Shown one piece after another: positions 1 to 64,000 of a DNA stretch of 64,000 bases (position 1 is the first letter of the stretch; the number at the start of each line of letters is the position of its first letter). The position numbers and the translations under genes are program-made. Location of the stretch: assembly GCF_016743815.1 (NCBI RefSeq), contig NZ_CP061035.1, forward strand, positions 1,800,501 through 1,864,500. The letters run 5' to 3'. This stretch comes from Sphingomonas aliaeris (GTDB lineage: Bacteria; Pseudomonadota; Alphaproteobacteria; Sphingomonadales; Sphingomonadaceae). The notes under the pieces are model-generated. The model did no database searches. It was not told the DNA's origin and was given only the letters and a program-made list of their open reading frames with translations.

Positions 1-26
1 GGCACGTCTTCACGCTCGAGATCTGA
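1..26 (+). CDS. C-terminal end of an unidentified protein (cut by window edge)
   Basis: An open frame runs from base 3 (His-Val-Phe-Thr-Leu-Glu-Ile) to a TGA at 24-26. Only seven residues are visible, so no family can be assigned. The next gene is on the opposite strand and ends at 192, so the two converge. Confidence 0.35.
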
Positions 27-143
27 GGCGAAGGTAGCGCATGGATCAGTGGCGGAATTGGACGAAAACGTCGCGTCGGTACGCGCGAGCGGTGGGGCGG
101 CCTGGCTATTGACAGCCAAGTCGTTGCGGAGACGAGAGATTAC

Positions 144-165
144 GAATTCCCGCCTGCGCGGGAAT
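144..165. repeat. Palindromic repeat, family C (short form)
   Basis: The core TTCCCGCCTGCGCGGGAA is a perfect palindrome apart from its centre. It matches the core of the longer C repeats at 2666, 22559, 31249, 31317, 44188 and 45355. It lies between two convergent genes. Confidence 0.7.
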
Positions 166-191
166 GTTGCAGGGTTAAATGATCGGCGCGA

Positions 192-1046
192 TCATCCCTT
201 GTTCTGCTGACGCTTGGCCATGAAGGCGAGGCGTTCGAACAGCATCACGTCCTGTTCGTTCTTCAGCAACGCGCCGTGCAGCGGGGGATTGCCTTGGTCG
301 GATCTCGATTCTGGAGGATTTCCAGCGGCATATCCTCATGCAACAACAGCTTGAGCCAATCGAGCAGTTCGCTCGTGCTGGGCTTCTTCTTCAATCCGGG
401 CACGTCGCGGACGTCGTAGAAGATGTCCATCGCCTTGCTGACGAGGATCTTCTGGATGCCGGGAAAGTGCACGTCGACGATCGCCTGCATCGTGTCGCGA
501 TCGGGGAACTTGATATAGTGGAAGAAGCAGCGGCGCAGGAATGCGTCGGGCAGTTCCTTTTCATTGTTGCTGGTGATGACGACGATCGGGCGTTCGACCG
601 CGCGGACGGTTTCCTTCGTTTCGTAGACGTGGAATTCCATGCGATCGAGTTCCTGCAACAGATCGTTGGGGAATTCGATGTCCGCCTTGTCGATCTCGTC
701 GATCAGCAGGACGGGGGGGCTTGGGGCGGGTGAACGCCTCCCACAGCTTACCCTTGCGGATGTAATTGCCGATGTCATGGACGCGTTCGTCGCCCAATTG
801 GCCATCGCGCAGGCGGGCGACGGCGTCATATTCGTACAGGCCCTGCTGCGCCTTAGTGGTGGATTTGACGTTCCACTCGATGAGTTCTGCATCGACGGCC
901 TTGGCGATCTCATAGGCGAGGACGGTCTTGCCGGTGCCGGGTTCGCCCTTGACCAGCAACGGGCGGCGGAGCGTGACGGCGGCGTTGACCGCGACTTTCA
1001 GATCGTCGGTGGCGACATAGCTTTGCGTGCCTTCGAAGCGCTTCAT
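192..1046 (-). CDS. MoxR-family AAA+ ATPase (two apparent frameshifts)
   Basis: MoxR-type AAA+ ATPases usually act as chaperones that mature other protein complexes, often with a VWA-domain partner. The N-terminal part (from 1046) carries Walker A GEPGTGKT at residues 34-41. Walker B LLIDEID and the sensor region VVITSNNEKELPDAFLRR appear only after a frame change at the G7 run 713-719, where removing one base restores the frame. The last 30 residues, ending MAKRQQNKG, need one base added at the G5 run 283-287. With both changes the protein is 284 residues, normal for the family. No VWA partner is inside the window. The paired homopolymer indels look like sequencing errors. Confidence 0.85.
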
Positions 1047-1128
1047 ATCCGTCGTCCAATCCCGTTTCGACTATCGGGTATGGCGATAGAGGGAAGTCAC
1101 GGCCAAGCGCAAGCGCGCGATAGGAAAA

Positions 1129-1791
1129 CTACTGATGATCGCGGGCGCTGGCGCGGGCCTCGAGCAGATCCCACAGGCCGCGATGCTGGGCGAGCAATTG
1201 CTGCGCGCCGAAGGCCATCGCGCGTTCGACGCCGGGCGTCTCGCCGAGCGTGGCGACGACCGTTTCGATCTCGTCGTCGATCGGCAGGACGCGGTCGGGC
1301 GGGGTGATGCCGAAGCGGTGCGCGGCGACATCCAAAACGACGCGGATCGACGTCCAGTCGAGCAATAGCGCGGTCGCGGCGCCGGTCGCGCAGCCCGCGC
1401 GATCGGATTGTGCGAGCATATCGAGCGCGTGCCGCTGGCCCAGGATCGCGGCCTCGGACTCCGCCTGGCCCGGGGTGGAGGGGGCGTGACCGGCGGCGGC
1501 GGTGAGCCGGGCGAGATAGGTGCGTTCCTCGGTAAAGGCGGTCGAGGCGGCGTGCAGCCAGGTCTGTGCGAGCGGTTGCGCGTTGCGGGTCGCGGCATGT
1601 TCGATCACGCCGGGAAGGCGGCCGTGGAGCATGCACCAGGCATGGACCGCGTCGGCGAGGTCGCGCATCGACGCGGTGCGCGTGGACAGACGGCGCACCA
1701 TCGGATGCGTCGCACCGCCGTCGCTTGCGGCGAGGGCGGCGATGATGCCCCAACTGCCCGCGGCGCGCGCCAGATTCGTCGATCCGAACAC
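1129..1791 (-). CDS. Uncharacterised helical protein, 220 residues
   Basis: I do not recognise a named domain. The sequence is Ala- and Leu-rich and predicted mostly helical, without a signal peptide or a clear membrane span. It has full-length coding character and a plausible ATG (MFGSTNLARAAGSWG). Two HAWCMLHGRLPG- and RTYLARLTAA-like stretches suggest packed helices. It lies between the MoxR gene and the PAS protein, both on the same strand. Similar proteins seem confined to sphingomonads, but that is from memory only. Confidence 0.7.
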   Translation of the reverse strand: MFGSTNLARAAGSWGIIAALAASDGGATHPMVRRLSTRTASMRDLADAVHAWCMLHGRLPGVIEHAATRNAQPLAQTWLHAASTAFTEERTYLARLTAAAGHAPSTPGQAESEAAILGQRHALDMLAQSDRAGCATGAATALLLDWTSIRVVLDVAAHRFGITPPDRVLPIDDEIETVVATLGETPGVERAMAFGAQQLLAQHRGLWDLLEARASARDHQ

Positions 1792-1893
1792 TATAGACCC
1801 CCGGGGAAATACCGGCGCGCTGCTGTGCGTGCCTGCAACCGTGTTGGGGGCCAGTGTTATACCGAACGGCGTAAAGACGTGGTGTATCCGGGG

Positions 1894-2538
1894 TTAAGTA
1901 TCTTTCAACGTTATCGCCGTGCCGGTCGCCGCTGCTGGGGGCGCGGGGGCGGTGATATCCTCGATCCGCGCGGCGACGCCGCGGCGATGGGGATCGAGTT
2001 GCAGCGTCAGGATGCCGCCGGCCCGCCGGGGCGAGGGCAGGTCGATCGTCTGGCTTACCCCCGCCGCGACGACGTGGTGGAGCGTATTGATCAGCGCCTC
2101 GCGCGACGGAATCGGCACCAGAGTATCGAGCGACAGGCCGGGGGCGACCGCCTCGCCGAAATAGGCGCGCGCCGTGCGGCTCGACGCGGTGATGCGCAGA
2201 TCCGGCCCCGCGATCACGATCATGTCGCGGACGAGATCGAGCAACGCCGTTGAATCCAGCGCCTGGACGCCCCGGTCGGGCACGTGCGGCGCGACGAGCG
2301 TTTCCATCACCTCGATCGAGGTCAGGACCAGGCGGGGGCGGCCGCGGAACATGACGTAGACGGGGGTGCGGGCGGCGCGTTCCTGCCACAGGCCGAAATG
2401 CCGGACGAGATCGGATGCGGTGACGATATCCGCGCGGGCTACGTCGTGCCGTCCGACGACCGGATGCGCGCCAGCGGGCGTGATGCCGGTGGGCGTTTCG
2501 CGAGCAGGGCGCGGGGTGTGGGCGGGGGGCGCTGTCAT
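1894..2538 (-). CDS. Phd/YefM-like segment fused to a PAS domain
   Basis: The protein has 214 residues. Residues 38-82 (DIVTASDLVRHFG, then VYVMFRGRPRLVLTSIEVMETL) follow the antitoxin Phd/YefM fold pattern: a helix that positions a target, then a beta strand with RGRPRLVL, then a helix. Residues about 97-190 resemble a PAS sensor, with VRDMIVIAGPDLRITASSRTARAYFGE. The first 36 residues are Pro/Ala-rich and probably disordered. A DNA-binding, signal-sensing regulator is the natural reading, with no toxin gene beside it. The function is inferred from domain resemblance. Confidence 0.65.
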   Translation of the reverse strand: MTAPPAHTPRPARETPTGITPAGAHPVVGRHDVARADIVTASDLVRHFGLWQERAARTPVYVMFRGRPRLVLTSIEVMETLVAPHVPDRGVQALDSTALLDLVRDMIVIAGPDLRITASSRTARAYFGEAVAPGLSLDTLVPIPSREALINTLHHVVAAGVSQTIDLPSPRRAGGILTLQLDPHRRGVAARIEDITAPAPPAAATGTAITLKDT

Positions 2539-2665
2539 GACCGGATGGAAGCGCGGTTGGAAGCGTCGCGCAATGAGGCTGGTCCGTAGCGGTGATAATT
2601 TCGTCTGGATGGTGGCTGGCCTGGCGTGCGGCGCGGTTGGGTGCGAGCCGTTGACCGGCGCGGTT

Positions 2666-2694
2666 ATGGATCGCCGCCTGCGCGGGGATGACGG
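2666..2694. repeat. Palindromic repeat, family C
   Basis: It reads ATGGATCG then CCGCCTGCGCGGGGATGACGG. It is a one-or-two-base variant of the copies at 22559 and 31317. It lies in the 215-base gap between the PAS gene and rpoD, beside the rpoD terminator. Confidence 0.75.
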
Positions 2695-2717
2695 GGGCGC
2701 GAGGTCGCCGGATACCG

Positions 2718-2745
2718 AAACCCCCGCCTTTTCGGGGCGGGGGGT
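2718..2745 (-). terminator. Probable rpoD terminator hairpin
   Basis: CCCCCGCC (2721-2728) pairs with GGCGGGGG (2736-2743) around a TTTTCGG loop. Read on the minus strand it is followed by TTT and lies about 10 bases past the rpoD stop. The U tract is short, so it may depend on other factors. Confidence 0.55.
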
Positions 2746-2753
2746 CGGTAGGC

Positions 2754-4780
<2,027 letters not shown>

Positions 4781-4781
<1 letters not shown>

Positions 4782-6691
4782 TAATTGCCCTCAGCACCAA
4801 AAGCCCTGGCGTCTTCGTTCGCCTGCACCAGATTTGCAAGTCGAGCGTCGAGCGCCTGTTGTTCCTTCACCAGCGCCACCTGTCGCTCGTACGCCTTGTC
4901 CCAATCGAACGCGGCTTCCGAGTAACGCGCCTGCATTTCCGCCGTCGCATCGGCCAGCGCCGCATCCACTTCGGGGCGGGACACCAGGATCGCGATGGCC
5001 TCGTCGAGGTCCTCGCGCGCCCTTTGCGGCTCCGCATCCCTCAAGGTGAAGGATAGCGACAACTGGTCCGGCCGAAGCAGTTCGTGCGCGATTATATCAA
5101 ATCCAGATGTCGCCAATATGGTGAGAAGGCGATCACTATCAAGCGTCTCGCCGCGATCCGCATCTTCGAGTGCCAAATCGACTACCGCCTCGAACAGCCG
5201 GCCGAGTGCGCCATCGGCCAGTTTGAGCGATCCCAGCACCTCCATATGGCGGGCAATCTCAGCCGGATGGCGGATCAGCCCGGCAAGCACCGCCTTGGCA
5301 AGGATGCGGTCGATGCCGCCCGCGCGCACGCCCTTCGCGCCTTCGCCGACGGGGCCGGGCGGCGCCTTCCACGGCTGGCCGGGCTTGCGCTGCGTGCGCT
5401 GCTGCGGCTGGAACGGGCGGAACGGTTCGCGCTTGCGGGCGTAGAGATCGTCGAAGCGGCGGCGGAATTCGGCGATATATTCGTGCTTCACGTTCTGGTC
5501 GGCGATCAACCCGGCGAGTTCGTTGAGGCGATGCTTGAACCCGGCCTTCTGTTCCGGCGTGTCGAGCGGTTCGAGCGCGAGTTCGTGCGCCCAGAGCTTG
5601 TCGACGAGCGGATCGGGGGATTTCAACAGCGCATCGAACGCCGCCGCGCCCTTGGTGCGGACGAGATCGTCGGGATCCTGACCCTGCGGCAGCGTGACGA
5701 AGGCGAGGCTGCGGCCGGGCGCGAGCATCGGCAGCGCGCGGTGGGCGGCGCGGATCGCGGCTTTCTGGCCCGCGCTGTCGCCGTCGAGGCACAGGATCGG
5801 CACGTCGCTCATCCGCCACAGGCGTTCCAGCTGCGCCTCGGTCAGCGCGGTGCCGAGCGGGGCGACGGCTTCCTCGAACCCCGCCTGCGCCAGCGCGATG
5901 ACGTCCATATAGCCTTCGACCACCAGCACGCGGCCCGATTTGCGCGCGGCGGGAGCTGCGCGATCGAGATTGTAGAGCGTGCGGCCCTTGTCGAAGAGCG
6001 GGGTTTCGGGCGAGTTCAGGTATTTTGGTTCGCCGTCTCCGATGATGCGCCCGCCGAAGGCGACGGTGCGCCCGCGCGGATCGCGGATCGGGATCATCAA
6101 CCGGCCGCGGAAGCGATCGTAGGGCGTCTTTTCCTCGACCGAGATGAGCAGCCCCGCCTCGATCAGCAGCGGGTCCCCGTACGTCTTGAGCGCGTCCTTG
6201 AGTTTGGAGCGCGAATCCGGCGCGTAGCCGAGCGCGAACGTGCGCGCGGTTTCGGGCATGATGCCGCGTTTCTCCAGGATCGCGCGGGCGTCGGCGCCGG
6301 CGATGCCGTTCAGCTGATCGGTGAACCATGTCGCGGCATCGGCACACGCCTCGTGCAGGCCCTTCGCCGCCTCCGCCTTTTCGGCGGCGCGCGGGTCCAT
6401 CGCGGGCATCTCCATCCCGGCGGACTGGGCGAGGTCCTTCACCGCATCCATGAACGGCAAACCGCGCTGGTCGGTCATCCACCGGATCGCGTCGCCATGC
6501 GCGGAGCAGCCGAAGCAGTGGTAGAAGCCCTTGTCGTCATTGACGTAGAAGCTGGGGCTCTTCTCGTTATGGAACGGGCAACAGGCACGATATTCGCGGC
6601 CGGCCTTTTGCAGCTTGGTGGTCTGCCCGATGAGCGCGGACAGGAGCGTGCGGGCGCGGAGTTCGTCGAGGAATTGGGGGGATAGGGTCAT
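4781..6691 (-). CDS. dnaG: DNA primase DnaG
   Basis: DnaG synthesises RNA primers at the replication fork. The 636-residue protein has the CHC2 zinc finger (Cys38, His41, Cys59, Cys62), then the RNA polymerase core and Toprim domain with [11 protein letters not shown] and CLDGDSAG (acidic metal ligands). The divergent C-terminal part, from about residue 440, binds DnaB helicase. It precedes rpoD with a one-base overlap. Its start codon overlaps the stop of the GIY-YIG gene (ATGA at 6688-6691), an unusual arrangement that would couple dnaG translation to that gene. Confidence 0.98.
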
Positions 6692-7140
6692 GGGATGGGG
6701 CCGGGGGGTTGGGCAAGTGTCGGTCTTGGTGCTTCGACCGGCTCAGCACAAACGGTTGGTTTGATATCGTGGCCTTCGATATCCTCGCATTTTATATTTT
6801 CGTCCTCGATACCGACGCCCCCACCTTTCTCCGTTCGTCCTGAGCTTGTCGAAGGACGTGCAACACGCGACGCCGCCAATTGCGAAAGGCATATCCAGTC
6901 GCCCGCTATTAACGCTTCCTTCTTCGCCCGCGACCAACCCTTGATACGGCGTTCTGCTTCCAGCGCTTCAATCCTGCTTTCGAATTCTTGGGACCATAGC
7001 GGCGTGATGGGCTGACGGCGCGCAGTATAATCGCAGCCGCGACCGGATTGATGGGCATCGATCCGGTAGCCCAGATCCTCGCAATGCCCCGCATAATAGC
7101 TGCCGTCGCCGCAGCGCAGAAGGTACGCCCAGAACGTCAT
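6688..7140 (-). CDS. Solitary GIY-YIG nuclease with repeat-encoded C-terminal tail
   Basis: The GIY-YIG core starts at the ATG at 7140. YLLRCGDGSYYAG provides the paired GIY/YIG strands, YRIDAH the conserved Arg, and EALEAERRIKGW the catalytic Glu helix. The core ends near residue 95. Beyond it the frame runs through palindromic repeat A at 6831-6855, encoding RPSTSSGRTE, and a degenerate copy at 6731-6755, encoding CAEPVEAP, before stopping inside the dnaG start. The tail is therefore repeat DNA that happens to be open. Further A copies lie upstream at 7221 and 7285. UvrC and SLX1 partner domains are absent. An ORF extension upstream to 7230 is also repeat-derived and I reject it. Confidence 0.85.
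   Translation of the reverse strand: MTFWAYLLRCGDGSYYAGHCEDLGYRIDAHQSGRGCDYTARRQPITPLWSQEFESRIEALEAERRIKGWSRAKKEALIAGDWICLSQLAASRVARPSTSSGRTEKGGGVGIEDENIKCEDIEGHDIKPTVCAEPVEAPRPTLAQPPGPIP
6731..6755. repeat. Palindromic repeat A, degenerate copy inside the GIY-YIG tail
   Basis: GCTTCGACCGGCTCAGCAC followed by AAACGG differs from the A consensus (TTCGACAGGCTCAGCACGAA) at a few positions. Read on the minus strand in the gene frame it encodes AEPVEAP. Confidence 0.75.
6831..6855. repeat. Palindromic repeat A inside the GIY-YIG tail (reverse orientation)
   Basis: CCGTTCGTCCTGAGCTTGTC then GAAGG is the reverse complement of the A copies at 7221 and 7285. It begins exactly where the recognisable nuclease fold ends, so it forms the left bracket of the gene. 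Confidence 0.85.
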
Positions 7141-7466
7141 GTCGTCGCGATGACAGATCGTGGCGATTCGGTCGAGGGGGCGTGGGCGGGCTTTTGGCGG
7201 GGGCGGTGCTTTGGGCATGTCCTTCGACAAGCTCAGGACGAACGGTGGTGCGGTACTTTCACGGTCAGCTCGCGCGGGGCATGTCCTTCGACAGGCTCAG
7301 GACGAACGGAGGGAGGCTGCTGGTCCAACTGCCCGATGTACGGTGACGTCCGTCAATTGGCGGCAGGAACCGGCGGTCCTGAACACTGGCCGGGGTTTGC
7401 CCGATACCCCCCGTTCGTCCTGAGCTTGTCGAAGGACATGCCCAAGATACCGTCAGCTAACCCTTT
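7141..7466. repeat. Non-coding gap with three A repeats
   Basis: This 326-base gap between the GIY-YIG gene and yqeY holds A copies at 7221-7245 and 7285-7309 (same orientation) and 7411-7435 (inverted). Each is embedded in a GGGCATGTCCTTCGACA-like context, so the unit extends a few bases past the core. No promoter for either gene is obvious and no credible ORF is present. Confidence 0.8.
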
Positions 7467-7919
7467 TTAATTCAGAGCAGCCTTAACCAGGCCGCTCGCC
7501 TTGCTCATGTCCAGCTCGCTGGCATGACGCGCCTTCAGTTCGGCCATCAGGCGGCCCATGTCCTTCATGCCTTCCGCGCCGATCTCGGCCTTGATCGCGT
7601 CGATAGCGGCGCGGGTCTGGGCTTCGTCCATCTGTTGGGGCAAGAACCGTTCGATGACGGCGACTTCGGCGGCTTCCTTGTCGGCGAGTTCCTGGCGGCC
7701 GCCCTTGACGAACATGTCGATCGACTCGCGGCGCTGCTTGATCATCTTCTGCAGCACCTCGACGATCAGCGCGTCGTCGCTGTCGGGGGCCTTTCCGGTG
7801 CGTGCCTCGATGTCGCGATTCTTGATCGCGGATTGCATCAGGCTGATGGCGGCGCGGGCTTCCTTGTCGCCCGCCTTCATCGCGGTGATCTGTGCTGCCT
7901 TGATGTCGTCCCGAATCAT
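7467..7919 (-). CDS. GatB/YqeY-domain protein
   Basis: The 150-residue protein matches the free-standing YqeY family, a helical domain related to the tail of the amidotransferase subunit GatB and thought to bind tRNA. Conserved features include MIRDDIKAAQITAMKAGDKEARAAISLMQSAIKNRDIEARTGK at the start (shown here by position 1-43), LIVEVLQKMIKQRRESI near residue 52, and FLPQQMDEAQ near 92. The helical repeat ends with MGRLMAELKARHASELDMSKAS. It diverges from carA across a 140-base gap. Confidence 0.92.
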   Translation of the reverse strand: MIRDDIKAAQITAMKAGDKEARAAISLMQSAIKNRDIEARTGKAPDSDDALIVEVLQKMIKQRRESIDMFVKGGRQELADKEAAEVAVIERFLPQQMDEAQTRAAIDAIKAEIGAEGMKDMGRLMAELKARHASELDMSKASGLVKAALN

Positions 7920-8060
7920 CGATCGTCCTTTTTGAAAGCGGCTGGTGCCTTAGCGGGTTTAAGCGATCGGTGCCCGGTTTATCAGATTGACGTTAGGGCC
8001 AAGCGCGACTAGCCCCCGCCACTTAGCGACATCGTTACCCAATCAGGAGTGCCCGCCAGC

Positions 8061-9330
8061 ATGGCCGACGCCAAACCCATTGCCGCGCCCGTAAAGGCTC
8101 CCGAAGGCGCCACCGGCGTGCTGGTGCTTGCGAATGGCGAGATGGCGTGGGGGCGCGGGTTCGGCGCGACGGGCGAGGCGGTGGGCGAGGTCTGCTTCCA
8201 CACCGCGATGACCGGGTATCAGGAAGTGATGACCGATCCGTCCTTTGCCGGGCAGATGGTGACCTTCACGTTCCCGCATATCGGCAATGTCGGCGCCAAT
8301 CCGGACGATATCGAGGCGAACGATCCGCACGCGCTGGGCATCATCGTGCGTGAGGACGTGACCGCGCCGAGCAATTTCCGGTCGGTCGAGCATCTGGACG
8401 CGTGGATGGCGCGGCACGGGCGGATCGGCCTGTCGGGGATCGATACGCGCGCGCTGACGCGGCGGATCCGTGCCGGCGGCGCGCCCAATGCGGTGATCGC
8501 GTATGCGGCGGACGGGGTGTTCGACATTCCGGACCTGCTGGCGAAGGCGCGCGCCTGGCCCGGGCTGGAGGGCATGGACCTGGCGATCGATGTGACGACG
8601 CAGACGCATTATGGCTGGGAAGGCGGCGTCTGGCGGCTGGGGTTCGGGTATGGCGGGAACAGCTTCTCGACTTCGCTCGAAGCGAACGGACTTGGGAGCG
8701 GGGGCGATATGCCTGACACCCCGTTCGTTTCGAGCGAAGTCGAGAAACCTGCTGAAGCGAAACCCCATGTCGTGGCGATCGATTACGGCGCCAAGCGCAA
8801 CATCTATCGCAACCTAGCCGCGGCGGGGGGCGAAGGTCAGCGTGTTGCCGGCGACCGCGACGTTCGATCAGGTAATGGCGCTGAAGCCCGACGGTATCTT
8901 CCTGTCCAACGGCCCGGGCGATCCCGCCGCGACGGGGGACTATGCCGTGCCGGTGATCCGTGCTTTGCTCGAAACGCGCATTCCTTTGTTCGGGATCTGC
9001 CTTGGCCACCAGTTGCTGGCGCTCGCGGTGGGGGCGAAGACGAGCAAGATGTTCCAGGGGCATCGCGGCGCCAACCATCCGGTCAAGCGGCTGAGCGACG
9101 GGGTGGTCGAGATCACGAGCATGAACCACGGTTTCGCGGTTCTGAGCGAGACGCTGCCCGAAACCGCGCGCGAGACGCACGTGTCGCTGTTCGATGGGTC
9201 GAACGCCGGATCCGAACTGACCGATCGCCCGGCGTTTTCGGTGCAATATCACCCCGAGGCGAGCCCGGGGCCGCAGGACAGTCTGTATCTGTTCGAGAAA
9301 TTCGTCGGCAGCCTGAAGGTGGCATCATGA
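8061..9330 (+). CDS. carA: Carbamoyl-phosphate synthase small subunit CarA (one apparent frameshift; repeat insertion in linker)
   Basis: CarA supplies ammonia from glutamine to CarB for arginine and pyrimidine synthesis. The N-terminal domain ([22 protein letters not shown]-like [18 protein letters not shown]) is followed by the class I glutaminase domain with catalytic Cys in [12 protein letters not shown] and the His-Glu pair in QYHPEAS. The frame breaks at the G6 run 8825-8830; removing one G joins [10 protein letters not shown] to [13 protein letters not shown]. The repaired length is 422 residues, about 35 longer than usual. The excess lies before [13 protein letters not shown] and is encoded by an inverted pair of B repeats. 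ATG 8061 follows AGGAG at 8045; a GTG at 8049 is an alternative. The stop overlaps rraB (ATGA). Confidence 0.93.
8663..8747. repeat. Inverted pair of B repeats inside carA
   Basis: The left arm 8663-8689 reads CTTCTCGACTTCGCTCGAAG then CGAACGG. The right arm 8721-8747 is its inverse. They are separated by 31 bases. In the carA frame they encode FSTSLEANG and [10 protein letters not shown]. The arms point outward, opposite to the other B pairs in this window. Confidence 0.9.
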
Positions 9331-9716
9331 CCCTTCCCGAAGTTTCGCCCGAGCGGCTCGCCGAGGAATGGGCGGCGGACAAGGATGTGCTCGCCAGCCT
9401 GCGCGAGAATGGCGACGTGCGGGAGATCGTGCGTGCGGTGGATGTGAGTTTTCGCGGGTCGGACGAGGCGCTGGACCGGCTGGAGGAAAGCGCCGGCGAG
9501 CTCGGCTTCGAGGTGATCGAGCGCGAAGCGGATGAAGATAATGAGATGTCGCTGTTCCTCGGCTGCGAACAGGCGACGGACGATGCGTCGATCAAGGCGC
9601 TGACGGTTCGGTGCCTGCAGATCGAGCTGCTGTACGACGTTGAATATGACGGCTGGGGCTGCACTGCCGAGGATGGCTCGGCCGAAGATGGCTCTGGCGA
9701 AGACGGACGGAATTGA
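9327..9716 (+). CDS. RraB-domain protein (putative ribonuclease E inhibitor)
   Basis: The 129-residue acidic protein matches the RraB/regulator-of-ribonuclease-activity-B family, whose studied member binds RNase E and changes its mRNA targets. Seen here: [16 protein letters not shown] near the start, [17 protein letters not shown] in the middle and the conserved [17 protein letters not shown] toward the end. The last 20 residues are a Ser/Asp/Glu-rich repeat ([13 protein letters not shown]). Its ATG overlaps the carA stop and its TGA overlaps the carB ATG (TGATG), so it is locked between carA and carB. Inhibition of RNase E is inferred from family membership. Confidence 0.8.
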
Positions 9717-12700
9717 TGCCAAAACGTACCGACATTTCCTCGATCCTCGTCATCGGCGCGGGGCCGATCGTCATCGGCCAAGCGTGCGAGTTCGATTATT
9801 CCGGCACGCAGGCGATCAAGGCGCTGCGCGAGGAAGGGTACCGGATCGTATTGGTCAATTCGAACCCGGCCACGATCATGACTGATCCCGAACTGGCCGA
9901 TGCGACCTATGTCGAACCGATCACGCCCGAGATCGTCGCCAAGATCATCGCCAAGGAACGCCCCGACGCGGTGCTGCCGACGATGGGCGGACAGACCGCG
10001 CTGAACACCGCGCTCGCCTTGTTCAACGACGGGACGCTGGAGAAATACGGCGTGCAGATGATCGGCGCGGATGCCGAGGCGATCGACAAGGCGGAGGACC
10101 GGCAGAAGTTCCGCGATGCGATGGACCGGATCGGGCTGGAAAGCGCGCGGTCGATGGTCGCGCACACGCTGGACGAGGCAATGGCGGGGCTGGCGCATAC
10201 CGGGCTGCCGGCGATCATCCGGCCGAGCTTCACGATGGGCGGATCGGGCGGCGGCATCGCGTATAATCGCGAGGAATTCGAGGCGATCGTGAAGTCCGGG
10301 CTGGACGCGTCGCCGACCACCGAGGTGCTGATCGAGGAATCGCTGCTCGGCTGGAAAGAATATGAGATGGAGGTCGTGCGCGACCGCAACGACAATTGCA
10401 TCATCATCTGTTCGATCGAGAATGTCGATCCGATGGGCGTCCATACGGGCGATTCCATCACCGTCGCGCCGGCGCTGACGCTGACCGACAAGGAATATCA
10501 GATCATGCGCAACGCGAGTATCGCGGTGTTGCGTGAAATTGGCGTGGAAACAGGGGGTTCCAACGTCCAGTTCGCGGTCAATCCGAAGGACGGTCGGCTG
10601 ATCGTGATCGAGATGAATCCGCGCGTGTCGCGTTCGTCCGCGCTCGCATCCAAGGCGACGGGCTTCCCGATCGCGAAGGTCGCGGCGAAGCTGGCGGTCG
10701 GATATACCCTGGACGAGATCACCAACGACATTACCGGTGCGACGCCCGCATCGTTCGAACCGACGATCGATTATGTGGTGACGAAGATCCCGCGTTTCGC
10801 GTTCGAGAAGTTCAAGGGCGCCGAACCGATCCTGTCGACCGCGATGAAGAGCGTCGGCGAAGTCATGGCGATCGGGCGCAATATCCACGAATCGATGCAG
10901 AAGGCGCTGCGTGGTCTGGAGACCGGTTTGAGCGGCTTCGACGTGGTCGCGGCACTCGAAGGGCTCCGCGCGCCGAGATCGAGGCGGCGCTGGCCCGTGC
11001 CACGCCGGACCGGCTGTTGGTCGCCGCGCAGGCGCTGCGAGAGGGGATGACGGTCGCGCAGATCCACGCGATCGCCAAGTTCGATCCGTGGTTCCTGGAG
11101 CGGATCGAAGAGATCATCGCGGCCGAGAATGAAGTCTCGAGGCACGGATTGCCGATCGAGGCGGTCGGCATGCGGCGGTTGAAGGCGATGGGATTCAGCG
11201 ACAAGAAGCTGGCCTATCTTGCTTTAAAGTCAGCGAATTTGCGTGGTATGGAGCGCGGGATCGCGCGCGGATCCGGGCTGATCCACGAAGCGGTCGTCGC
11301 GATGACCGGGGGCGTTACCGAAGATGAGGTGCGCGCGCTGCGGCATCGCCTGAACGTGCGCCCCGTATTCAAGCGGATCGATACGTGCGCGGCGGAATTC
11401 GATGCGAAGACGCCGTATATGTATTCGACCTACGAGGCGCCCAGTTTCGGCGAGCCCGAAGACGAGAGCCAGCCGACATCGGCGCGCAAGGTCGTCATCC
11501 TGGGTGGCGGGCCGAACCGGATCGGGCAGGGAATCGAGTTCGATTATTGCTGCTGCCACGCCTGCTTCGCTTTGGGTGACGCCGGGTATGAGACGATCAT
11601 GGTCAATTGCAATCCGGAGACGGTGTCGACCGATTACGACACGTCGGACCGGCTGTATTTCGAGCCGTTGACCGCGGAGGACGTGCTGGAGATCCTGCAT
11701 GTCGAACAGTCGAACGGCACGCTGGCCGGGGTGATCGTGCAGTTCGGCGGGCAGACTCCGCTGAACCTCGCGCGGGCGCTGGAGGCGGCGGGGATCCCGA
11801 TCCTGGGGACGAGCCCGGATGCGATCGATCTGGCGGAAGATCGCGAGCGTTTCTCCGCATTGGTGACGAAGCTTAAGCTGTTGCAGCCGGCGAACGGGCT
11901 GGCGCGGAGCCGGGACGAGGCGGTCGCGGCGGCGGATCGGATCGGATATCCGGTGCTGATGCGGCCGAGCTACGTGCTGGGCGGTCGCGCGATGGAGGTC
12001 GTGGATTCGCTCCAGCAGCTGGATGACTATATCCAGACCGCGGTGCAGGTGTCGGGGATTCCCCCGTGCTAATCGACCAATATCTGCGCGATGCGATCGA
12101 GGTGGATGTGGACGCGATCTGCGACGGCACCGACGTGACCGTGGCGGGCGTATTGCAGCATATCGAGGAAGCGGGCGTGCATTCGGGTGATTCCGCCTGT
12201 TCGATCCCTCCCTATTCGCTGTCGCCGGAGATCATCGCCGAGATCGAGCGGCAGACGGTGGCGCTGGCGCATGCGCTGTCGGTCGTCGGGCTGATGAACA
12301 TCCAGTTCGCTGTGAAGGACGGGCTGGTCTATCTCATCGAGGTCAATCCGCGCGCCAGCCGGACGGTGCCGTTCGTCGCCAAGGCGATCGGTGCGCCGAT
12401 CGCCAAGATCGCGGCGCGCGTGATGGCGGGCGAGAAGCTAGCCGACCTGCCAAAGATCGACCGGCACATCGATTATTATGCGGTGAAGGAAGCGGTGTTC
12501 CCGTTCAACCGCTTCCCCGGCGTCGATCCGGTCCTCTCACCGGAAATGAAGTCGACCGGCGAAGTGATGGGGATCGATCGATCTTTCCCAGTGGCCTTCT
12601 ACAAGGCGGAACTGGGGGCGGGGACGGTTCTGCCGCAATCGGGCACGGTGTTCGTGTCGGTCAAGCCGAGCGACAAGCCGGTGATCCTGCCCGCGGTACA

Positions 12701-13047
12701 GTTGCTGGCGGACTGCGGGTTCGACATCGTCGCGACCGATGGGACGGCTGCGTTCCTGATCGCGAACGGCGTTGCGGTCGAGCGGATCAACAAGGTCGCG
12801 CAGGGTCGTCCGCATATCGTCGACCGGATGAAGGATGGGAATATCGACCTCGTCTTCAACACGACGGAGGGTTGGCAGAGCCTGAAGGATCTCGCAACCG
12901 ATCCGTGCGGCGGCGCTGGTGCAGAAGATTCCGCACTTCACCACGGCGGCGGCAAGCGTCGAGGCGGCGCAGGCTATTACCGCTCTGGCGAACCACGCGC
13001 TTGAAGTAATGCCTTTGCAATCCTATTATTCGCACTCGCACACTTAA
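9716..13047 (+). CDS. carB: Carbamoyl-phosphate synthase large subunit CarB (three apparent frameshifts)
   Basis: CarB makes carbamoyl phosphate from ammonia, bicarbonate and two ATP. The first synthetase half starts [20 protein letters not shown] and carries [21 protein letters not shown]. The second half starts [19 protein letters not shown], and the C-terminal MGS-like allosteric domain follows ([11 protein letters not shown]). The frame breaks at the G3 run 10961-10963 (one base missing), the G4 run 12054-12057 (one missing) and at 12888-12895 (one extra, context AAGGATCTCGCA). Repair gives 1110 residues ending YYSHSHT, the normal size. Three indels whose net effect restores the expected length point to sequencing error. 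Confidence 0.95.
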
Positions 13048-13125
13048 TCCCCCTATCTCGATAATCGTGCGGGCGGGTCCGATCGGGCCGGCCAACAGGG
13101 GGAAATTGACGAAGGACGAAAAGGG

Positions 13126-13602
13126 ATGGCGACCGTCGAAAAGATGCCGATGCTGCAAGAGGGCTATGAAAAGCTCAATGCGGATCTGAAACGGCTGAAA
13201 GCGGAGCGCCCGACCATCGTCGACGCGATCGAGGAGGCTCGCGCGCACGGCGACCTTTCGGAAAACGCGGAATATCATGCCGCCAAGGAGCGTCAGGGCC
13301 AGATCGAAGCGTCGATCAGCGATATCGAGGACAAATTGTCCCGTGCGCAGGTGATCGATCCCAAGGAACTGTCCGGCGACAAGGTGGTGTTCGGTGCCAC
13401 GGTGACGTTGCTCGACGAGGACGACAAGCCCGCGACTTACCAGATCGTTGGCCAGACCGAGGCGGATGCCAAGGGTGGCCGCATCTCGTACAATTCCCTG
13501 CTTGGCCGTGCGCTGATCGGTCGGAAGGTGGACGAGGAAGTCGAGGTCACGGTTCCCGCGGGCGATCGCTGGTATTCGGTGTCCAAGATCGAATTCATCT
13601 AA
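13126..13602 (+). CDS. greA: Transcription elongation factor GreA
   Basis: GreA rescues backtracked RNA polymerase by stimulating transcript cleavage. The 158-residue protein has the N-terminal coiled coil ([20 protein letters not shown]) with the acidic tip [15 protein letters not shown], and the C-terminal FKBP-like domain with [20 protein letters not shown]. It follows carB by 78 bases with its own likely promoter. A ribosome-binding-like GGGGGAAA lies upstream, at some distance. Confidence 0.97.
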
Positions 13603-13616
13603 GCCGGGCCGGGATA

Positions 13617-14255
13617 TTGGGCGGCATCGATCTTCCGCGCGGTCGCGTCACCGACGCGATCGTCGCCTTTGCGGTATTCGCCGGCGTTATGATCATGGCG
13701 GTGATCGGTGCCGACATGGCCGCGATCCGCTTCGGTTTCATCCCACAGGATTTCCTCGGCGGCGGATGGGACGGCGATCCGCTGCGCGCGTGGCTTTCGC
13801 CGCTGGCGTCGGCGTTCATACCGCGTGACGTATTGTCGGCGGCGTTCAACCTTGTCCTGTTCTTGATCACCGGCCGTTTCGTGGAGAAGGCGCTGCGCCC
13901 GGCGGGCCTAATCGTGCTGATCCTTGCCGGAATCTACGGCAGCGCGCTGGCCCGACTGATCCTGACGCCGGGATCGGTGATGCCGGGTGCCGGCCTCGAT
14001 CCGGCGGTGTTCGCGCTGATCGGCGCGTATTTCATGCTGTACGGTCTGCCGGCGGCGCTGCCGATCGGGGCGGGCCAGAGCCGCGCGGTGCGGATCGCGA
14101 TGCTTGCCGGCATCTGGTTTGCGATACAGGCGGTGTTCGCGCTGATCATGCAGAGTTTCGAACTGTCGGTGACGTTCGTAGAGCCGATCGGGGCTTTGCT
14201 CGCGGGTACGCTGCTGGCCCAGCCATTGTTGCGGTGGCAATACCGCCGGGCTTGA
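13617..14255 (+). CDS. Rhomboid-like membrane protein lacking the catalytic dyad
   Basis: The 212-residue protein has about six membrane segments. NLVLFLITGRFVE matches the rhomboid segment after the conserved Asn, and ALIGAYFMLYGLPAALP matches the segment after the catalytic Ser. Where active rhomboids have GASG, this one has GAGLDP, so the Ser is missing. The last segment (VEPIGALLAGTLLA) lacks the catalytic His. It is therefore a pseudoprotease candidate. The start is a TTG at 13617, 14 bases after the greA stop, so read-through from greA is likely. The start codon is uncertain; ATGs exist about 24 codons in. Confidence 0.7.
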   Translation: MGGIDLPRGRVTDAIVAFAVFAGVMIMAVIGADMAAIRFGFIPQDFLGGGWDGDPLRAWLSPLASAFIPRDVLSAAFNLVLFLITGRFVEKALRPAGLIVLILAGIYGSALARLILTPGSVMPGAGLDPAVFALIGAYFMLYGLPAALPIGAGQSRAVRIAMLAGIWFAIQAVFALIMQSFELSVTFVEPIGALLAGTLLAQPLLRWQYRRA

Positions 14256-14559
14256 CCGGGCCCTGCCGGGTTCGCGATATGCCGCGGTCTAGGCAGGTGG
14301 CGTTGGGCGGCCGGGGCTCGTTTAGCGCAATTCGGTCGAAATAGATGGTCGCGCCTTGGGGTGTGCCCTTCGACAGTCTCAGGACGAACGGGGTGTAACG
14401 TGGGGGGCGGGGGGATCGTCTCGCGATTGCGCCTGCACGACGCCTTTAAGTGGTCGGCCCCGCGCTTGTCTAATGGCGTGTGACACGCCGCAGAGATCTC
14501 GACAGGAGCAGGGCTAACTGACTTGAGCCGTCGCGCAGGGGAAAACCTGCCAACTATTC
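14256..14559. other. Non-coding gap with one A repeat and a short palindrome
   Basis: This 304-base gap separates two convergent genes. It holds an A repeat at 14367-14391, a palindrome GGCGTGTGACACGCC near 14474-14489, and a small hairpin GCAGG/CCTGC near 14534-14551 that could help end transcription of the DUF4170 gene. I see no supported ORF or RNA gene. Confidence 0.6.
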
Positions 14560-14787
14560 TTAGTCGGGCTTCGCCATCAAGTCGGGCTGAACGAGGCGGT
14601 GGAGATGGACGACGACGTACTTCATTTCCGCATCGTCCACGGTGCGCTGCGCGGCGGCGCGCCAGGCTTTCTCCGCGCTTTTATAATCGGGGAACATGCC
14701 CACGACGTCGATCGAGCCCAGATCGTCGAAGTCGAGCGTCTGAGGATCGCTGACGCGGCCACCGAAGACGAGATGGAGTTTGCTCAT
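14560..14787 (-). CDS. DUF4170 protein
   Basis: The 75-residue protein closely fits the DUF4170 pattern: LHLVFGGRVSDP, then DLGSIDVVGMFPDYKSAEKAWRAAAQRTVD and YVVVHLHRLVQP. The family is short, common in Alphaproteobacteria and of unknown function. There is no signal peptide or membrane segment. It lies 62 bases downstream of the envelope-protein cluster on the same strand. Confidence 0.88.
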   Translation of the reverse strand: MSKLHLVFGGRVSDPQTLDFDDLGSIDVVGMFPDYKSAEKAWRAAAQRTVDDAEMKYVVVHLHRLVQPDLMAKPD

Positions 14788-14849
14788 GATAGTGTATCCC
14801 CCGGGGAAGCAGAAGTCGCGTACGCCTTAGCGTCACCGGGGGCCGGGGG

Positions 14850-15356
14850 CTAGTCCGCCTTGTTCGCAGGTGCAGCAGTTTTGCCGTTTTCCTTGGATGC
14901 TAGGATCGCCGCAGTGCCTGCGGTGGCAAGTGCCTTCAGGATATCGCCAGCGAGCTTACCGGCCGATCCATGCAACGCCGTGCGCGACAGGCCGATCGCG
15001 CCCAATTCCTGAAGCCCGGTGTCGCGCGCGGCCTGCACAGCGCCACCCGTGGTTTCCTTGATCCGCTTGCCAACGGGGGCGAGCAACTGAACCTCGCGCT
15101 GGCTGCGGGGCAGCAACGCGCCGGCAACCGCGCCGATCGCGAGACCGCCGAACAAAGCGGGCAGGGGGTTGGCGTCGATCGCCTTGGCGGTGCGATCGGC
15201 CGCGTCGCGGGCGCTATCCAAGGTCTTGTCGAGCGCCTTGTTGGCGGCAGCGCGGGTCTTGTCGACGGTCGACTTAGGCTTGGCGCTGGTCTGCGTCTGC
15301 GTCTGCGCGGACTGGGCGCCGTGGGCGGGCGACTTCGGAGCGGCGGTATCGTTCAT
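14850..15356 (-). CDS. Small membrane-associated protein of the DUF883/YqjD-like type
   Basis: The 168-residue protein has an Ala/Thr/Lys-rich first half predicted as amphipathic helix (TVDKTRAAANKALDKTLDSARDAADRTAKAI), then a glycine-rich membrane segment (NPLPALFGGLAIGAVAGALLP) and a helical tail. That layout resembles ElaB/YqjD/DUF883 proteins, which sit in the inner membrane, but I cannot assign the family firmly. Its start overlaps the stop of the DUF3618 gene, so it ends a four-gene unit. Confidence 0.7.
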   Translation of the reverse strand: MNDTAAPKSPAHGAQSAQTQTQTSAKPKSTVDKTRAAANKALDKTLDSARDAADRTAKAIDANPLPALFGGLAIGAVAGALLPRSQREVQLLAPVGKRIKETTGGAVQAARDTGLQELGAIGLSRTALHGSAGKLAGDILKALATAGTAAILASKENGKTAAPANKAD

Positions 15357-15718
15357 TGTTCGGTCCTTTCTTCGGCGGTGGGACGCCGTTCGGGTTTCAA
15401 ACTCGTCAGTGTGTCGGCGGTTGCATCATCGCCCGACTGCAACAGTCGCTGCAGCAGACGGGTCAGCGGCCGGCGGGCGAGGACGAGGCCGAGTGCGGCG
15501 GCACCGCCGGCGACGGCGGCAGGGTTCTGCCGGGCCGTCTCCATGCCTTCGGCGGCGACGCTCTTGCCCTTTTCCACCAGGCCGGTGGCGGCGTCCTGCG
15601 CGAGCATGCGTGGGTTTAGGCGGGCCTGAAGCTGGGACATTGTATCCGACAGGCGCGCGCGGGCCGCCGTCGAGCGAGCCTGCGCAATCGCAAGCGGGGT
15701 GGCGGCGATGTCGCTCAT
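15353..15718 (-). CDS. DUF3618 protein
   Basis: The 121-residue protein begins with a helical segment typical of DUF3618 (AQARSTAARARLSDTMSQLQARLNP) and has a short hydrophobic, glycine-rich segment (PAAVAGGAAALGLVLARRPL). It is predicted to be a small inner-membrane protein. Both ends overlap neighbours by four bases (ATGA), so it is co-translated with the holin-like gene before it and the DUF883-like gene after it. Function unknown. Confidence 0.8.
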   Translation of the reverse strand: MSDIAATPLAIAQARSTAARARLSDTMSQLQARLNPRMLAQDAATGLVEKGKSVAAEGMETARQNPAAVAGGAAALGLVLARRPLTRLLQRLLQSGDDATADTLTSLKPERRPTAEERTEQ

Positions 15719-16056
15719 TTGACCGGACCCTTAGCGGACAGACGCCGGACGTGCCGGAGCGCTAGCCAGCCGAACAGGCCGGCGACGGCCAGGGTTCCGA
15801 AAACGACGATGATCGTCGCCCAGATCGGGCCAAGCTGCTGCTGGACGATCAGCAGCAGGCCGACGAACAGCGAAATCACGGCGGCATTGACGAGCAGAAG
15901 CGCGACGACGCCATAAACGCCGACAAGCTTTGCCTCGCCGACGAAGTTCAGCGCCTGCGCCTTGTACAACCCGACTTCCGCCTTGGCGGTTTCGCGGGCG
16001 TCTTCGACGAGCCGCCCGAGCAGCTCGCCGATTCTCTCAGACGGAGGTTGGTCCAC
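15715..16056 (-). CDS. Phage_holin_3_6-type membrane protein
   Basis: The 113-residue protein has an N-terminal amphipathic helix (IGELLGRLVEDARETAKAEVGLYKAQA) and two membrane spans (VYGVVALLLVNAAVISLFVGLLLI and IWATIIVVFGTLAVAGLFGWLAL, each given by feature only). This is the layout of the holin-X/DUF1469 family. Despite the name these are chromosomal envelope proteins, usually beside DUF3618 and DUF883 genes as here. No lysis genes accompany it. Confidence 0.82.
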   Translation of the reverse strand: MDQPPSERIGELLGRLVEDARETAKAEVGLYKAQALNFVGEAKLVGVYGVVALLLVNAAVISLFVGLLLIVQQQLGPIWATIIVVFGTLAVAGLFGWLALRHVRRLSAKGPVK

Positions 16057-16080
16057 GTCTATACCCCCCGTATCGCACGC

Positions 16081-16653
16081 TCAGGCGTTCGTGTCGTTCT
16101 GCGGGGCGGTCGTATCGGCGGTCAGGCCCGACTGCAGCAGGCGGACCAACACGAAGCCGACGGCTGCAGCGGTTCCGATCGCGATCGCCGGGCTCTTCTT
16201 CACGAAGTCCGTCGCGTCGCCGATCAGCTCGTCGACATTCTTGGCCTTGAGCGATTCCGAAAAGCCAGTGACCGCATCCGCCGCGTTGCGCGCGTATTGG
16301 CCGTATTGCTCGCCGACCTTCTCATCCACCGTACCGGCGGCATCGGTCATCAGCTTGGCGAGCTCATCCAGCGCGCCGCCCGCGCGGGCCTTGCCGTCCT
16401 CGACATAGGTTCGCGCCTTGTTGCCGGCTTCCTTGGTTAGCTGCGATGCGCCGTCCTTCAGCATCTGCGCCGGGCCGCTGGGCTTTTCCGGTGCGGGGGA
16501 TTCGGCCGCCGTGGGGTTCGCCGACGGGATTTCGGTGTTTTCAGTCGTATCGGTTTCCATGGCAGGGCCTTTCTTTATGTTCGTTTCCGGTGTGGACGCT
16601 GGCCGATCCGTTTCGGATGCGGCGTCGGGAGAAATCACGGCGTCTTCGGCCAT
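16081..16653 (-). CDS. YtxH/DUF883-like envelope protein
   Basis: The first 70 residues are acidic, Pro/Thr-rich and probably disordered. A helical stretch follows (AQMLKDGASQLTKEAGNKARTYVEDG), then a C-terminal membrane segment (SPAIAIGTAAAVGFVLVRLLQSG). It opens the four-gene cluster 14850-16653 and looks like a paralogue of its last member. Two starts have good ribosome sites: ATG 16653 (AAAAGG six bases before) and ATG 16560 (AGAAAGG seven bases before). I list the longer form. Function unknown. Confidence 0.7.
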   Translation of the reverse strand: MAEDAVISPDAASETDRPASTPETNIKKGPAMETDTTENTEIPSANPTAAESPAPEKPSGPAQMLKDGASQLTKEAGNKARTYVEDGKARAGGALDELAKLMTDAAGTVDEKVGEQYGQYARNAADAVTGFSESLKAKNVDELIGDATDFVKKSPAIAIGTAAAVGFVLVRLLQSGLTADTTAPQNDTNA

Positions 16654-16783
16654 TGCGAACCTTTTCAAATGCTCGACCGTAACCGGTCAGCGACCTTTAC
16701 GGTTCCATCGACAGGACGGCGAATTGCCGCATCGTAGATTAGGCGATAGAGGCTCGCCCCATCATTCGCTCTTCCGTGATTAG

Positions 16784-18076
<1,293 letters not shown>

Positions 18077-18142
18077 GGAGTCGAACCGGAATGTGGTTAA
18101 AAAACGCTTGATTGCGCGCGCCGGGGCTGACAGGAATCGCGG

Positions 18143-18454
18143 ATGGCCAAGCGTTCCACCTTCAACGTCATGCTCCGCCGCGCGATCGTGCCCGCGGTGG
18201 CGGTAATCGTCATCGCCGGGCTGGGTGCGTATACGATGTTCGGGCCGAACGGGGCGCGCGCGTATGGCGACGTGAAGCGCAAGCTGGCGGTGAGCGAACG
18301 GCGGTTGGTGGTGCTGAACGCCAAGCGGGCGGAATGGCAGAACAAGGTCGCTTTGCTCGACCCGCGCAAGGCCGACCCCGACATGGTGGACGAACTGACG
18401 CGCAAGAAGCTGAACGTCGTGCATCCGGACGAGATGATCGTTCCGCTGAACTGA
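18143..18454 (+). CDS. FtsB/DivIC-type septum formation initiator
   Basis: The 103-residue protein has a short cytoplasmic N-terminus, one membrane span (AIVPAVAVIVIAGLGAYTMF), then a coiled coil (YGDVKRKLAVSERRLVVLNAKRAEW) and the family-typical tail LLDPRKADPDMVDELTRKKLN. FtsB-type proteins bridge FtsL and FtsQ in the divisome. Its place just after eno is the common alphaproteobacterial position. The 66-base gap suggests co-transcription. Confidence 0.88.
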   Translation: MAKRSTFNVMLRRAIVPAVAVIVIAGLGAYTMFGPNGARAYGDVKRKLAVSERRLVVLNAKRAEWQNKVALLDPRKADPDMVDELTRKKLNVVHPDEMIVPLN

Positions 18455-18665
18455 GGCGGCATCGGTCGACGTTGGTACCGGTTGGTTTCGAACATTGCTG
18501 TAACCCCGGACCCGTTCGGGGGTACACCGCGCGGCGTGCAACCCGTTCGGATCTCCTGGCGAGTTGCTCGCGGTTGGGTGGATCCCGGAACTAGTCCGGG
18601 ATGACGATGGTGGGCGCTGTGATCGGCCGACCGCCGCGATCAATCCGACGGTCGGCCCGGATCCC

Positions 18666-19535
18666 TTAGCGAACAGCGTCCTCGCGTCCGTTGCTGACCG
18701 CGCCGTCGCGACCGCGGCCTAGGAAGGTGAGCAGATCGTTGGTGAACCGGTCGCTTTCCGTTACGGTCAGGCCGTGCGGTGCGCCGTCATATTCGACCAG
18801 TTGCGCGCCGGCGATGCCCTTGGCCGCGGCGCGTCCGGTGGCGTCGATCGGGACGGTTTTGTCGGCGGTGCCGTGCACCACCAAAGTGGGGACGCGGAAG
18901 GCGGGGAGGTCGCCGCGGAAATCGGTGTGGCCGAACGACTTGGCGCATTCCAGGATCGGCTTCAGACCGGCGAGCATCGTGGTGTGGCGGGCCCAGTCGA
19001 TCGTCTCGTCGCTGACCGGGGACGAGATCATGCCGACGCCGAAAAAGTCCTTGAAGAAGCTGGTCCAGAACCCGAACCGATCCTTGCGGATGCCGTCGCC
19101 GATGCTCTGCAGCGTCTCTTCCGGCACGCCGTGCGGGTTGTCCTCCGTCTTCAACATATAGGGGACGACGGAGGCGATCAGGCCAGCCGCGACGACGCCC
19201 TTGCCTTCGTGGCGGCTCATGTAGCGGGCGACCTCGCCGCCGCCCATCGAGAAGCCGACCAAAGTCGCGTCGCTGGTGGCGCCGGTCTGTTCCAGCACGT
19301 CCGCCAGATCGTCCGACAGCGTATCATAGTCGTAGCCGGTCCAGGGTTGCCCCGACCGGCCGAAGCCGCGCCGGTCGTACGCTATCGCGCGGAAGCCCGC
19401 CTCGGCCAGCGCCATTGCCTGCGCATCCCAGCTGTCGGCCGACAGTGGCCAGCCGTGGATCAGGACGACGGGACGGCCGCTGCCCCAATCCTTGACGTAC
19501 AGGTCCGTGCCGTCGCGCGTCTTGATATAGGGCAT
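18666..19535 (-). CDS. Alpha/beta hydrolase (non-haem chloroperoxidase/arylesterase type)
   Basis: The 289-residue protein has the alpha/beta hydrolase fold: oxyanion motif LIHGWPLSADSWD, nucleophile Ser in VGFSMGGGEVARY, acid in VHGTADKTVPID and catalytic His in YDGAPHGLTVTESDRF. The overall pattern (YIKTRDGTDLYVKDWGSG at the start) matches cofactor-free haloperoxidase/perhydrolase esterases. ATG 19535 follows GGAG with seven bases of spacing; the frame is open upstream to 19589 but without a site. Substrate unknown. Confidence 0.9.
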   Translation of the reverse strand: MPYIKTRDGTDLYVKDWGSGRPVVLIHGWPLSADSWDAQAMALAEAGFRAIAYDRRGFGRSGQPWTGYDYDTLSDDLADVLEQTGATSDATLVGFSMGGGEVARYMSRHEGKGVVAAGLIASVVPYMLKTEDNPHGVPEETLQSIGDGIRKDRFGFWTSFFKDFFGVGMISSPVSDETIDWARHTTMLAGLKPILECAKSFGHTDFRGDLPAFRVPTLVVHGTADKTVPIDATGRAAAKGIAGAQLVEYDGAPHGLTVTESDRFTNDLLTFLGRGRDGAVSNGREDAVR

Positions 19536-19616
19536 GTGGTCGCTCCGCTTCGTTGGATGTCGGCGAGTGAACGAGCCTTGGCGGGACACGTTCCGGGCCG
19601 TGTCGCTAACGCGCCA

Positions 19617-21011
19617 TTACCGCGCCTGTTTGAGCGTCGAGACCTGTTCGGCGACTTCCTCCTTTTGCGGGTTGCGGATCGATGGGCGGAGGCGGGCGAG
19701 GCTGCACAGGCCGGCGACGAGCGCCAGCGTCGCGGCGACGAAGGCGGGGATGCGGCCCGCGCCGATCCCGGCTGCGAGCAAGGCCGCGACCAAAGTGGCG
19801 CCGGTCGTCTGCCCGACGAGGCGGACGGTGGAGACGAGCCCGCCCGCCGCGGCCGCGCGCTCACGCGGGGCGCTGCCGATGATCAGGCGGGCGTTGGGGG
19901 GCAGGAACGTGCCGAAGCCCGATCCGCACAATGCCATTCGCCACGCGACGTCGAACCAGCCGGGGTCCGGCGGCATGAAGGCGAGCAGCAGCAGGGCCGT
20001 GATCGAGATCGCCATGCCGATCCCGCCGAGTATGCCCGCCGGAATGCGATCCGACAGCCAGCCGGCAAGCGGCGCGACGATCATGTTGGTCAGCGGCCAG
20101 GGCGCGATGGCCGCACCGATCTGCGCCGGAGTGAAGCCGGCCTGGGCGAGGCGGAAGGGGGTCGAGAGCAATAGCGTCATCGATGCGATGAAGGCGGTGT
20201 AGGCGCCGACCACCGACAGCGCGAGGACGGGGCGGGCGAGCAGATCGATCGGCAGGATCGGGTCCGCTTCATGCCGTTCGCGGCGGACGAAGAACACACC
20301 GATCAGCGCGCCGGTGAGCACGATCGCGGCGGAGACGACGGGAGAGTCGCCGTGTACTGCGCTTTCGAGGCCGCCGATCACCAGCCCGAACATCGCCGCG
20401 CACATGATTGCGCCGAGCACGTCGAAGCGCGTGTCGCGCGGTTTGGACACGGGCAGCGCGCGGCCGAGAAACAGCGACAGGATGGCGAAGGGCACCGCGC
20501 TGGCGAAGACCCAGGGCCAGGGCGCGACCGCGAGGACGAGGCCACCGATCGTCGGCGCGGCGGCGGCACTGCTGGAGACGATCACCGAGTTGATGCCGAG
20601 CCCACGGCCCAGTTGCTGCGACGGATAGACTTGCCGGATCAAGGCGGACGAAACGCTGAGCGCCGCCGCCGCGCCGCCCGCCTGCATGACGCGGACGACG
20701 AGCAGGAAGGGGAGGCTCTTGGCGAAGAAGCACAGGATCGTCGCGACGGTGAAGACGAGCTGCCCGATCTGGTACATCCGCTTCAGCCCGATCCGGTCGC
20801 CCAGCCCGGCAAAGGGCAGCAGCAGCATGACCAGCGTCAACTGGTAGACGGTGACGACCGCGACGACCGCGCTTTGATCGACATGCAGGTCGCGCGCGAT
20901 CGTCGGCAAGGCGACGGTGGCGACCGCGCCGTCGATGATGATCAGCGCGGTACCGCAGCACAGGGCGCCGATCGCGAGCAGGCGGCGGGGCATGGGGAGG
21001 CCATCGGTCAT
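19617..21011 (-). CDS. MFS drug-efflux-type transporter (DHA2-like)
   Basis: The 464-residue protein has about 13-14 membrane spans. Signature pieces are IIDGAVATVALPTIARDLHVDQSAVVAVVTVYQL (motif D-like, in span 1), FAGLGDRIGLKRMYQIG (motif A), RVMQAGGAAAALSVSSALI and the GxxxGPxxGG-like VSSSAAAAPTIGGL. These fit proton-linked exporters of the DHA2/QacA-EmrB group. Starts at ATG 21011 (MTDGLPMPRR) or ATG 20993 are both possible; the upstream open frame to 21233 overlaps the cupin gene and I reject it. No regulator is adjacent. Substrate unknown. Confidence 0.87.
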   Translation of the reverse strand: MTDGLPMPRRLLAIGALCCGTALIIIDGAVATVALPTIARDLHVDQSAVVAVVTVYQLTLVMLLLPFAGLGDRIGLKRMYQIGQLVFTVATILCFFAKSLPFLLVVRVMQAGGAAAALSVSSALIRQVYPSQQLGRGLGINSVIVSSSAAAAPTIGGLVLAVAPWPWVFASAVPFAILSLFLGRALPVSKPRDTRFDVLGAIMCAAMFGLVIGGLESAVHGDSPVVSAAIVLTGALIGVFFVRRERHEADPILPIDLLARPVLALSVVGAYTAFIASMTLLLSTPFRLAQAGFTPAQIGAAIAPWPLTNMIVAPLAGWLSDRIPAGILGGIGMAISITALLLLAFMPPDPGWFDVAWRMALCGSGFGTFLPPNARLIIGSAPRERAAAAGGLVSTVRLVGQTTGATLVAALLAAGIGAGRIPAFVAATLALVAGLCSLARLRPSIRNPQKEEVAEQVSTLKQAR

Positions 21012-21021
21012 GGCCACCCGA

Positions 21022-21495
21022 TTACGCTTCTGGCGCGCGATCGCAACCCGGCGACCAGCCCGGTGGTGCGAGATTAAATCCCGTAAATTCAAAGGCTGGA
21101 GTGACGACGCAGCTGACCAAAGCCCAACCGTCGCGCGCCTCCGCCGCCTGCCACGCGCCGGTCGGGACGATCGCCTGCGGGACCTGGCCGGCAAGTACGT
21201 CCGGGCCGAGCAGATGCGTGGCCGGTGCGCCATCGTGGATCAGCAGCGTCAAAGGGTGGCCGGCATGCCAGAACCACAGTTCGGCGGCATCGACCGTGTG
21301 CCAGTGCGACCGCTGGGCATCCTCCAGCAGGAACAGGATCGCGGTTGAGAGGCCGCGACCGCCATCGGGCGCCGGCTGGCGAAACGTCTCGCGATACCAG
21401 CCGCCTTCGGGATGAGGCGACAGGTCCAGACTGGCGATCAGGGCGGCGGGATCGGACACGAACGCGAAATCCTGTGTTTCCGTTATCGGTGACAA
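21022..21495 (-). CDS. Cupin_5 (DUF985) protein
   Basis: The protein of about 157 residues fits the DUF985 cupin family: LDLSPHPEGGWYRETFR, STAILFLLEDAQRSHWHTVDAAELWFWHAG (metal-ligand-like His and Glu), LLGPDVLAGQVPQAIVP and CVVTPAFEFTGFNLAP. The role is unknown; related structures are small-molecule-binding beta barrels. The longest frame starts at TTG 21495; a GTG at 21459 would fit the family start better. It is 10 bases upstream of the MFS gene and likely co-transcribed. Confidence 0.85.
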   Translation of the reverse strand: MSPITETQDFAFVSDPAALIASLDLSPHPEGGWYRETFRQPAPDGGRGLSTAILFLLEDAQRSHWHTVDAAELWFWHAGHPLTLLIHDGAPATHLLGPDVLAGQVPQAIVPTGAWQAAEARDGWALVSCVVTPAFEFTGFNLAPPGWSPGCDRAPEA

Positions 21496-21540
21496 CGTTT
21501 ACCGTGAATGCGGGTTGCTGCACTGCAGCGCAACGTTTAA

Positions 21541-21894
21541 ATGGGAGGGATGACGACCTTGACCGCCGAGCGCCCCGCCGCAGCCGTGCCGACCACGACC
21601 CCGATCATCTTCGAGGCGATCGTGCGCAAGATGTGCATCGCCGCGACCTACAACAAGGTCGAGATGACGCTGGCGCCACACGTCATCTACACCAAGCATG
21701 ACGAGCTGTTCATCGATGCCGAGGTTCTGGCGCGCGACGGCAAGCCGCCCAAGGAACCGAAGATCGGTACGTTCAAGCTGGTCGGCCTGACCGGCGTGCG
21801 CATCACGCCGCGCGCCTTCACGGTCAGTTCGCTGTTCGACCAGGGCAGCTTCAAATATGCCGACACGACGTTGATGGCGGTCGAAGCGGGCTGA
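21541..21894 (+). CDS. Uncharacterised 117-residue protein
   Basis: I recognise no family. The protein is soluble, has no signal peptide, and alternates strands in the middle (HVIYTKHDELFIDAEVLARDG, then KIGTFKLVGLTGVRITPRAF), which suggests a small beta-rich fold. The start is uncertain: ATG 21541 lacks a ribosome site, and ATG 21550 directly follows GGGAGGG. The start region diverges from the cupin gene. Confidence 0.6.
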   Translation: MGGMTTLTAERPAAAVPTTTPIIFEAIVRKMCIAATYNKVEMTLAPHVIYTKHDELFIDAEVLARDGKPPKEPKIGTFKLVGLTGVRITPRAFTVSSLFDQGSFKYADTTLMAVEAG

Positions 21895-22003
21895 GGCTCG
21901 CCCGGCAAAGGTGACGAAGTCCCGGCGTTTTCGCGCCGCACGTCGGTGAAGCGCGTGGTCGGCGCGACGAAACGGGTGGTGTCGGCCAAAATGCGCACCG
22001 GGA

Positions 22004-22421
22004 TCATTCCCTCCAGTCGAACGGTTTCATCGCCTCGCGCAGCGCCGGATCATTGTCCTTCGCCGTCGCCACCAACGCGGCGATCAGCAGGCCATCATTG
22101 AAGGTGCGCCGCTCCCCGATCTGACGACCGCGATAGAAGACCGGCTTCGCGACGCCGGTCATGACGCGCGCGATGGCGGTGGAGAGCGCGTTGGCGCGGC
22201 CCTGTTCCAGCGCGGCGTCCCACGCGGCGGCGAAGCTTTCCGCGCCGGGGCGTTTGCGCAGCGAATAAGCGGATTTGCGCGACATGCCGATCGATTTCGC
22301 GGCGGTCGACACGATGCCGATCGTGCCGAGCGCGTCGATAAAGGCAATCTGGCGTTGCGGGGTCCAGCCGTCGTGACGGGTGCAGCCGGGGACGGGGGGT
22401 GAAGGCGAGGGGATCTGTCAT
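22004..22421 (-). CDS. Terminase-small-subunit-like helix-turn-helix protein (one apparent frameshift)
   Basis: From ATG 22421 the frame reads MTDPLAFTP, and after removing one base from the G6 run 22394-22399 it continues VPGCTRHDGWTPQRQIAFIDALGTIGIV into STAAKSIGMSRKSAYSLRKRPGA. That gives a 138-residue protein with an N-terminal HTH of the kind seen in phage terminase small subunits and related chromosomal proteins. The second half (ALSTAIARVMTGVAKPVFYRGRQIGERRTFND) is conserved-looking. No phage genes are nearby. The unrepaired frame would start at 22312. Confidence 0.7.
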
Positions 22422-22558
22422 CGCCAGTCTATGCGGTGATGGCTTATGTGTAGGACAGGGGTTTGTTTGCCGGGGGCTCGGCGGACAATGTGGCGCGACG
22501 GGTGAGGGTGATGGACGATTTTCGCTGTCGGGGCGCTGCAACGGGTTGGGCGGGGAGT

Positions 22559-22587
22559 ATGGATCCCCGCCTGCGCGGGGATGACGA
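22559..22587. repeat. Palindromic repeat, family C (reference copy)
   Basis: ATGGATCCCC, GCCTGCGCGG and GGATGACGA in succession. This intact copy shows what the sequence split by the IS30 element at 44304-45354 looked like. It lies in a 260-base gap (22422-22681) that holds no other visible feature. Confidence 0.85.
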
Positions 22588-22681
22588 TCGAGTTTTGGCA
22601 GTATCGAAGTCCGCCCGATGGTCGGGGGTGGTGAGCCGACGGGCGGGAGGGGCGCTGGCCCCTCCCGTTCGTCAGGCCGGA

Positions 22682-23005
22682 TCAGCGGCAGACGGTGTAG
22701 CGGTTGCCGTTGCGATAGACGAGGCGGCAATTGTCCCGCCCGCCGCGGCCGTTGCGCCAGCCGAGATGACGGCCATTGTCCCGCTGCGACCAGCCGCGAT
22801 TGCCACGACGATCCCAGCGACGATTGTCGCGGCGGTCCCAACGGCGGTCGTCGCGGCGATCCCAGCGACGGTCGTCGCGATCATGCCGGTCGTAGCGGAT
22901 GTCCTGCGCATAAGCGCCGCCATCATAACGCTGCGCCGACGCCTCGGGCGCCGCGCCGATACCGGCGACCATCAAAGCAGCGGCGATCAAGTGTGTGATC
23001 TTCAT
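22682..23005 (-). CDS. Secreted Arg/Asp-rich repeat protein
   Basis: The 107-residue protein has a signal peptide (MKITHLIAAALMVAGIGAAPEASA, cleavage near residue 24). The middle is a run of RRWDRRD/RRWDRRDN heptad-like repeats at about residues 45-75, then WSQRDNGRHLGWRNGRGGRDNCRLVYRNGNRYTVCR with two Cys that could form a disulphide. It is strongly basic overall with regular Asp. ATG 23005 follows GAGG with seven bases of spacing. Such periplasmic RcnB/YXWGXW-like proteins are common in sphingomonads; the exact function is unknown. Confidence 0.75.
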   Translation of the reverse strand: MKITHLIAAALMVAGIGAAPEASAQRYDGGAYAQDIRYDRHDRDDRRWDRRDDRRWDRRDNRRWDRRGNRGWSQRDNGRHLGWRNGRGGRDNCRLVYRNGNRYTVCR

Positions 23006-23114
23006 GGCATATCCTCTCATGGGGCCCGAACTGGGCCGATATGACGGGGATACGCGTGGCTGCGGTTATCGTTGCTGAATGTGGTTGTAGGGTGAGGTAC
23101 AGGTTTGGGACGGG

Positions 23115-23851
<737 letters not shown>

Positions 23852-23853
23852 TT

Positions 23854-24150
23854 ATGGGAATCAAGCTTCATTCAAGTTTCGCAGTGCATCCGGGGGCGTG
23901 GCTGCGCGCGGAGATCGTCGAGCGGCATTGCCTTTCGGTGACGGACGCCGCCGCCAAACTGCACGTGACGCGTCAGGCGATGAGCAATTTGCTCGGCGGG
24001 CGGGCGGGTTGGTCCGCTGAAATGGCGATCCGGTTCGAGAAGGCGTTCGGTCTGAGCGCGGATACGCTGATGCGGATGCAGGCGGCGCATGACCTCGCGG
24101 AAGTGCGTGCGCGGGAGGCGGGGATCGAGGTGGAGCGGGTGGCGGCTTAG
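23854..24150 (+). CDS. Orphan HigA-like antitoxin (XRE helix-turn-helix)
   Basis: The 98-residue protein matches HigA-type antitoxins: HPGAWLRAEIVERHCLSVTDAAAKLHVTRQAMSNLLGGRAG (HTH at about 25-55), then MAIRFEKAFGLSADTLMRMQAAHDLAEVR. HigB normally lies directly before HigA. Here the upstream 74 bases hold no ORF and the next genes on either side are unrelated, so the antitoxin stands alone and could have been kept as a regulator. Confidence 0.82.
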   Translation: MGIKLHSSFAVHPGAWLRAEIVERHCLSVTDAAAKLHVTRQAMSNLLGGRAGWSAEMAIRFEKAFGLSADTLMRMQAAHDLAEVRAREAGIEVERVAA

Positions 24151-24172
24151 TGCCAGTTTGAAGGCGCTGCGT

Positions 24173-24388
24173 TTACGCCGCCTTCGAATCCCGCAGCGGC
24201 AACGCCGTGGTTTCCAACGTCGCGAGGTCCAGTTTGGTCGAGGCGTGGTCGATGTCGATGCCGACGATATTGCCGCCGGCGTCGAGATCGATGTTGACGC
24301 CGTCCGCGACCTCTCGTGTTTCGGCACCGGGCACCGTCCGCAGCTCGATGTAGATACTGTCGGTTTCGGGATAATAATGCAGCTTCAT
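24173..24388 (-). CDS. DUF2283 protein
   Basis: The 71-residue protein fits DUF2283: MKLHYYPETDSIYIELRTVPGAETREVADGVNIDLDAGGNIVGIDIDHAS by position 1-50, with YY, DSIYI and the DLDxxGxIVGIDI strand. DUF2283 genes often sit downstream of small DUF4258-like or similar genes, in pairs thought to be toxin-antitoxin-like. Here its ATG overlaps the stop of the broken gene 24388-24633 (TGATG). Function unknown. Confidence 0.85.
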   Translation of the reverse strand: MKLHYYPETDSIYIELRTVPGAETREVADGVNIDLDAGGNIVGIDIDHASTKLDLATLETTALPLRDSKAA

Positions 24389-24633
24389 CACTCGGCCTCG
24401 CGGTAATTGCGGTCGAAGAAGGCGTTGTGCACCGTCTCGCCGTCTTCCAGCGTCACGACACGCAAGATATAGGTTTTGCCGGTGTCGTCTACCACACCGG
24501 CCCAAAGTCTGATGCGCCCGTCTTCCTGAACGATCCTGGTCAGCGGGGCGGCCATGACGGTTTCGATCTATTCGACCTTGATGTAGGGTCGCTTGCGGAG
24601 AACCTGTTCCTCGAAATAGCGCGTCGTCTTCAA
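24388..24633 (-). pseudogene. Partner of the DUF2283 gene, interrupted by an internal TAG
   Basis: From TTG 24633 the frame reads LKTTRYFEEQVLRKRPYIKVE, hits TAG at 24568-24570, then continues IETVMAAPLTRIVQEDGRIR and LRVVTLEDGETVHNAFFDRNYREAE to the TGA at 24388. The two halves form one protein of about 81 residues, with a probable Trp codon (TGG) changed to TAG. A restart at ATG 24555 would give only about 55 residues. The start lies four bases after the UvrD stop, so all three genes may be one transcript. Confidence 0.7.
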
Positions 24634-24637
24634 TCCC

Positions 24638-26959
24638 TCACCCCACCGTAACAAAGCTGTCCATAACCCGCTTCCGCCCTGCGGTCTCGAAGTCGATCTC
24701 CAGCTTGTTTCCCTCGATTTCGGCGATCGCGCCGTAGCCGAACTTCTGGTGGAAGACGCGCATGCCGATGCTCACGTCGTCGCGGCCCTTGTTGCCGAGG
24801 CTGACGGCGCTGGCTCGGGCCTCCACGACGCGCGAGGGTTCGCGGGAGAAGGTTCGGCTGGTGAAGGCGCCGCCGGGTTTGGCCGGGTCTATGCCGGGGG
24901 ACAGGCCCGCGGCGCGTTGCCAGCCGGGGCCTCGGCCGGTGCCGCGCGCGACATCGGCGAAGGGGTCGGCGCGTTCGGACCAGTTGGCGCGCCACAGGCT
25001 TTCGCCGCCGGACATGGTCGTCTCGCTATCGGTATGTTCGGGCGGGAGTTCGCCGACGAAGCGGCTGGGGATCGAGCTGGTCCACTGGCCGTAGATGCGG
25101 CGGTTAGCGGCGTGGATGATCGTCGCGCGGCGGCGGGCGCGGGTGATCGCGACGTAGGCGAGGCGGCGCTCCTCCTCCAGGCTGGCGAGGCCGCCTTCGT
25201 CCAGCGAGCGTTGCGAGGGGAACAGCCCTTCTTCCCAGCCGACGAGGAAGACGGTGTCATATTCCAGCCCCTTCGCGGCGTGGATCGTCATGATCGTGAC
25301 CTTGGGGTCCTCGGCATTGCTCTCGTTATCCATGACGAGGCTGACATGTTCGAGGAACGCGCCGAGGTTTTCATATTCCTCCATCGCGCGGACGAGTTCG
25401 GTGAGGTTTTCGAGGCGACCGGCGGCTTCGGCGGATTTCTCCGCCTGGTACATGGCGGTATAGCCGCTTTCGTCGAGGATCTGGCGCGCGAGATCGGGGT
25501 GCGGCATCTCGCCCGCCATGCTGCGCCATCTGGCCATGTCGCCGACGAGGTTGCCGAGCGAGCGGCGGGCGGCGCCGGTCAGTTCGTCGGTGTCGAGGAT
25601 GCGCGCGGCGGCGGTGGTGAGCGGAATGCCCTCGGCGCGGGCGAGCTGGTGGACCTTCTGCACCGCCTTGTCGCCAAGGCCGCGTTTGGGGACGTTGACG
25701 ATGCGTTCGAAGGCGAGGTCGTCCGCCGGCTGCGCGACGACGCGGAGATAGGCGAGCGCGTCGCGGATTTCGGCGCGTTCGTAGAAGCGGAAGCCGCCGA
25801 CGATGCGGTACGGCATGCCGATCGCGATGAAGCGGTCCTCGAACTCGCGGGTCTGGTGCTGCGCGCGGACGAGGATCGCGACCTCGTCCAGCGACTTGCC
25901 GTCGCGCTGCGTCCCCTCGATCTCGTCACCGACGCGGCGCGCCTCCTCCGGCCCGTCCCATACGCCGAGGACCTTGACCTTGTCGCCGACGTCGAGATCG
26001 GTCCAGAGCTGCTTGCCGAGGCGCCCGCTATTGTTGGCGATGACGCCGGAGGCTGCGCCCAGGATATGCGGGGTGGAGCGGTAATTCTGTTCGAGCCGGA
26101 TGACCTTCGCGCCGGGGAAGTCCTTCTCGAATTTCAGGATGTTCTCCACCTGTGCGCCACGCCAGGAATAGATCGACTGGTCGTCGTCGCCGACGCAGCA
26201 GATGTTCTTGCGCTCCTGTGCGAGCAGGCGGAGCCAGAGATACTGGACGCTGTTCGTGTCCTGATATTCGTCGACCATGATGTATTTGAAGCGGCGCTGA
26301 TATTCGGCCAGCACTTCGCGGTCGCGCTTCAGGATGACGAGCATGTGGAGCAGCAGGTCGCCGAAATCGCAGGCGTTTAGCGCGATCAGGCGCGTTTGGT
26401 AGTCGGCATACATCTCGCCGCCGCGGCCGTTGGCGTAGAGTTCGCTTTCGCCCGCATCGATGTCGGCGGGCGTGAGGCCCTTATTCTTCCAGCCGTCGAT
26501 CACCCCGGCGAGCTGGCGCGCGGGCCAGCGTTTCTCGTCGATATCGGCAGCGACGATGAGCTGTTTCAGCAGCCGCATCTGATCGTCTGTGTCGAGGATG
26601 GTGAAGTTGGATTGCAGGCCGACGAGTTCTGCGTGGCGGCGGAGCATCTTCGCACCGATCGCGTGGAACGTGCCGAGCCAGGGCATGCCCTCCACCACGT
26701 CGCCGACGATGTTGCGGACGCGGTGCTTCATCTCGCGCGCGGCCTTGTTGGTGAAGGTGACGCTGAGGATCTCGGACGGCCAGACGCGCTTCGTCCAGAG
26801 CAGGTGCGCGAGCCGGGCGGTGAGCGCGGCGGTCTTGCCCGTGCCCGCGCCGGCGAGAACGAGGACCGGGCCTTCGGTGGTCAGCACGGCCTCCCGCTGG
26901 GGCGGGTTCAGCCCGTTGATGTAGGGCGGTTCTTGCTGCGATACTGGGCTGAGCGACAT
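24638..26959 (-). CDS. UvrD/PcrA-type DNA helicase
   Basis: This is a 3'-5' superfamily I helicase for DNA repair. The 773-residue protein has motif I LAGAGTGKTAALTARLAHLL, motif II VDEYQDTN, motif III DDDQSIYSWRGA, motif IV EQNYRSTPHIL, motif V TIHAAKGLEYDTVFLVGWEEGLFP and motif VI YVAITRARRRATI. The C-terminal Tudor-like segment (MRVFHQKFGYGAIAEIEGNKL) fits PcrA/UvrD, which binds RNA polymerase. ATG 26959 (MSLSPVSQQEPP) is preferred over the longer frame. Confidence 0.95.
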   Translation of the reverse strand: MSLSPVSQQEPPYINGLNPPQREAVLTTEGPVLVLAGAGTGKTAALTARLAHLLWTKRVWPSEILSVTFTNKAAREMKHRVRNIVGDVVEGMPWLGTFHAIGAKMLRRHAELVGLQSNFTILDTDDQMRLLKQLIVAADIDEKRWPARQLAGVIDGWKNKGLTPADIDAGESELYANGRGGEMYADYQTRLIALNACDFGDLLLHMLVILKRDREVLAEYQRRFKYIMVDEYQDTNSVQYLWLRLLAQERKNICCVGDDDQSIYSWRGAQVENILKFEKDFPGAKVIRLEQNYRSTPHILGAASGVIANNSGRLGKQLWTDLDVGDKVKVLGVWDGPEEARRVGDEIEGTQRDGKSLDEVAILVRAQHQTREFEDRFIAIGMPYRIVGGFRFYERAEIRDALAYLRVVAQPADDLAFERIVNVPKRGLGDKAVQKVHQLARAEGIPLTTAAARILDTDELTGAARRSLGNLVGDMARWRSMAGEMPHPDLARQILDESGYTAMYQAEKSAEAAGRLENLTELVRAMEEYENLGAFLEHVSLVMDNESNAEDPKVTIMTIHAAKGLEYDTVFLVGWEEGLFPSQRSLDEGGLASLEEERRLAYVAITRARRRATIIHAANRRIYGQWTSSIPSRFVGELPPEHTDSETTMSGGESLWRANWSERADPFADVARGTGRGPGWQRAAGLSPGIDPAKPGGAFTSRTFSREPSRVVEARASAVSLGNKGRDDVSIGMRVFHQKFGYGAIAEIEGNKLEIDFETAGRKRVMDSFVTVG

Positions 26960-27060
26960 TCGTGAACAGGTAGGGAACGCGGGCGCGGGGGGCAAGCGGA
27001 TTGGGGATTGCGGAGTCGAACCGGGTGTGGAACAAAGCGGCAACGCTAAGGAGGCCGGTA

Positions 27061-27453
27061 ATGGTGACGGGTGGATGCCGATGCGGCGCGGTGCGATACG
27101 AGGCGGACGGGACGCCCGATTATAGCGCGCTGTGCGAATGCAACGAATGCCGCCAGTCGTCGGGGGCGTTCCTGACGGGCTGGGCCTTGTTCCCGATCGA
27201 GGCGGTCAGGATCACCGGAACGCCGGCGAGCCACAATTCGTCGGGCGACGTGCAGCGGCAATTCTGCGCGACGTGCGGGACGGGTCTGTTCTTCCTTAGC
27301 GACACGGTTTTCCCGGGAAAGATCGACATCCAGACGGCGAGCCTGGACGATATCGAGGCGCTGCCCCCGCAGGCGCGCATCCAGACGGCGGATGCGGCGA
27401 AATGGATGGACGAGTTCGAGGCGCTGCCGAAGTTCGCACGCTATCCGAGCTAA
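27061..27453 (+). CDS. GFA/CENP-V-domain zinc protein
   Basis: The 130-residue protein has the GFA fold Cys pairs: GGCRCGAVRYEA, CECNECRQSSGAF and FCATCGTGLFF. The family includes glutathione-dependent formaldehyde-activating enzyme, but most members have no proven reaction. Start ATG 27061 has a strong AAGGAGG six bases before. It diverges from the UvrD gene. Confidence 0.92.
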   Translation: MVTGGCRCGAVRYEADGTPDYSALCECNECRQSSGAFLTGWALFPIEAVRITGTPASHNSSGDVQRQFCATCGTGLFFLSDTVFPGKIDIQTASLDDIEALPPQARIQTADAAKWMDEFEALPKFARYPS

Positions 27454-27562
27454 CGGGTTTCGTCCCGGGCGCGGCTCGGCCGGGCAGGGATGCGCGTGAC
27501 GGAGCGTTGTGCGCGGCGGATCGGCCATTACAAGACCGTGCTTAGTTCCGGGGAGATCGTGG

Positions 27563-28729
27563 ATGGACCGCCGTGACGTAGTTCGAGCGCTCGGCCTGGG
27601 TGGCGCGGCACTGGCGACCGGTATGGCGCGCGCCGCGGTGGCGGAGAGCGCGGTGCAGGACTCGCGCCCGATCGTCAGCCGGGTCGCGCTGATGGACGGG
27701 CGGGTGGTGATGGCGCTGACCATCCAGGGTGCCGGACCCTATCTCTTCATGCTGGATACGGGCGCGGTTGTGAGCATCATCGACGATGTGCTGGCGAAAT
27801 CGTTGAAGCTGGACCAGCGCCGGTCACTCGTCGCCTCGGGAGTCGGCGGGCCCGTGACGATGCCGCTCTATCTGGCGCGCGACGTGGTGTTCGGCGGCGG
27901 CGCCCGGCAGCGTGGCGTGGCCTTTGCCGGTCGCGACAGCGGGTTCGGCCCGGACATACGCGGGGCATTGGCGGCGGGGATGCTGACCGGCGCGGACAGC
28001 GACCTGGATATCGAGAAGGGCGAGTGGCGGACCTATCCGGGCGGGCGGCCGGACCGGACGGGGTTCTTCCGCATCGGCGACGCGATCAAGACCGACGTGA
28101 CGGGATCGTCGCAACTGTTCGGCGACGCGACGATCAATGGGCGGCGTTTTCGCTTTCTGCTGGATACCGGCGCGCCGGGGGGCTTTTCGATCAACCGGCG
28201 ATCGGCGCGCGAGCTGGATCTGTGGAACGACACGCGGCCTTATGCGCCGGTGCGACCCAGCGGGATCGGCGGACAGGACAATCTGGCGCGGCTGGTTCGG
28301 AGCGACGTGGTGGAATTCGGCGGCGCGCGGTTCGAACGCCCGCTGGTCATGGTGCGCAACGGAACGACGCGCGACGGCGTGGACGGGATCATCGGGCTGA
28401 GCGTGCTGCGGCAGTTCAACCTGTCGACCGAAGTGAAGGCCAGGGCGTTGTGGGTGCAGAGACATGCCAGTCCGGAACCGCTGAGGGACCGTTACGGCCT
28501 GTCGGGGCTGTGGCTGAGCGGCGAGCGCGACCAGGTGACGATCGCCGATGTCGGGACGGGCAGTCCGGCGGCGGCGGCGGGGCTGAAGATCGGAGATCAC
28601 ATCACGGGCGCGCCGTTTCCCGCGCTGTTGCGCACGCTGTCCGGACCGCCGGGGACGGAGATCAGCTTGCAGATCGACCGCGGCGGGACGCCCGCGACCG
28701 TGCGAGTCGCCCTGGCGCCGTATCTGTAG
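27563..28729 (+). CDS. Secreted protein with two retropepsin-like aspartyl-protease domains and a PDZ domain
   Basis: The 388-residue protein starts with a Tat-like signal (MDRRDVVRALGLGGAALATG, twin Arg at 3-4). There are two aspartyl protease motifs: MLDTGAVVSIIDD (about residue 64) and LLDTGAPGGFSIN (about 204). Each is followed by a later hydrophobic-Gly motif (AGMLTGADSDLD, GIIGLSVLRQF). The C-terminal PDZ (ADVGTGSPAAAAGLKIGDHI) would bind peptide ends. Retropepsin-like domains normally dimerise, so two copies in one chain could form an internal dimer. Function unknown. Confidence 0.8.
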   Translation: MDRRDVVRALGLGGAALATGMARAAVAESAVQDSRPIVSRVALMDGRVVMALTIQGAGPYLFMLDTGAVVSIIDDVLAKSLKLDQRRSLVASGVGGPVTMPLYLARDVVFGGGARQRGVAFAGRDSGFGPDIRGALAAGMLTGADSDLDIEKGEWRTYPGGRPDRTGFFRIGDAIKTDVTGSSQLFGDATINGRRFRFLLDTGAPGGFSINRRSARELDLWNDTRPYAPVRPSGIGGQDNLARLVRSDVVEFGGARFERPLVMVRNGTTRDGVDGIIGLSVLRQFNLSTEVKARALWVQRHASPEPLRDRYGLSGLWLSGERDQVTIADVGTGSPAAAAGLKIGDHITGAPFPALLRTLSGPPGTEISLQIDRGGTPATVRVALAPYL

Positions 28730-28849
28730 CGAAGCCGTATCTGTAGCGAAGTCGGGCCGACAGACGGGTTTCCGGAATTCCTGCGGTATTTTTCTGCATC
28801 GAGGCGCGCTAACGGTCCGGCACAAAATCGGATCGGCTGGAGGATGCGG

Positions 28850-29230
28850 ATGGACGTAGTGGATCGATGGCATGCCTATGTGAAGAGCGGCGACCCGGCG
28901 GCGCTGGAGGCGCTGATCGGTGAGGATTGCGTGTTCCATTCGCCCGCCGTGCATACGCCGCAGATCGGTCGCGTGCTGACAGTGCGGTATCTGACCGCGG
29001 CGATGCTGGTGCTGAAACGACCCGATTTCAGATATGTGGGCGAATGGCGCGCGGAGCGATCGGCTGTGCTGGAGTTCATGCTGTCGATCGACGGGATCCA
29101 GATCGACGGGATCGACATGATCAGTTGGGATGCGGATGGGCGGATCACCGAGTTCAAGGTGATGATGCGGCCGTTAAAGGCATTGAACACGATCCTGCCG
29201 CTGATGGCGTCGCGCCTGACCAACGGGTGA
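28850..29230 (+). CDS. SnoaL-like/NTF2-fold protein
   Basis: The 126-residue protein has NTF2-like features: VVDRWHAYVKSGDPAALEALIGEDCVFHSPAVHTPQIGR, then YLTAAMLVLKRPDFRYVGEW and DGIQIDGIDMISWDADGRITEFKVMMRPLKAL. Such proteins are isomerases or small-molecule binders; the substrate is unknown. ATG 28850 has GGAGG with six bases of spacing, better than ATG 28844. Confidence 0.85.
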   Translation: MDVVDRWHAYVKSGDPAALEALIGEDCVFHSPAVHTPQIGRVLTVRYLTAAMLVLKRPDFRYVGEWRAERSAVLEFMLSIDGIQIDGIDMISWDADGRITEFKVMMRPLKALNTILPLMASRLTNG

Positions 29231-29258
29231 AACGCACCGGCGCGGGACGGCCACGCGA

Positions 29259-29276
29259 TCGTCACGGAACCGTCAT
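29259..29276 (+). promoter_or_regulatory. Candidate PHO box upstream of the phosphate transporter
   Basis: TCGTCAC and CCGTCAT are two seven-base direct repeats separated by GGAA, an 11-base period. This fits the PhoB site pattern CTGTCAT-N4-CTGTCAT at 11 of 14 positions by eye. TAACGT at about 29284-29289 could serve as a -10. The site is 37 bases before the start of the Pit-type transporter. Confidence 0.5.
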
Positions 29277-29312
29277 CAACGTGTAACGTAGCCCGGCAAA
29301 GGCGGGGCCATC

Positions 29313-31004
29313 ATGCCAACACACGTTATAGCGGCTGAAGAGCCGGCCCCCGCTGCGTTTGCGTCCGTGCCAATCACGCCGACGGGGTTGGCGACAGTCC
29401 CCGCGCATGGCGGGTTCGATCGACCGATCTCCCCGACCGCGCGGATCCTGTTCATGATCGCTTTGGTCGGCGGCTTCGCCTATGCCGGGTTCAGCGTGTT
29501 CGTGGACACGCGGCAGGTGGGCGAAAGCCTGGCGCTGGGCGTGTTCGCCTTTCTCGGCCTCGCGCTGCTGATCGCGTTGGGGTTCGAATTCGTCAACGGA
29601 TTCCACGACACCGCCAACGCCGTCGCGACGGTGATCTACACCAATGCGATGCCGGCGCATCTGGCGGTGATCTGGTCGGGCTTCTTCAACTTTCTCGGTG
29701 TGATGCTGTCGTCGGGCGCGGTGGCCTATTCGATCATCACGTTGTTGCCGGTGGCGCTGATCCTGAACGTGGGGAGCGCGGCCGGGTTCGCGATGATCTT
29801 CTCGCTGCTGCTGGCCGCGGTGCTGTGGAATCTGGCGACCTGGTATGTCGGTCTGCCGAACAGTTCGAGCCACACGCTGATCGGATCGATCCTGGGCGTG
29901 GGCGTGGCGAACCAGTTGCTGTCGGGCGGCGGGGCCGGGGGAACAACCGGGCTGGATTGGGCGCAGGTGCAGAAGGTGATGACCGGGCTGTGGATGGCGC
30001 CGCTGATCGGCTTCGTCGCCGCTTTGATCTTCCTCTTTGTGATGAAGCGCGTGGTGCGCAAGCCCGCTTTGTATGCGCCGCCGGTCGAGGGCGAGCCGCC
30101 GCCCAGGGGCATTCGCGCATTGCTGATCTTTACCTGCACCGCGGTCAGCTTCGCGCATGGCGGGAATGACGGGCAGAAGGGCATGGGGCTGATCATGCTG
30201 ATCCTGATTGGGTGCGCGCCGACCGCCTATGCGTTGAATCGCACGCTGCCGAGCGCGGCGACGCCGGCCTTCATTCAGGCGGCGAACGGCGCGGCGGCGA
30301 CGTTCGATGCCAAATCCGGCGGGCTGGATGTCGCGCCGGCCGAGGCGCGCGGCGTGCTGACGACGGCGTTGCAGGCGAAGACGGTCGACGATCCGCGCGT
30401 CTATGGCGCGGTGGAAACGGTGTCGCGCGATCTGGCGGCGCGGGTCGGCAGCTATGGCGCGCTGAGCAATGTGCCCGCAGGCGTCGCATCGAACGTGCGG
30501 AACGACATGTATCTGGTGCTGGATACGACGCGGCTGATGACCAAGGCGAAGACCGCCAGCGCGCACTTTTCCGAGCCCGAACTGAAGGGGATCGAGGCGT
30601 ATCAGACGATGCTGGAAAGCGGCACGCGGTTCATTCCTCTCTGGGTGAAAATCAGCGTCGCGCTCGCACTGGGGTTGGGCACGATGGTCGGCTGGAAGCG
30701 GATCGTGGTCACGGTCGGCGAGAAGATCGGCAAGAGCCACATGACCTACGGCATGGGCGCATCGGCGGAAATCGTCGCGGCCTCCGTGATCCTGGCGGCG
30801 GAGCGGTTCGGCCTGCCAGTGTCCACGACGCATATCCTGACCTCCGCCGTGGCCGGTTCGTCGGTCGCCAACGGGCAGGGACTGCAGGGGCGGACGATCC
30901 GCAACATGGCGCTGGCCTGGGTGATGACGCTGCCGGCGGCGATGCTGCTGTCGGGCGGGTTGTATTGGGGGTTGCTGACGGCGGTTCGGGTGTTCGGCTG
31001 GTAG
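29313..31004 (+). CDS. Inorganic phosphate transporter, PiT family
   Basis: PiT proteins import metal-phosphate with protons. The 563-residue protein has about 11 membrane spans and the two inverted signature motifs: GFEFVNGFHDTANAVATVI in the N-half, and SFAHGGNDGQKGMGLI. The C-half carries SVSTTHILTSAVAGSSVANG-like LPVSTTHILTSAVAGSS. The middle hydrophilic stretch (residues about 310-440) lies in the cytoplasm. A candidate PHO box sits upstream. No phoU-like gene is adjacent. The ATG is at 29313. Confidence 0.93.
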   Translation: MPTHVIAAEEPAPAAFASVPITPTGLATVPAHGGFDRPISPTARILFMIALVGGFAYAGFSVFVDTRQVGESLALGVFAFLGLALLIALGFEFVNGFHDTANAVATVIYTNAMPAHLAVIWSGFFNFLGVMLSSGAVAYSIITLLPVALILNVGSAAGFAMIFSLLLAAVLWNLATWYVGLPNSSSHTLIGSILGVGVANQLLSGGGAGGTTGLDWAQVQKVMTGLWMAPLIGFVAALIFLFVMKRVVRKPALYAPPVEGEPPPRGIRALLIFTCTAVSFAHGGNDGQKGMGLIMLILIGCAPTAYALNRTLPSAATPAFIQAANGAAATFDAKSGGLDVAPAEARGVLTTALQAKTVDDPRVYGAVETVSRDLAARVGSYGALSNVPAGVASNVRNDMYLVLDTTRLMTKAKTASAHFSEPELKGIEAYQTMLESGTRFIPLWVKISVALALGLGTMVGWKRIVVTVGEKIGKSHMTYGMGASAEIVAASVILAAERFGLPVSTTHILTSAVAGSSVANGQGLQGRTIRNMALAWVMTLPAAMLLSGGLYWGLLTAVRVFGW

Positions 31005-31610
31005 GGTTGGTTGCGAGCCGGGGGTGCGGGGGCTCGCGGGGGCTAGGCTCTCTCGCAGCGGCACTTGAACGAGGCCTCAATTCTATCTGCATAACCCCCA
31101 CCGTTCGTTTCGAGCGAAGTTGAGAAACTTGGGGACGGTCGTGTGGGGCGGTTTCTCGACTTCGCTCGAAACGAACGGTGGGTTGGGGAGGGCGCTAGCG
31201 GCTTGACGGAGCGGTCTGTGGTTCCTGCTTTGGATAAGCCCAGACAATCGTCATTCCCGCGCAGGCGGGAATCCATAGTCACCGAGGTTACGGCGCCTTT
31301 CGAACCGGCAGCCGTTATGGATCCCCGCCTTCGCGGGGATGACGGTGGTTTTGAGGCTGGCGGTGGGTCATCCGGGGATGACCGTGGTTTGAGGCTGGCG
31401 GTAAGCCATCCGGCGAGCCGGTGGTTGGGGCAGGTGCTTCGACAGGCTCAGCACGAACGGGGTGGGGGGTAAAGACTCCTGAGCATCGGTCGTGTCGGCT
31501 TAGCAGCGCGTGGATCCTATCGACCACCGGACCGTCCGAGCCCCAACGCGTCACGCTCCTGAACAACGCGCGGCTTTCGACAATCGCGGCGGGAGCGGTA
31601 TGGAGGCGGG
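31005..31610. repeat. 600-base gap packed with B, C and A repeats
   Basis: The gap holds an inverted B pair (31101-31127 and 31152-31178, 24-base spacer), an inverted C pair (31249-31276 and 31317-31345) and an A copy at 31436-31460. A tandem-like duplication, GGTTTGAGGCTGGCGGT, recurs around 31350 and 31390. No gene is supported. Confidence 0.85.
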
Positions 31611-32879
31611 ATGAGTGCATCATTCAGCCACGCCCCGACGCCCGGACATCGCCGCATCCTGACCGCGAGCCTGATCGGGACGTCGGTCGAATTCTACGAT
31701 TTCTACATCTACGCAACTGCGGCGGCTTTGGTGTTCGGGCCGCTATTTTTCCCCGCAGAAAGCGCGTCGGCGCAGACGATGTTGTCCTATGCCAGCTTCG
31801 GCCTGGCCTTTTTCGCGCGGCCGCTGGGGGCGGCGGTGTTCGGGCATTTCGGGGATCGGCTGGGGCGCAAGTCGACCCTGGTCGGATCGCTGATGCTGAT
31901 GGGCGGCGCGACGGTGGCGATCGCGTTTCTGCCGACCTATGCGCAGGTCGGCTGGATCGCGCCGTTCCTGCTGTGCGTGCTGCGGTTCGCGCAGGGGTTC
32001 GGGCTTGGCGGCGAATGGGGCGGGGCGAGTTTGCTGGCGGTGGAGAACGCTCCACCCGGATATGAGAATCGCTACGGCATGTTCCCGCCGCTCGGTGCGC
32101 CGATCGGGTTCATCGCGGCGAACGGATTCTTCCTGCTGCTCGGCACGATGCTGGACGATCAGCAATTCCGCGACTGGGGCTGGCGCGTGCCGTTTCTGGC
32201 GAGTGCGGCGCTGGTCGGGCTGGGGCTGTGGGTACGGCTGAAGCTGACCGAGACCCCGGCGTTCCGCGAAGCGGCAGCGCATCATACCTTGCCCAAGGTG
32301 CCGATCGCCGAGCTGTTCCGGTCGCACCTGCGCCCGACGATCGCGGGGACGGTGGGCGTGATCGCGTGTTTTGCGCTCTTCTATCTGACGACGGCGTTCG
32401 CGCTGAGTTACGGGACGACGGTGCTGGGGCATGGGCGGCAGGCGTTTCTGGGCGTTGAGATCGGCGCGATCCTGTTCCTTGCTTTGGGCGTGGTCGTGTC
32501 GTGCATTTGGGCGGACCAGACGGGCGCGCAGGCGATGCTGCGGCTGGGGTTCGTCGGGTGCATCGTCACTGGGTTGCTGATGGGGCCGATGCTGGGCGCG
32601 GCGAGCCTGTGGGTGGTGTTCGCGTGGCTGGCGTTCGGGCTGTTCGTGATGGGGTTCGCGTACGGGCCGCTGGGCGGATGGCTGCCGTCGCTGTTCGAGC
32701 CGGGGGTGCGCTATACCGGCGTGTCGATCGCGTTCAATCTGGGCGGAATTTTTGGCGGCGCGCTGGCCCCGATCGCCGCGACCGCACTGGCCGCGCGGGG
32801 CGGGCTGGCGCTGGTCGGGGTGTATCTGATCGTGGCGGGCGTCGTCAGCCTTGGTGGGTTGATGCTGTTGCGGCGGTGA
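31611..32879 (+). CDS. MFS transporter, metabolite:H+ symporter (MHS) type
   Basis: The 422-residue protein has 12 membrane spans. GTSVEFYDFYIYATAAALVFGPLFFP at span 1 (listed by key residues EFYDF), FGHFGDRLGRKSTLV (motif A) and RFAQGFGLGGEWGGASLLAVENAP are typical of the shikimate/proline-betaine/citrate MHS group. ATG 31611 has GGAGG upstream with four bases of spacing. Substrate cannot be inferred; no metabolic genes flank it. Confidence 0.9.
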   Translation: MSASFSHAPTPGHRRILTASLIGTSVEFYDFYIYATAAALVFGPLFFPAESASAQTMLSYASFGLAFFARPLGAAVFGHFGDRLGRKSTLVGSLMLMGGATVAIAFLPTYAQVGWIAPFLLCVLRFAQGFGLGGEWGGASLLAVENAPPGYENRYGMFPPLGAPIGFIAANGFFLLLGTMLDDQQFRDWGWRVPFLASAALVGLGLWVRLKLTETPAFREAAAHHTLPKVPIAELFRSHLRPTIAGTVGVIACFALFYLTTAFALSYGTTVLGHGRQAFLGVEIGAILFLALGVVVSCIWADQTGAQAMLRLGFVGCIVTGLLMGPMLGAASLWVVFAWLAFGLFVMGFAYGPLGGWLPSLFEPGVRYTGVSIAFNLGGIFGGALAPIAATALAARGGLALVGVYLIVAGVVSLGGLMLLRR

Positions 32880-33416
32880 TCAGGAGGGGCGCAGGATGGT
32901 GAGCTTGGCCTTGCCGGAGACGCGTTCGACATCGATCTCGAAGCCGTCGACAGCGATCTTTTCGTCGCGGCCGGTCTCGATGCTGATCCACGTCGCGGGT
33001 CCGACCCAGCCCGAGCGGCCGAGCTTGTCGAGCGCGACAGCGCCCGCGCCCGAGGCGTAGGGCGGGTCCATCAGGATCACGTCTAGCGGCTTGACGACGT
33101 GGCCGAGCGCCATGACCGATCCGGGGCGCACATCGGCCTGCGCGCCGAGTTTTTCGATGTTGAGGCGCAGCGCATCGAGCGCGGGCTTGTCCTGTTCGAC
33201 AAAGACACAGGAGGCGGCGCCGCGCGACAATGCCTCAAGCCCGAGCGCGCCGGAGCCTGCGAACAGGTCCGCGACGGCGAGCCCTTCGAAACTGCCGAGG
33301 CGGCTGGTGAGCATCGAGAACAACGTCTCGCGCGTGCGATCCGCGGTCGGGCGGGTAGCGTCACCCTTTGGAGCGACGATCTGACGACCGCGCCATTGGC
33401 CCGAGATGATGCGCAT
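32880..33416 (-). CDS. rsmD: 16S rRNA (guanine(966)-N2)-methyltransferase RsmD
   Basis: RsmD methylates G966 of 16S rRNA. The 178-residue protein has MRIISGQWRGRQI, RPTADRTRETLFSML, the AdoMet-binding DLFAGSGALGLEALSRGA and the catalytic DPPY motif (LDVILMDPPYASG). It follows the RluB-type gene on the same strand, four bases on, a common pairing of rRNA-modifying enzymes. Confidence 0.96.
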   Translation of the reverse strand: MRIISGQWRGRQIVAPKGDATRPTADRTRETLFSMLTSRLGSFEGLAVADLFAGSGALGLEALSRGAASCVFVEQDKPALDALRLNIEKLGAQADVRPGSVMALGHVVKPLDVILMDPPYASGAGAVALDKLGRSGWVGPATWISIETGRDEKIAVDGFEIDVERVSGKAKLTILRPS

Positions 33417-33419
33417 GAC

Positions 33420-34745
33420 TTATTTCCGGTTGGTCGGGGGCGCTTGGCACCCGTAGGCTTGCCGCCGCCACGTGGGGTGGGGCGGGTCGAGGGGCGGGTT
33501 TCGCTGCGTGCGCCGGTGCCGGCCTCGCGCGGCGGGCGCGCGGGCTTGGCGCGGACGTTGCGGCCGAGTTCGGGATTGAACACGCGCGCTGGGCGGTCGC
33601 CGGCGCTTGCATCGCGGGGCGGCTTTGCGTCGTAGAAGCGTTTCGGGCGGGCACCGGGGGTTGTCGCGGTGGGTGCCGCGTCGCGCGGGGCCTGGTCGAG
33701 CGAAGGTTGCCAGCCGGTCGCCTTCGGATCGGGGCGGGCGGGGCGGCCACTGGCGCGTTTTCCGCGATTGGGGTTGTCGACGAAGGTCGCGCGGTCGGCG
33801 GCGGAGGCGACTTCGCGGGTGATGCGCGTCGCGGGCTTGCCGGCCTGAACCGGGCTGGGGCGGCGGCTGGGTGCGCCGGGGGCGGGGCGGGGGGCCGTCG
33901 GGGCGCGGACGTGCGGTGCCGACCTTGACCGGTTCGGGCTTGGGACGCTGACTGAATTTCTCGTCGCGGCGCAGGCGTTCGGGGGGCGGGTTCTTGGTCG
34001 GGTTCTTGCGGAAGGCTGCGACGTCGTGTCCCTTCACCTCGCCCACGCCACCGACGGGCAGGTCGGCGAGCAGGAACGGGCCGTAGCGCGTGCGGATCAG
34101 GCGGCTGACCTTCAGCCCGAGGAATTCCAGTACGCGGCGGACTTCGCGATTCTTGCCCTCGGTCAGGATCATTTCGATCCAGACGTTCGCGCCGGTGCGG
34201 CGTTCGAGATTCGCGTTGATCGATCCGTAGCGCACGCCTTCGATCTCTACGCCGTGGATCAATTCCTCCAGCTGCGCCTGCGTGACGTTGCCGTAGGCGC
34301 GGGCGCGATAGGCGCGCTCGACGCCGGTGGAGGGGAGTTCGAGCTGGCGCTTCAGTTCGCCGTCGGTCGTGAGGAGCAACAGCCCCTCGGTATTCAGATC
34401 GAGCCGGCCGACCGGGACCAAGCGGGGCAAGTCCTTGGGTAATTTGTCGTATATCGTCGGGCGGCCGCCGGGGTCGCGCTCCGTCACCAGCAGGCCGGAG
34501 GGCTTGTGATACAGGAACAGACGCGCGGCGGTGGGCGCGTCGACGGGCACGCCGTCGACCGTGACGCCGTCGAGCGAGGCAAGGATCGTCGCGGGCGTAT
34601 CGATGATCGTCTCGTTCAGCGCGACGCGGCCATCGGCGATCATCCGCTCGATCTCACGGCGGGAGGCGATGCCGGCGCGCGCGAGCAGCTTTGCGATGCG
34701 TTGACCGTCCTTCGGATCGGCGGCGGATTTTGATGCGTTGGTCAC
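33420..34745 (-). CDS. RluB/RsuA-type pseudouridine synthase with long basic tail (apparent frameshifts in tail)
   Basis: The enzyme makes pseudouridine in rRNA. It has an S4 RNA-binding domain (QRIAKLLARAGIASRREIERMIADGRV) and the catalytic domain with GRLDLNTEGLLLLTTDGELK (catalytic Asp) and EGKNREVRRVLEFLGL. The tail of about 180 residues is Pro/Arg/Lys-rich and disordered. The frame changes at the G6 run 33889-33894 (one base extra), giving PAPGAPSRRPSPVQAGKPATRITREVA. To end at TAA 33420, one base more seems needed near the G5 run 33436-33440. Start: GTG 34745; upstream extension to 34823 is unlikely. Confidence 0.85.
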   Translation of the reverse strand: MTNASKSAADPKDGQRIAKLLARAGIASRREIERMIADGRVALNETIIDTPATILASLDGVTVDGVPVDAPTAARLFLYHKPSGLLVTERDPGGRPTIYDKLPKDLPRLVPVGRLDLNTEGLLLLTTDGELKRQLELPSTGVERAYRARAYGNVTQAQLEELIHGVEIEGVRYGSINANLERRTGANVWIEMILTEGKNREVRRVLEFLGLKVSRLIRTRYGPFLLADLPVGGVGEVKGHDVAAFRKNPTKNPPPERLRRDEKFSQRPKPEPVKVGTARPRPDGPPPRPRRTQPPPQPGSGRQARDAHHPRSRLRRRPRDLRRQPQSRKTRQWPPRPPRSEGDRLATFARPGPARRGTHRDNPRCPPETLLRRKAAPRCKRRRPPSARVQSRTRPQRPRQARAPAARGRHRRTQRNPPLDPPHPTWRRQAYGCQAPPTNRK

Positions 34746-34885
34746 GACCCCGCTGATACAGCCTAAATGCGCGCAGTTACGAAAAAAGTTGCGACGAACT
34801 TCAAACGCGCGCGTTAGAGACACAGGCGTAACGATGCTGCAGGGGGCTTTGACCTGGGCACGAGGACAAAGGCGGTTCCCGGACC

Positions 34886-35326
34886 ATGCTGTTCGGCAAG
34901 AAGAAACGGCGTATTTGCAGGCTTCTGATCGTGGAGGACGAACCGTTGGTTGCGTTCGACACGGAGCATTTCCTGCGCGACGAGGAGTTCGAGATCGTCG
35001 CCACGGTGGACCGGGTGGCGGACGCTATGGAAGTGATTCGGCGTTCTGGGGACGGCGTCGGAGGGATCGACCTCATGCTGGTGGATGTCAGCCTGGCCGA
35101 TGGCAGCGGAATCGACGTCGCGCGCGTGGCGCATGGCGCGGGGATACCAGTGATGTTCGTCACCGGATCCTGCCCCGTCGGCGCGAGCGAAGTGGCGGTC
35201 GGGTGTTTGTCCAAGCCCTATGCGCAGCGGAGTTTGTTGTCGGCGATCGATGCGATCGAGCAGTTGCTGGATGGCAAGGCGCCGAAAAGGTTGCCGAGCG
35301 GGTTTCGGTTGTTCGCGGCGGGTTAG
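34886..35326 (+). CDS. Single-domain response regulator
   Basis: The 146-residue protein is a CheY-like receiver: acidic pocket Glu17-Asp18, phosphoacceptor Asp67 in LMLVDVSLADGSG, switch Thr93 in FVTG and Lys110 in LSKPY. It has no output domain. No sensor kinase is adjacent, so it probably works in trans, for example in the general stress or motility circuits typical of alphaproteobacteria. The first nine residues are basic. Confidence 0.9.
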   Translation: MLFGKKKRRICRLLIVEDEPLVAFDTEHFLRDEEFEIVATVDRVADAMEVIRRSGDGVGGIDLMLVDVSLADGSGIDVARVAHGAGIPVMFVTGSCPVGASEVAVGCLSKPYAQRSLLSAIDAIEQLLDGKAPKRLPSGFRLFAAG

Positions 35327-35349
35327 TCCGGGGCTCTAGGGTTCTTGCA

Positions 35350-35482
35350 CCGTTCGGTTCTAGGGAAGTCGGGTAACCTTGGACGGTCCTGCGTGATTGT
35401 TTCTCGACTTCGCTCGAAACGAACGGGGGGGGAGTTGGCGTCGTGGTTGAAGCAGGTGCTTCGACAGGCTCAGCACGAACGG
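35350..35482. repeat. Inverted B pair (left arm degenerate) and A repeat
   Basis: The B right arm at 35400-35426 is perfect. The left arm at 35350-35378 has decayed (CCGTTCGGTTCTAGGGAAGT). An A copy follows at 35458-35482. This fills the 175 bases between the response regulator and AmpG-like genes, both of which point at it. Confidence 0.8.
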
Positions 35483-35501
35483 TTGGGAGTTCAGACGCGC
35501 G

Positions 35502-36842
35502 TCACGCCGTTTCCCCCGCCCGCGCATCGCCTTCGCCTGCGGTTCCTGCATCGCCGATCGAGCTGTCGATCAGGCCGGACCTGCTCATCCACCAGAACAG
35601 CAGCACGCCGGGCAGCGCGACGAAGAAGGTCATCCAGTAGAACGACACATAGCCGAACGATCCGACCAATGCGCCTGCCGTGGTCGCGGTGAGCAGGCGG
35701 CCGACGATGCTCGCGCCGGCCGAGATCAAGGCATATTGAGCGGCGGTGAAGCGCAGGTCGCAGAGCGCGGCGAAATAGGCGATCACCGTCACGCCGCCGA
35801 TGCCGCTGGCGATGTTTTCGAACCCGATCGTGCCGGCCAGCCCCCAGACGCTGTGTCCCGCGCCCGCAAGTATTGCGAAGCTGGCATTGGAGATCGCCAT
35901 CAGGATCAGCGAGATCAGCACCGATCGTTTCAAGCCGAGCCGCGCATACAGCACGCCGCCGATGAAGATGCCGATCAGATATGCCCAGAAGCCGACGCCG
36001 ATATCGTAGATCGCGATCTCGTCATTATCGAAGCCGAGATCGTTGAGCAGCAGGCGCAGGACGATCTGACCGAGCGTGTCGCCGATCTTGTGGATGAGGA
36101 TGAAGACCAGGACGACGATCGCGCCGCGGCGTCGGAAGAATTCGAGGAACGGGCCGATGATCGACGCCCAGATTTCGGGTAGTCCGCGACGGGCGGCCGG
36201 TTCGCGGCGGCGTTCCGGTTCGCCCATCAACAGGCCGGTGAGGATCGCCGGAAGCGCGAACAGCGCGCAGACCATGTATGCGCCCGACCAACCGATCCGG
36301 CTGGCCAGTACCAGCGCCAATGCACCCGCGGCGACGGAGCCGATCCGCCAGCCATATTGCGTCATGCCCGAGCCGACGCCGAGCTGATACGGCTTCAACT
36401 GTTCGATCCGGTACGCGTCGATGACGATGTCGAACGTCGCGCCGGCCAAGCCGACCAGCACCGCTGCGAGCACCGTCGCGCCCATATCCGCTTTCGGATC
36501 GACCAGGGCGAGATTGACCACAGCCGCCATGACGAGGATGCCCGCGAAGAGCAGCCATGACACGCGCTGTCCCAGCCGGCCGAGCACGGGGATATGCACG
36601 CCATCGACCGCCCATGCCCATAAGGGCTTCAGATTGTAGACGAGGAAACCCAGCGTGAAGGCGGTGATCGTCTTCTTGTCGATACCGTCCTGCGCCAGAC
36701 GGCTGGTCAGCGTCGCGCCGATCATCGCGTAGGGAAAGCCCGAGGATATGCCGAGGAAGAAGGAAGCGAGTGGCGCCTTTTCGACATAGGGGCGCAGACC
36801 GTCCATCCAGGTGCTGCCGGGCCCGTCCGTCGTGCCGTTCAT
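35502..36842 (-). CDS. AmpG-like muropeptide/MFS permease
   Basis: The 446-residue protein has about 12 membrane spans. It shows SFFLGISSGFPYAMIGATLTSRLAQDGIDKKTI (key residues GFPY and LTxxL), NLKPLWAWAVD, and TFDIVIDAYRIEQL, the AmpG hallmark. AmpG imports anhydro-muropeptides for recycling and beta-lactamase induction. No ampR or ampC is near. Start ATG 36842 lies about 11 bases after GGGGGAG; the longer frames begin in non-coding-looking sequence. Confidence 0.88.
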   Translation of the reverse strand: MNGTTDGPGSTWMDGLRPYVEKAPLASFFLGISSGFPYAMIGATLTSRLAQDGIDKKTITAFTLGFLVYNLKPLWAWAVDGVHIPVLGRLGQRVSWLLFAGILVMAAVVNLALVDPKADMGATVLAAVLVGLAGATFDIVIDAYRIEQLKPYQLGVGSGMTQYGWRIGSVAAGALALVLASRIGWSGAYMVCALFALPAILTGLLMGEPERRREPAARRGLPEIWASIIGPFLEFFRRRGAIVVLVFILIHKIGDTLGQIVLRLLLNDLGFDNDEIAIYDIGVGFWAYLIGIFIGGVLYARLGLKRSVLISLILMAISNASFAILAGAGHSVWGLAGTIGFENIASGIGGVTVIAYFAALCDLRFTAAQYALISAGASIVGRLLTATTAGALVGSFGYVSFYWMTFFVALPGVLLFWWMSRSGLIDSSIGDAGTAGEGDARAGETA

Positions 36843-36850
36843 CCGTTTTT

Positions 36851-36876
36851 GCTCCCCCACGTTCATTGCGGGGGAG
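36851..36876 (-). promoter_or_regulatory. Hairpin that could hide the ampG-like ribosome site
   Basis: On the minus-strand transcript CTCCCCC pairs with GGGGGAG around a 10-11-base loop. The 3' arm GGGGGAG is the only ribosome-binding-like sequence before ATG 36842. A closed stem would block it. Only sequence pairing is seen; regulation is inference. Confidence 0.35.
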
Positions 36877-36915
36877 GTTAGCCTTGGTGAACGAAATAAG
36901 ACAGCCCTTCGGCGA

Positions 36916-37356
36916 TCACGCCGCGATCGGGCGCCCCGCATCGGCGAAGGATTGCGCGACGGCAGTGGCGCTGGCCAGGACGCCGTCGATGCGGCGGATG
37001 CCGAGCAGATCGGACAGGAGGAGGCGCGCACTGTCCGGAGCGGTTTCCGCGCGGGCGAGGATCGTCAGCAGCGCGCTTTCGGCCGAGGTGATGCGCCCGC
37101 AGCAGCACGGTGCGATGGCGATCGGGCAGCTGGAATTTGCCGCGAGATCGGCCATCAGCGCGCGCATCAGTACAAGCGGCCGACGGAAATTTTCCCCGAA
37201 CCCATTGATGAAGGTGTGCGCGACATGCGCGTCGGACAGGCCGTTCGCGCCCATCCGGCGCACCGCGAACAGCGCCAGCCGGGCGTTGGCGCAGGGGGGC
37301 ATTGCGTGCGGCAATGCGGCGGCGGTGTTCTGGGCGATCGAGTTGGCAGTGCTCAT
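36916..37356 (-). CDS. Uncharacterised Cys-containing helical protein behind a Fur-like box
   Basis: The 146-residue protein resembles a sphingomonad-type family I recall as DUF6628, not certain. It has ALPPCANARLALFAVRRMGANGLSDAH-like motifs, then CPIAIAPCCCGRITSAE with four Cys (key residues CPIAIAPCCCGR). It is helical otherwise with no signal peptide. ATG 37356. Because a Fur-like box lies 44 bases upstream and the Cys cluster could bind metal, a role in iron homeostasis is possible but unproven. Confidence 0.75.
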   Translation of the reverse strand: MSTANSIAQNTAAALPHAMPPCANARLALFAVRRMGANGLSDAHVAHTFINGFGENFRRPLVLMRALMADLAANSSCPIAIAPCCCGRITSAESALLTILARAETAPDSARLLLSDLLGIRRIDGVLASATAVAQSFADAGRPIAA

Positions 37357-37399
37357 GATAGGCGACTCCGCTTGGCTTGAGCGCAAGGTCGCCTGTTCG

Positions 37400-37422
37400 T
37401 TATTGCAAGTCAATATCAATAA
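37400..37422 (-). promoter_or_regulatory. Fur-like box
   Basis: TTATTG and CAATAA are perfect inverted arms around an 11-base centre (CAAGTCAATAT). The form resembles proteobacterial Fur boxes such as TTATTGCAA-type half sites. It is 44 bases before the start of the gene at 37356 and just after the folC stop, where a promoter would lie. I judged by eye only. Confidence 0.45.
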
Positions 37423-37426
37423 GAGA

Positions 37427-38737
37427 TCAGGTTGGCTGCTCGTCGTTGGCGGCGAGCACTTCACCGGCGAGGTAGAGCGTTCCGGCGATCAGCACGAGGC
37501 GGGGACTGTCGTCGAGCAGGTCGATCGCGGCATTGAAGCTGTCCGCGGTGGATGCGGTGGGACCGAGGCTCGCGGCGATTTCGGCAAGTTTTTCAGGGGT
37601 GTGATGCGCGTGGCCGGGCACCGGGACGGCGATGACGTGGGTGAGTTGCGGCGACAGTTCGCGTAACACGCCGGGCGCGTCCTTGTTGGCGAGCATGCCT
37701 GTGATCAACGTGACTGGGCGGCCGCGCGCGATGCGGCGCAGCGCCTTGGCGAGCGGTTTCGCGGCGGCGGGATTGTGCGCGCCGTCCAGCCAGACTTCGC
37801 TTCCTTCGGGCAGGCGCGCGGTAAGCGGGCCGTTGCCGAGGCGTTGCATCCGGGCGGGCCAATGCGCCCAGTCCGCCGCCGCGCGCAACGCCGCCTCCGG
37901 AATGTTCAACACGCCCTGATGGCGGAGCATCGCGATGGCGAGCGCGAGGTTGCGCGACTGGTGCGTGCCGACGAGCCGCGGGCGGTTCGTGGCGATCGTG
38001 AAGCCGGGATCGCTGTAGCGCATCGTCGTCCGTGCGCTGTCGCTGTGCCACGCGGTGCCACGCGCGAGGACCGGCGCACCGGCGGCGGCGGCGATTTCGG
38101 CGATCCGGTCGCGCAGCGCTTTGGGATAATCCATCGTGACGAGCGGCACGCCGGGCTTGGCGATGCCCGCTTTCTCGCCCGCGATCTGCAAGAGCGTGTC
38201 GCCGAGGAAACTCTGGTGGTCGATGCCGAGCTGCGCGATGCCGGTGACCGCGGGGCGGGCGATGACGTTGGTCGCATCGAGCCGCCCGCCAAGCCCGACC
38301 TCGATGATGCAGGCATCCGCGTGCGTGCGGCTGAACGCGAGGAAGGCGACGGCGGTGGTGACCTCGAAGAAGCTCGCGCCGATGCCGTCGGCGACGTTCA
38401 GCACCTCGTCGAGCAAGGCGGCGAGCGCGTCGTCGTCGATCAGCGTGCCGGCGATGCGGATGCGTTCGTTGAAGCGGACGAGATGCGGGCTGGTATAGAC
38501 GTGCGCGGTATAGCCCGCCGCCTCGATCGCCGCGCGCAGGAAGGCGCAGGTCGATCCCTTGCCGTTGGTGCCAGCGACGTGGAAGACGGGGGGCAGCCGG
38601 TCCTGCGGATTGCCGAGCCGGGCGAGGAGCGCGGTGATGCGTTCGAGGCCGAGGATGTCGGCGCCGGGGGAGAGCGCCCAGAGGCGGTCGAGCTGGTGCT
38701 GGACGGCAGGGTTGGTGGAGGTGGCGTGGTCGGGCAT
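37427..38737 (-). CDS. folC: Folylpolyglutamate/dihydrofolate synthase FolC
   Basis: FolC adds glutamate to folates. The 436-residue protein has the P-loop VAGTNGKGSTCAFLRAAI, the folate loop SPHLVRFNERIRI, EVGLGGRLDATNVI, GIDHQSFLGDT and the Mur-ligase C-domain with WLDGAHNPAAAKPL. ATG 38737. It ends the trp-accD cluster, separated from accD by the DUF559 gene, which is not normally there. Confidence 0.95.
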   Translation of the reverse strand: MPDHATSTNPAVQHQLDRLWALSPGADILGLERITALLARLGNPQDRLPPVFHVAGTNGKGSTCAFLRAAIEAAGYTAHVYTSPHLVRFNERIRIAGTLIDDDALAALLDEVLNVADGIGASFFEVTTAVAFLAFSRTHADACIIEVGLGGRLDATNVIARPAVTGIAQLGIDHQSFLGDTLLQIAGEKAGIAKPGVPLVTMDYPKALRDRIAEIAAAAGAPVLARGTAWHSDSARTTMRYSDPGFTIATNRPRLVGTHQSRNLALAIAMLRHQGVLNIPEAALRAAADWAHWPARMQRLGNGPLTARLPEGSEVWLDGAHNPAAAKPLAKALRRIARGRPVTLITGMLANKDAPGVLRELSPQLTHVIAVPVPGHAHHTPEKLAEIAASLGPTASTADSFNAAIDLLDDSPRLVLIAGTLYLAGEVLAANDEQPT

Positions 38738-38738
38738 C

Positions 38739-39152
38739 TTAGAGGCTACCCTCCGATGCTGCGCAATCCGCCAGAGGAGCGGCCTTCTTGCTCCCCTCCC
38801 GCTCGCGGGAGGGGTTGGGGGAGGGGCGTGCCGCAAGCTTCGACGTTATCGCTGCAACTACGCCGTTGAGGTTTTGCAGAACATCCGTGTTCCAGAAGCG
38901 GATGACCTCATATCCGTGGCTTTTAAGATAAGCGGTCCGGCTTGCATCGGCCTCCGGCGTGTGTTGGCCGCCGTCCACCTCGATGACCAGCTTCGACGAT
39001 CGCGCTACGAAGTCACAGATGAATGGCCCGACGGGGACTTGCCGGTTGAAGCGGGCGCCTGCGATCTTGCGCGCGCTGATGGCGCGCCACAGCAGGCGTT
39101 CGGCCTCCGTTGCGTTTTGACGAAGTTCGCGGGATCGGGTTCTCTGTTCCAT
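38739..39152 (-). CDS. Solitary DUF559 (Vsr-like) endonuclease-fold protein with repeat-encoded tail
   Basis: The core (MEQRTRSRELRQNATEAERLLWRAISARKI by position 1-30, key residues RELRxNxTxAExxLW) and RFNRQVPVGPFICDFVARSSKLVIEVDGGQH show the DUF559 fold, with catalytic-type Asp and Glu-x-Asp-Gly-Gly-Gln. RTAYLKSHGYEVIRFWNTDV follows. The last 25 residues (ARPSPNPSREREGSKK) are encoded by a D repeat at 38793. A second D copy, inverted, lies just upstream at 39183. ATG 39152; the extension above it is repeat-derived. Confidence 0.87.
   Translation of the reverse strand: MEQRTRSRELRQNATEAERLLWRAISARKIAGARFNRQVPVGPFICDFVARSSKLVIEVDGGQHTPEADASRTAYLKSHGYEVIRFWNTDVLQNLNGVVAAITSKLAARPSPNPSREREGSKKAAPLADCAASEGSL
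38793..38814. repeat. Palindromic repeat D, at the DUF559 C-terminal end
   Basis: CCCCTCCCGCTCGCGGGAGG GG is a near-perfect palindrome, followed by TTGGGGGAGGGG. It is the inverted counterpart of the copy at 39183. Confidence 0.85.
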
Positions 39153-39182
39153 TCCCTCGCTTTCGTTGACTTCCCTCCCCGG

Positions 39183-39204
39183 CCCCTCCCGCAAGCGGGA
39201 GGGG
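39183..39204. repeat. Palindromic repeat D, upstream of DUF559
   Basis: CCCCTCCCGCAAGCGGGAGG GG, preceded by CCTCCCCGG. Its flanking CCTCCCC tract lies to the left, while the other copy has it to the right, so the two copies bracket the DUF559 core as inverted repeats. Confidence 0.85.
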
Positions 39205-39213
39205 AGAAGAAGG

Positions 39214-40068
39214 TTACGCCGCGCGCTTTACCGACAGGTAATCCACCACCTTCGCCAGCGTCGCACGCAGCTCCTTGCGGTGCGTGACCATGTCCAGCAT
39301 GCCGTGATCGAGCAGATATTCCGCGCGCTGGAAGCCCTCGGGCAGCTTTTCGCGGATCGTCTGTTCGATCACGCGCTGGCCGGCGAAACCGATGAGGGCG
39401 CCGGGCTCCGCGATCTGCACGTCGCCGAGCATCGCATAGCTTGCGGTCACGCCGCCGGTCGTCGGATCGGTCAGCACGACGATATAGGGCAGGCCCGCAT
39501 CGTGCAGCATCGCGATCGCGACGGTCGCGCGGGGCATCTGCATCAGGCTGAGGATGCCTTCCTGCATGCGCGCGCCGCCGGCGGCGGTGAAGATGATGTA
39601 CGGGCAATCGTCCAGGATCGCATTTTCGACGCCGCGGATGAACGCCTCGCCGACCGCGAGGCCCATCGATCCGCCCATGAAGGCGAAGTCCTGCACGCCG
39701 ACGACGACCTTGTGCCCGTCGATCGTGCCGCGCGCGTTGATCAGCGCGTCGCCTTCGGACGTCGCGGCGCGGGCGGCCTTGATGCGGTCGGCATATTTCT
39801 TCGTATCGCGGAACTTGAGCGGATCGTCCGGCACCTTGGGTAGCGGGATGATCGTGTAGCTGCCCGCGTCGAACGTATAGGCGAAGCGCGTGACGGGGCC
39901 GATGCGATCGTGATGCTCGCAATGCGGGCAGACGTGGAGATTGTCCTCCAGTTCCTTCAGGAACACCATCTGGCCGCAGCCCTTGCACTTGTGCCAGAGG
40001 TTTTCGGGCGTCTCCTTGCGGGGGACGACGAACGACAGCGCGTTGCGGACGTTGTTGAGCCAACTCAT
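39214..40068 (-). CDS. accD: Acetyl-CoA carboxylase carboxyltransferase subunit beta AccD
   Basis: AccD with AccA transfers CO2 from biotin to acetyl-CoA for fatty acid synthesis. The 284-residue protein has the zinc ribbon (Cys28, Cys31, Cys47, Cys50) and the crotonase-fold core with [23 protein letters not shown] and [16 protein letters not shown] 40068 overlaps the trpA stop (ATGA). Confidence 0.97.
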
Positions 40069-40868
40069 GCGGTTACTTCCATTCGGGCGGCGCGGATCGC
40101 CGACGAGAGGGACTGGATATAGGCGCGGACCGGCTCTGCTGCCGCTGCGCCGTGCTGTGCGACCAGATCGACGATCGCCGAGCCGACGACGACGCCGTCC
40201 GCGACCTTCGCGACGGCAGCGGCCTGTTCCGGCGTGCGGATGCCGAAGCCGACCGCGACGGGGACGATGGTGGCGGCCTTCAGCTTGGCGACGGCGTCCT
40301 CGATCGAGGATTGTGCCGCCTGTTGCAGGCCGGTGATGCCGGCGACGCTGACATAATAGACGAAGCCGCTGGCGCCGTTCAGCACGGTCGGCAGGCGCGC
40401 GGCGTCGGTCGTCGGGGTGGCGAGTCGGATCAGGTCGATTCCGGCGGAGCGCAATGCGGGGCCGAGTTCCTCATCCTCCTCGGGCGGGATATCGACGCAG
40501 ATCACGCCGTCGACGCCCGCGTCGCGCGCGGCGGCGGCGAACCAGTCGGCGCCGCGGATCGTCATCGGGTTGGCATAGCCCATCAGGACGAGCGGGGTAT
40601 CCGGATGGCGCGCGCGGAAGGCCTTGGCGATGTTCAGGATATCGGCGGTTTTCGTACCCGCGGCGAGGCTGCGCAGGTTCGCCGCCTGGATCGCGGGGCC
40701 GTCAGCCATCGGATCGGTGAAGGGCATGCCGAGTTCGATCACGTCCGCGCCGCCCGCGACCAGCGCGTCGAGCACGGCGGCGGTGGCGTGCGGAGTCGGG
40801 TCGCCCGCGGTGACGAAGGTGACGAGCGCGGGGTGGGCCTTGGCGAAGGCGGTAGAGAGGCGGGTCAT
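40065..40868 (-). CDS. trpA: Tryptophan synthase alpha subunit TrpA
   Basis: TrpA cleaves indole-3-glycerol phosphate to indole. The protein of 267 residues has the catalytic Glu in [18 protein letters not shown] (the Asp in the same stretch is the second catalytic residue) and phosphate-binding [11 protein letters not shown] and [11 protein letters not shown]. The ATG at 40868 overlaps the stop of the small membrane protein (ATGA); ATG 40877 is in frame but less likely. Confidence 0.97.
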
Positions 40869-41068
40869 TTGGACCATTTCATTCCCGACTTTGGCGACGA
40901 ACGTTTGAGCCATTTTGGGCCATACACGCCGAAAATCACACCGACGAAAGTTGCCAAAAACGAACGGAGATTGCTCGACAACCCTGCCATCGCGGCAAGG
41001 TAGCCGACCGCTGAACCTGCCAATACCGCTGCGGTCACCAACAAAGCCGCTCGAGAAACGGCTCTCAC
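40865..41068 (-). CDS. Small membrane protein between trpB and trpA
   Basis: The frame from GTG 41068 to TGA 40865 gives 67 residues: a hydrophobic first span ([22 protein letters not shown]), a second span ([21 protein letters not shown]) and a basic tail ([13 protein letters not shown]). The GTG overlaps the trpB stop and the TGA overlaps the trpA ATG, so it is tightly coupled to both. TrpA and TrpB form a complex, so a coupled small protein here is unusual. No family recognised; the coding call rests on the double overlap and hydrophobic pattern. Confidence 0.6.
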
Positions 41069-42339
41069 ATCTCCACTCCCAGCGCTTCGGCGACGGTGAA
41101 GATGTCCTTGTCGCCGCGGCCGCAGAGGTTGGCGAGGATGATCTGGTCGCGGTCCATCTCGCGCGCACGTTTCGCGACGACGGCGATGGCGTGGGAGGGT
41201 TCCAGCGCGGGGATGATGCCTTCGGTGCGGCAGAGGAACTGGAACGCGTCCAGCGCCTCGACGTCGGTCGCCGAAGTATATTCGACGCGGCCGATCGAAT
41301 GCAGCCAGGAATGTTCGGGGCCGATGCCGGGATAATCGAGACCGGCGGAGATCGAGTGTGCCTCGGTGATCTGGCCGTCCTCGTCCTGCAACAGGTACGT
41401 CTTGTTGCCGTGCAGGATGCCGGGCGATCCGCCCGCGAGCGACGCGGCATGTTCCTTGTCGAGGCCGTGGCCGGCCGCTTCGACGCCCAGCATCTTGACG
41501 TCGGTATCGTCGAGGAACGGGTGGAACAGGCCGATCGCGTTCGATCCGCCGCCGATCGCCGCGACGAGCAGGTCGGGCAGGCGATCGATGCGCGACAGCA
41601 TCTGTTCGCGCGCCTCGCGGCCGATGACGCTTTGAAAGTCGCGGACGAGTTCGGGATAGGGGTGCGGGCCGGCTGCGGTGCCGATGATGTAGAACGTGTC
41701 GTGGACGTTCGCGACCCAGTCGCGCATCGCCTCGTTCATCGCATCCTTCAGCGTGTGCGCGCCGCTCTTCACCGGGCGAACTTCCGCGCCGAGCAGCTTC
41801 ATGCGGAATACGTTCGGTGCCTGACGCTCGACGTCCTTCGCGCCCATATAGATGACGCAGGGCAGGCCGAACCGCGCGCAGACGGTCGCGGTGGCGACCC
41901 CGTGCTGGCCCGCGCCCGTCTCGGCGATGATGCGCGTCTTGCCCATGCGGATCGCGAGCAGGATCTGCCCAATGCAATTGTTGATCTTGTGCGCGCCGGT
42001 GTGATTCAGTTCGTCGCGCTTGAACCAGACCTGCGCTCCCTTGCCCTCGGGCGCGGATCCGCGCAGCGCTTCGGTCAGGCGTTCGGCATAATAAAGCGGG
42101 CTGGGACGGCCGACATAATGTTCGAGCAGATCCTCGAACTGCGCAGTGAAGGCGGGATCGGCCTTGGCGGCGCGGTACGCCTTGTCGAGATCCAGCACGA
42201 GCGGCATCAGCGTCTCGGCGACGTAGCGACCGCCGAAATCCCCGAAATGCCCCCGGTCGTCGGGTTGGGCGCGGAAGGAATTCGGGGTGGACGGTGCCGG
42301 GTTAAGCGTTGCTTGATCTGGCGTTTGTGGGGCGTTCAT
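41065..42339 (-). CDS. trpB: Tryptophan synthase beta subunit TrpB
   Basis: TrpB joins indole to serine with PLP. The 424-residue protein has [14 protein letters not shown], the PLP lysine in [39 protein letters not shown] (phosphate loop) and the C-terminal end [12 protein letters not shown]. It lies 40 bases after trpF. Confidence 0.98.
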
Positions 42340-42379
42340 CGGGCGGCTTTAAGCGGGTCCGCCCGCCGAGCCAAGCCCG

Positions 42380-43018
42380 TTAGAGTGCGGACGCGGCCTT
42401 CAGGAAGGCAGCGATCTTGCCCGGATCCTTGATCCCCGCCGAGGATCCGACGCCGGACGAGACGTCGACCAGTTCGGCGCCGGTGATGCGGACCGCCTCC
42501 GCCATGTTGACGGGGTCGAGCCCGCCGGACAGCGCCCAGGGCAGCGGATGGCGGAAACCCTGCAACAAAGTCCAGTCGAAGCGGACACCCATGCCGCCGG
42601 GCAAGGTCGCGCCGGCAGGCGTCTTGGCATCGTACAGGATGCGGTCGGCGATGCCCTGGTAGCGGGCGGCGGCGGCAAGATCGACGTTCTGTTTCACCGC
42701 AACTGCGGCCCAGACCGGAAGCTTCGTCTTCGCGCGGATCGCGGCGGCGCGTTCGGGCGAGGTGGTGTGAAGTTGCAAGGCTTGCAGGCTGCCGGCGGAA
42801 ATCGCGGAGTCGAGCAAGGCGTCGTCGGGATCGACGAATACGCCGACGCGCGTGACATGATTCGGCACGCGCGCCGCCAGTTGCTGCGCGCGTTCCCGCG
42901 ACAGGTTGCGCGGCGAGGGGGCGAAGAAGACGAAGCCGACATGGCTGGCCCCGCCGCGTATCGCGGTGTCCAGCGTTTCGGGAGTCGAGAGACCGCAGAT
43001 CTTGGCGTTGAGTGTCAT
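42380..43018 (-). CDS. trpF: Phosphoribosylanthranilate isomerase TrpF
   Basis: TrpF isomerises phosphoribosylanthranilate in tryptophan synthesis. The 212-residue TIM barrel has the catalytic Cys in KICGLSTPETLD and Asp in VGVFVDPDDALL, plus WALSGGLDPVNMAEAV and DVSSGVGSSAGIKD. ATG 43018. The first steps trpE, trpG, trpC and trpD are not in this window. Confidence 0.96.
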   Translation of the reverse strand: MTLNAKICGLSTPETLDTAIRGGASHVGFVFFAPSPRNLSRERAQQLAARVPNHVTRVGVFVDPDDALLDSAISAGSLQALQLHTTSPERAAAIRAKTKLPVWAAVAVKQNVDLAAAARYQGIADRILYDAKTPAGATLPGGMGVRFDWTLLQGFRHPLPWALSGGLDPVNMAEAVRITGAELVDVSSGVGSSAGIKDPGKIAAFLKAASAL

Positions 43019-43078
43019 GGCGCGGCTGTACACGGTATCGGGTGAAAGAGAGCCTAACGATATGGCGTCGGTGCGGTC

Positions 43079-43753
43079 TTACAGCGTCGCTTCGATCTCG
43101 CGCGCGGCGAGGTCCGGATTTTCGGCCTGTGTGATCGGACGGCCGATGACGAGGATCGACGCGCCGGAATCGAGCGCGGCGCGGGGCGTGACGACGCGTT
43201 TCTGGTCACCGATCGTGCCGTTCGACGGGCGGACGCCGGGGACGACGAAGAACCCCTTCGGCCACGCCTTCTTCGCCGCGCCGACTTCCTCGCCCGAACA
43301 GACGATGCCGTCGATCTGCGCTTCCATCGCCAGTTCGGTCAGGCGCAGGACCTGATCGTGCGCGCTGCCGCGGACGCCGGTGCTGGCCAGATCGGTATCG
43401 TCCAGGCTGGTGAGCATCGTCACCGCGACGACCTTCGTGCCGGTCGGCGCGGCGGCCTTGGCATCCTCCAGCATCGCGCGACCGCCCGAGGCATGAACGG
43501 TCAGGATGGCGGGTTCGAGCGGACGCAGCGCCTGGATCGCCTTGGCGACGGTATTGGGAATGTCGTGGAACTTGAGGTCGAGGAAGATCGGCAGGCCTAG
43601 TTCGGCCATCTCGCGAACGCCCGACCGGCCGTTCGCCATGAAGAATTCGAGCCCGAGTTTGAGGCCGCCGACATGGTGATGGACGCGCTGCGCCAGCGCC
43701 TTCGCCCTGGCGAGATCGGGCGTGTCGAGTGCGACGAAGATGCGGTTGCTCAT
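43079..43753 (-). CDS. pyrF: Orotidine 5'-phosphate decarboxylase PyrF
   Basis: PyrF makes UMP in pyrimidine synthesis. The 224-residue protein has FVALDTPDLARAKALA, KLGLEFFMANG, the catalytic Lys-Asp array in FLDLKFHDIPNTV, VPGVRPSNGTIGDQKRV and GASILVIGRPIT. ATG 43753 overlaps the lapA stop (TAATG). Confidence 0.96.
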   Translation of the reverse strand: MSNRIFVALDTPDLARAKALAQRVHHHVGGLKLGLEFFMANGRSGVREMAELGLPIFLDLKFHDIPNTVAKAIQALRPLEPAILTVHASGGRAMLEDAKAAAPTGTKVVAVTMLTSLDDTDLASTGVRGSAHDQVLRLTELAMEAQIDGIVCSGEEVGAAKKAWPKGFFVVPGVRPSNGTIGDQKRVVTPRAALDSGASILVIGRPITQAENPDLAAREIEATL

Positions 43754-44115
43754 TACGCGCCACCCGGCGGTACGGCGGTGGGGATGGAGGCCGGCGGGAT
43801 CGCGTGGGCGGCGACGGGCAAGGGTTCGGGATCGGCGGCAAGACGGGGCGCGGGGACGGCGGCGGTGGCGCGCAGCGTCTCCACGGCATTCTGCGCGGTG
43901 GTCAGGCGTTGACGGAGCCGCCAGCGCACCGCCTGATAATAGGCCATCGTCGGCAGCAGCCCGAGCAGGAAGACGACGAACAGCAGCAGCGGCAGGTTCA
44001 CTTCCGCGATCAGCCCGCCCCACAGCTTGATCTGCACGTTGGTCCAATTGCCGATGGTGAAGATCGCAGCGAGAAAGGCGAGCAGGCACCAGAACAGGAT
44101 TTTCAGGAATTGCAT
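43753..44115 (-). CDS. LapA (DUF1049) domain membrane protein
   Basis: The 120-residue protein has two membrane spans (LKILFWCLLAFLAAIFTIGNW and PLLLFVVFLLGLLPTMAYY) with WTNVQIKLWG between, then a cytoplasmic Arg/Gln helix (RWRLRQRLTTAQNAVETLR) and a Pro/Ala-rich tail. LapA proteins are linked to envelope/lipopolysaccharide assembly. It leads the pyrF-trp cluster. Confidence 0.87.
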   Translation of the reverse strand: MQFLKILFWCLLAFLAAIFTIGNWTNVQIKLWGGLIAEVNLPLLLFVVFLLGLLPTMAYYQAVRWRLRQRLTTAQNAVETLRATAAVPAPRLAADPEPLPVAAHAIPPASIPTAVPPGGA

Positions 44116-44187
44116 GCGTGCAGGCTAACGTGGGTCAGCGCGGTTGACTAGTGGGGCGGGGTTTGGGGTGGGGCCTGTGTTTGCGGT

Positions 44188-44303
44188 CGTCAGTCCCGCG
44201 CAGGCGGGAAACCATACCGGGGGGACGGTGCGGTTCTTTTTACGACGGTTCAGAGGGGGCGGGCGACGGGTCTTGCGTCGGAGGTCGGTGATTATGGATC
44301 CCC
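44188..44303. repeat. C repeat (inverted) and left half of the split C repeat
   Basis: An inverted C copy lies at 44188-44215. ATGGATCCCC at 44294-44303 is the left 10 bases of another C repeat, cut by the IS30 insertion. The right part resumes at 45355. Confidence 0.85.
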
Positions 44304-45354
44304 TGGACTCACGAAAGAAGTGCACCGCTGCTAGGGTGGTAGTGCGATGGGGCGAAGATACAGGCAGCTCAGCCTAGACGAGCGGATCGAGATCGCGCGG
44401 CTGCATGCCGCCGGGCTGTCGGATCGTGCGATAGCGGCGGCGATCGGCCGGGATCATACGACGATCGGTCGCGAGCGGCGGCGCAATAGCCAGCGGACGA
44501 AGGTCTGGGACGGTGGCTATGCCCCGGCGCGGGCGCATGCGCTGGCGGCACGGCGGCGGCGCTGGGACGGCCGCTTCAAGCTGGTACGCCAGCCGGACCT
44601 GCGAGAGATCGTGAGGAAAGGCCTTGCGATGGGACATTCCCCCGAACAGATCGCCGGCCGGCTGGCGCGTGATGCTGGTCGCACCGTGATCAGCCATGAG
44701 TCAATCTATCGCTACGTCTATCACCGCTCGGCGCAGAAAGACCATTGGCACCGCCTGCTGCCCCGCGCGAAGTTCAGGCGCGGGCGATATGCACGCCGCG
44801 GCGGCAGTCCGGCCAGCTTCATCCAGCACCGTATACCCCTGTCCGAACGGCCCGCAGAGGCCGACCGGCGCGACCAGCCGGGCCACTGGGAGGCCGACTA
44901 CATGCTGTTCGCCCGATACGGCCACAACATCCTCGTCATGCACGAACGACAGACCCGCTTCACCATCCTCGACAAGCCACCGCACCGCAAAGCCGCCTTG
45001 ACCGCCAGCCGTATCGCAGCGCGGCTCGGCGCCATCCCCCGCGACATGCGGCGCACCATCAGCTTCGATAATGGCACCGAATTCGCCGAGCATCATCGCC
45101 TGCGCGATCGTCTCGGCGTCGCCACCTTCTTCTGCGATGTCCGCAGCCCCTGGCAAAAAGGCGGGGTCGAAAATACCATCGGACGGCTGCGCCGCGTCCT
45201 GCCCCGCAAGACCGATCTCAATACGATCACCCACCGCCAACTTTGTGCCTATGCCGAACGCCTCAACAATACCCCCAGAAAATGCCTCGACTTCCAGACA
45301 CCCGCCGAGGCATTCATCGCTCTCTCAAACGGTGCACTTCAAACGTGAATCCAC
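44304..45354 (+). mobile_element. IS30-family insertion sequence inside a C repeat
   Basis: Imperfect terminal inverted repeats of about 26 bases bound the element: left TGGACTCACG then GAAGTGCACCG (44304-44329), right the inverse with TGGATTCACG then GAAGTGCACCG (ending 45353). It is about 1,050 bases and holds one transposase gene. ATCCCC flanks both ends (44298-44303 and 45355-45360). Joining ATGGATCCCC to GCCTGCGCGG rebuilds an intact C repeat as at 22559, so ATCCCC is the likely target duplication; the exact edge is ambiguous by a base or two. Confidence 0.92.
44347..45348 (+). CDS. IS30-family DDE transposase
   Basis: The 333-residue protein starts with an HTH (GRRYRQLSLDERIEIARLHAAGLSDRAIAAAIGRDHTTIGRER, key residues LSxxER and IGRDHTTI). 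The catalytic DDE triad is in HWEADYMLF (Asp), SFDNGTEFAEH (Asp) and QKGGVENTIGRLRR (Glu), and RKCLDFQTPAEAF is the IS30 C-terminal signature. The stop lies within the right terminal repeat. The frame is intact, so the element may be active. Confidence 0.95.
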   Translation: MGRRYRQLSLDERIEIARLHAAGLSDRAIAAAIGRDHTTIGRERRRNSQRTKVWDGGYAPARAHALAARRRRWDGRFKLVRQPDLREIVRKGLAMGHSPEQIAGRLARDAGRTVISHESIYRYVYHRSAQKDHWHRLLPRAKFRRGRYARRGGSPASFIQHRIPLSERPAEADRRDQPGHWEADYMLFARYGHNILVMHERQTRFTILDKPPHRKAALTASRIAARLGAIPRDMRRTISFDNGTEFAEHHRLRDRLGVATFFCDVRSPWQKGGVENTIGRLRRVLPRKTDLNTITHRQLCAYAERLNNTPRKCLDFQTPAEAFIALSNGALQT

Positions 45355-45379
45355 ATCCCCGCCTGCGCGGGGATGACGG
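45355..45379. repeat. Right part of the split C repeat
   Basis: ATCCCCGCCTGCGCGGGGAT then GACGG. It completes the C repeat begun at 44294 and marks the right edge of the IS30 element. Confidence 0.85.
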
Positions 45380-45400
45380 TGGGCGGTGTGGGAGGGGCGG

Positions 45401-47696
45401 TCACCCGATCTCGCGGCGGAGCGCCTCGATCAGCCCCGGGACGGCGGTGAGCTTGGGTTCTTCCTCGTCCAGGATCGCCTTGAATGCGGCGTGTTTCACC
45501 ACGGCGACGCGGCCCGGTTTCAGACGCATCTTGGCGGGCAGGGTGGAGACGATGATGTCGATCATCCGTTCCGCGCCGTGCAGCCGGCCCCACAGATAGT
45601 CGTTCTCGCGGTAGGCGCGGCTGAAGAATGCACCGAACTTGTTGAAGCGGATGCCCTTCAACGTCGCCTCCGCGCCGCCGGGGCGGATCGAGCGGGCGTC
45701 GTCGGGGGCGATGCGGTCGACCTTGATCGGGTCGAATTCGTCGGTGCCTTCGCCTTGCAGCAGCGGCAGGGTCGCGACGTCGAAGAACGGGAAGCCGAGA
45801 TAGGTCAGGAGGATCGGCCGTCGCGTTTCGCGCGGCAGGCCGGCGAAAGCAGTCGCGAGGCGGGCGTCGGTCTCGGCGTCGAGCCGGGTCAGATCGAGTG
45901 ATTCTCCCAGCCGATCCAGCAACGGCCCGGCATCGCCGCGCAATTCGCGCACGTCGCGTTGCAGATGGGCATGCGCTTCGGTCCGCTTGACTTCCAGATA
46001 GGCCGCGAGCGATTCGTAGATCGCGTCGCGCATCCCGCCGAGATCGCCATGCCCTTCCTCCGCCTCCAATTCGGTCAGATGCCTGCCCAGCAGGCGCAGG
46101 CGGCGGATGCGGAAGGCGAGGTCGTAGGCGCGCAGGAAGTCGATCGTCTCCTTGCTCGCCCCGCCGGTGAAGCCGGAGCCGATCGCGTCCGACCCCGCGC
46201 GCGGCGACGGCGGCGGCGATATGATCGCGGATGCGGTACCAGCGGCCCGGACCCGGCTCGCCCCCGGCATGGTAGAGCAGGGCGGTGATGTTCTCGATCA
46301 CGCCGGCGACCTTCAAATGGCCGTAGGCGGCATAGCCATAGCCCGCCTTGGTCGCGGCGGCGTTCTGCGCGCGACGACGCCATCCCGCCAGCCGCGCTGT
46401 CGTCGGCGAATCGAGGAACAGGGTGTAGCCGAACAGGGATCCGACCTGAGCCTCGACCTCGCCGCGGATCGCGGTGGTGATGCCGCGCATGCGTTCGATC
46501 CGTGCTGAGCGTTCGGCGATCGCTTCCAGATTGTCGCGGATCGGCTGCTGGCGCGGCAATTCGCTGACCGCGCCCAGGATCGTCTGGAAGAAACTCGGCT
46601 TGTCGAGCGCGGCGTTGCCGAAGTGGATCTTCATCCCCGGCGACGGATCGATATAGATGAAGCGGCGGTCGATCTCGCGCCGGGCCGGGCGTTCGCGCAA
46701 GGCATCGATCGCCGGGCGGAAAGGCGCGTTGGCAAGGACCGATCCGTCGATCAGCACCGCCTTGTCGGCGACATTGGCGGCGAACTGGCGCGGCAGGATG
46801 CGTTTCAGGAACGCCGCGCGGCCGGGCCATTCCGCGTCCCGCGTCTCCAGCACGGTGTCGAGTTCGCCGACCGTGAAGGGCGGGAAGGCGCCGGGGAAAC
46901 TGCTTGTCGCCCGCCCGGCGAAGGTCAGTTCGGCATGGTCGGCGAGCGTCTCGCACGGCGTGCCGTGATCGGTGAACGGCACGACGATGCGATGTTCGGT
47001 CTCCATCACCTCGGCAGGCGAGTGGAGTTGCAGCCGTTCGGGATGGCCGCGGAAATCGGTGACGGTGACGAACAGATCGAGCGGCTGGCCCGAGGGGAGC
47101 AGGCGCGGGCCTTTCGGACCCGTCGCCATCGCCTCCAGCGCATCGAGGATCAGGCCGGTGAAGCGTTCTCCGCCGAACGGGGGTTCGAACCAGCGCGAGC
47201 GGACGAAGTGGGACAGTTTCCGCCGCACTTCCTCGCGCGTTTCGGGATCGACCGTCTCGTCGACCTTGCCGCCCTCGCGCCCCGCCGCCATCCACGCGAT
47301 CGGGATCGCCCATGCCTTGGACATGCGCGATTGCGGCGCGGCGTCCTTGTCGATCAACGCCTCGACATCGGCAGAATCGAGCCAGAGCTGCGTCAGGGGT
47401 TCGAGGCTCTGCCCGGTCGCGATCGCCTGCGCCAGGAACACGCCGTTCAGCCCGCCCGCGCTCGCCCCCGCGATGATATCGACCAGCACGCGCAGGCGCA
47501 GGCCGGTATCGTCCTGTATTTCCTGCAACAGGGCGCGATAGACCGCCTGGCTGCCGCTGGCGGGCGGGGTATCGGACAGGAAGGCCTCGCTTGCGCGGGC
47601 GAGACGCCAGATCTCCTTGGAGATACCGTGCATGTAGACGGCGAGGCTGATGCCGCCATAGCAGACCAGAGCGAGACGGAGTTCCTTTTCCCGCAT
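45401..47696 (-). CDS. Patatin-like phospholipase (one apparent frameshift)
   Basis: The protein has about 765 residues once joined. The N-half is a patatin domain with an early GGxS-like LVCYGGISLAVYMHG, the nucleophile Ser in IIAGASAGGLNGVFL and the catalytic Asp in LIDGSVLANAPF. The C-half (SGFTGGASKETIDFLRAYDLAFRIRRLRLL and later AAFKAILDEEEPKL) belongs to the same family of patatin-related proteins with a long C-terminal domain. The frame breaks near 46196-46206, at a GC-repeat tract. The total length also needs one base removed or two added. Confidence 0.87.
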
Positions 47697-47790
47697 TGTC
47701 AGCAGCCTCTACCCGTCCCGGTTGCGCCCCGCTTCGGGGGTCCCTCTTCTCCAGTATAGGAGGATTGGCCGACAGTCCGTCCCGATCCGT

Positions 47791-48498
47791 TCACGCCGCC
47801 TCCAGCACCGCCCAGATCGGCAAGTGATCGGACGCCTTGCGCGATGCGGCGCTTTGATGCGCGCCCGCGTCCAGCACCTTGAAGTCACGCGAGACCATGA
47901 TCCGGTCGAGCCGCGCGACCGGGCGGCGGACGTGGAAGCTCGGGCCAGTGGTGGCGAAATCATAGTCCTTGCCGAAATCGCGCAGGCATCCGCTGCCCGC
48001 GCTCCATTCGTTGAGGTCGCCCATCATCACGGTCGGATGCCGTGTCGCGCAGGCGTCGACATGCGTGGTGATCGCTTGTGCCTGACGTCGCCGCCATAGG
48101 CCGGACAGGTCGAGATGCATGCCGACGATACGCACCGGAACGCCGTTCGCGCGGACATCCGCCATCACCGCGCCGCGTGGTTCCAGCGCGGGCAGGTGGA
48201 TCGCCTCGCTGTCCATCACCACCGCGTCCTTGCGGACGAGCAGGACGTTGCCGTGCCAGCCCATCGACCCGGCATTGACGCCGAACGGGATCGCCTTCCA
48301 CGGGGAATGCTCCTCCAGCGTATGGACGGGAATGACGCAGGCCTTCGCCCCGAAGCGTCGGTCGGCCTCCTGAAGCGCGACCACGTCGGCGTCGATTTCG
48401 CGCAGGACTTCCAGAATACGCATCGGATCGCGACGGCGATCGAGCCCGATACCCTTGTGGATGTTGTAGCTGGCGACCTTTATCTGGTGTGCGATCAT
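47791..48498 (-). CDS. Endonuclease/exonuclease/phosphatase-family hydrolase
   Basis: The 235-residue protein has the EEP fold: VASYNIHKGIGLDRRRDP, metal-ligand Glu in VVALQEADRRFG, IVGMHLDLSGLWRRRQA, Asp and Asn in VMMGDLNEWSAGSG, and the catalytic SDHLPIWA at the end. Family members cleave DNA, RNA or phosphoester lipids; substrate unknown. ATG 48498. It ends 94 bases before the patatin gene starts. Confidence 0.9.
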   Translation of the reverse strand: MIAHQIKVASYNIHKGIGLDRRRDPMRILEVLREIDADVVALQEADRRFGAKACVIPVHTLEEHSPWKAIPFGVNAGSMGWHGNVLLVRKDAVVMDSEAIHLPALEPRGAVMADVRANGVPVRIVGMHLDLSGLWRRRQAQAITTHVDACATRHPTVMMGDLNEWSAGSGCLRDFGKDYDFATTGPSFHVRRPVARLDRIMVSRDFKVLDAGAHQSAASRKASDHLPIWAVLEAA

Positions 48499-48585
48499 CG
48501 GGAGCGGTAACGCCGATCGAGGGAGATTGTGCCGGGGGCGGAACCGAATCCCGCGGCGGTGGCGGTTTCGCGGAGACGAAAGAAG

Positions 48586-48661
48586 TGGTGCCGGTTGCAG
48601 GAATCGAACCCGCGACATCCAGTTTACAAAACTGGCGCTCTACCAACTGAGCTAAACCGGC
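48586..48661 (-). tRNA. tRNA-Thr (UGU), CCA encoded
   Basis: The minus strand folds as a full cloverleaf: acceptor GCCGGTT/AACCGGC, D arm GCTC/GAGC, anticodon stem CCAGT/ACTGG with loop TTTGTAA (anticodon TGT), T arm GCGGG/CCTGC with TTCGATT, discriminator A, then CCA. It reads ACA codons, and ACG by wobble. Confidence 0.97.
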
Positions 48662-48683
48662 CCGGGTGCGGCGCTCTTTTGCG

Positions 48684-49544
48684 TCAGGTTACGCCGAAGG
48701 TCCAGCCCTCGGTGCGGGCAATTTCATCCGTCATGGCGGGGGGATGCCACAAGTCCGCACGATCGGCATTGGCGCGGAGCCATGCGGCGGTCAGGATCGC
48801 GTCGCTGCTGTGATCGTCGATCGGGCCATTGCCGGGCACGGGCAGGCTGCCGATCGTGGTGAGCGCGGCGTTTAGATCGGCGATGGTCCGCATCTTGGTG
48901 CGGCCCTTCGACCGACCGGCGCCCAGCGCAGCGATGCTGGTGTAGATTTCCACGATCAGCGATCCCCCGGTCGGGCGATCGAACGGCCAGATCGGGACGC
49001 GGCCGGCAAGCTGGTGGAGCACACGCATGCCCGTCAGGCTCGACTTGCCGACCTGCGCCGCGCCGACCAGGTTGAAGCTGCTATAGGGGTTGAGGCCCTG
49101 AGCACGCTGCGCCTGTTCGGTGGCGCGCAGCCGCCCGTGGCGTTCGAAGAACTCGCCCTTGCGCCCGCCATGATGCCGGAAGTGGCGCGATGCCTCGACA
49201 TGGTCGACGAACGAGGTTGCCGACAGATGCGCGTCGTCGGCGCAGATCCGATCGACCAGTGCCCAGAGTGCGCGGGCGTCGGGCGGACTGTCGGCCCAGC
49301 CCGGAAAGAAGGCGCCTGTGTCGGCGAACGGCAGGGACGGGCCGAGATCCAGGCCGACGAGCGTATCGGCCGGCATGTCGTGGAGCAGCCAGTCGAGCGC
49401 GGCGTGTCGCGCCCAGCCTTCCGTCGGCAGGATAAGCGTGGGTGCGTCGACGCCGGTATCGCATATCGCGACCGCAATCCCCTTCTGCCGCGCGCCCACC
49501 GCGCCGGACCAGTCGATCGCGGCGAATTGCCTGAAACGGGTCAT
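48684..49544 (-). CDS. Uncharacterised protein with RNase H-like (DUF429-type) pattern
   Basis: The 286-residue protein begins FRQFAAIDWSGAVGARQKGIAVAICD, with an acidic residue followed by Ser-Gly as in DUF429/RNase H-fold proteins. Further acids lie in LVGLDLGPSLPFAD and at the end in GPIDDHSSDAILTAAWLRA, matching the usual third acidic position. No other domain. A nuclease role is a fold-level guess. ATG 49544. The frame upstream to 49712 looks non-coding. Confidence 0.7.
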   Translation of the reverse strand: MTRFRQFAAIDWSGAVGARQKGIAVAICDTGVDAPTLILPTEGWARHAALDWLLHDMPADTLVGLDLGPSLPFADTGAFFPGWADSPPDARALWALVDRICADDAHLSATSFVDHVEASRHFRHHGGRKGEFFERHGRLRATEQAQRAQGLNPYSSFNLVGAAQVGKSSLTGMRVLHQLAGRVPIWPFDRPTGGSLIVEIYTSIAALGAGRSKGRTKMRTIADLNAALTTIGSLPVPGNGPIDDHSSDAILTAAWLRANADRADLWHPPAMTDEIARTEGWTFGVT

Positions 49545-50048
49545 CGCGTTCTGCCGGCCGGCCGTTGCCGCTTCCGCGACCAACCATGACGTTGCAGCCG
49601 GCTGGGTTGGATCCGAACGACCGGGGGCAATGCGATGCCGATCATCGGGCGGAATGTGGCAAAGGACGTCGGACTCCGGAGCATGCGGTCGGTTTGAGCG
49701 CGTATCTACCATCGGCGGATCGTCCGGGTCTAATCTCTCTTATAATAGGATCGGCCGCCACCAATCCGGCTTGGCCCGATCACGTTCGATGGCAATTTTC
49801 CGACACATGCGCTGAAGAATTAAGATAACGATGATAAGTTTAATGATGTTTTCAAATTAGATCAGGCTTTTTCAAGATAGATAAGTCTTAGTCCAAACCT
49901 GCAAATTCTGATATGCGTCCATTGATTAAGTGGCACAATATTGTTTGATGTCAATATGATTTTTCCAAAGATTTGCCGATATACTGATAATTTACCACAT
50001 TTTTACCATTGATATCTAGATGGTGACATTCCCGCACTGGAGTTCATC
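49545..50048. promoter_or_regulatory. Promoter region of the TonB receptor, strikingly AT-rich
   Basis: Of these 504 bases, about 49815-50040 is far richer in A and T than the rest of the window. It holds several direct and inverted short motifs, including GATAACGATGATAAG near 49823 and CACAATATTG near 49935. No ORF is supported. A regulator-binding or foreign origin is possible. The half nearer 49545 is GC-rich and non-coding. Confidence 0.5.
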
Positions 50049-52526
50049 ATGAAGCGCTTCTCCCTAATCGTCTCGATCTCGTACCTCGCCCTCTCTGCGC
50101 CGGCACTGGCGAAGGCGGTTTCGGCCGACGAGCCGGCGAACGTCGCGCAGTCGGACGAGCAGTCCGCCAACGCGAAACCCAAGGCGTTCACGACCGGAGT
50201 GGCGAAGGGTCGCGACATGTTCGACACGGCGATCTCGGCCAGCACGCTGGACGACACCGACATCCAGAAGATTTCCGCGGTATCGGTGGCAGAGATCATC
50301 GGCAACATTCCGGGCATCCGGTCCGAAGGGTCCGGCACGGACGGCTTTTCCGCCATTTCGATCCGCGGCCTGCCGCTCGCGGCGGATGGGGCGAAATTCC
50401 TGCAGCTGCAGGAAGACGGCCTGCCGGTCCTCGAATTTGGCGATATTCATTTCGCGTCGTCGGACGCGTTCCTGCGCCCGGACCTGAGTCTGTCGCAGAT
50501 CCAGACGATCCGCGGCGGATCGGCGTCGACCTTCGCATCCAACGCGCCGGGTGGCGTGGTCAACTTCCTGTCCAAGACAGGCGAGGTCGAGGGCGGCTCG
50601 ATCATGGCCAGCGCCGGCCTGGACCACGACCGGTATCGCATGGACTTCAACTATGGCGGTCGCATCGCCGCGGACTGGCGCTTCAACGTCGGTGGCTTCT
50701 ACCGCGAGGGCGAAGGCCCGCGCGCGGTCGGGTTCAACGCCTTCAAGGGCGGACAGATCAAAGCGAACCTAACGCGCGAATTCGCCGGCGGGGGGTATAT
50801 CCGCCTGTACGGCAAGTATCTGAACGACCGCCAGCCCACCTATGCGATGTTTCCGATCGGAGTGACCGGTACGAACGGTTCGCCGAATTATGCCAATCTG
50901 CCCGGGTTGGATGTCCGGCGTGACTCCACGATGTCGCAATTCAACACGTCCTTTCCGATGCTCGACCAGGATAATCGGGTGACGACCGCCAGCGGGCGTA
51001 ACGGCATCCGCGCGGTGTCCAGCGCAGTGGGACTTGAAGCGCAGTTCGAGGTCGACGAATGGTCGGTGACCGAGCGGTTTCGGTTCTCGGCGAACTCGGG
51101 TGAGTTCAATCAGGTTGCTACCATGGCGATCGCGCCGGCAAACGTCTTTCGAGGCACCGGCAACCTAACCTATGCCAACGGTCCGAAGACCGGTCAGGCC
51201 GTCAGCGCAGACACGTTGATGATCCTGGGGCTGTCGATTAATGCGAAACTCAACGATCTGGGAACAGTGACCAACGACGTGCGCGCAAGCCGGGGCTGGG
51301 ACGTCGGTTCTGGGACGCTGACCACGAGCGGGGGCGTGTATTATTCCTCGCAGGACATCGACATGTTCTGGAGCTTCACGACCACGGTACAGGATGTCGC
51401 CGCGAATGGCGCGTCTTCATTCGTCAATATCGCGACGCCGGATGGCGCGATCACGCAGAACGGCGTCCTGGCCTACACGCTTCAGGCGCCACAGAATTAT
51501 CACGAGCGGTTCGACGTCAATTACCGGGTCATCGCGCCTTATGCGTCATTGAATTACAAGCTCGGCAAACTGGCGATCGGCGGCAGCCTCCGTCTCGATA
51601 CCGGCAAGGTGACGGGGCGCCTCTATGGGGCCGATCTCGGCGGCGGCCGTAACGGCTATGCAGTGGTCGATATGAACGGCGACGGCGTGATCCAGCCGAC
51701 CGAACGACAGGTCGCGACGCTACCGCTGAGCCAGCCGGGCAACGTCAATTACGACTATGACTATCTGTCCTACTCGCTCAGCGCCAATTACCGCTTCGCG
51801 GACTCGCTATCGACGTTCGTCCGGTACAGCCGTGGCGCGCGTGCGGGCGCGGATCGCCTGTTCTTCTCGCCCTCGCACGATCCGATCGGGGGCGGTCTGA
51901 CCGATCCGAAAACCGCTTTCGGTTACGTCAAGCAAGCCGAAGCGGGCGTCAAGATCCGCTCCAGCGACTTCTCGGCCTATGCGACCGGCTTCTGGGCATC
52001 GACCAGCGATCGGAATTTCCAGATCTCGACTGACGCCAACGGCGCGTCGATCGTCGTGCCGATCGACCGCTCGTACACTGCAAAGGGCGTCGAGTTGGAG
52101 GGCGCGTGGCACAACGGGCCGTTCAGCCTGACGCTCAACGGCACCTACACGCGCGCGAAGATCGACAAGGACGTGCTGGATGCGACGCTGAACGGAAACC
52201 GGCCACGGCACCAGGCGAACTTCTTCTTCGCCGCGCGGCCGCAGCTCGAATCCGGGGCGGTGACGATTGGGACGCTGGTGAACGGCACGACGAGCAGCTT
52301 CGCGCAGGACGGCAACATGCTCAAGCAGCCCGGCTATGTCATCGTCAGTCCGTACGTTCAGTATCGCATCGACGCCCGCACGCGTTTGTCGCTGAACGCG
52401 TTCAACGTGCTCGACAAGATCGCGCTCATCTCGGTTTCTGCCCCCACCGTTCCGGCGAGCGGCATCACCGAGGCACAGGCGCTCAACGGCCGAACTATCT
52501 CGGCATCGTTGCGCTTCGACTTCTGA
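50049..52526 (+). CDS. TonB-dependent outer-membrane receptor
   Basis: The 825-residue protein has a signal peptide (MKRFSLIVSISYLALSAPALA), a plug domain from about residue 55 to 175 (VAEIIGNIPGIRSEGSGTDGFSAISIRGLP, FASNAPGGVVNFLSKTG) and a 22-strand barrel ending in Phe (SASLRFDF). It imports a ligand across the outer membrane using TonB energy. The ligand is unknown: no transporter or enzyme genes are adjacent. A TonB box is not obvious; residues around 45-50 (KAFTTGV) may serve. Confidence 0.93.
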   Translation: MKRFSLIVSISYLALSAPALAKAVSADEPANVAQSDEQSANAKPKAFTTGVAKGRDMFDTAISASTLDDTDIQKISAVSVAEIIGNIPGIRSEGSGTDGFSAISIRGLPLAADGAKFLQLQEDGLPVLEFGDIHFASSDAFLRPDLSLSQIQTIRGGSASTFASNAPGGVVNFLSKTGEVEGGSIMASAGLDHDRYRMDFNYGGRIAADWRFNVGGFYREGEGPRAVGFNAFKGGQIKANLTREFAGGGYIRLYGKYLNDRQPTYAMFPIGVTGTNGSPNYANLPGLDVRRDSTMSQFNTSFPMLDQDNRVTTASGRNGIRAVSSAVGLEAQFEVDEWSVTERFRFSANSGEFNQVATMAIAPANVFRGTGNLTYANGPKTGQAVSADTLMILGLSINAKLNDLGTVTNDVRASRGWDVGSGTLTTSGGVYYSSQDIDMFWSFTTTVQDVAANGASSFVNIATPDGAITQNGVLAYTLQAPQNYHERFDVNYRVIAPYASLNYKLGKLAIGGSLRLDTGKVTGRLYGADLGGGRNGYAVVDMNGDGVIQPTERQVATLPLSQPGNVNYDYDYLSYSLSANYRFADSLSTFVRYSRGARAGADRLFFSPSHDPIGGGLTDPKTAFGYVKQAEAGVKIRSSDFSAYATGFWASTSDRNFQISTDANGASIVVPIDRSYTAKGVELEGAWHNGPFSLTLNGTYTRAKIDKDVLDATLNGNRPRHQANFFFAARPQLESGAVTIGTLVNGTTSSFAQDGNMLKQPGYVIVSPYVQYRIDARTRLSLNAFNVLDKIALISVSAPTVPASGITEAQALNGRTISASLRFDF

Positions 52527-52572
52527 AACCTGGCGGCCGGTGGCGCGAGCCGCCGGTCACCGAAATACCATC

Positions 52573-52603
52573 GCCTCCCCGGTTCGCGCCGGGGAGGCTT
52601 TTT
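52573..52603 (+). terminator. Rho-independent terminator after the TonB receptor gene
   Basis: GCCTCCCCGG pairs with CCGGGGAGGC around TTCGCG, followed by TTTTT. It lies 47 bases past the receptor stop. With convergent rarA ending at 52616, it may serve both directions. Confidence 0.9.
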
Positions 52604-52615
52604 CGTCGGTATCGC

Positions 52616-53931
52616 TCAGCGGCGCATCTCGTCCCTTAGCTTCTGCCAGTAATCCAGTCGCTTCCCGATCTCGCGTTCGAAACCGCGCTCGACCGGTTCG
52701 TAGAAGGTCTGCGGCTCCATCCCCTCGGGCCAGTAATCGTGCCCTGAAAAGCCATCCGCCATATCGTGGTCGTAGCCATAGCCTTTGCCATAGCCGATGT
52801 CCTTCATCAGCTTGGTCGGGGCATTCAGGATGTTGTCCGGGGGGCTCAGCGATCCGGTTTCCTTCGCCGACCGCCATGCCGCCTTCTGCGCCTTGTACCC
52901 GGCATTCGATTTGGGTGCCGTGGCGAGATACAGGCATGCCTGCGCGATCGCGAGTTCCCCTCCGGCGAGCCCAGAAAGTCGTACGTGTCCTTCGCCGCGA
53001 TACACTGCACCAGCGCGTTGGGGTCGGCGAGGCCGATATCCTCGACCGCCGCGCGCGTCAGCCGCCGCAGGACGAACAAGGGTTCCTCGCCCGCGGTCAG
53101 CATTCGCGCGAGATAATAAAGCGCGGCCTGCGGATCGCTGCCGCGGATCGATTTGTGCAGCGCGCTGATCAAATTGTAATGACCCTCGCGATCCTTGTCA
53201 TACACCGCGACGCGGCGTTGCAGGAACGCGGACAGGCCGGCGGGATCGAGCGGTTCGGGCAGGTCGACGGAGAACAGGGTTTCCGCCTGGTTGAGCAGGA
53301 ACCGGCCGTCGCCGTCGGCCTGTGCGACCATCGCGTCGCGGGCTTCCGGGGTCAGGGGCAGGGGGCGACCCTCCGTATCCTCCGCACGATCGAGCAATTT
53401 GGTGAGCGCGGCGGCATCGAGGCGGTGCAGGATCAGCACCTGTGCGCGGCTGAGCACGGCGGCGTTCAGTTCGAAGCTGGGATTCTCCGTCGTCGCGCCG
53501 ACAAGCGTGACGGTGCCATCCTCGACATAGGGCAGGAAGCCGTCCTGCTGCGCGCGGTTGAAGCGGTGGATTTCGTCCACGAACAACAGGGTCCGCTTGC
53601 CGATCCGGGCATGATCGCGCGCCTCGGCAAACGCCTTTTTCAGGTCCGCCACGCCCGAGAACACCGCCGAGATCGCGACGAAGCGCAGGTCGACCGCATC
53701 GGCGAGCAGCCGCGCGATCGTCGTCTTGCCGGTGCCGGGCGGGCCCCACAGGATCATCGAGGATAGTCGCCCCGCGGCGACCATCCGGCCGATCGCGCCT
53801 TCCGGTCCGGTAATGTGATCCTGCCCGACCACCTCGGAAAGCGTGCGCGGCCGCAGCCGGTCGGCAAGGGGCGCGTTTTCCGGAGCAGCCTCGCGGGCGG
53901 GCGGATCGAAAGATGCGAACAGGTCGGCCAT
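52616..53931 (-). CDS. rarA: Recombination factor RarA (MgsA; one apparent frameshift)
   Basis: RarA is a clamp-loader-like AAA+ ATPase that acts at stalled forks. It begins with the flap-like RLRPRTLSEVVGQDHITG, Walker A GPPGTGKTTIARLL, Walker B LLFVDEIHRFN and sensor 1 LVGATTENPSFELNAAVLSR. The frame breaks at the C4 run 52957-52960; adding one base joins DFLGSPEG to ELAIAQACLYLATAPKSNAGYKA, the conserved C-terminal tetramer domain. The repaired length is 438 residues, normal. ATG 53931; the open frame above (to 54261) is non-coding. Confidence 0.92.
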
Positions 53932-54049
53932 TGTCGCGCAAGATAGGCGGTGGAGGCTGGCACGACCAGTGCTTGGCTGTCCGCCTCCGCCACGCTGACA
54001 TCCACCGTCCATCGGGATTTCATTCGATCGACCCCTTGCGGAAAACAAT

Positions 54050-54082
54050 CTGAGATATATCTTAGACCCATCTAGAAGATAT
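54050..54082 (+). promoter_or_regulatory. Overlapping palindromes before padR
   Basis: CTGAGATATATCTTAG (54050-54065) is a palindrome with one mismatch. A second inverted pair, ATATCTT (54057-54063) and AAGATAT (54076-54082), overlaps it. PadR-family regulators bind such inverted repeats, so this is a candidate autoregulatory operator. It is 13 bases before the ATG at 54095. Confidence 0.5.
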
Positions 54083-54094
54083 AAGGACATTGGA

Positions 54095-54715
54095 ATGATA
54101 GTTTTCGAAAGAGGTGACCGCGGTGGCCACAAAAGGCACGGCATGCATCGCGGTGGTGGTGGTGGCGGTGGCTTTGGCGGACGGGGTGGTCTCTCCTTCC
54201 GGTGGGGCGGCGGTGACGAGGATCGCCCCGGTGGACGTGGTCCCGGCCGCGGGCGTCGCATGTTCGACGGTGGCGAGTTGCGGCTCGTCCTGCTCGGGCT
54301 GATCGCGGAGCAACCCCGCCACGGCTACGACCTGATCCGCGAGATCGAGGCCCGTACCGGCGGCGCCTATGCGCCGAGCCCCGGGGTCGTCTATCCGACG
54401 ATCACGATGCTGGACGACATGGGCATGATCGAGGAGCGCAAGGCCGAGGGCGCGAAGAAGCAGTTCGCGGTCACCAGCGCTGGCGAAGCGTTGCTGGCCG
54501 AGCGCGCGGACGAGGTCGCGGCATTGTTCGCGCGGCTTGCGGAGGTGGGTGCGGAACGGCAGCGGACCGATGGCGGGCCGATCCGGCGCGCGATGGGCAA
54601 TCTCCGCCAGGTCTTGCACCAGCGGCTGAACGAAGACGATATGGACGCCGACCGGCTGCATGAAGTCGCCGCGTTGCTGGACGAGGTCGCACAGAAGATC
54701 GAGCGTTTGAAATGA
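54095..54715 (+). CDS. PadR-family regulator with Gly-rich N-terminal extension
   Basis: The 206-residue protein has the PadR winged helix at about residues 55-135: GGELRLVLLGLIAEQPRHGYDLIREIE, AYAPSPGVVYPTITMLDDMGMIEERKAEGAKKQFAVTSAGE. A C-terminal dimerisation helix follows (HEVAALLDEVAQKIERL). The first 50 residues (GGGGGGGFGGRGGLSFRWGGG, HKRHGMHRG) are Gly/Arg/His-rich and could bind metal or nucleic acid. Its stop overlaps the DUF2218 start. Confidence 0.9.
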   Translation: MIVFERGDRGGHKRHGMHRGGGGGGGFGGRGGLSFRWGGGDEDRPGGRGPGRGRRMFDGGELRLVLLGLIAEQPRHGYDLIREIEARTGGAYAPSPGVVYPTITMLDDMGMIEERKAEGAKKQFAVTSAGEALLAERADEVAALFARLAEVGAERQRTDGGPIRRAMGNLRQVLHQRLNEDDMDADRLHEVAALLDEVAQKIERLK

Positions 54716-55041
54716 GCGAGGATATGGAAAAAACCACATCGACCGCAATCGTCCCGACGGCCAGTGCGAGCAAATACCTGCAACAGGTGTGCAAGCACTG
54801 GGAGCATAATTTGTCGGTGGAATTCACCGCCGATCACGGCACCGTCGCGTTTCCGAAGGATGCGCGCGGGGCGGATTGGCCGGGCGATGCCCTGGTCACG
54901 TTCGACGCCGGGGCGGATGCGTTGACAGTGAAGATCGAGGCGTCGGCCGAGGGGCAGCTGGAGGCGTTGAAGGATGCCGTCGCGCGGCATGTCGACCGCT
55001 TCGCCTTTCGCGAGGCGCCCCTCACATACGACTGGCGCTAG
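54712..55041 (+). CDS. DUF2218 protein
   Basis: The 109-residue protein fits DUF2218: ASKYLQQVCKHWEHNLSVEFTADHGTVAF, then ALTVKIEASAEGQLEALKDAVARHVDRFAFREAPLTYDWR (key residues HW.HK, RFAFRE.L.Y.W). DUF2218 is frequently found with PadR-type regulators and siderophore-interacting proteins. A four-base overlap with padR implies co-translation. Function unknown; iron or oxidative stress is a family-level hint. Confidence 0.88.
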   Translation: MSEDMEKTTSTAIVPTASASKYLQQVCKHWEHNLSVEFTADHGTVAFPKDARGADWPGDALVTFDAGADALTVKIEASAEGQLEALKDAVARHVDRFAFREAPLTYDWR

Positions 55042-55050
55042 CGCCGGCGT

Positions 55051-56232
55051 TCAGGCGCGGGCGGCGAGGACTTCCAGATACGCGTCGAGCACCGATTGGT
55101 TGACGCTGTCCCACTGATAGGTCGCCGCCTTGGCATGGCCCGCTGCGCCTTGTGCGTGGCGGGCTTCGTCATTTTCGACGAGCCGCTGGATCGCGTCCGC
55201 ATAAGCCTCCACATCGCGCGGCGGGACGAGGAAGCCGTTGACGCCGTCCTCGATCAGGTCGACCGCGCCGGTCGCGCGGGCGGCGACGACGGGCACGGAC
55301 GCCGCCATCGCCTCCAGCGTAACGTTGCCGAACGTTTCGGTGACGGACGGGTTGAACAGGACGTCCATCGACGCGACCGCGCGGCCCAGATCCGCGCCGC
55401 GCTGAAAGCCGGCAAAGGCGGCATCGGGCACGCGTTCGGCGAACCAGTCTCGTGCCGGGCCGTCACCGATCACCAGCACGCGGTGCCGCACGCCGCGCGC
55501 CTTCAACGTGGCGACCACGTCCGCGAAGATATCCAGCCCCTTTTCCAGCACGAGCCGCCCGAGAAAGCCGATCGCTACTTCGTCGTCCGCAATGCCGAGC
55601 GACCGCCGCCACGCGAGATCGCGCACCTTGGGCGAGAAGCGGTCGTGATCGACGCCTCGCGACCAGATCGAGATCGGCGTCGTCACGCCCCAGTCGCGGA
55701 TCAAATCGGCCATCGACTGGCCCGGCGTCACCACGCGATCGACCCGGTTGTAGAAGCGCGTCAGCAGCCGGATCGCCGCGGGCGCCAGCCAGCCGATCCG
55801 GTAATAGCTGCCATAGGTCTCGAACCGCGTGTGCAGCGACGCGAGCGACGCGATGTTGTTGCGGCGGGCATAGCTGACCGCCCGGTGGCCGAGAAATTCC
55901 GGTGCCGAGACGTGGATCATGTTCGGCGCGAATTCCGCCAGATCGGCGCGGGTTGCGGCGGGAAGGCCGCGCGCAAGCTTGTATTCGTCGCGCCCGCCCG
56001 GCAGTTTGAAGGCGGGCACCTTCACCAGATCCCCCGTCGGTGCGAAGGCCGGTTTGCTGCTGGTCGGCGAATAGACGCGCACCGCAACGCCCTTCGACAG
56101 GAGGTAGCCAACGAGCAGGTTGAGCGCCTGATTGGCGCCGTCTCGCGTGTAGTTATAGTTGCCGCTGAAAAGGGCGACGCGGAGGTCCGTCGGCTGCATG
56201 GTGGCGGCGGCATAGCGAAGCGCGGGGGCCAT
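55051..56232 (-). CDS. Glycosyltransferase, GT4/GT1-type
   Basis: The 393-residue protein has two Rossmann domains. The N-domain shows FSGNYNYTRDGANQALNLL and LHTRFETYGSYYRIGWLAP. The C-domain shows VAIGFLGRLVLEKGLDIFADVV, VLVIGDGPARDWF and NPSVTETFGNVTLEAMAASVPVVAARATGAVDLI, including the Glu-x7-Glu nucleotide-sugar site. ATG 56232 or ATG 56199 are both possible starts. It is a single gene, not in a polysaccharide cluster. Substrate unknown. Confidence 0.9.
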   Translation of the reverse strand: MAPALRYAAATMQPTDLRVALFSGNYNYTRDGANQALNLLVGYLLSKGVAVRVYSPTSSKPAFAPTGDLVKVPAFKLPGGRDEYKLARGLPAATRADLAEFAPNMIHVSAPEFLGHRAVSYARRNNIASLASLHTRFETYGSYYRIGWLAPAAIRLLTRFYNRVDRVVTPGQSMADLIRDWGVTTPISIWSRGVDHDRFSPKVRDLAWRRSLGIADDEVAIGFLGRLVLEKGLDIFADVVATLKARGVRHRVLVIGDGPARDWFAERVPDAAFAGFQRGADLGRAVASMDVLFNPSVTETFGNVTLEAMAASVPVVAARATGAVDLIEDGVNGFLVPPRDVEAYADAIQRLVENDEARHAQGAAGHAKAATYQWDSVNQSVLDAYLEVLAARA

Positions 56233-56267
56233 GACTATCTTTCCGGCACGATCGAAGGAGCATCCGC

Positions 56268-56972
56268 ATGACCGACCTGTCCGCCTTCCCGATAACCGCG
56301 CGCTGGCCCGCCGCGCATCCCGACCGGATTCAGCTCTATTCGCTGCCGACGCCGAACGGGGTGAAGGCATCGATCATGCTGGAGGAAACGGGGCTGCCAT
56401 ACGAGGTCCATCTGGTCGATTTCGCGCAGGACGACCAGAAATCCGACGCGTTCGTCTCGCTCAACCCGAACGGCAAGATTCCGGCGATGATCGATCCGGA
56501 CGGCCCCGGCGGCGCGCCGATCGGCCTGTTCGAAAGCGGCGCGATCCTGCTGTACCTGGCGGAGAAGACCGGGCGGTTTCTGGGCGAGGGTTCAATGGAT
56601 CGCTGGCGTGCGATCCAGTGGGTGATGTTCCAGATGGGCGGGGTCGGGCCGATGTTCGGGCAGCTTGGTTTCTTCAACAAGTTCGCCGGTAAGGACTGGG
56701 AGGACAAGCGCCCGCGCGATCGCTACGTCGCGGAGGCGAAGCGGCTGCTTGGCGTCATGGATGGCGTGCTTGGCGGAAAGACGTGGTTCCTTGGCGAGGC
56801 CTATTCGATCGCGGACGTCTCGATGATCGGATGGGTGAACAACCTGATCACCTTCTACGAAGCGCGCGAGATCGTAGGCTTCGACGATTATCCCAACGTG
56901 GCGGCGTGGCTGGAACGGGGGCTTGCTCGACCGGCAGTGCAGCGGGGGTTGAAGATACCGGCGCGCGGATGA
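56268..56972 (+). CDS. Glutathione S-transferase, Ure2/YghU-like
   Basis: The 234-residue protein has an N-terminal thioredoxin fold (IQLYSLPTPNGVKASIMLEETGLPYEVHLVDF, with Pro-Asn-Gly at the active site and cis-Pro in GKIPAMIDP, FESGAILLYLAEKTG) and a C-terminal helical domain (WEDKRPRDRYVAEAKRLLGVMD). YghU-type GSTs act as disulphide/peroxide reductases. It diverges from the glycosyltransferase. Confidence 0.92.
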   Translation: MTDLSAFPITARWPAAHPDRIQLYSLPTPNGVKASIMLEETGLPYEVHLVDFAQDDQKSDAFVSLNPNGKIPAMIDPDGPGGAPIGLFESGAILLYLAEKTGRFLGEGSMDRWRAIQWVMFQMGGVGPMFGQLGFFNKFAGKDWEDKRPRDRYVAEAKRLLGVMDGVLGGKTWFLGEAYSIADVSMIGWVNNLITFYEAREIVGFDDYPNVAAWLERGLARPAVQRGLKIPARG

Positions 56973-57038
56973 TCTTGTTCCGCATTCGTTCCGCTGCTAT
57001 GTTGGGAATATCCGATCAACCGGGACGCGTGAAAGCCA

Positions 57039-58412
57039 TTGGCCAAGCCTCAGAAACGTTATGTCTGCCAGTCGTGCGGGTCTGTGTCGCATCGCTGGGC
57101 GGGGCAGTGCGCCGATTGTTCGGAATGGAATACGTTGGTCGAGGAAGCCGGCGCGACCGTCACGCCGTTTCAGGCCAAGCATAACCTCCAGTCGGGCGGG
57201 CGGTCGTTCCAGCTGGTCTCGCTGGATGCCGAGGTCGCGTTGCCGGACCGGATGCAGAGCGGGATCGCGGAACTCGATCGCGCGCTAGGCGGCGGGTTTG
57301 TCGAAGGGTCCGCAACGCTGATCGGCGGCGATCCCGGGATCGGCAAGTCCACCTTGCTGTTGCAGGCGGCGGCGAAGATGGCGCTGGCGGGGCGATCGGT
57401 CGCCTATGTCTCGGGTGAGGAAGCGGCGGATCAGGTGCGGTTGCGCGCGCGGCGGCTCGGTCTCGGCAACGCGCCGGTGCAACTGGCGGCGGCGACATCG
57501 ACGCGCGATATCCTGACGACGCTTGGCAACGGACAGCCGCCCGACCTGCTGGTGATCGATTCCATCCAGACGATGCATTCCGACTTGATCGAAGGTGCGC
57601 CGGGCACGGTCAGCCAGGTGCGGGCGTCGGCGCAGGAACTAATCCGCTTCGCCAAGGAACGCGGGACGGCGGTCGTGCTGGTCGGGCACGTGACGAAGGA
57701 TGGCAGCATCGCCGGGCCGCGCGTGCTGGAACATATGGTCGACACGGTGTTGAGCTTCGAGGGCGAGCGCAGCCACCAGTATCGCATCCTGCGCGCGATC
57801 AAGAACCGGTTTGGCGGCACGGACGAGATCGGCGTCTTCGCGATGGTCGCCGAAGGACTGGCGGAGATATCCAACCCCTCTGCCTTGTTCCTGACGCAGC
57901 GCGACGAAAGCGTGACGGGGACCACGGTCTTCCCCGCGCTGGAGGGGACGCGACCGGTGCTGGTGGAAATACAGGCTCTTGTCGTCCGGCTGGCGAGCGG
58001 CGCGACGCCGCGGCGCGCGGTGGTCGGATGGGATTCGGGACGGCTGGCGATGGTGCTGGCGGTGCTGGAGGCGCGGTGCGGGCTGAGTTTCTCGGCGTGC
58101 GAAGTCTATCTGAACATTGCGGGCGGATACCGCGTGCAGGACCCGGCGGCGGACCTCGCGGTGGCGGCGGCACTGGTTTCCGCCCTGTCGGAACGCCCGG
58201 TGCCGGTCGATGCGGTGGCGTTCGGCGAAATCGCCTTGTCGGGCGAATTGCGGCCGGTGGCGCACGGTGCGCTGCGCCTGAAGGAGGCGGGCAAGCTGGG
58301 CTTCGAACGCGCGTTGGTGCCGTCCGCGCTGACGTCGGAAAAGACTCCGCTCAGCCTGACCGGTTTCCGGACGCTCGGCGGGTTCGTTGACCATATGCTC
58401 GGGCGTGGCTAG
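57039..58412 (+). CDS. radA: DNA repair protein RadA (Sms)
   Basis: RadA is a RecA-like helicase that helps branch migration. The 457-residue protein has the zinc finger (Cys10, Cys13, Cys24, Cys27), Walker A GGDPGIGKSTLLLQ, the RadA-specific KNRFGGTDEIGVF and a Lon-protease-like C-domain (LSFSACEVYLNIAGGYRVQDPAADLAVAAAL). Start is TTG 57039. It is followed by cvpA, the usual neighbour. Confidence 0.96.
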   Translation: MAKPQKRYVCQSCGSVSHRWAGQCADCSEWNTLVEEAGATVTPFQAKHNLQSGGRSFQLVSLDAEVALPDRMQSGIAELDRALGGGFVEGSATLIGGDPGIGKSTLLLQAAAKMALAGRSVAYVSGEEAADQVRLRARRLGLGNAPVQLAAATSTRDILTTLGNGQPPDLLVIDSIQTMHSDLIEGAPGTVSQVRASAQELIRFAKERGTAVVLVGHVTKDGSIAGPRVLEHMVDTVLSFEGERSHQYRILRAIKNRFGGTDEIGVFAMVAEGLAEISNPSALFLTQRDESVTGTTVFPALEGTRPVLVEIQALVVRLASGATPRRAVVGWDSGRLAMVLAVLEARCGLSFSACEVYLNIAGGYRVQDPAADLAVAAALVSALSERPVPVDAVAFGEIALSGELRPVAHGALRLKEAGKLGFERALVPSALTSEKTPLSLTGFRTLGGFVDHMLGRG

Positions 58413-58471
58413 CGGGCGGACTTCATCCGCTCTACGCTTCGGCGGGACGATATTGGGATCCGACGCCGCTT

Positions 58472-59017
58472 ATGGGACTTTCCGCACTCGACATCCTCGT
58501 CCTGATCGCCGTGCTCGGGTCGGCGGTGATGGGATTGATGCGCGGCTTCGTGGCGGAAGTGCTGTCGCTGTTCGCCTGGGTCGCGATCGTGTTCGTGATC
58601 AAGCTGTTCCACACGCCGATGGCGGCGGCCTTGTCGGGCGTGGTCGGGACGGTGTCCGGCGCAGCGGTGCTGGCGTTCGCGATCCTTGCGGGGGTGACCT
58701 ATTTCGGTGGCCGGATGGTGGCGAACGCACTCGGTTCGCGCACGCGCACGTCCGTGCTTGGCCCGCTCGATCGGGCGCTTGGTTTCGGGTTCGGGGCGAT
58801 CAAGGGACTGATCCTGTCCAGCCTCGTCTTCCTGCTGGTGGTGCTGGTCACCGACACGATGAGCGGCGGGCCCTCGAGGCGCCCGACCTGGCTGGTGAGA
58901 TCGCAAACCTATCCGCTGCTCAACGCAACGAGCGCGAGCATCGCCGATTTCGTCGATCGGCGTCGCAAGGGGCAGCCGGTGTTCGGACCGAGGGATGGGG
59001 CCGGGCCTGCTTCTTAG
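58472..59017 (+). CDS. cvpA: CvpA-family membrane protein
   Basis: The 181-residue protein has four membrane spans and family motifs: ALDILVLIAVLGSAVMGLMRGFVAEVLSLFAW, GRMVANALGSRTRTSVLGPLDRALGFGFGAIKGLIL. CvpA is required for colicin V production in E. coli and for stress tolerance elsewhere. The C-terminal 40 residues are hydrophilic and periplasmic or cytosolic. Confidence 0.9.
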   Translation: MGLSALDILVLIAVLGSAVMGLMRGFVAEVLSLFAWVAIVFVIKLFHTPMAAALSGVVGTVSGAAVLAFAILAGVTYFGGRMVANALGSRTRTSVLGPLDRALGFGFGAIKGLILSSLVFLLVVLVTDTMSGGPSRRPTWLVRSQTYPLLNATSASIADFVDRRRKGQPVFGPRDGAGPAS

Positions 59018-59590
59018 GGTGCGCCTTTGCCGGTTGTGACGAGTTCCGGCGGGCTTTGCGGATCGCGGCTCGCTCCCGCACCGTCCGTTCGTTTTGGGCA
59101 TCGTCGAGAGACATGGTCCGAGTTCGGCGGCCTGTTTCTCGACTTCGCTCGAAACGAACGGTGGGGGGATGGCAGATCTGCCTGTTAGCCTGGTTGCGCA
59201 TTTATCCCGCTAACACCGTTGATCATGCGCCTGGGGGAAGCGAAGCGACGGCTGAGTTCACTCAACGCCGTTCGTTTCGAGCGTAGTCGAGAAACTTGTT
59301 CCGAGTTGTGCGGCCGGTTTCTCGACTTCGCTCGAAACGAACGGGTGGGACGGGAGGGGACGGGGTGCCGATGGAACGCGCCGATCCAGTGCAATCCGTT
59401 CGTGCTGAGCCTGTCGAAGCACCTTTCCTGCGAAATCCGCCCTATGACGAGCTCAGGACGAACGGTTGGAGCGGGGCGTGAGTGTATTCCCTGACGAAGT
59501 ACCGGCATGCCACCGACGCGGCCAAGCAACCGGTACCCCGTCATTCGAACAGGGGGTGTGCTTGGCGGCGTCCTGTCCTACATCGCGGGG
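59018..59590. repeat. 573-base gap with B pairs and an A pair
   Basis: Two inverted B pairs (59085-59111 with 59135-59161; 59268-59294 with 59318-59344) each have a 23-base spacer. An inverted A pair (59396-59420, 59441-59465) has a 20-base spacer. No gene is supported here. The leader before ATG 59591 shows no clear ribosome site. Confidence 0.85.
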
Positions 59591-60029
59591 ATGAACGCGC
59601 CTCTTTATAATACCGAAATCCTGCGTCTCGCCGCGACCATTCCGTATCAGGAGCGGCTGGCGGACCCGATGGGTACGTCGGAGAAGAGATCGCCGATCTG
59701 CGGCAGCCGGGTGACCGTTGACGTAAATCTTGACGAGGAAGGGCGCGTCGGTGCGGTCGGGATGCTGGTGCGTGCCTGCGCGCTGGGGCAGGCGTCTTCC
59801 TCGCTTCTGTCGGCGGACATCATCGGCAAGACGCCGGAAGAGCTTGCCGCCGCGCGCGATGGGTTGACGGCGTGGCTGGCGGGCGAGGGGGCCGTTGCCC
59901 GGATGGACCGGGATCGACCTGTTCACGCCCGCCTTGCCGCACAGCGCGCGGCATGCGTCGATCCGCCTGGCGTTCGAAGCGGCGGCCGAGGCTGCCGATA
60001 TCGCAGCGGCCAAGGGCGGAACGCGCTGA
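59591..60029 (+). CDS. Iron-sulfur cluster scaffold (IscU/NifU-N-like; one apparent frameshift)
   Basis: The protein of about 145 residues has MNAPLYNTEILRLAATIP, Cys37 in RSPICGSRVTVDV and Cys63 in VRACALGQASSSLL, matching two of the three IscU cysteines. The frame breaks near 59901-59911; removing one base joins AVARMDR to IDLFTPALPHSARHASIRLAFEAAAEAA. No third Cys is seen in the joined tail, only His in SARHASI. A scaffold or carrier role is a family inference. It overlaps the antiporter gene by one base (TGATG). Confidence 0.8.
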
Positions 60030-61811
60030 TGCACGATACGGGGGAGGCGGTTTCGCTGTTGCAGGACGGAGTCGTACTGCTCGGGTTCGGACTGGTGTTC
60101 GTATTGTTGTTCCGCCGGCTAGGGCTGGGTGCGACCTTGGGCTATCTCGTGGCGGGGGCGGTCGTGGGACCGCACGTTCTGGGGCTGGTCGGAGATGCCG
60201 AATCGAAGATCGGCGTCGCGGAACTGGGCATCACGCTGCTGCTGTTCATCGTCGGGCTGGAGCTGAACCCCAGCCGGTTGTGGCGGATGAAGCAGGAGAT
60301 ATTCGGACTGGGGCTGATGCAGGTCGTCTTGTGCGGCGTCGCGGTGTCGCTGGTCGTGTGGATCGCGACGCATTCGTCGATCGCGGCCGCGCTCGCGCTC
60401 GGCCTGCCGCTGGCCTTGTCCTCGACCGCCCAGGTGCTGCCGATGCTGCAATCCGCGGGCCGCATGCGGACGCCGTTCGGGGAGCGGGCCTTTTCCATTT
60501 TGCTGTTCCAGGACCTGTCGATCGTCCCGCTGATCACGATCGTCGCGGTTATGTCGCGTAATCCGGCCGATGCGAACGGCCCGCCGGGGTGGCTGCTGTT
60601 CGTCTATACCGTGCTGGCGATCGCGGGACTGATCATCGCCGGACGCTTCATCCTGCGCCCGCTGTTCCGGATCATCGGCAATATGGGCGAGCGCGAGATG
60701 TTCGTGTTCGCCGGGCTGTTCACGGTCATCGCCAGCGCGGCGGTGATGGAGGCGCTGGGCCTGTCGACGGCATTGGGCGCCTTCGTCGCGGGCGTGATGC
60801 TGGCGGACAGCCCGTACCGGCACGAGCTGGAGGCGGATGTCGAGCCGTTCCGCTCGATCCTGCTCGGCCTGTTCTTTCTGGCCGTGGGCATGATGCTGGA
60901 TCTGCACGCGATCGCCGACCGGCCGCTGTTCGTCGCCGCCATGGCGCTGGCGCTGATCGCGACGAAGGGGCTGATCATCTTCGGCATCGGCATGCTGTTC
61001 CGGATGCGGTGGCGCGCGGCGCTCGCGCTCGGGCTGTTGCTAAGCCAGGGCGGAGAATTCGGCTTCGTGCTGTTCGCGCAGGCGCAGAAGGCGCTACTGA
61101 TCGCGCCCGAAGCCGCCAGCCTGTTCGGTGCGATCGTCACGCTGTCCATGGCGACCACGCCGTTCCTGATGATGATCACCCGGCGGATCTGCGCCGAGCC
61201 GGTGAACAGCGGCGAACGCGATGGCCCAATGGCGGACGGGGCGAATGCGTTGATCGTGGGCTATGGCCGGTTCGGGCAGACGGTCGCACAGATGCTGATC
61301 GCGCAAGGCATCCCCGTGACGTTGATCGACACCGATATCGAGATGATCGACATCGCCGGCGGGTTCGGCGCGAAGGTCTATTACGGGGACGGTACGCGGC
61401 TGGACCTGCTGCGACAGGCGGGCGCGGGCGAGGCGGAATTGATCATGTTCTGCATCGACGGCGACCAGATGACTCCCGAACTGGTCGACGGCGTGCATGA
61501 GGCATTTCCCAAGGCCGCGATCTTCGTTCGCGCGTTCGACCGGCGGTCGCTGCTCAAGCTGAAGGATCTCGCATGTCGAGGGCGTCGTCCGCGAGGTGAT
61601 GGAATCGGCCGTCAAGATGGCGCGGCTGGCGATGAAGAGCATCGGCATCGACAATGCCGAAATCGATCGCAGCGAGGATCATTACCGCTCGCGCGACAAG
61701 GAACGGCTGAAGGCGCAGTATGAGACCGGGGACCTGAGCGCGGCGCGCGACCGGATCATCACGCAGGACAAGCGCCCGGACGTTGCCCCCGGCGGCGCGG
61801 TGGTGAAGTGA
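60029..61811 (+). CDS. CPA2-family cation:proton antiporter, KefB-like (one apparent frameshift)
   Basis: The 593-residue (repaired) protein has a 13-span transport domain (LGATLGYLVAGAVVGPHVLGL, ELGITLLLFIVGLELNPSRLW, LSSTAQVLPML, LFQDLSIVPLI) and an RCK/TrkA-N domain (NALIVGYGRFGQTVAQMLIAQGIPVTLIDTD). The frame breaks near 61566-61573 in AAGGATCTCGCATG; removing one base joins SLLKLKD to HVEGVVREVMESAVKMARLAMKSIGID. It probably exports K+ or Na+ for protons. Confidence 0.9.
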
Positions 61812-62185
61812 AGAACCGGTCGCTGATCGCGCGGACCGGCTTCGCGTTTGCCGGCTGGCGCACCGCGTTCCAGCGCGAGCGCAGCTTTCGCGCGCATGTC
61901 GGCATCGTCATCTTCGGCGCTGTCCTGCTGCTCATCGTGCGGCCCGAACCGATCTGGTGGGCGATCGTCGCGCTGATCTGCGCGCTTGTGGTGGCGATCG
62001 AGCTGGTCAATTCCGCGATCGAGGCTTTGTGCGACATGCTGCATCCCGGCATCCATCCGGAGATAAAGGCAGTGAAGGACATGGTGTCGGGTGCGGTCCT
62101 TGCCGTCACGCTCGCCGCGATCGTCGTGGCTGCGGCGTTGATCTACGCACATTGGCACGTCGTGATGGGGAAACTCGCGCTATGA
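61808..62185 (+). CDS. Diacylglycerol kinase DgkA-like
   Basis: The 125-residue protein has three membrane spans and the hallmark cluster AIELVNSAIEALCDMLHP, with Glu and Asn for catalysis and metal binding. It starts at GTG 61808, overlapping the antiporter stop, and recycles diacylglycerol to phosphatidic acid (or phosphorylates undecaprenol). Confidence 0.92.
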   Translation: MKNRSLIARTGFAFAGWRTAFQRERSFRAHVGIVIFGAVLLLIVRPEPIWWAIVALICALVVAIELVNSAIEALCDMLHPGIHPEIKAVKDMVSGAVLAVTLAAIVVAAALIYAHWHVVMGKLAL

Positions 62186-62514
62186 ACTGGATCGTCATTC
62201 TGGCCGGCCTGTCCGGTGCGCTGGCCGTGGGGGCGGGCGCGTTCGGTGCGCACGGCGCAAGCGGTGATGCGATCGAGTGGCTGAAGACCGGCGGCCAGTA
62301 TCAGTTGATCCACGCGATCGCGGCGCTGGTCGCGATGCAATTGGGCGCGCGGGGGCCGGCCATCCTGTTTCTCGCCGGTGGGGCGATCTTTGCCGTCTCG
62401 CTATATCTGATGGCGCTCGGCCTGCCGCGCTGGCTAGGGGCGGTGACGCCGATCGGCGGTACGTTGCTGATCGCTGGCTGGCTGTGGCTCGCGTGGCAGG
62501 CCGCGCGGGGCTGA
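62182..62514 (+). CDS. DUF423 membrane protein
   Basis: The 110-residue protein has four membrane spans with family motifs GALAVGAGAFGAHG, WLKTGGQYQLIHAIAAL and YLMALGLPRWLGAVTPIGGTLLIAGW. It overlaps the dgkA stop by four bases (ATGA). Function unknown. Confidence 0.9.
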   Translation: MNWIVILAGLSGALAVGAGAFGAHGASGDAIEWLKTGGQYQLIHAIAALVAMQLGARGPAILFLAGGAIFAVSLYLMALGLPRWLGAVTPIGGTLLIAGWLWLAWQAARG

Positions 62515-62535
62515 CCGTCCTATTTCATCTCCCAC

Positions 62536-62605
62536 CCGTTCGTGCTGAGCCTGTCGAAGCACCAGTCCTGCTAAACCCGCCCTTCGACAAGCTCAAGACG
62601 AACGG
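62536..62605. repeat. Inverted A pair
   Basis: A copies at 62536-62560 and 62581-62605 are inverted with a 20-base spacer (CACC...AAACCCGCC-like) that resembles the spacer of the pair at 59396. It lies between the DUF423 and DUF2256 genes. Confidence 0.85.
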
Positions 62606-62642
62606 GTGGGAGATTACGCGGGGCTGGTATGAAGCCATTAGC

Positions 62643-62792
62643 TCACCCCGCCTTGCCCGTGCGACGGCAGCGTTCGGAGCAATAGACCACCTCGTCCCAG
62701 TCGCGTTCCCACTTCTTGCGCCAGGCGAATGGCCGCTGGCACACCGGGCAGGTCTTTTCGGGCAGGTCCGCCTTGGCGACGCCGCGCGGCAT
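62643..62792 (-). CDS. DUF2256 protein
   Basis: The 49-residue protein has [43 protein letters not shown] by position 1-43, with CPVC and CSERC Cys pairs for zinc and the family RPFxWRKKWxRxWDEVxYCSxRC signature. It overlaps nothing; the aroB stop lies one base upstream. Function unknown. Its short length makes it easy to miss. Confidence 0.9.
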
Positions 62793-63893
62793 TCAGCGCG
62801 GCTGACTATCGAGGAACGCCGCGACGGCAGCGAGATCGACAGTCTTGTCGACATAGGTCTGGCCGATTCCGCGCGCGAGTAGGAAGGGCAGGGTGCCCGC
62901 CGACATCTTCTTGTCGTGCATCATGTGCGCCACCAATGTCGCGCCGTCATCCGTGCTGCCTGCGGCGGCCAGGCCATCGGGAAGGCCGACCGAGCGCAGA
63001 TGCGCGGACACGCGTGCCGCATCGCCGACCGGCGCGATGCCCTGCGCAGCCGAGAAACCATAGGCCAGCGCCATGCCGGCGGCGACGCCCTCGCCGTGCA
63101 GCAACCGGTCGGAAAAGCCCGCTTCCGCCTCCAGCGCATGGCCGAACGTATGGCCGAGATTGAGCAACGCCCGACGGCCCTTGGTCTCGAATTCGTCCTC
63201 CCCGACGATGCGTGCCTTGGCGGCGATGCTGTGCCCGATCGCATGGCTGCGCGCCGCCGCGTCGCCCGCCAGCAACGCGCCTGCATTCGCCTCGCACCAG
63301 TCGAAGAAATCGGCATCGTCGATCAGGCCGTATTTTACGACTTCGGCATAACCGGCGCGCACCTGACGGTTGGGCAGGGTGTCCAGAGTGGTCGGATCGA
63401 CCAGCACCATCGCGGGCTGGTGGAATGCGCCAATCAAATTCTTGCCCGCGCGCGAATTGATCGCGGTCTTGCCGCCGACCGACGAATCGACCTGCGCCAG
63501 CAACGTCGTCGGTATCTGCACGAAGCCACAGCCGCGTTTCAGGATCGCGCAGGCGAACCCGACCAGATCGCCGATCACTCCGCCGCCGAGCGCGATGACG
63601 TGATCGCCGCGCTCCACACCGAGATCGAGCAGCCGATCAGTCAGCCGTTCCAGCATCGCCCAGCTCTTCGTGCCCTCGCCCGGTGGCAGGACGATGCTTT
63701 CGCTCGCGACCCCCGCGGCGGACAGCGACGCCTGCAGCGTGGCGAGATGCGGGTGCAGATTCTCGTCGGTGACGATCGCCATCGTCCGTCCGCGCGACAG
63801 CGGGGCGAGATGCCCAGCCGCCCGTGCGAGCAGCCCGTTCTCGACGATGACGTCATAGCTGCGATCATCCAGCGAGACGGGGATTACGGTCAT
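62793..63893 (-). CDS. aroB: 3-dehydroquinate synthase AroB
   Basis: AroB makes dehydroquinate in the shikimate pathway with NAD and a metal. The 366-residue protein has PPGEGTKSWAMLERL, GGGVIGDLVGFACAILKRG, QVDSSVGGKTAINSRAGKNLIGAFHQP and HGEGVAAGMALAYGFSA, with metal-ligand His in GHTFGHALEA. Its start overlaps the aroK stop (ATGA). Confidence 0.97.
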   Translation of the reverse strand: MTVIPVSLDDRSYDVIVENGLLARAAGHLAPLSRGRTMAIVTDENLHPHLATLQASLSAAGVASESIVLPPGEGTKSWAMLERLTDRLLDLGVERGDHVIALGGGVIGDLVGFACAILKRGCGFVQIPTTLLAQVDSSVGGKTAINSRAGKNLIGAFHQPAMVLVDPTTLDTLPNRQVRAGYAEVVKYGLIDDADFFDWCEANAGALLAGDAAARSHAIGHSIAAKARIVGEDEFETKGRRALLNLGHTFGHALEAEAGFSDRLLHGEGVAAGMALAYGFSAAQGIAPVGDAARVSAHLRSVGLPDGLAAAGSTDDGATLVAHMMHDKKMSAGTLPFLLARGIGQTYVDKTVDLAAVAAFLDSQPR

Positions 63894-64000
63894 AGTCCAA
63901 GCGCTTTCAGGATCGCCGACACGGTATGTTCGTGCGGGGCGTGGTTGCTGGCGACGCGGATCGGGGCGAGCGCGTAGAAGGGATTCCGGACCTTTGCGAG
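63890..64000 (-). CDS. aroK: Shikimate kinase AroK, C-terminal part (cut by window edge)
   Basis: The 36 visible residues (RNPFYALAPIRVASNHAPHEHTVSAILKALGL) match the end of shikimate kinase, where the RNP-Y-x-x-A motif precedes the last helix. Its stop overlaps the aroB start, the usual aroK-aroB order. Confidence 0.85.
   Translation of the reverse strand, partial: LAKVRNPFYALAPIRVASNHAPHEHTVSAILKALGL

Follow-up and report, generated by a model that had tools for sequence, protein, structure and literature searches.

A GIY-YIG nuclease gene bracketed by inverted palindromic repeats in sphingomonads: a candidate counterpart of REPIN/RAYT systems

Results

The window is a 64,000-nt stretch of the Sphingomonas aliaeris genome. 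An open frame of 180 aa on its minus strand (6688–7230, with TTG at 7230 in the open reading frame listing) lies between two minus-strand neighbors: upstream a GatB/YqeY-like gene (7467–7919), which we take to be yqeY and which is encoded in 41 of 41 genomes of the genus, and downstream an open frame (4781–6691) that is presumably dnaG, as in the original prediction. Pfam places GIY-YIG (PF01541) over residues 34–104 of the 180-aa frame (4.6e-12), and the conserved nuclease core of 88 aa, here called A-type, spans 6877–7140 (minus strand). Homologues begin at the ATG at 7140, the probable start of this core. Translation of the 30 residues that precede it in the listed frame is therefore improbable, and the A repeat copy at 7221 lies upstream of the gene. 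The other end of the frame is repeat-encoded, as anticipated: its C-terminal residues come from the repeat copies at 6831 and 6731, and it shares four bases with the start of dnaG.

GIY-YIG nucleases are characterized by two tyrosine motifs and by a catalytic arginine and glutamate. These features and the alpha/beta fold are present here, as judged from Pfam, alignment and model, and Y6, Y16, G18, R26 and E63 are all intact in 154 of 156 distinct A cores. Values of dN/dS of about 0.06–0.13 in five close pairs indicate purifying selection. An AlphaFold model of the core (pLDDT 94.9) finds its best PDB matches among UPF0213 proteins (1zg2, 1ywl) and its next best in Slx1-Slx4, for which the PDB entries give branched DNA as substrate. 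Two further GIY-YIG matches occur in the host genome, making three in all; one of these falls within a 641-aa frame, which we assume to be UvrC.

The core is bracketed by A repeats in inverted orientation, each containing a 22-nt motif without mismatch. One (6831–6861, minus strand, motif at 6831–6852) lies about 15 nt beyond the end of the core, in keeping with the claim that the recognizable nuclease stops close to this copy, and carries its head, CCGTTCG, outward. The other (7218–7245, plus strand, motif at 7224–7245) lies on the far side of the gene, with its head CGAACGG also outward. The further copies that had been predicted are present as well. On the same side as the 7224 copy are a second A repeat at 7282–7309 (plus strand, motif exact at 7288–7309) and a third, before yqeY, at 7411–7438 (minus strand, exact at 7411–7432); a decayed copy on the plus strand occupies about 6730–6755 in the C-terminal tail of the frame (family D1, 75%).

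Across the 4.26-Mb host genome, the 22-nt motif has 160 copies with at most two mismatches, and the same search with the motif read backwards gives 0. Among all exact copies in the genome, four occur within 1 kb only at the GIY-YIG locus. Small gene-free pairs of A repeats, oriented like those around the gene, are dispersed over the genome. Of the 23 neighbor pairs no more than 60 bp apart among the matches listed (complete for exact copies, a minimum for those with one mismatch), 21 are outward-headed with a spacing of 44–48 bp, two point the same way and no pair has its heads inward. The repeats around the GIY-YIG gene likewise have their heads outward, so that the locus resembles a pair with a gene inside.

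The A repeats form a superfamily with a stem that varies in sequence yet remains paired and with a GAACGG-type head, either GAACGG or GAGCGG. Covariation was examined in 231 type-a copies, many of them from gene flanks and all with loop and head set by the pattern used to find them. At the three inner positions of the stem, 216, 227 and 228 copies have Watson-Crick pairs, compared with 78, 135 and 202 in the shuffled control. The outermost position of these copies has no pairing excess (158 versus 154 shuffled). The predicted energy of the A hairpin is unremarkable (z about −0.9), and the stem is therefore supported by covariation rather than by energy. Within genomes, flanking and distant copies showed no clear agreement in head variant, with 6 of 20 cases concordant and 3.8 expected (p = 0.066). 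A related repeat, B (GTTTCTCGACTTCGCTCGAAACGAACGG), occurs in the window at 8667–8743, 31098–31182, 35404–35426 and 59139–59344. Its head is identical to that of A, and in two relatives (L010, L033) it flanks A-type genes on both sides; A and B thus look like one superfamily. Some A repeats at four loci (L076, L083, L167, L194) are a longer version of this element with an extra inner hairpin, which is preceded by CCGTTCGTCCTGAGTAG or GAGGAG and followed by TCGAAGGA.

A match to the A core (E ≤ 1e-3) is found in 167 of 296 genomes of the host order. To score bracketing, 250 bp from one side of the gene was compared with the reverse complement of 250 bp from the other, and the best local match was taken. 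The original prediction would have failed had most homologues lacked flanking repeats; instead, 122 of 156 distinct A cores have a long inverted repeat across the gene with a score of at least 18, while 11 fall between 14 and 18, and 23 below 14. Within the 20-kb loci, 40 of 49 A cores reach this threshold, as do 64 of 80 named A loci (the best 80 of at least 550 confirmed stretches); the two sets share some loci. Random intervals reach it in 3 of 3055 cases in the 20-kb set and 0 of 1583 in the named set. Other genes of the 20-kb loci reach it in 1 of 788 frames, with an A motif on both sides of none of the 788; after removal of the loci of a related GIY-YIG clade, f8, the count is 1 of 656. 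Of the 49 A cores, 31 have A motifs on both sides and 36 on at least one; of the 656 other genes, none has them on both sides and 27 have them on one. The density of the motif in these loci is 4.9/kb beside A genes versus 0.079/kb far off. The repeats are therefore not equally dense beside unrelated genes, and the random-interval and other-gene controls rule out chance clustering. Nor are all GIY-YIG proteins alike in this respect, since 0 of 11 f8 genes have an inverted repeat across the gene at this score.

Bracketed A genes also occur outside the sphingomonads, in Pseudacidovorax, Nitrotoga, Methylobacter, Methyloglobulus and Rhodanobacter and in MAGs labelled Syntrophaceae, Binatia and Dehalococcoidia. 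Among the 80 named loci, no inverted pair was seen at either Thiobacillus locus, in the Gallionellaceae or at the Burkholderiales locus. Two low-scoring cores, L106 and L112, were scored in addition to the 49, and L112 is positive. The gene at L112 (4698–4925, 69 bits) is a divergent GIY-YIG gene, and its long inverted flank, at roughly 100 bp or more, contrasts with the short REPs.

Repeat number follows the gene. In 213 genomes of the family, with the A gene counted as present when its best match has E ≤ 1e-15, the median A-motif count is 37.5 with the gene (n = 64) versus 1 without it (n = 149; Mann-Whitney 1.4e-16). Two genomes with fragments above this cut-off (G132, G269) were counted as lacking the gene, and one with a stop (G025) and one with a split frame (G218) as having it. 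Species with and without the A gene stand side by side in 13 genera of the family, and a within-genus permutation over these gives p = 2e-4, the floor of 5000 shuffles. The relation has exceptions in both directions: at least 10 copies are present in 39 of the 149 genomes without the gene, and fewer than 10 in 13 of the 64 that carry it. The comparison that the original prediction called for, of repeat counts with and without the gene, thus comes out in its favor.

Y1_Tnp (PF01797), the transposase domain of RAYTs, has no match in the host genome, which rules out a RAYT as mover there. It is matched in 55 of 296 genomes of the host order. By hand tally, it occurs in 9 of 64 family genomes with the A gene (one match below the family cut-off included), and in 19 of 90 family genomes with at least 10 A repeats versus 13 of 123 with fewer. 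Y1_Tnp may therefore play a part in the repeats of some genomes.

The second small GIY-YIG gene of the host genome, located between genes that are presumably pheS and rplT, is bracketed by inverted copies of the palindrome CGTCAYCCCCGCG..GGGATCCA. This palindrome belongs to the CGTC-tagged REP superfamily, defined by a CGTC head, a palindromic stem and a CCA tail. The motif has 65 copies in the host genome, and 20 of 22 outward-headed pairs counted have a spacing of 67–71 bp; the copies that flank the gene, here called C-type, are oriented as in these pairs but with a spacing of 379 bp. Of the 30 best C-type loci in the host order, 27 score at least 18, and of 30 C-type cores across the phylum, 19 do so. 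CGTC repeats accompany the C-type genes of Azospirillum lipoferum, Aeromonas caviae and Neisseria gonorrhoeae, and the C-type gene of Sinorhizobium meliloti has a CCTC form of the repeat (score 18); no bracketing repeats were found at the C-type loci of Rhizobium K1/93, Planktothrix and Spirosoma. In the N. gonorrhoeae record (L154), the gene at 2501–2764 adjoins dRS3-type repeats, the CGTC REPs of Neisseria. A phage origin of the C clade was ruled out by the lack of any match in 50,697 phage records. In a tree of 146 rows, for which the 155 A rows were randomly reduced to 70, a supported branch separates A from C, and f8 falls within the A side on a long branch; the alignment has few columns, and the tree leaves many forks and the inner order open.

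The window contains a second nuclease-repeat unit, built around a DUF559 domain (38835–39149, minus strand; genome position 1839335–1839649; PF04480, 1.3e-35). Motif search places a D palindrome (CCCCTCCCGC..GCGGGAGGGG) on either side, at 38793–38814 and 39183–39204, and the inverted pair scores 25.5. The D palindrome occurs at 62 places in the host genome, which has four DUF559 genes; such genes are present in 88 of 99 family genomes. Inverted palindromes, CCCTCTCCC..GGGAGAGGG or CCCCTCCCGC..GCGGGAGGGG, span the gene at 25 of the 30 best loci, or 25 of 28 when two loci at contig ends are set aside. A DUF559 gene adjoins yqeY in one genome (G005), and another occupies the sufB-sufC spacer of Sphingomonas parapaucimobilis. 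Read by eye, many relatives have a DUF559-like frame and the D palindrome, in place of the GIY-YIG gene, between yqeY and dnaG (L125, L126, L128, L130, L132, L141, L144, L151, L153); of these frames, only that of G005/L141 is confirmed by a Pfam match.

Each nuclease keeps to its own repeat. This was examined by searching for motifs within 200 bp of distinct cores, after removal of duplicates with identical core DNA and of the two contig-end DUF559 loci among 30; the CGTC motif comprised head, stem (7 of 8 pairs) and tail, and also admits CCTC/TGTC-type variants. The A motif accompanies 120 of 156 A cores (100 on both sides), which have CGTC in 0 and D in 5 cases. CGTC accompanies 57 of 64 C cores (46 on both sides), with A at 1 and D at 0. 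D accompanies 27 of 28 DUF559 genes (22 on both sides), with A at 3 and CGTC at 0. Gene and repeats are thus associated specifically and in a set orientation, and repeat number is coupled to the gene.

Counting duplicates, the A gene was placed at 162 loci. It occupies the yqeY-dnaG spacer at 28 of them, so inheritance in place is common, and lies elsewhere at 134; scores of at least 18 are found at 24 of the 28 and at 104 of the 134. Within the host genus, 2 of 25 readable yqeY-dnaG spacers (30 loci) hold the A gene, and in one relative the spacer consists of a stop codon and one base only. A case of presence and absence at a single site comes from the C clade, not the A clade of the window. 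The sufB-sufC spacer of Azospirillum lipoferum 4B contains a C-type gene flanked on either side by a repeat pair; the same site is a short spacer in A. oryzae, A. ramasamyi and strain B510 (93.8–94.8% identical), and also in A. argentinense. The other 11 of 12 listed Azospirillum rows give a two-piece match covering 72–75%, as for an empty site, and four of these 11 were checked by alignment. Some 20–30 unmatched bases lie outside the repeats, so the exact ends of the unit are not fixed. S. meliloti, considered as a source of a second such site, yielded none, as many short repeats match there.

Discussion

The original prediction likened the locus to the RAYT/REP arrangement with a different enzyme fold, and the bracketing of homologues together with the gene controls supports that likeness. 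We consider it probable that the gene and its bracketing repeats constitute a REP element operating in the manner of REPIN/RAYT, in which the enzyme is a GIY-YIG nuclease. On this model, the nuclease would recognize the extruded hairpin plus head and cut beside the hairpin. Cutting would mobilize the gene-bearing, autonomous unit, and the same nuclease could act on the gene-free pairs, which would then be non-autonomous. The association and its specificity are seen directly in the genomes; cutting and mobilization are what we infer from them. In this way, small nucleases may spread both these repeats and themselves.

Other explanations deserve consideration. A host-tamed role has been suggested for some RAYTs, and the nuclease might likewise process or resolve REP hairpins or cruciforms on behalf of the cell, the flanking repeats keeping substrate and enzyme linked. 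Purifying selection, the intact active site in 154 of 156 cores, the 28 of 162 loci at the yqeY-dnaG position and the similarity to Slx1-Slx4, the nearest fold after UPF0213 and one with branched DNA named as substrate, all fit such a role. We nonetheless think it unlikely, because the gene is patchily distributed (with and without it in 13 genera of the family), lies elsewhere at 134 of the 162 loci, and has a relative that is present or absent at one Azospirillum site.

Still less probable, in our judgment, is that the gene is a passenger, the repeats being moved by another enzyme and gathering with small nuclease genes in tolerant spacers. The near-perfect match of each nuclease clade to its own repeat is difficult to reconcile with shared shelter of this kind, as is the finding that none of 656 other genes stands between A motifs, even though different nuclease genes do occupy the same types of spacer (yqeY-dnaG and sufB-sufC, for example) and 39 of 149 genomes have repeats without an A gene. 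The obvious other enzyme, Y1_Tnp, is somewhat more frequent in repeat-rich genomes (19 of 90 versus 13 of 123), but by hand tally 71 of the 90 have no match to it, nor does the host genome. It is very improbable that the gene is a homing-type parasite, one that would cleave alleles lacking the repeats and use recombination to copy its locus into them, leaving repeats as target-site scars. GIY-YIG domains are known from homing endonucleases, according to the consulted part of a 2006 survey (PMC1564403), and the Azospirillum unit, which the relatives of its host lack, could arise in this manner; the 160 gene-free copies, their fixed paired layout and the specificity for repeat type would all go unexplained.

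Returning to the REPIN/RAYT-like model, we lean slightly toward a broader version of it. Two GIY-YIG clades and DUF559, as unrelated hydrolytic nucleases, would define a class of mobile REP elements beside RAYTs, each mobilizing its own REP superfamily, and the CGTC REPs, dRS3 included, would thereby be equipped with an enzyme. In the literature found, RAYTs are the sole enzymes tied to REPs. The original prediction knew of no such arrangement for GIY-YIG, and our search, which covered few subscription papers and no preprints, likewise found no paper linking GIY-YIG or DUF559 with REPs. The accessible portion of RepRanger 2025 (PMC12306157) does not contain the term GIY; the word palindrome is likewise absent from the consulted part of the 2006 GIY-YIG survey, which raises the question of additional members being molecular parasites (PMC1564403). 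The pairings reported here supply named candidate enzymes together with named substrates, in hosts that are easy to handle in the laboratory, so the question of what moves REPs becomes directly testable. If the model is correct, unrelated nuclease folds have taken the same part in mobile DNA.

How do these elements compare with known systems? The CGTC superfamily, which includes Neisseria dRS3, was apparently without a dedicated transposase in the 2013 survey of Di Nocera (PMC3733652), where, in the part consulted, the mover was left open. The C-type repeats share the CGTC head, the 8–9 bp stem and the CCA tail of these REPs; the difference is that the consulted part of the survey lists no transposase gene, whereas a GIY-YIG gene is bracketed here. 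The A repeats, with a GAACGG-type head and a shorter stem, belong to another superfamily. Single-domain UPF0213 proteins, presumably YhbQ-like, resemble the A-type protein in fold (1zg2, 1ywl); the comparison differs in the f8 clade, which we do not equate with YhbQ and whose genes (0 of 11) are without an inverted repeat. GIY-YIG homing endonucleases and Penelope elements likewise place a GIY-YIG nuclease in a selfish context. Unlike those, the protein has only the GIY-YIG domain in Pfam, with no reverse transcriptase, and the bracketing parts are REPs; in place of an intron or intein site and NUMOD motifs, the gene stands between the separate yqeY and dnaG frames.

Finally, the arrangement has several features in common with REP/REPIN systems and their RAYTs: a small enzyme gene with an inverted REP on either side, numerous copies without a gene, which often form inverted pairs, and a hairpin with an unpaired head. 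The many inverted pairs at fixed spacing that characterize REPINs are present, at 44–48 bp for A and 67–71 bp for C. The heads differ, being GAACGG/GAGCGG (A) and CGTC (C) instead of the GTAG type of RAYT systems. The enzyme differs too: the protein carries only PF01541 and not the Y1 (HUH) tyrosine transposase domain. The window gene is therefore not a RAYT, and in this REP-like setting the place of the HUH Y1 transposase is taken by a GIY-YIG nuclease.
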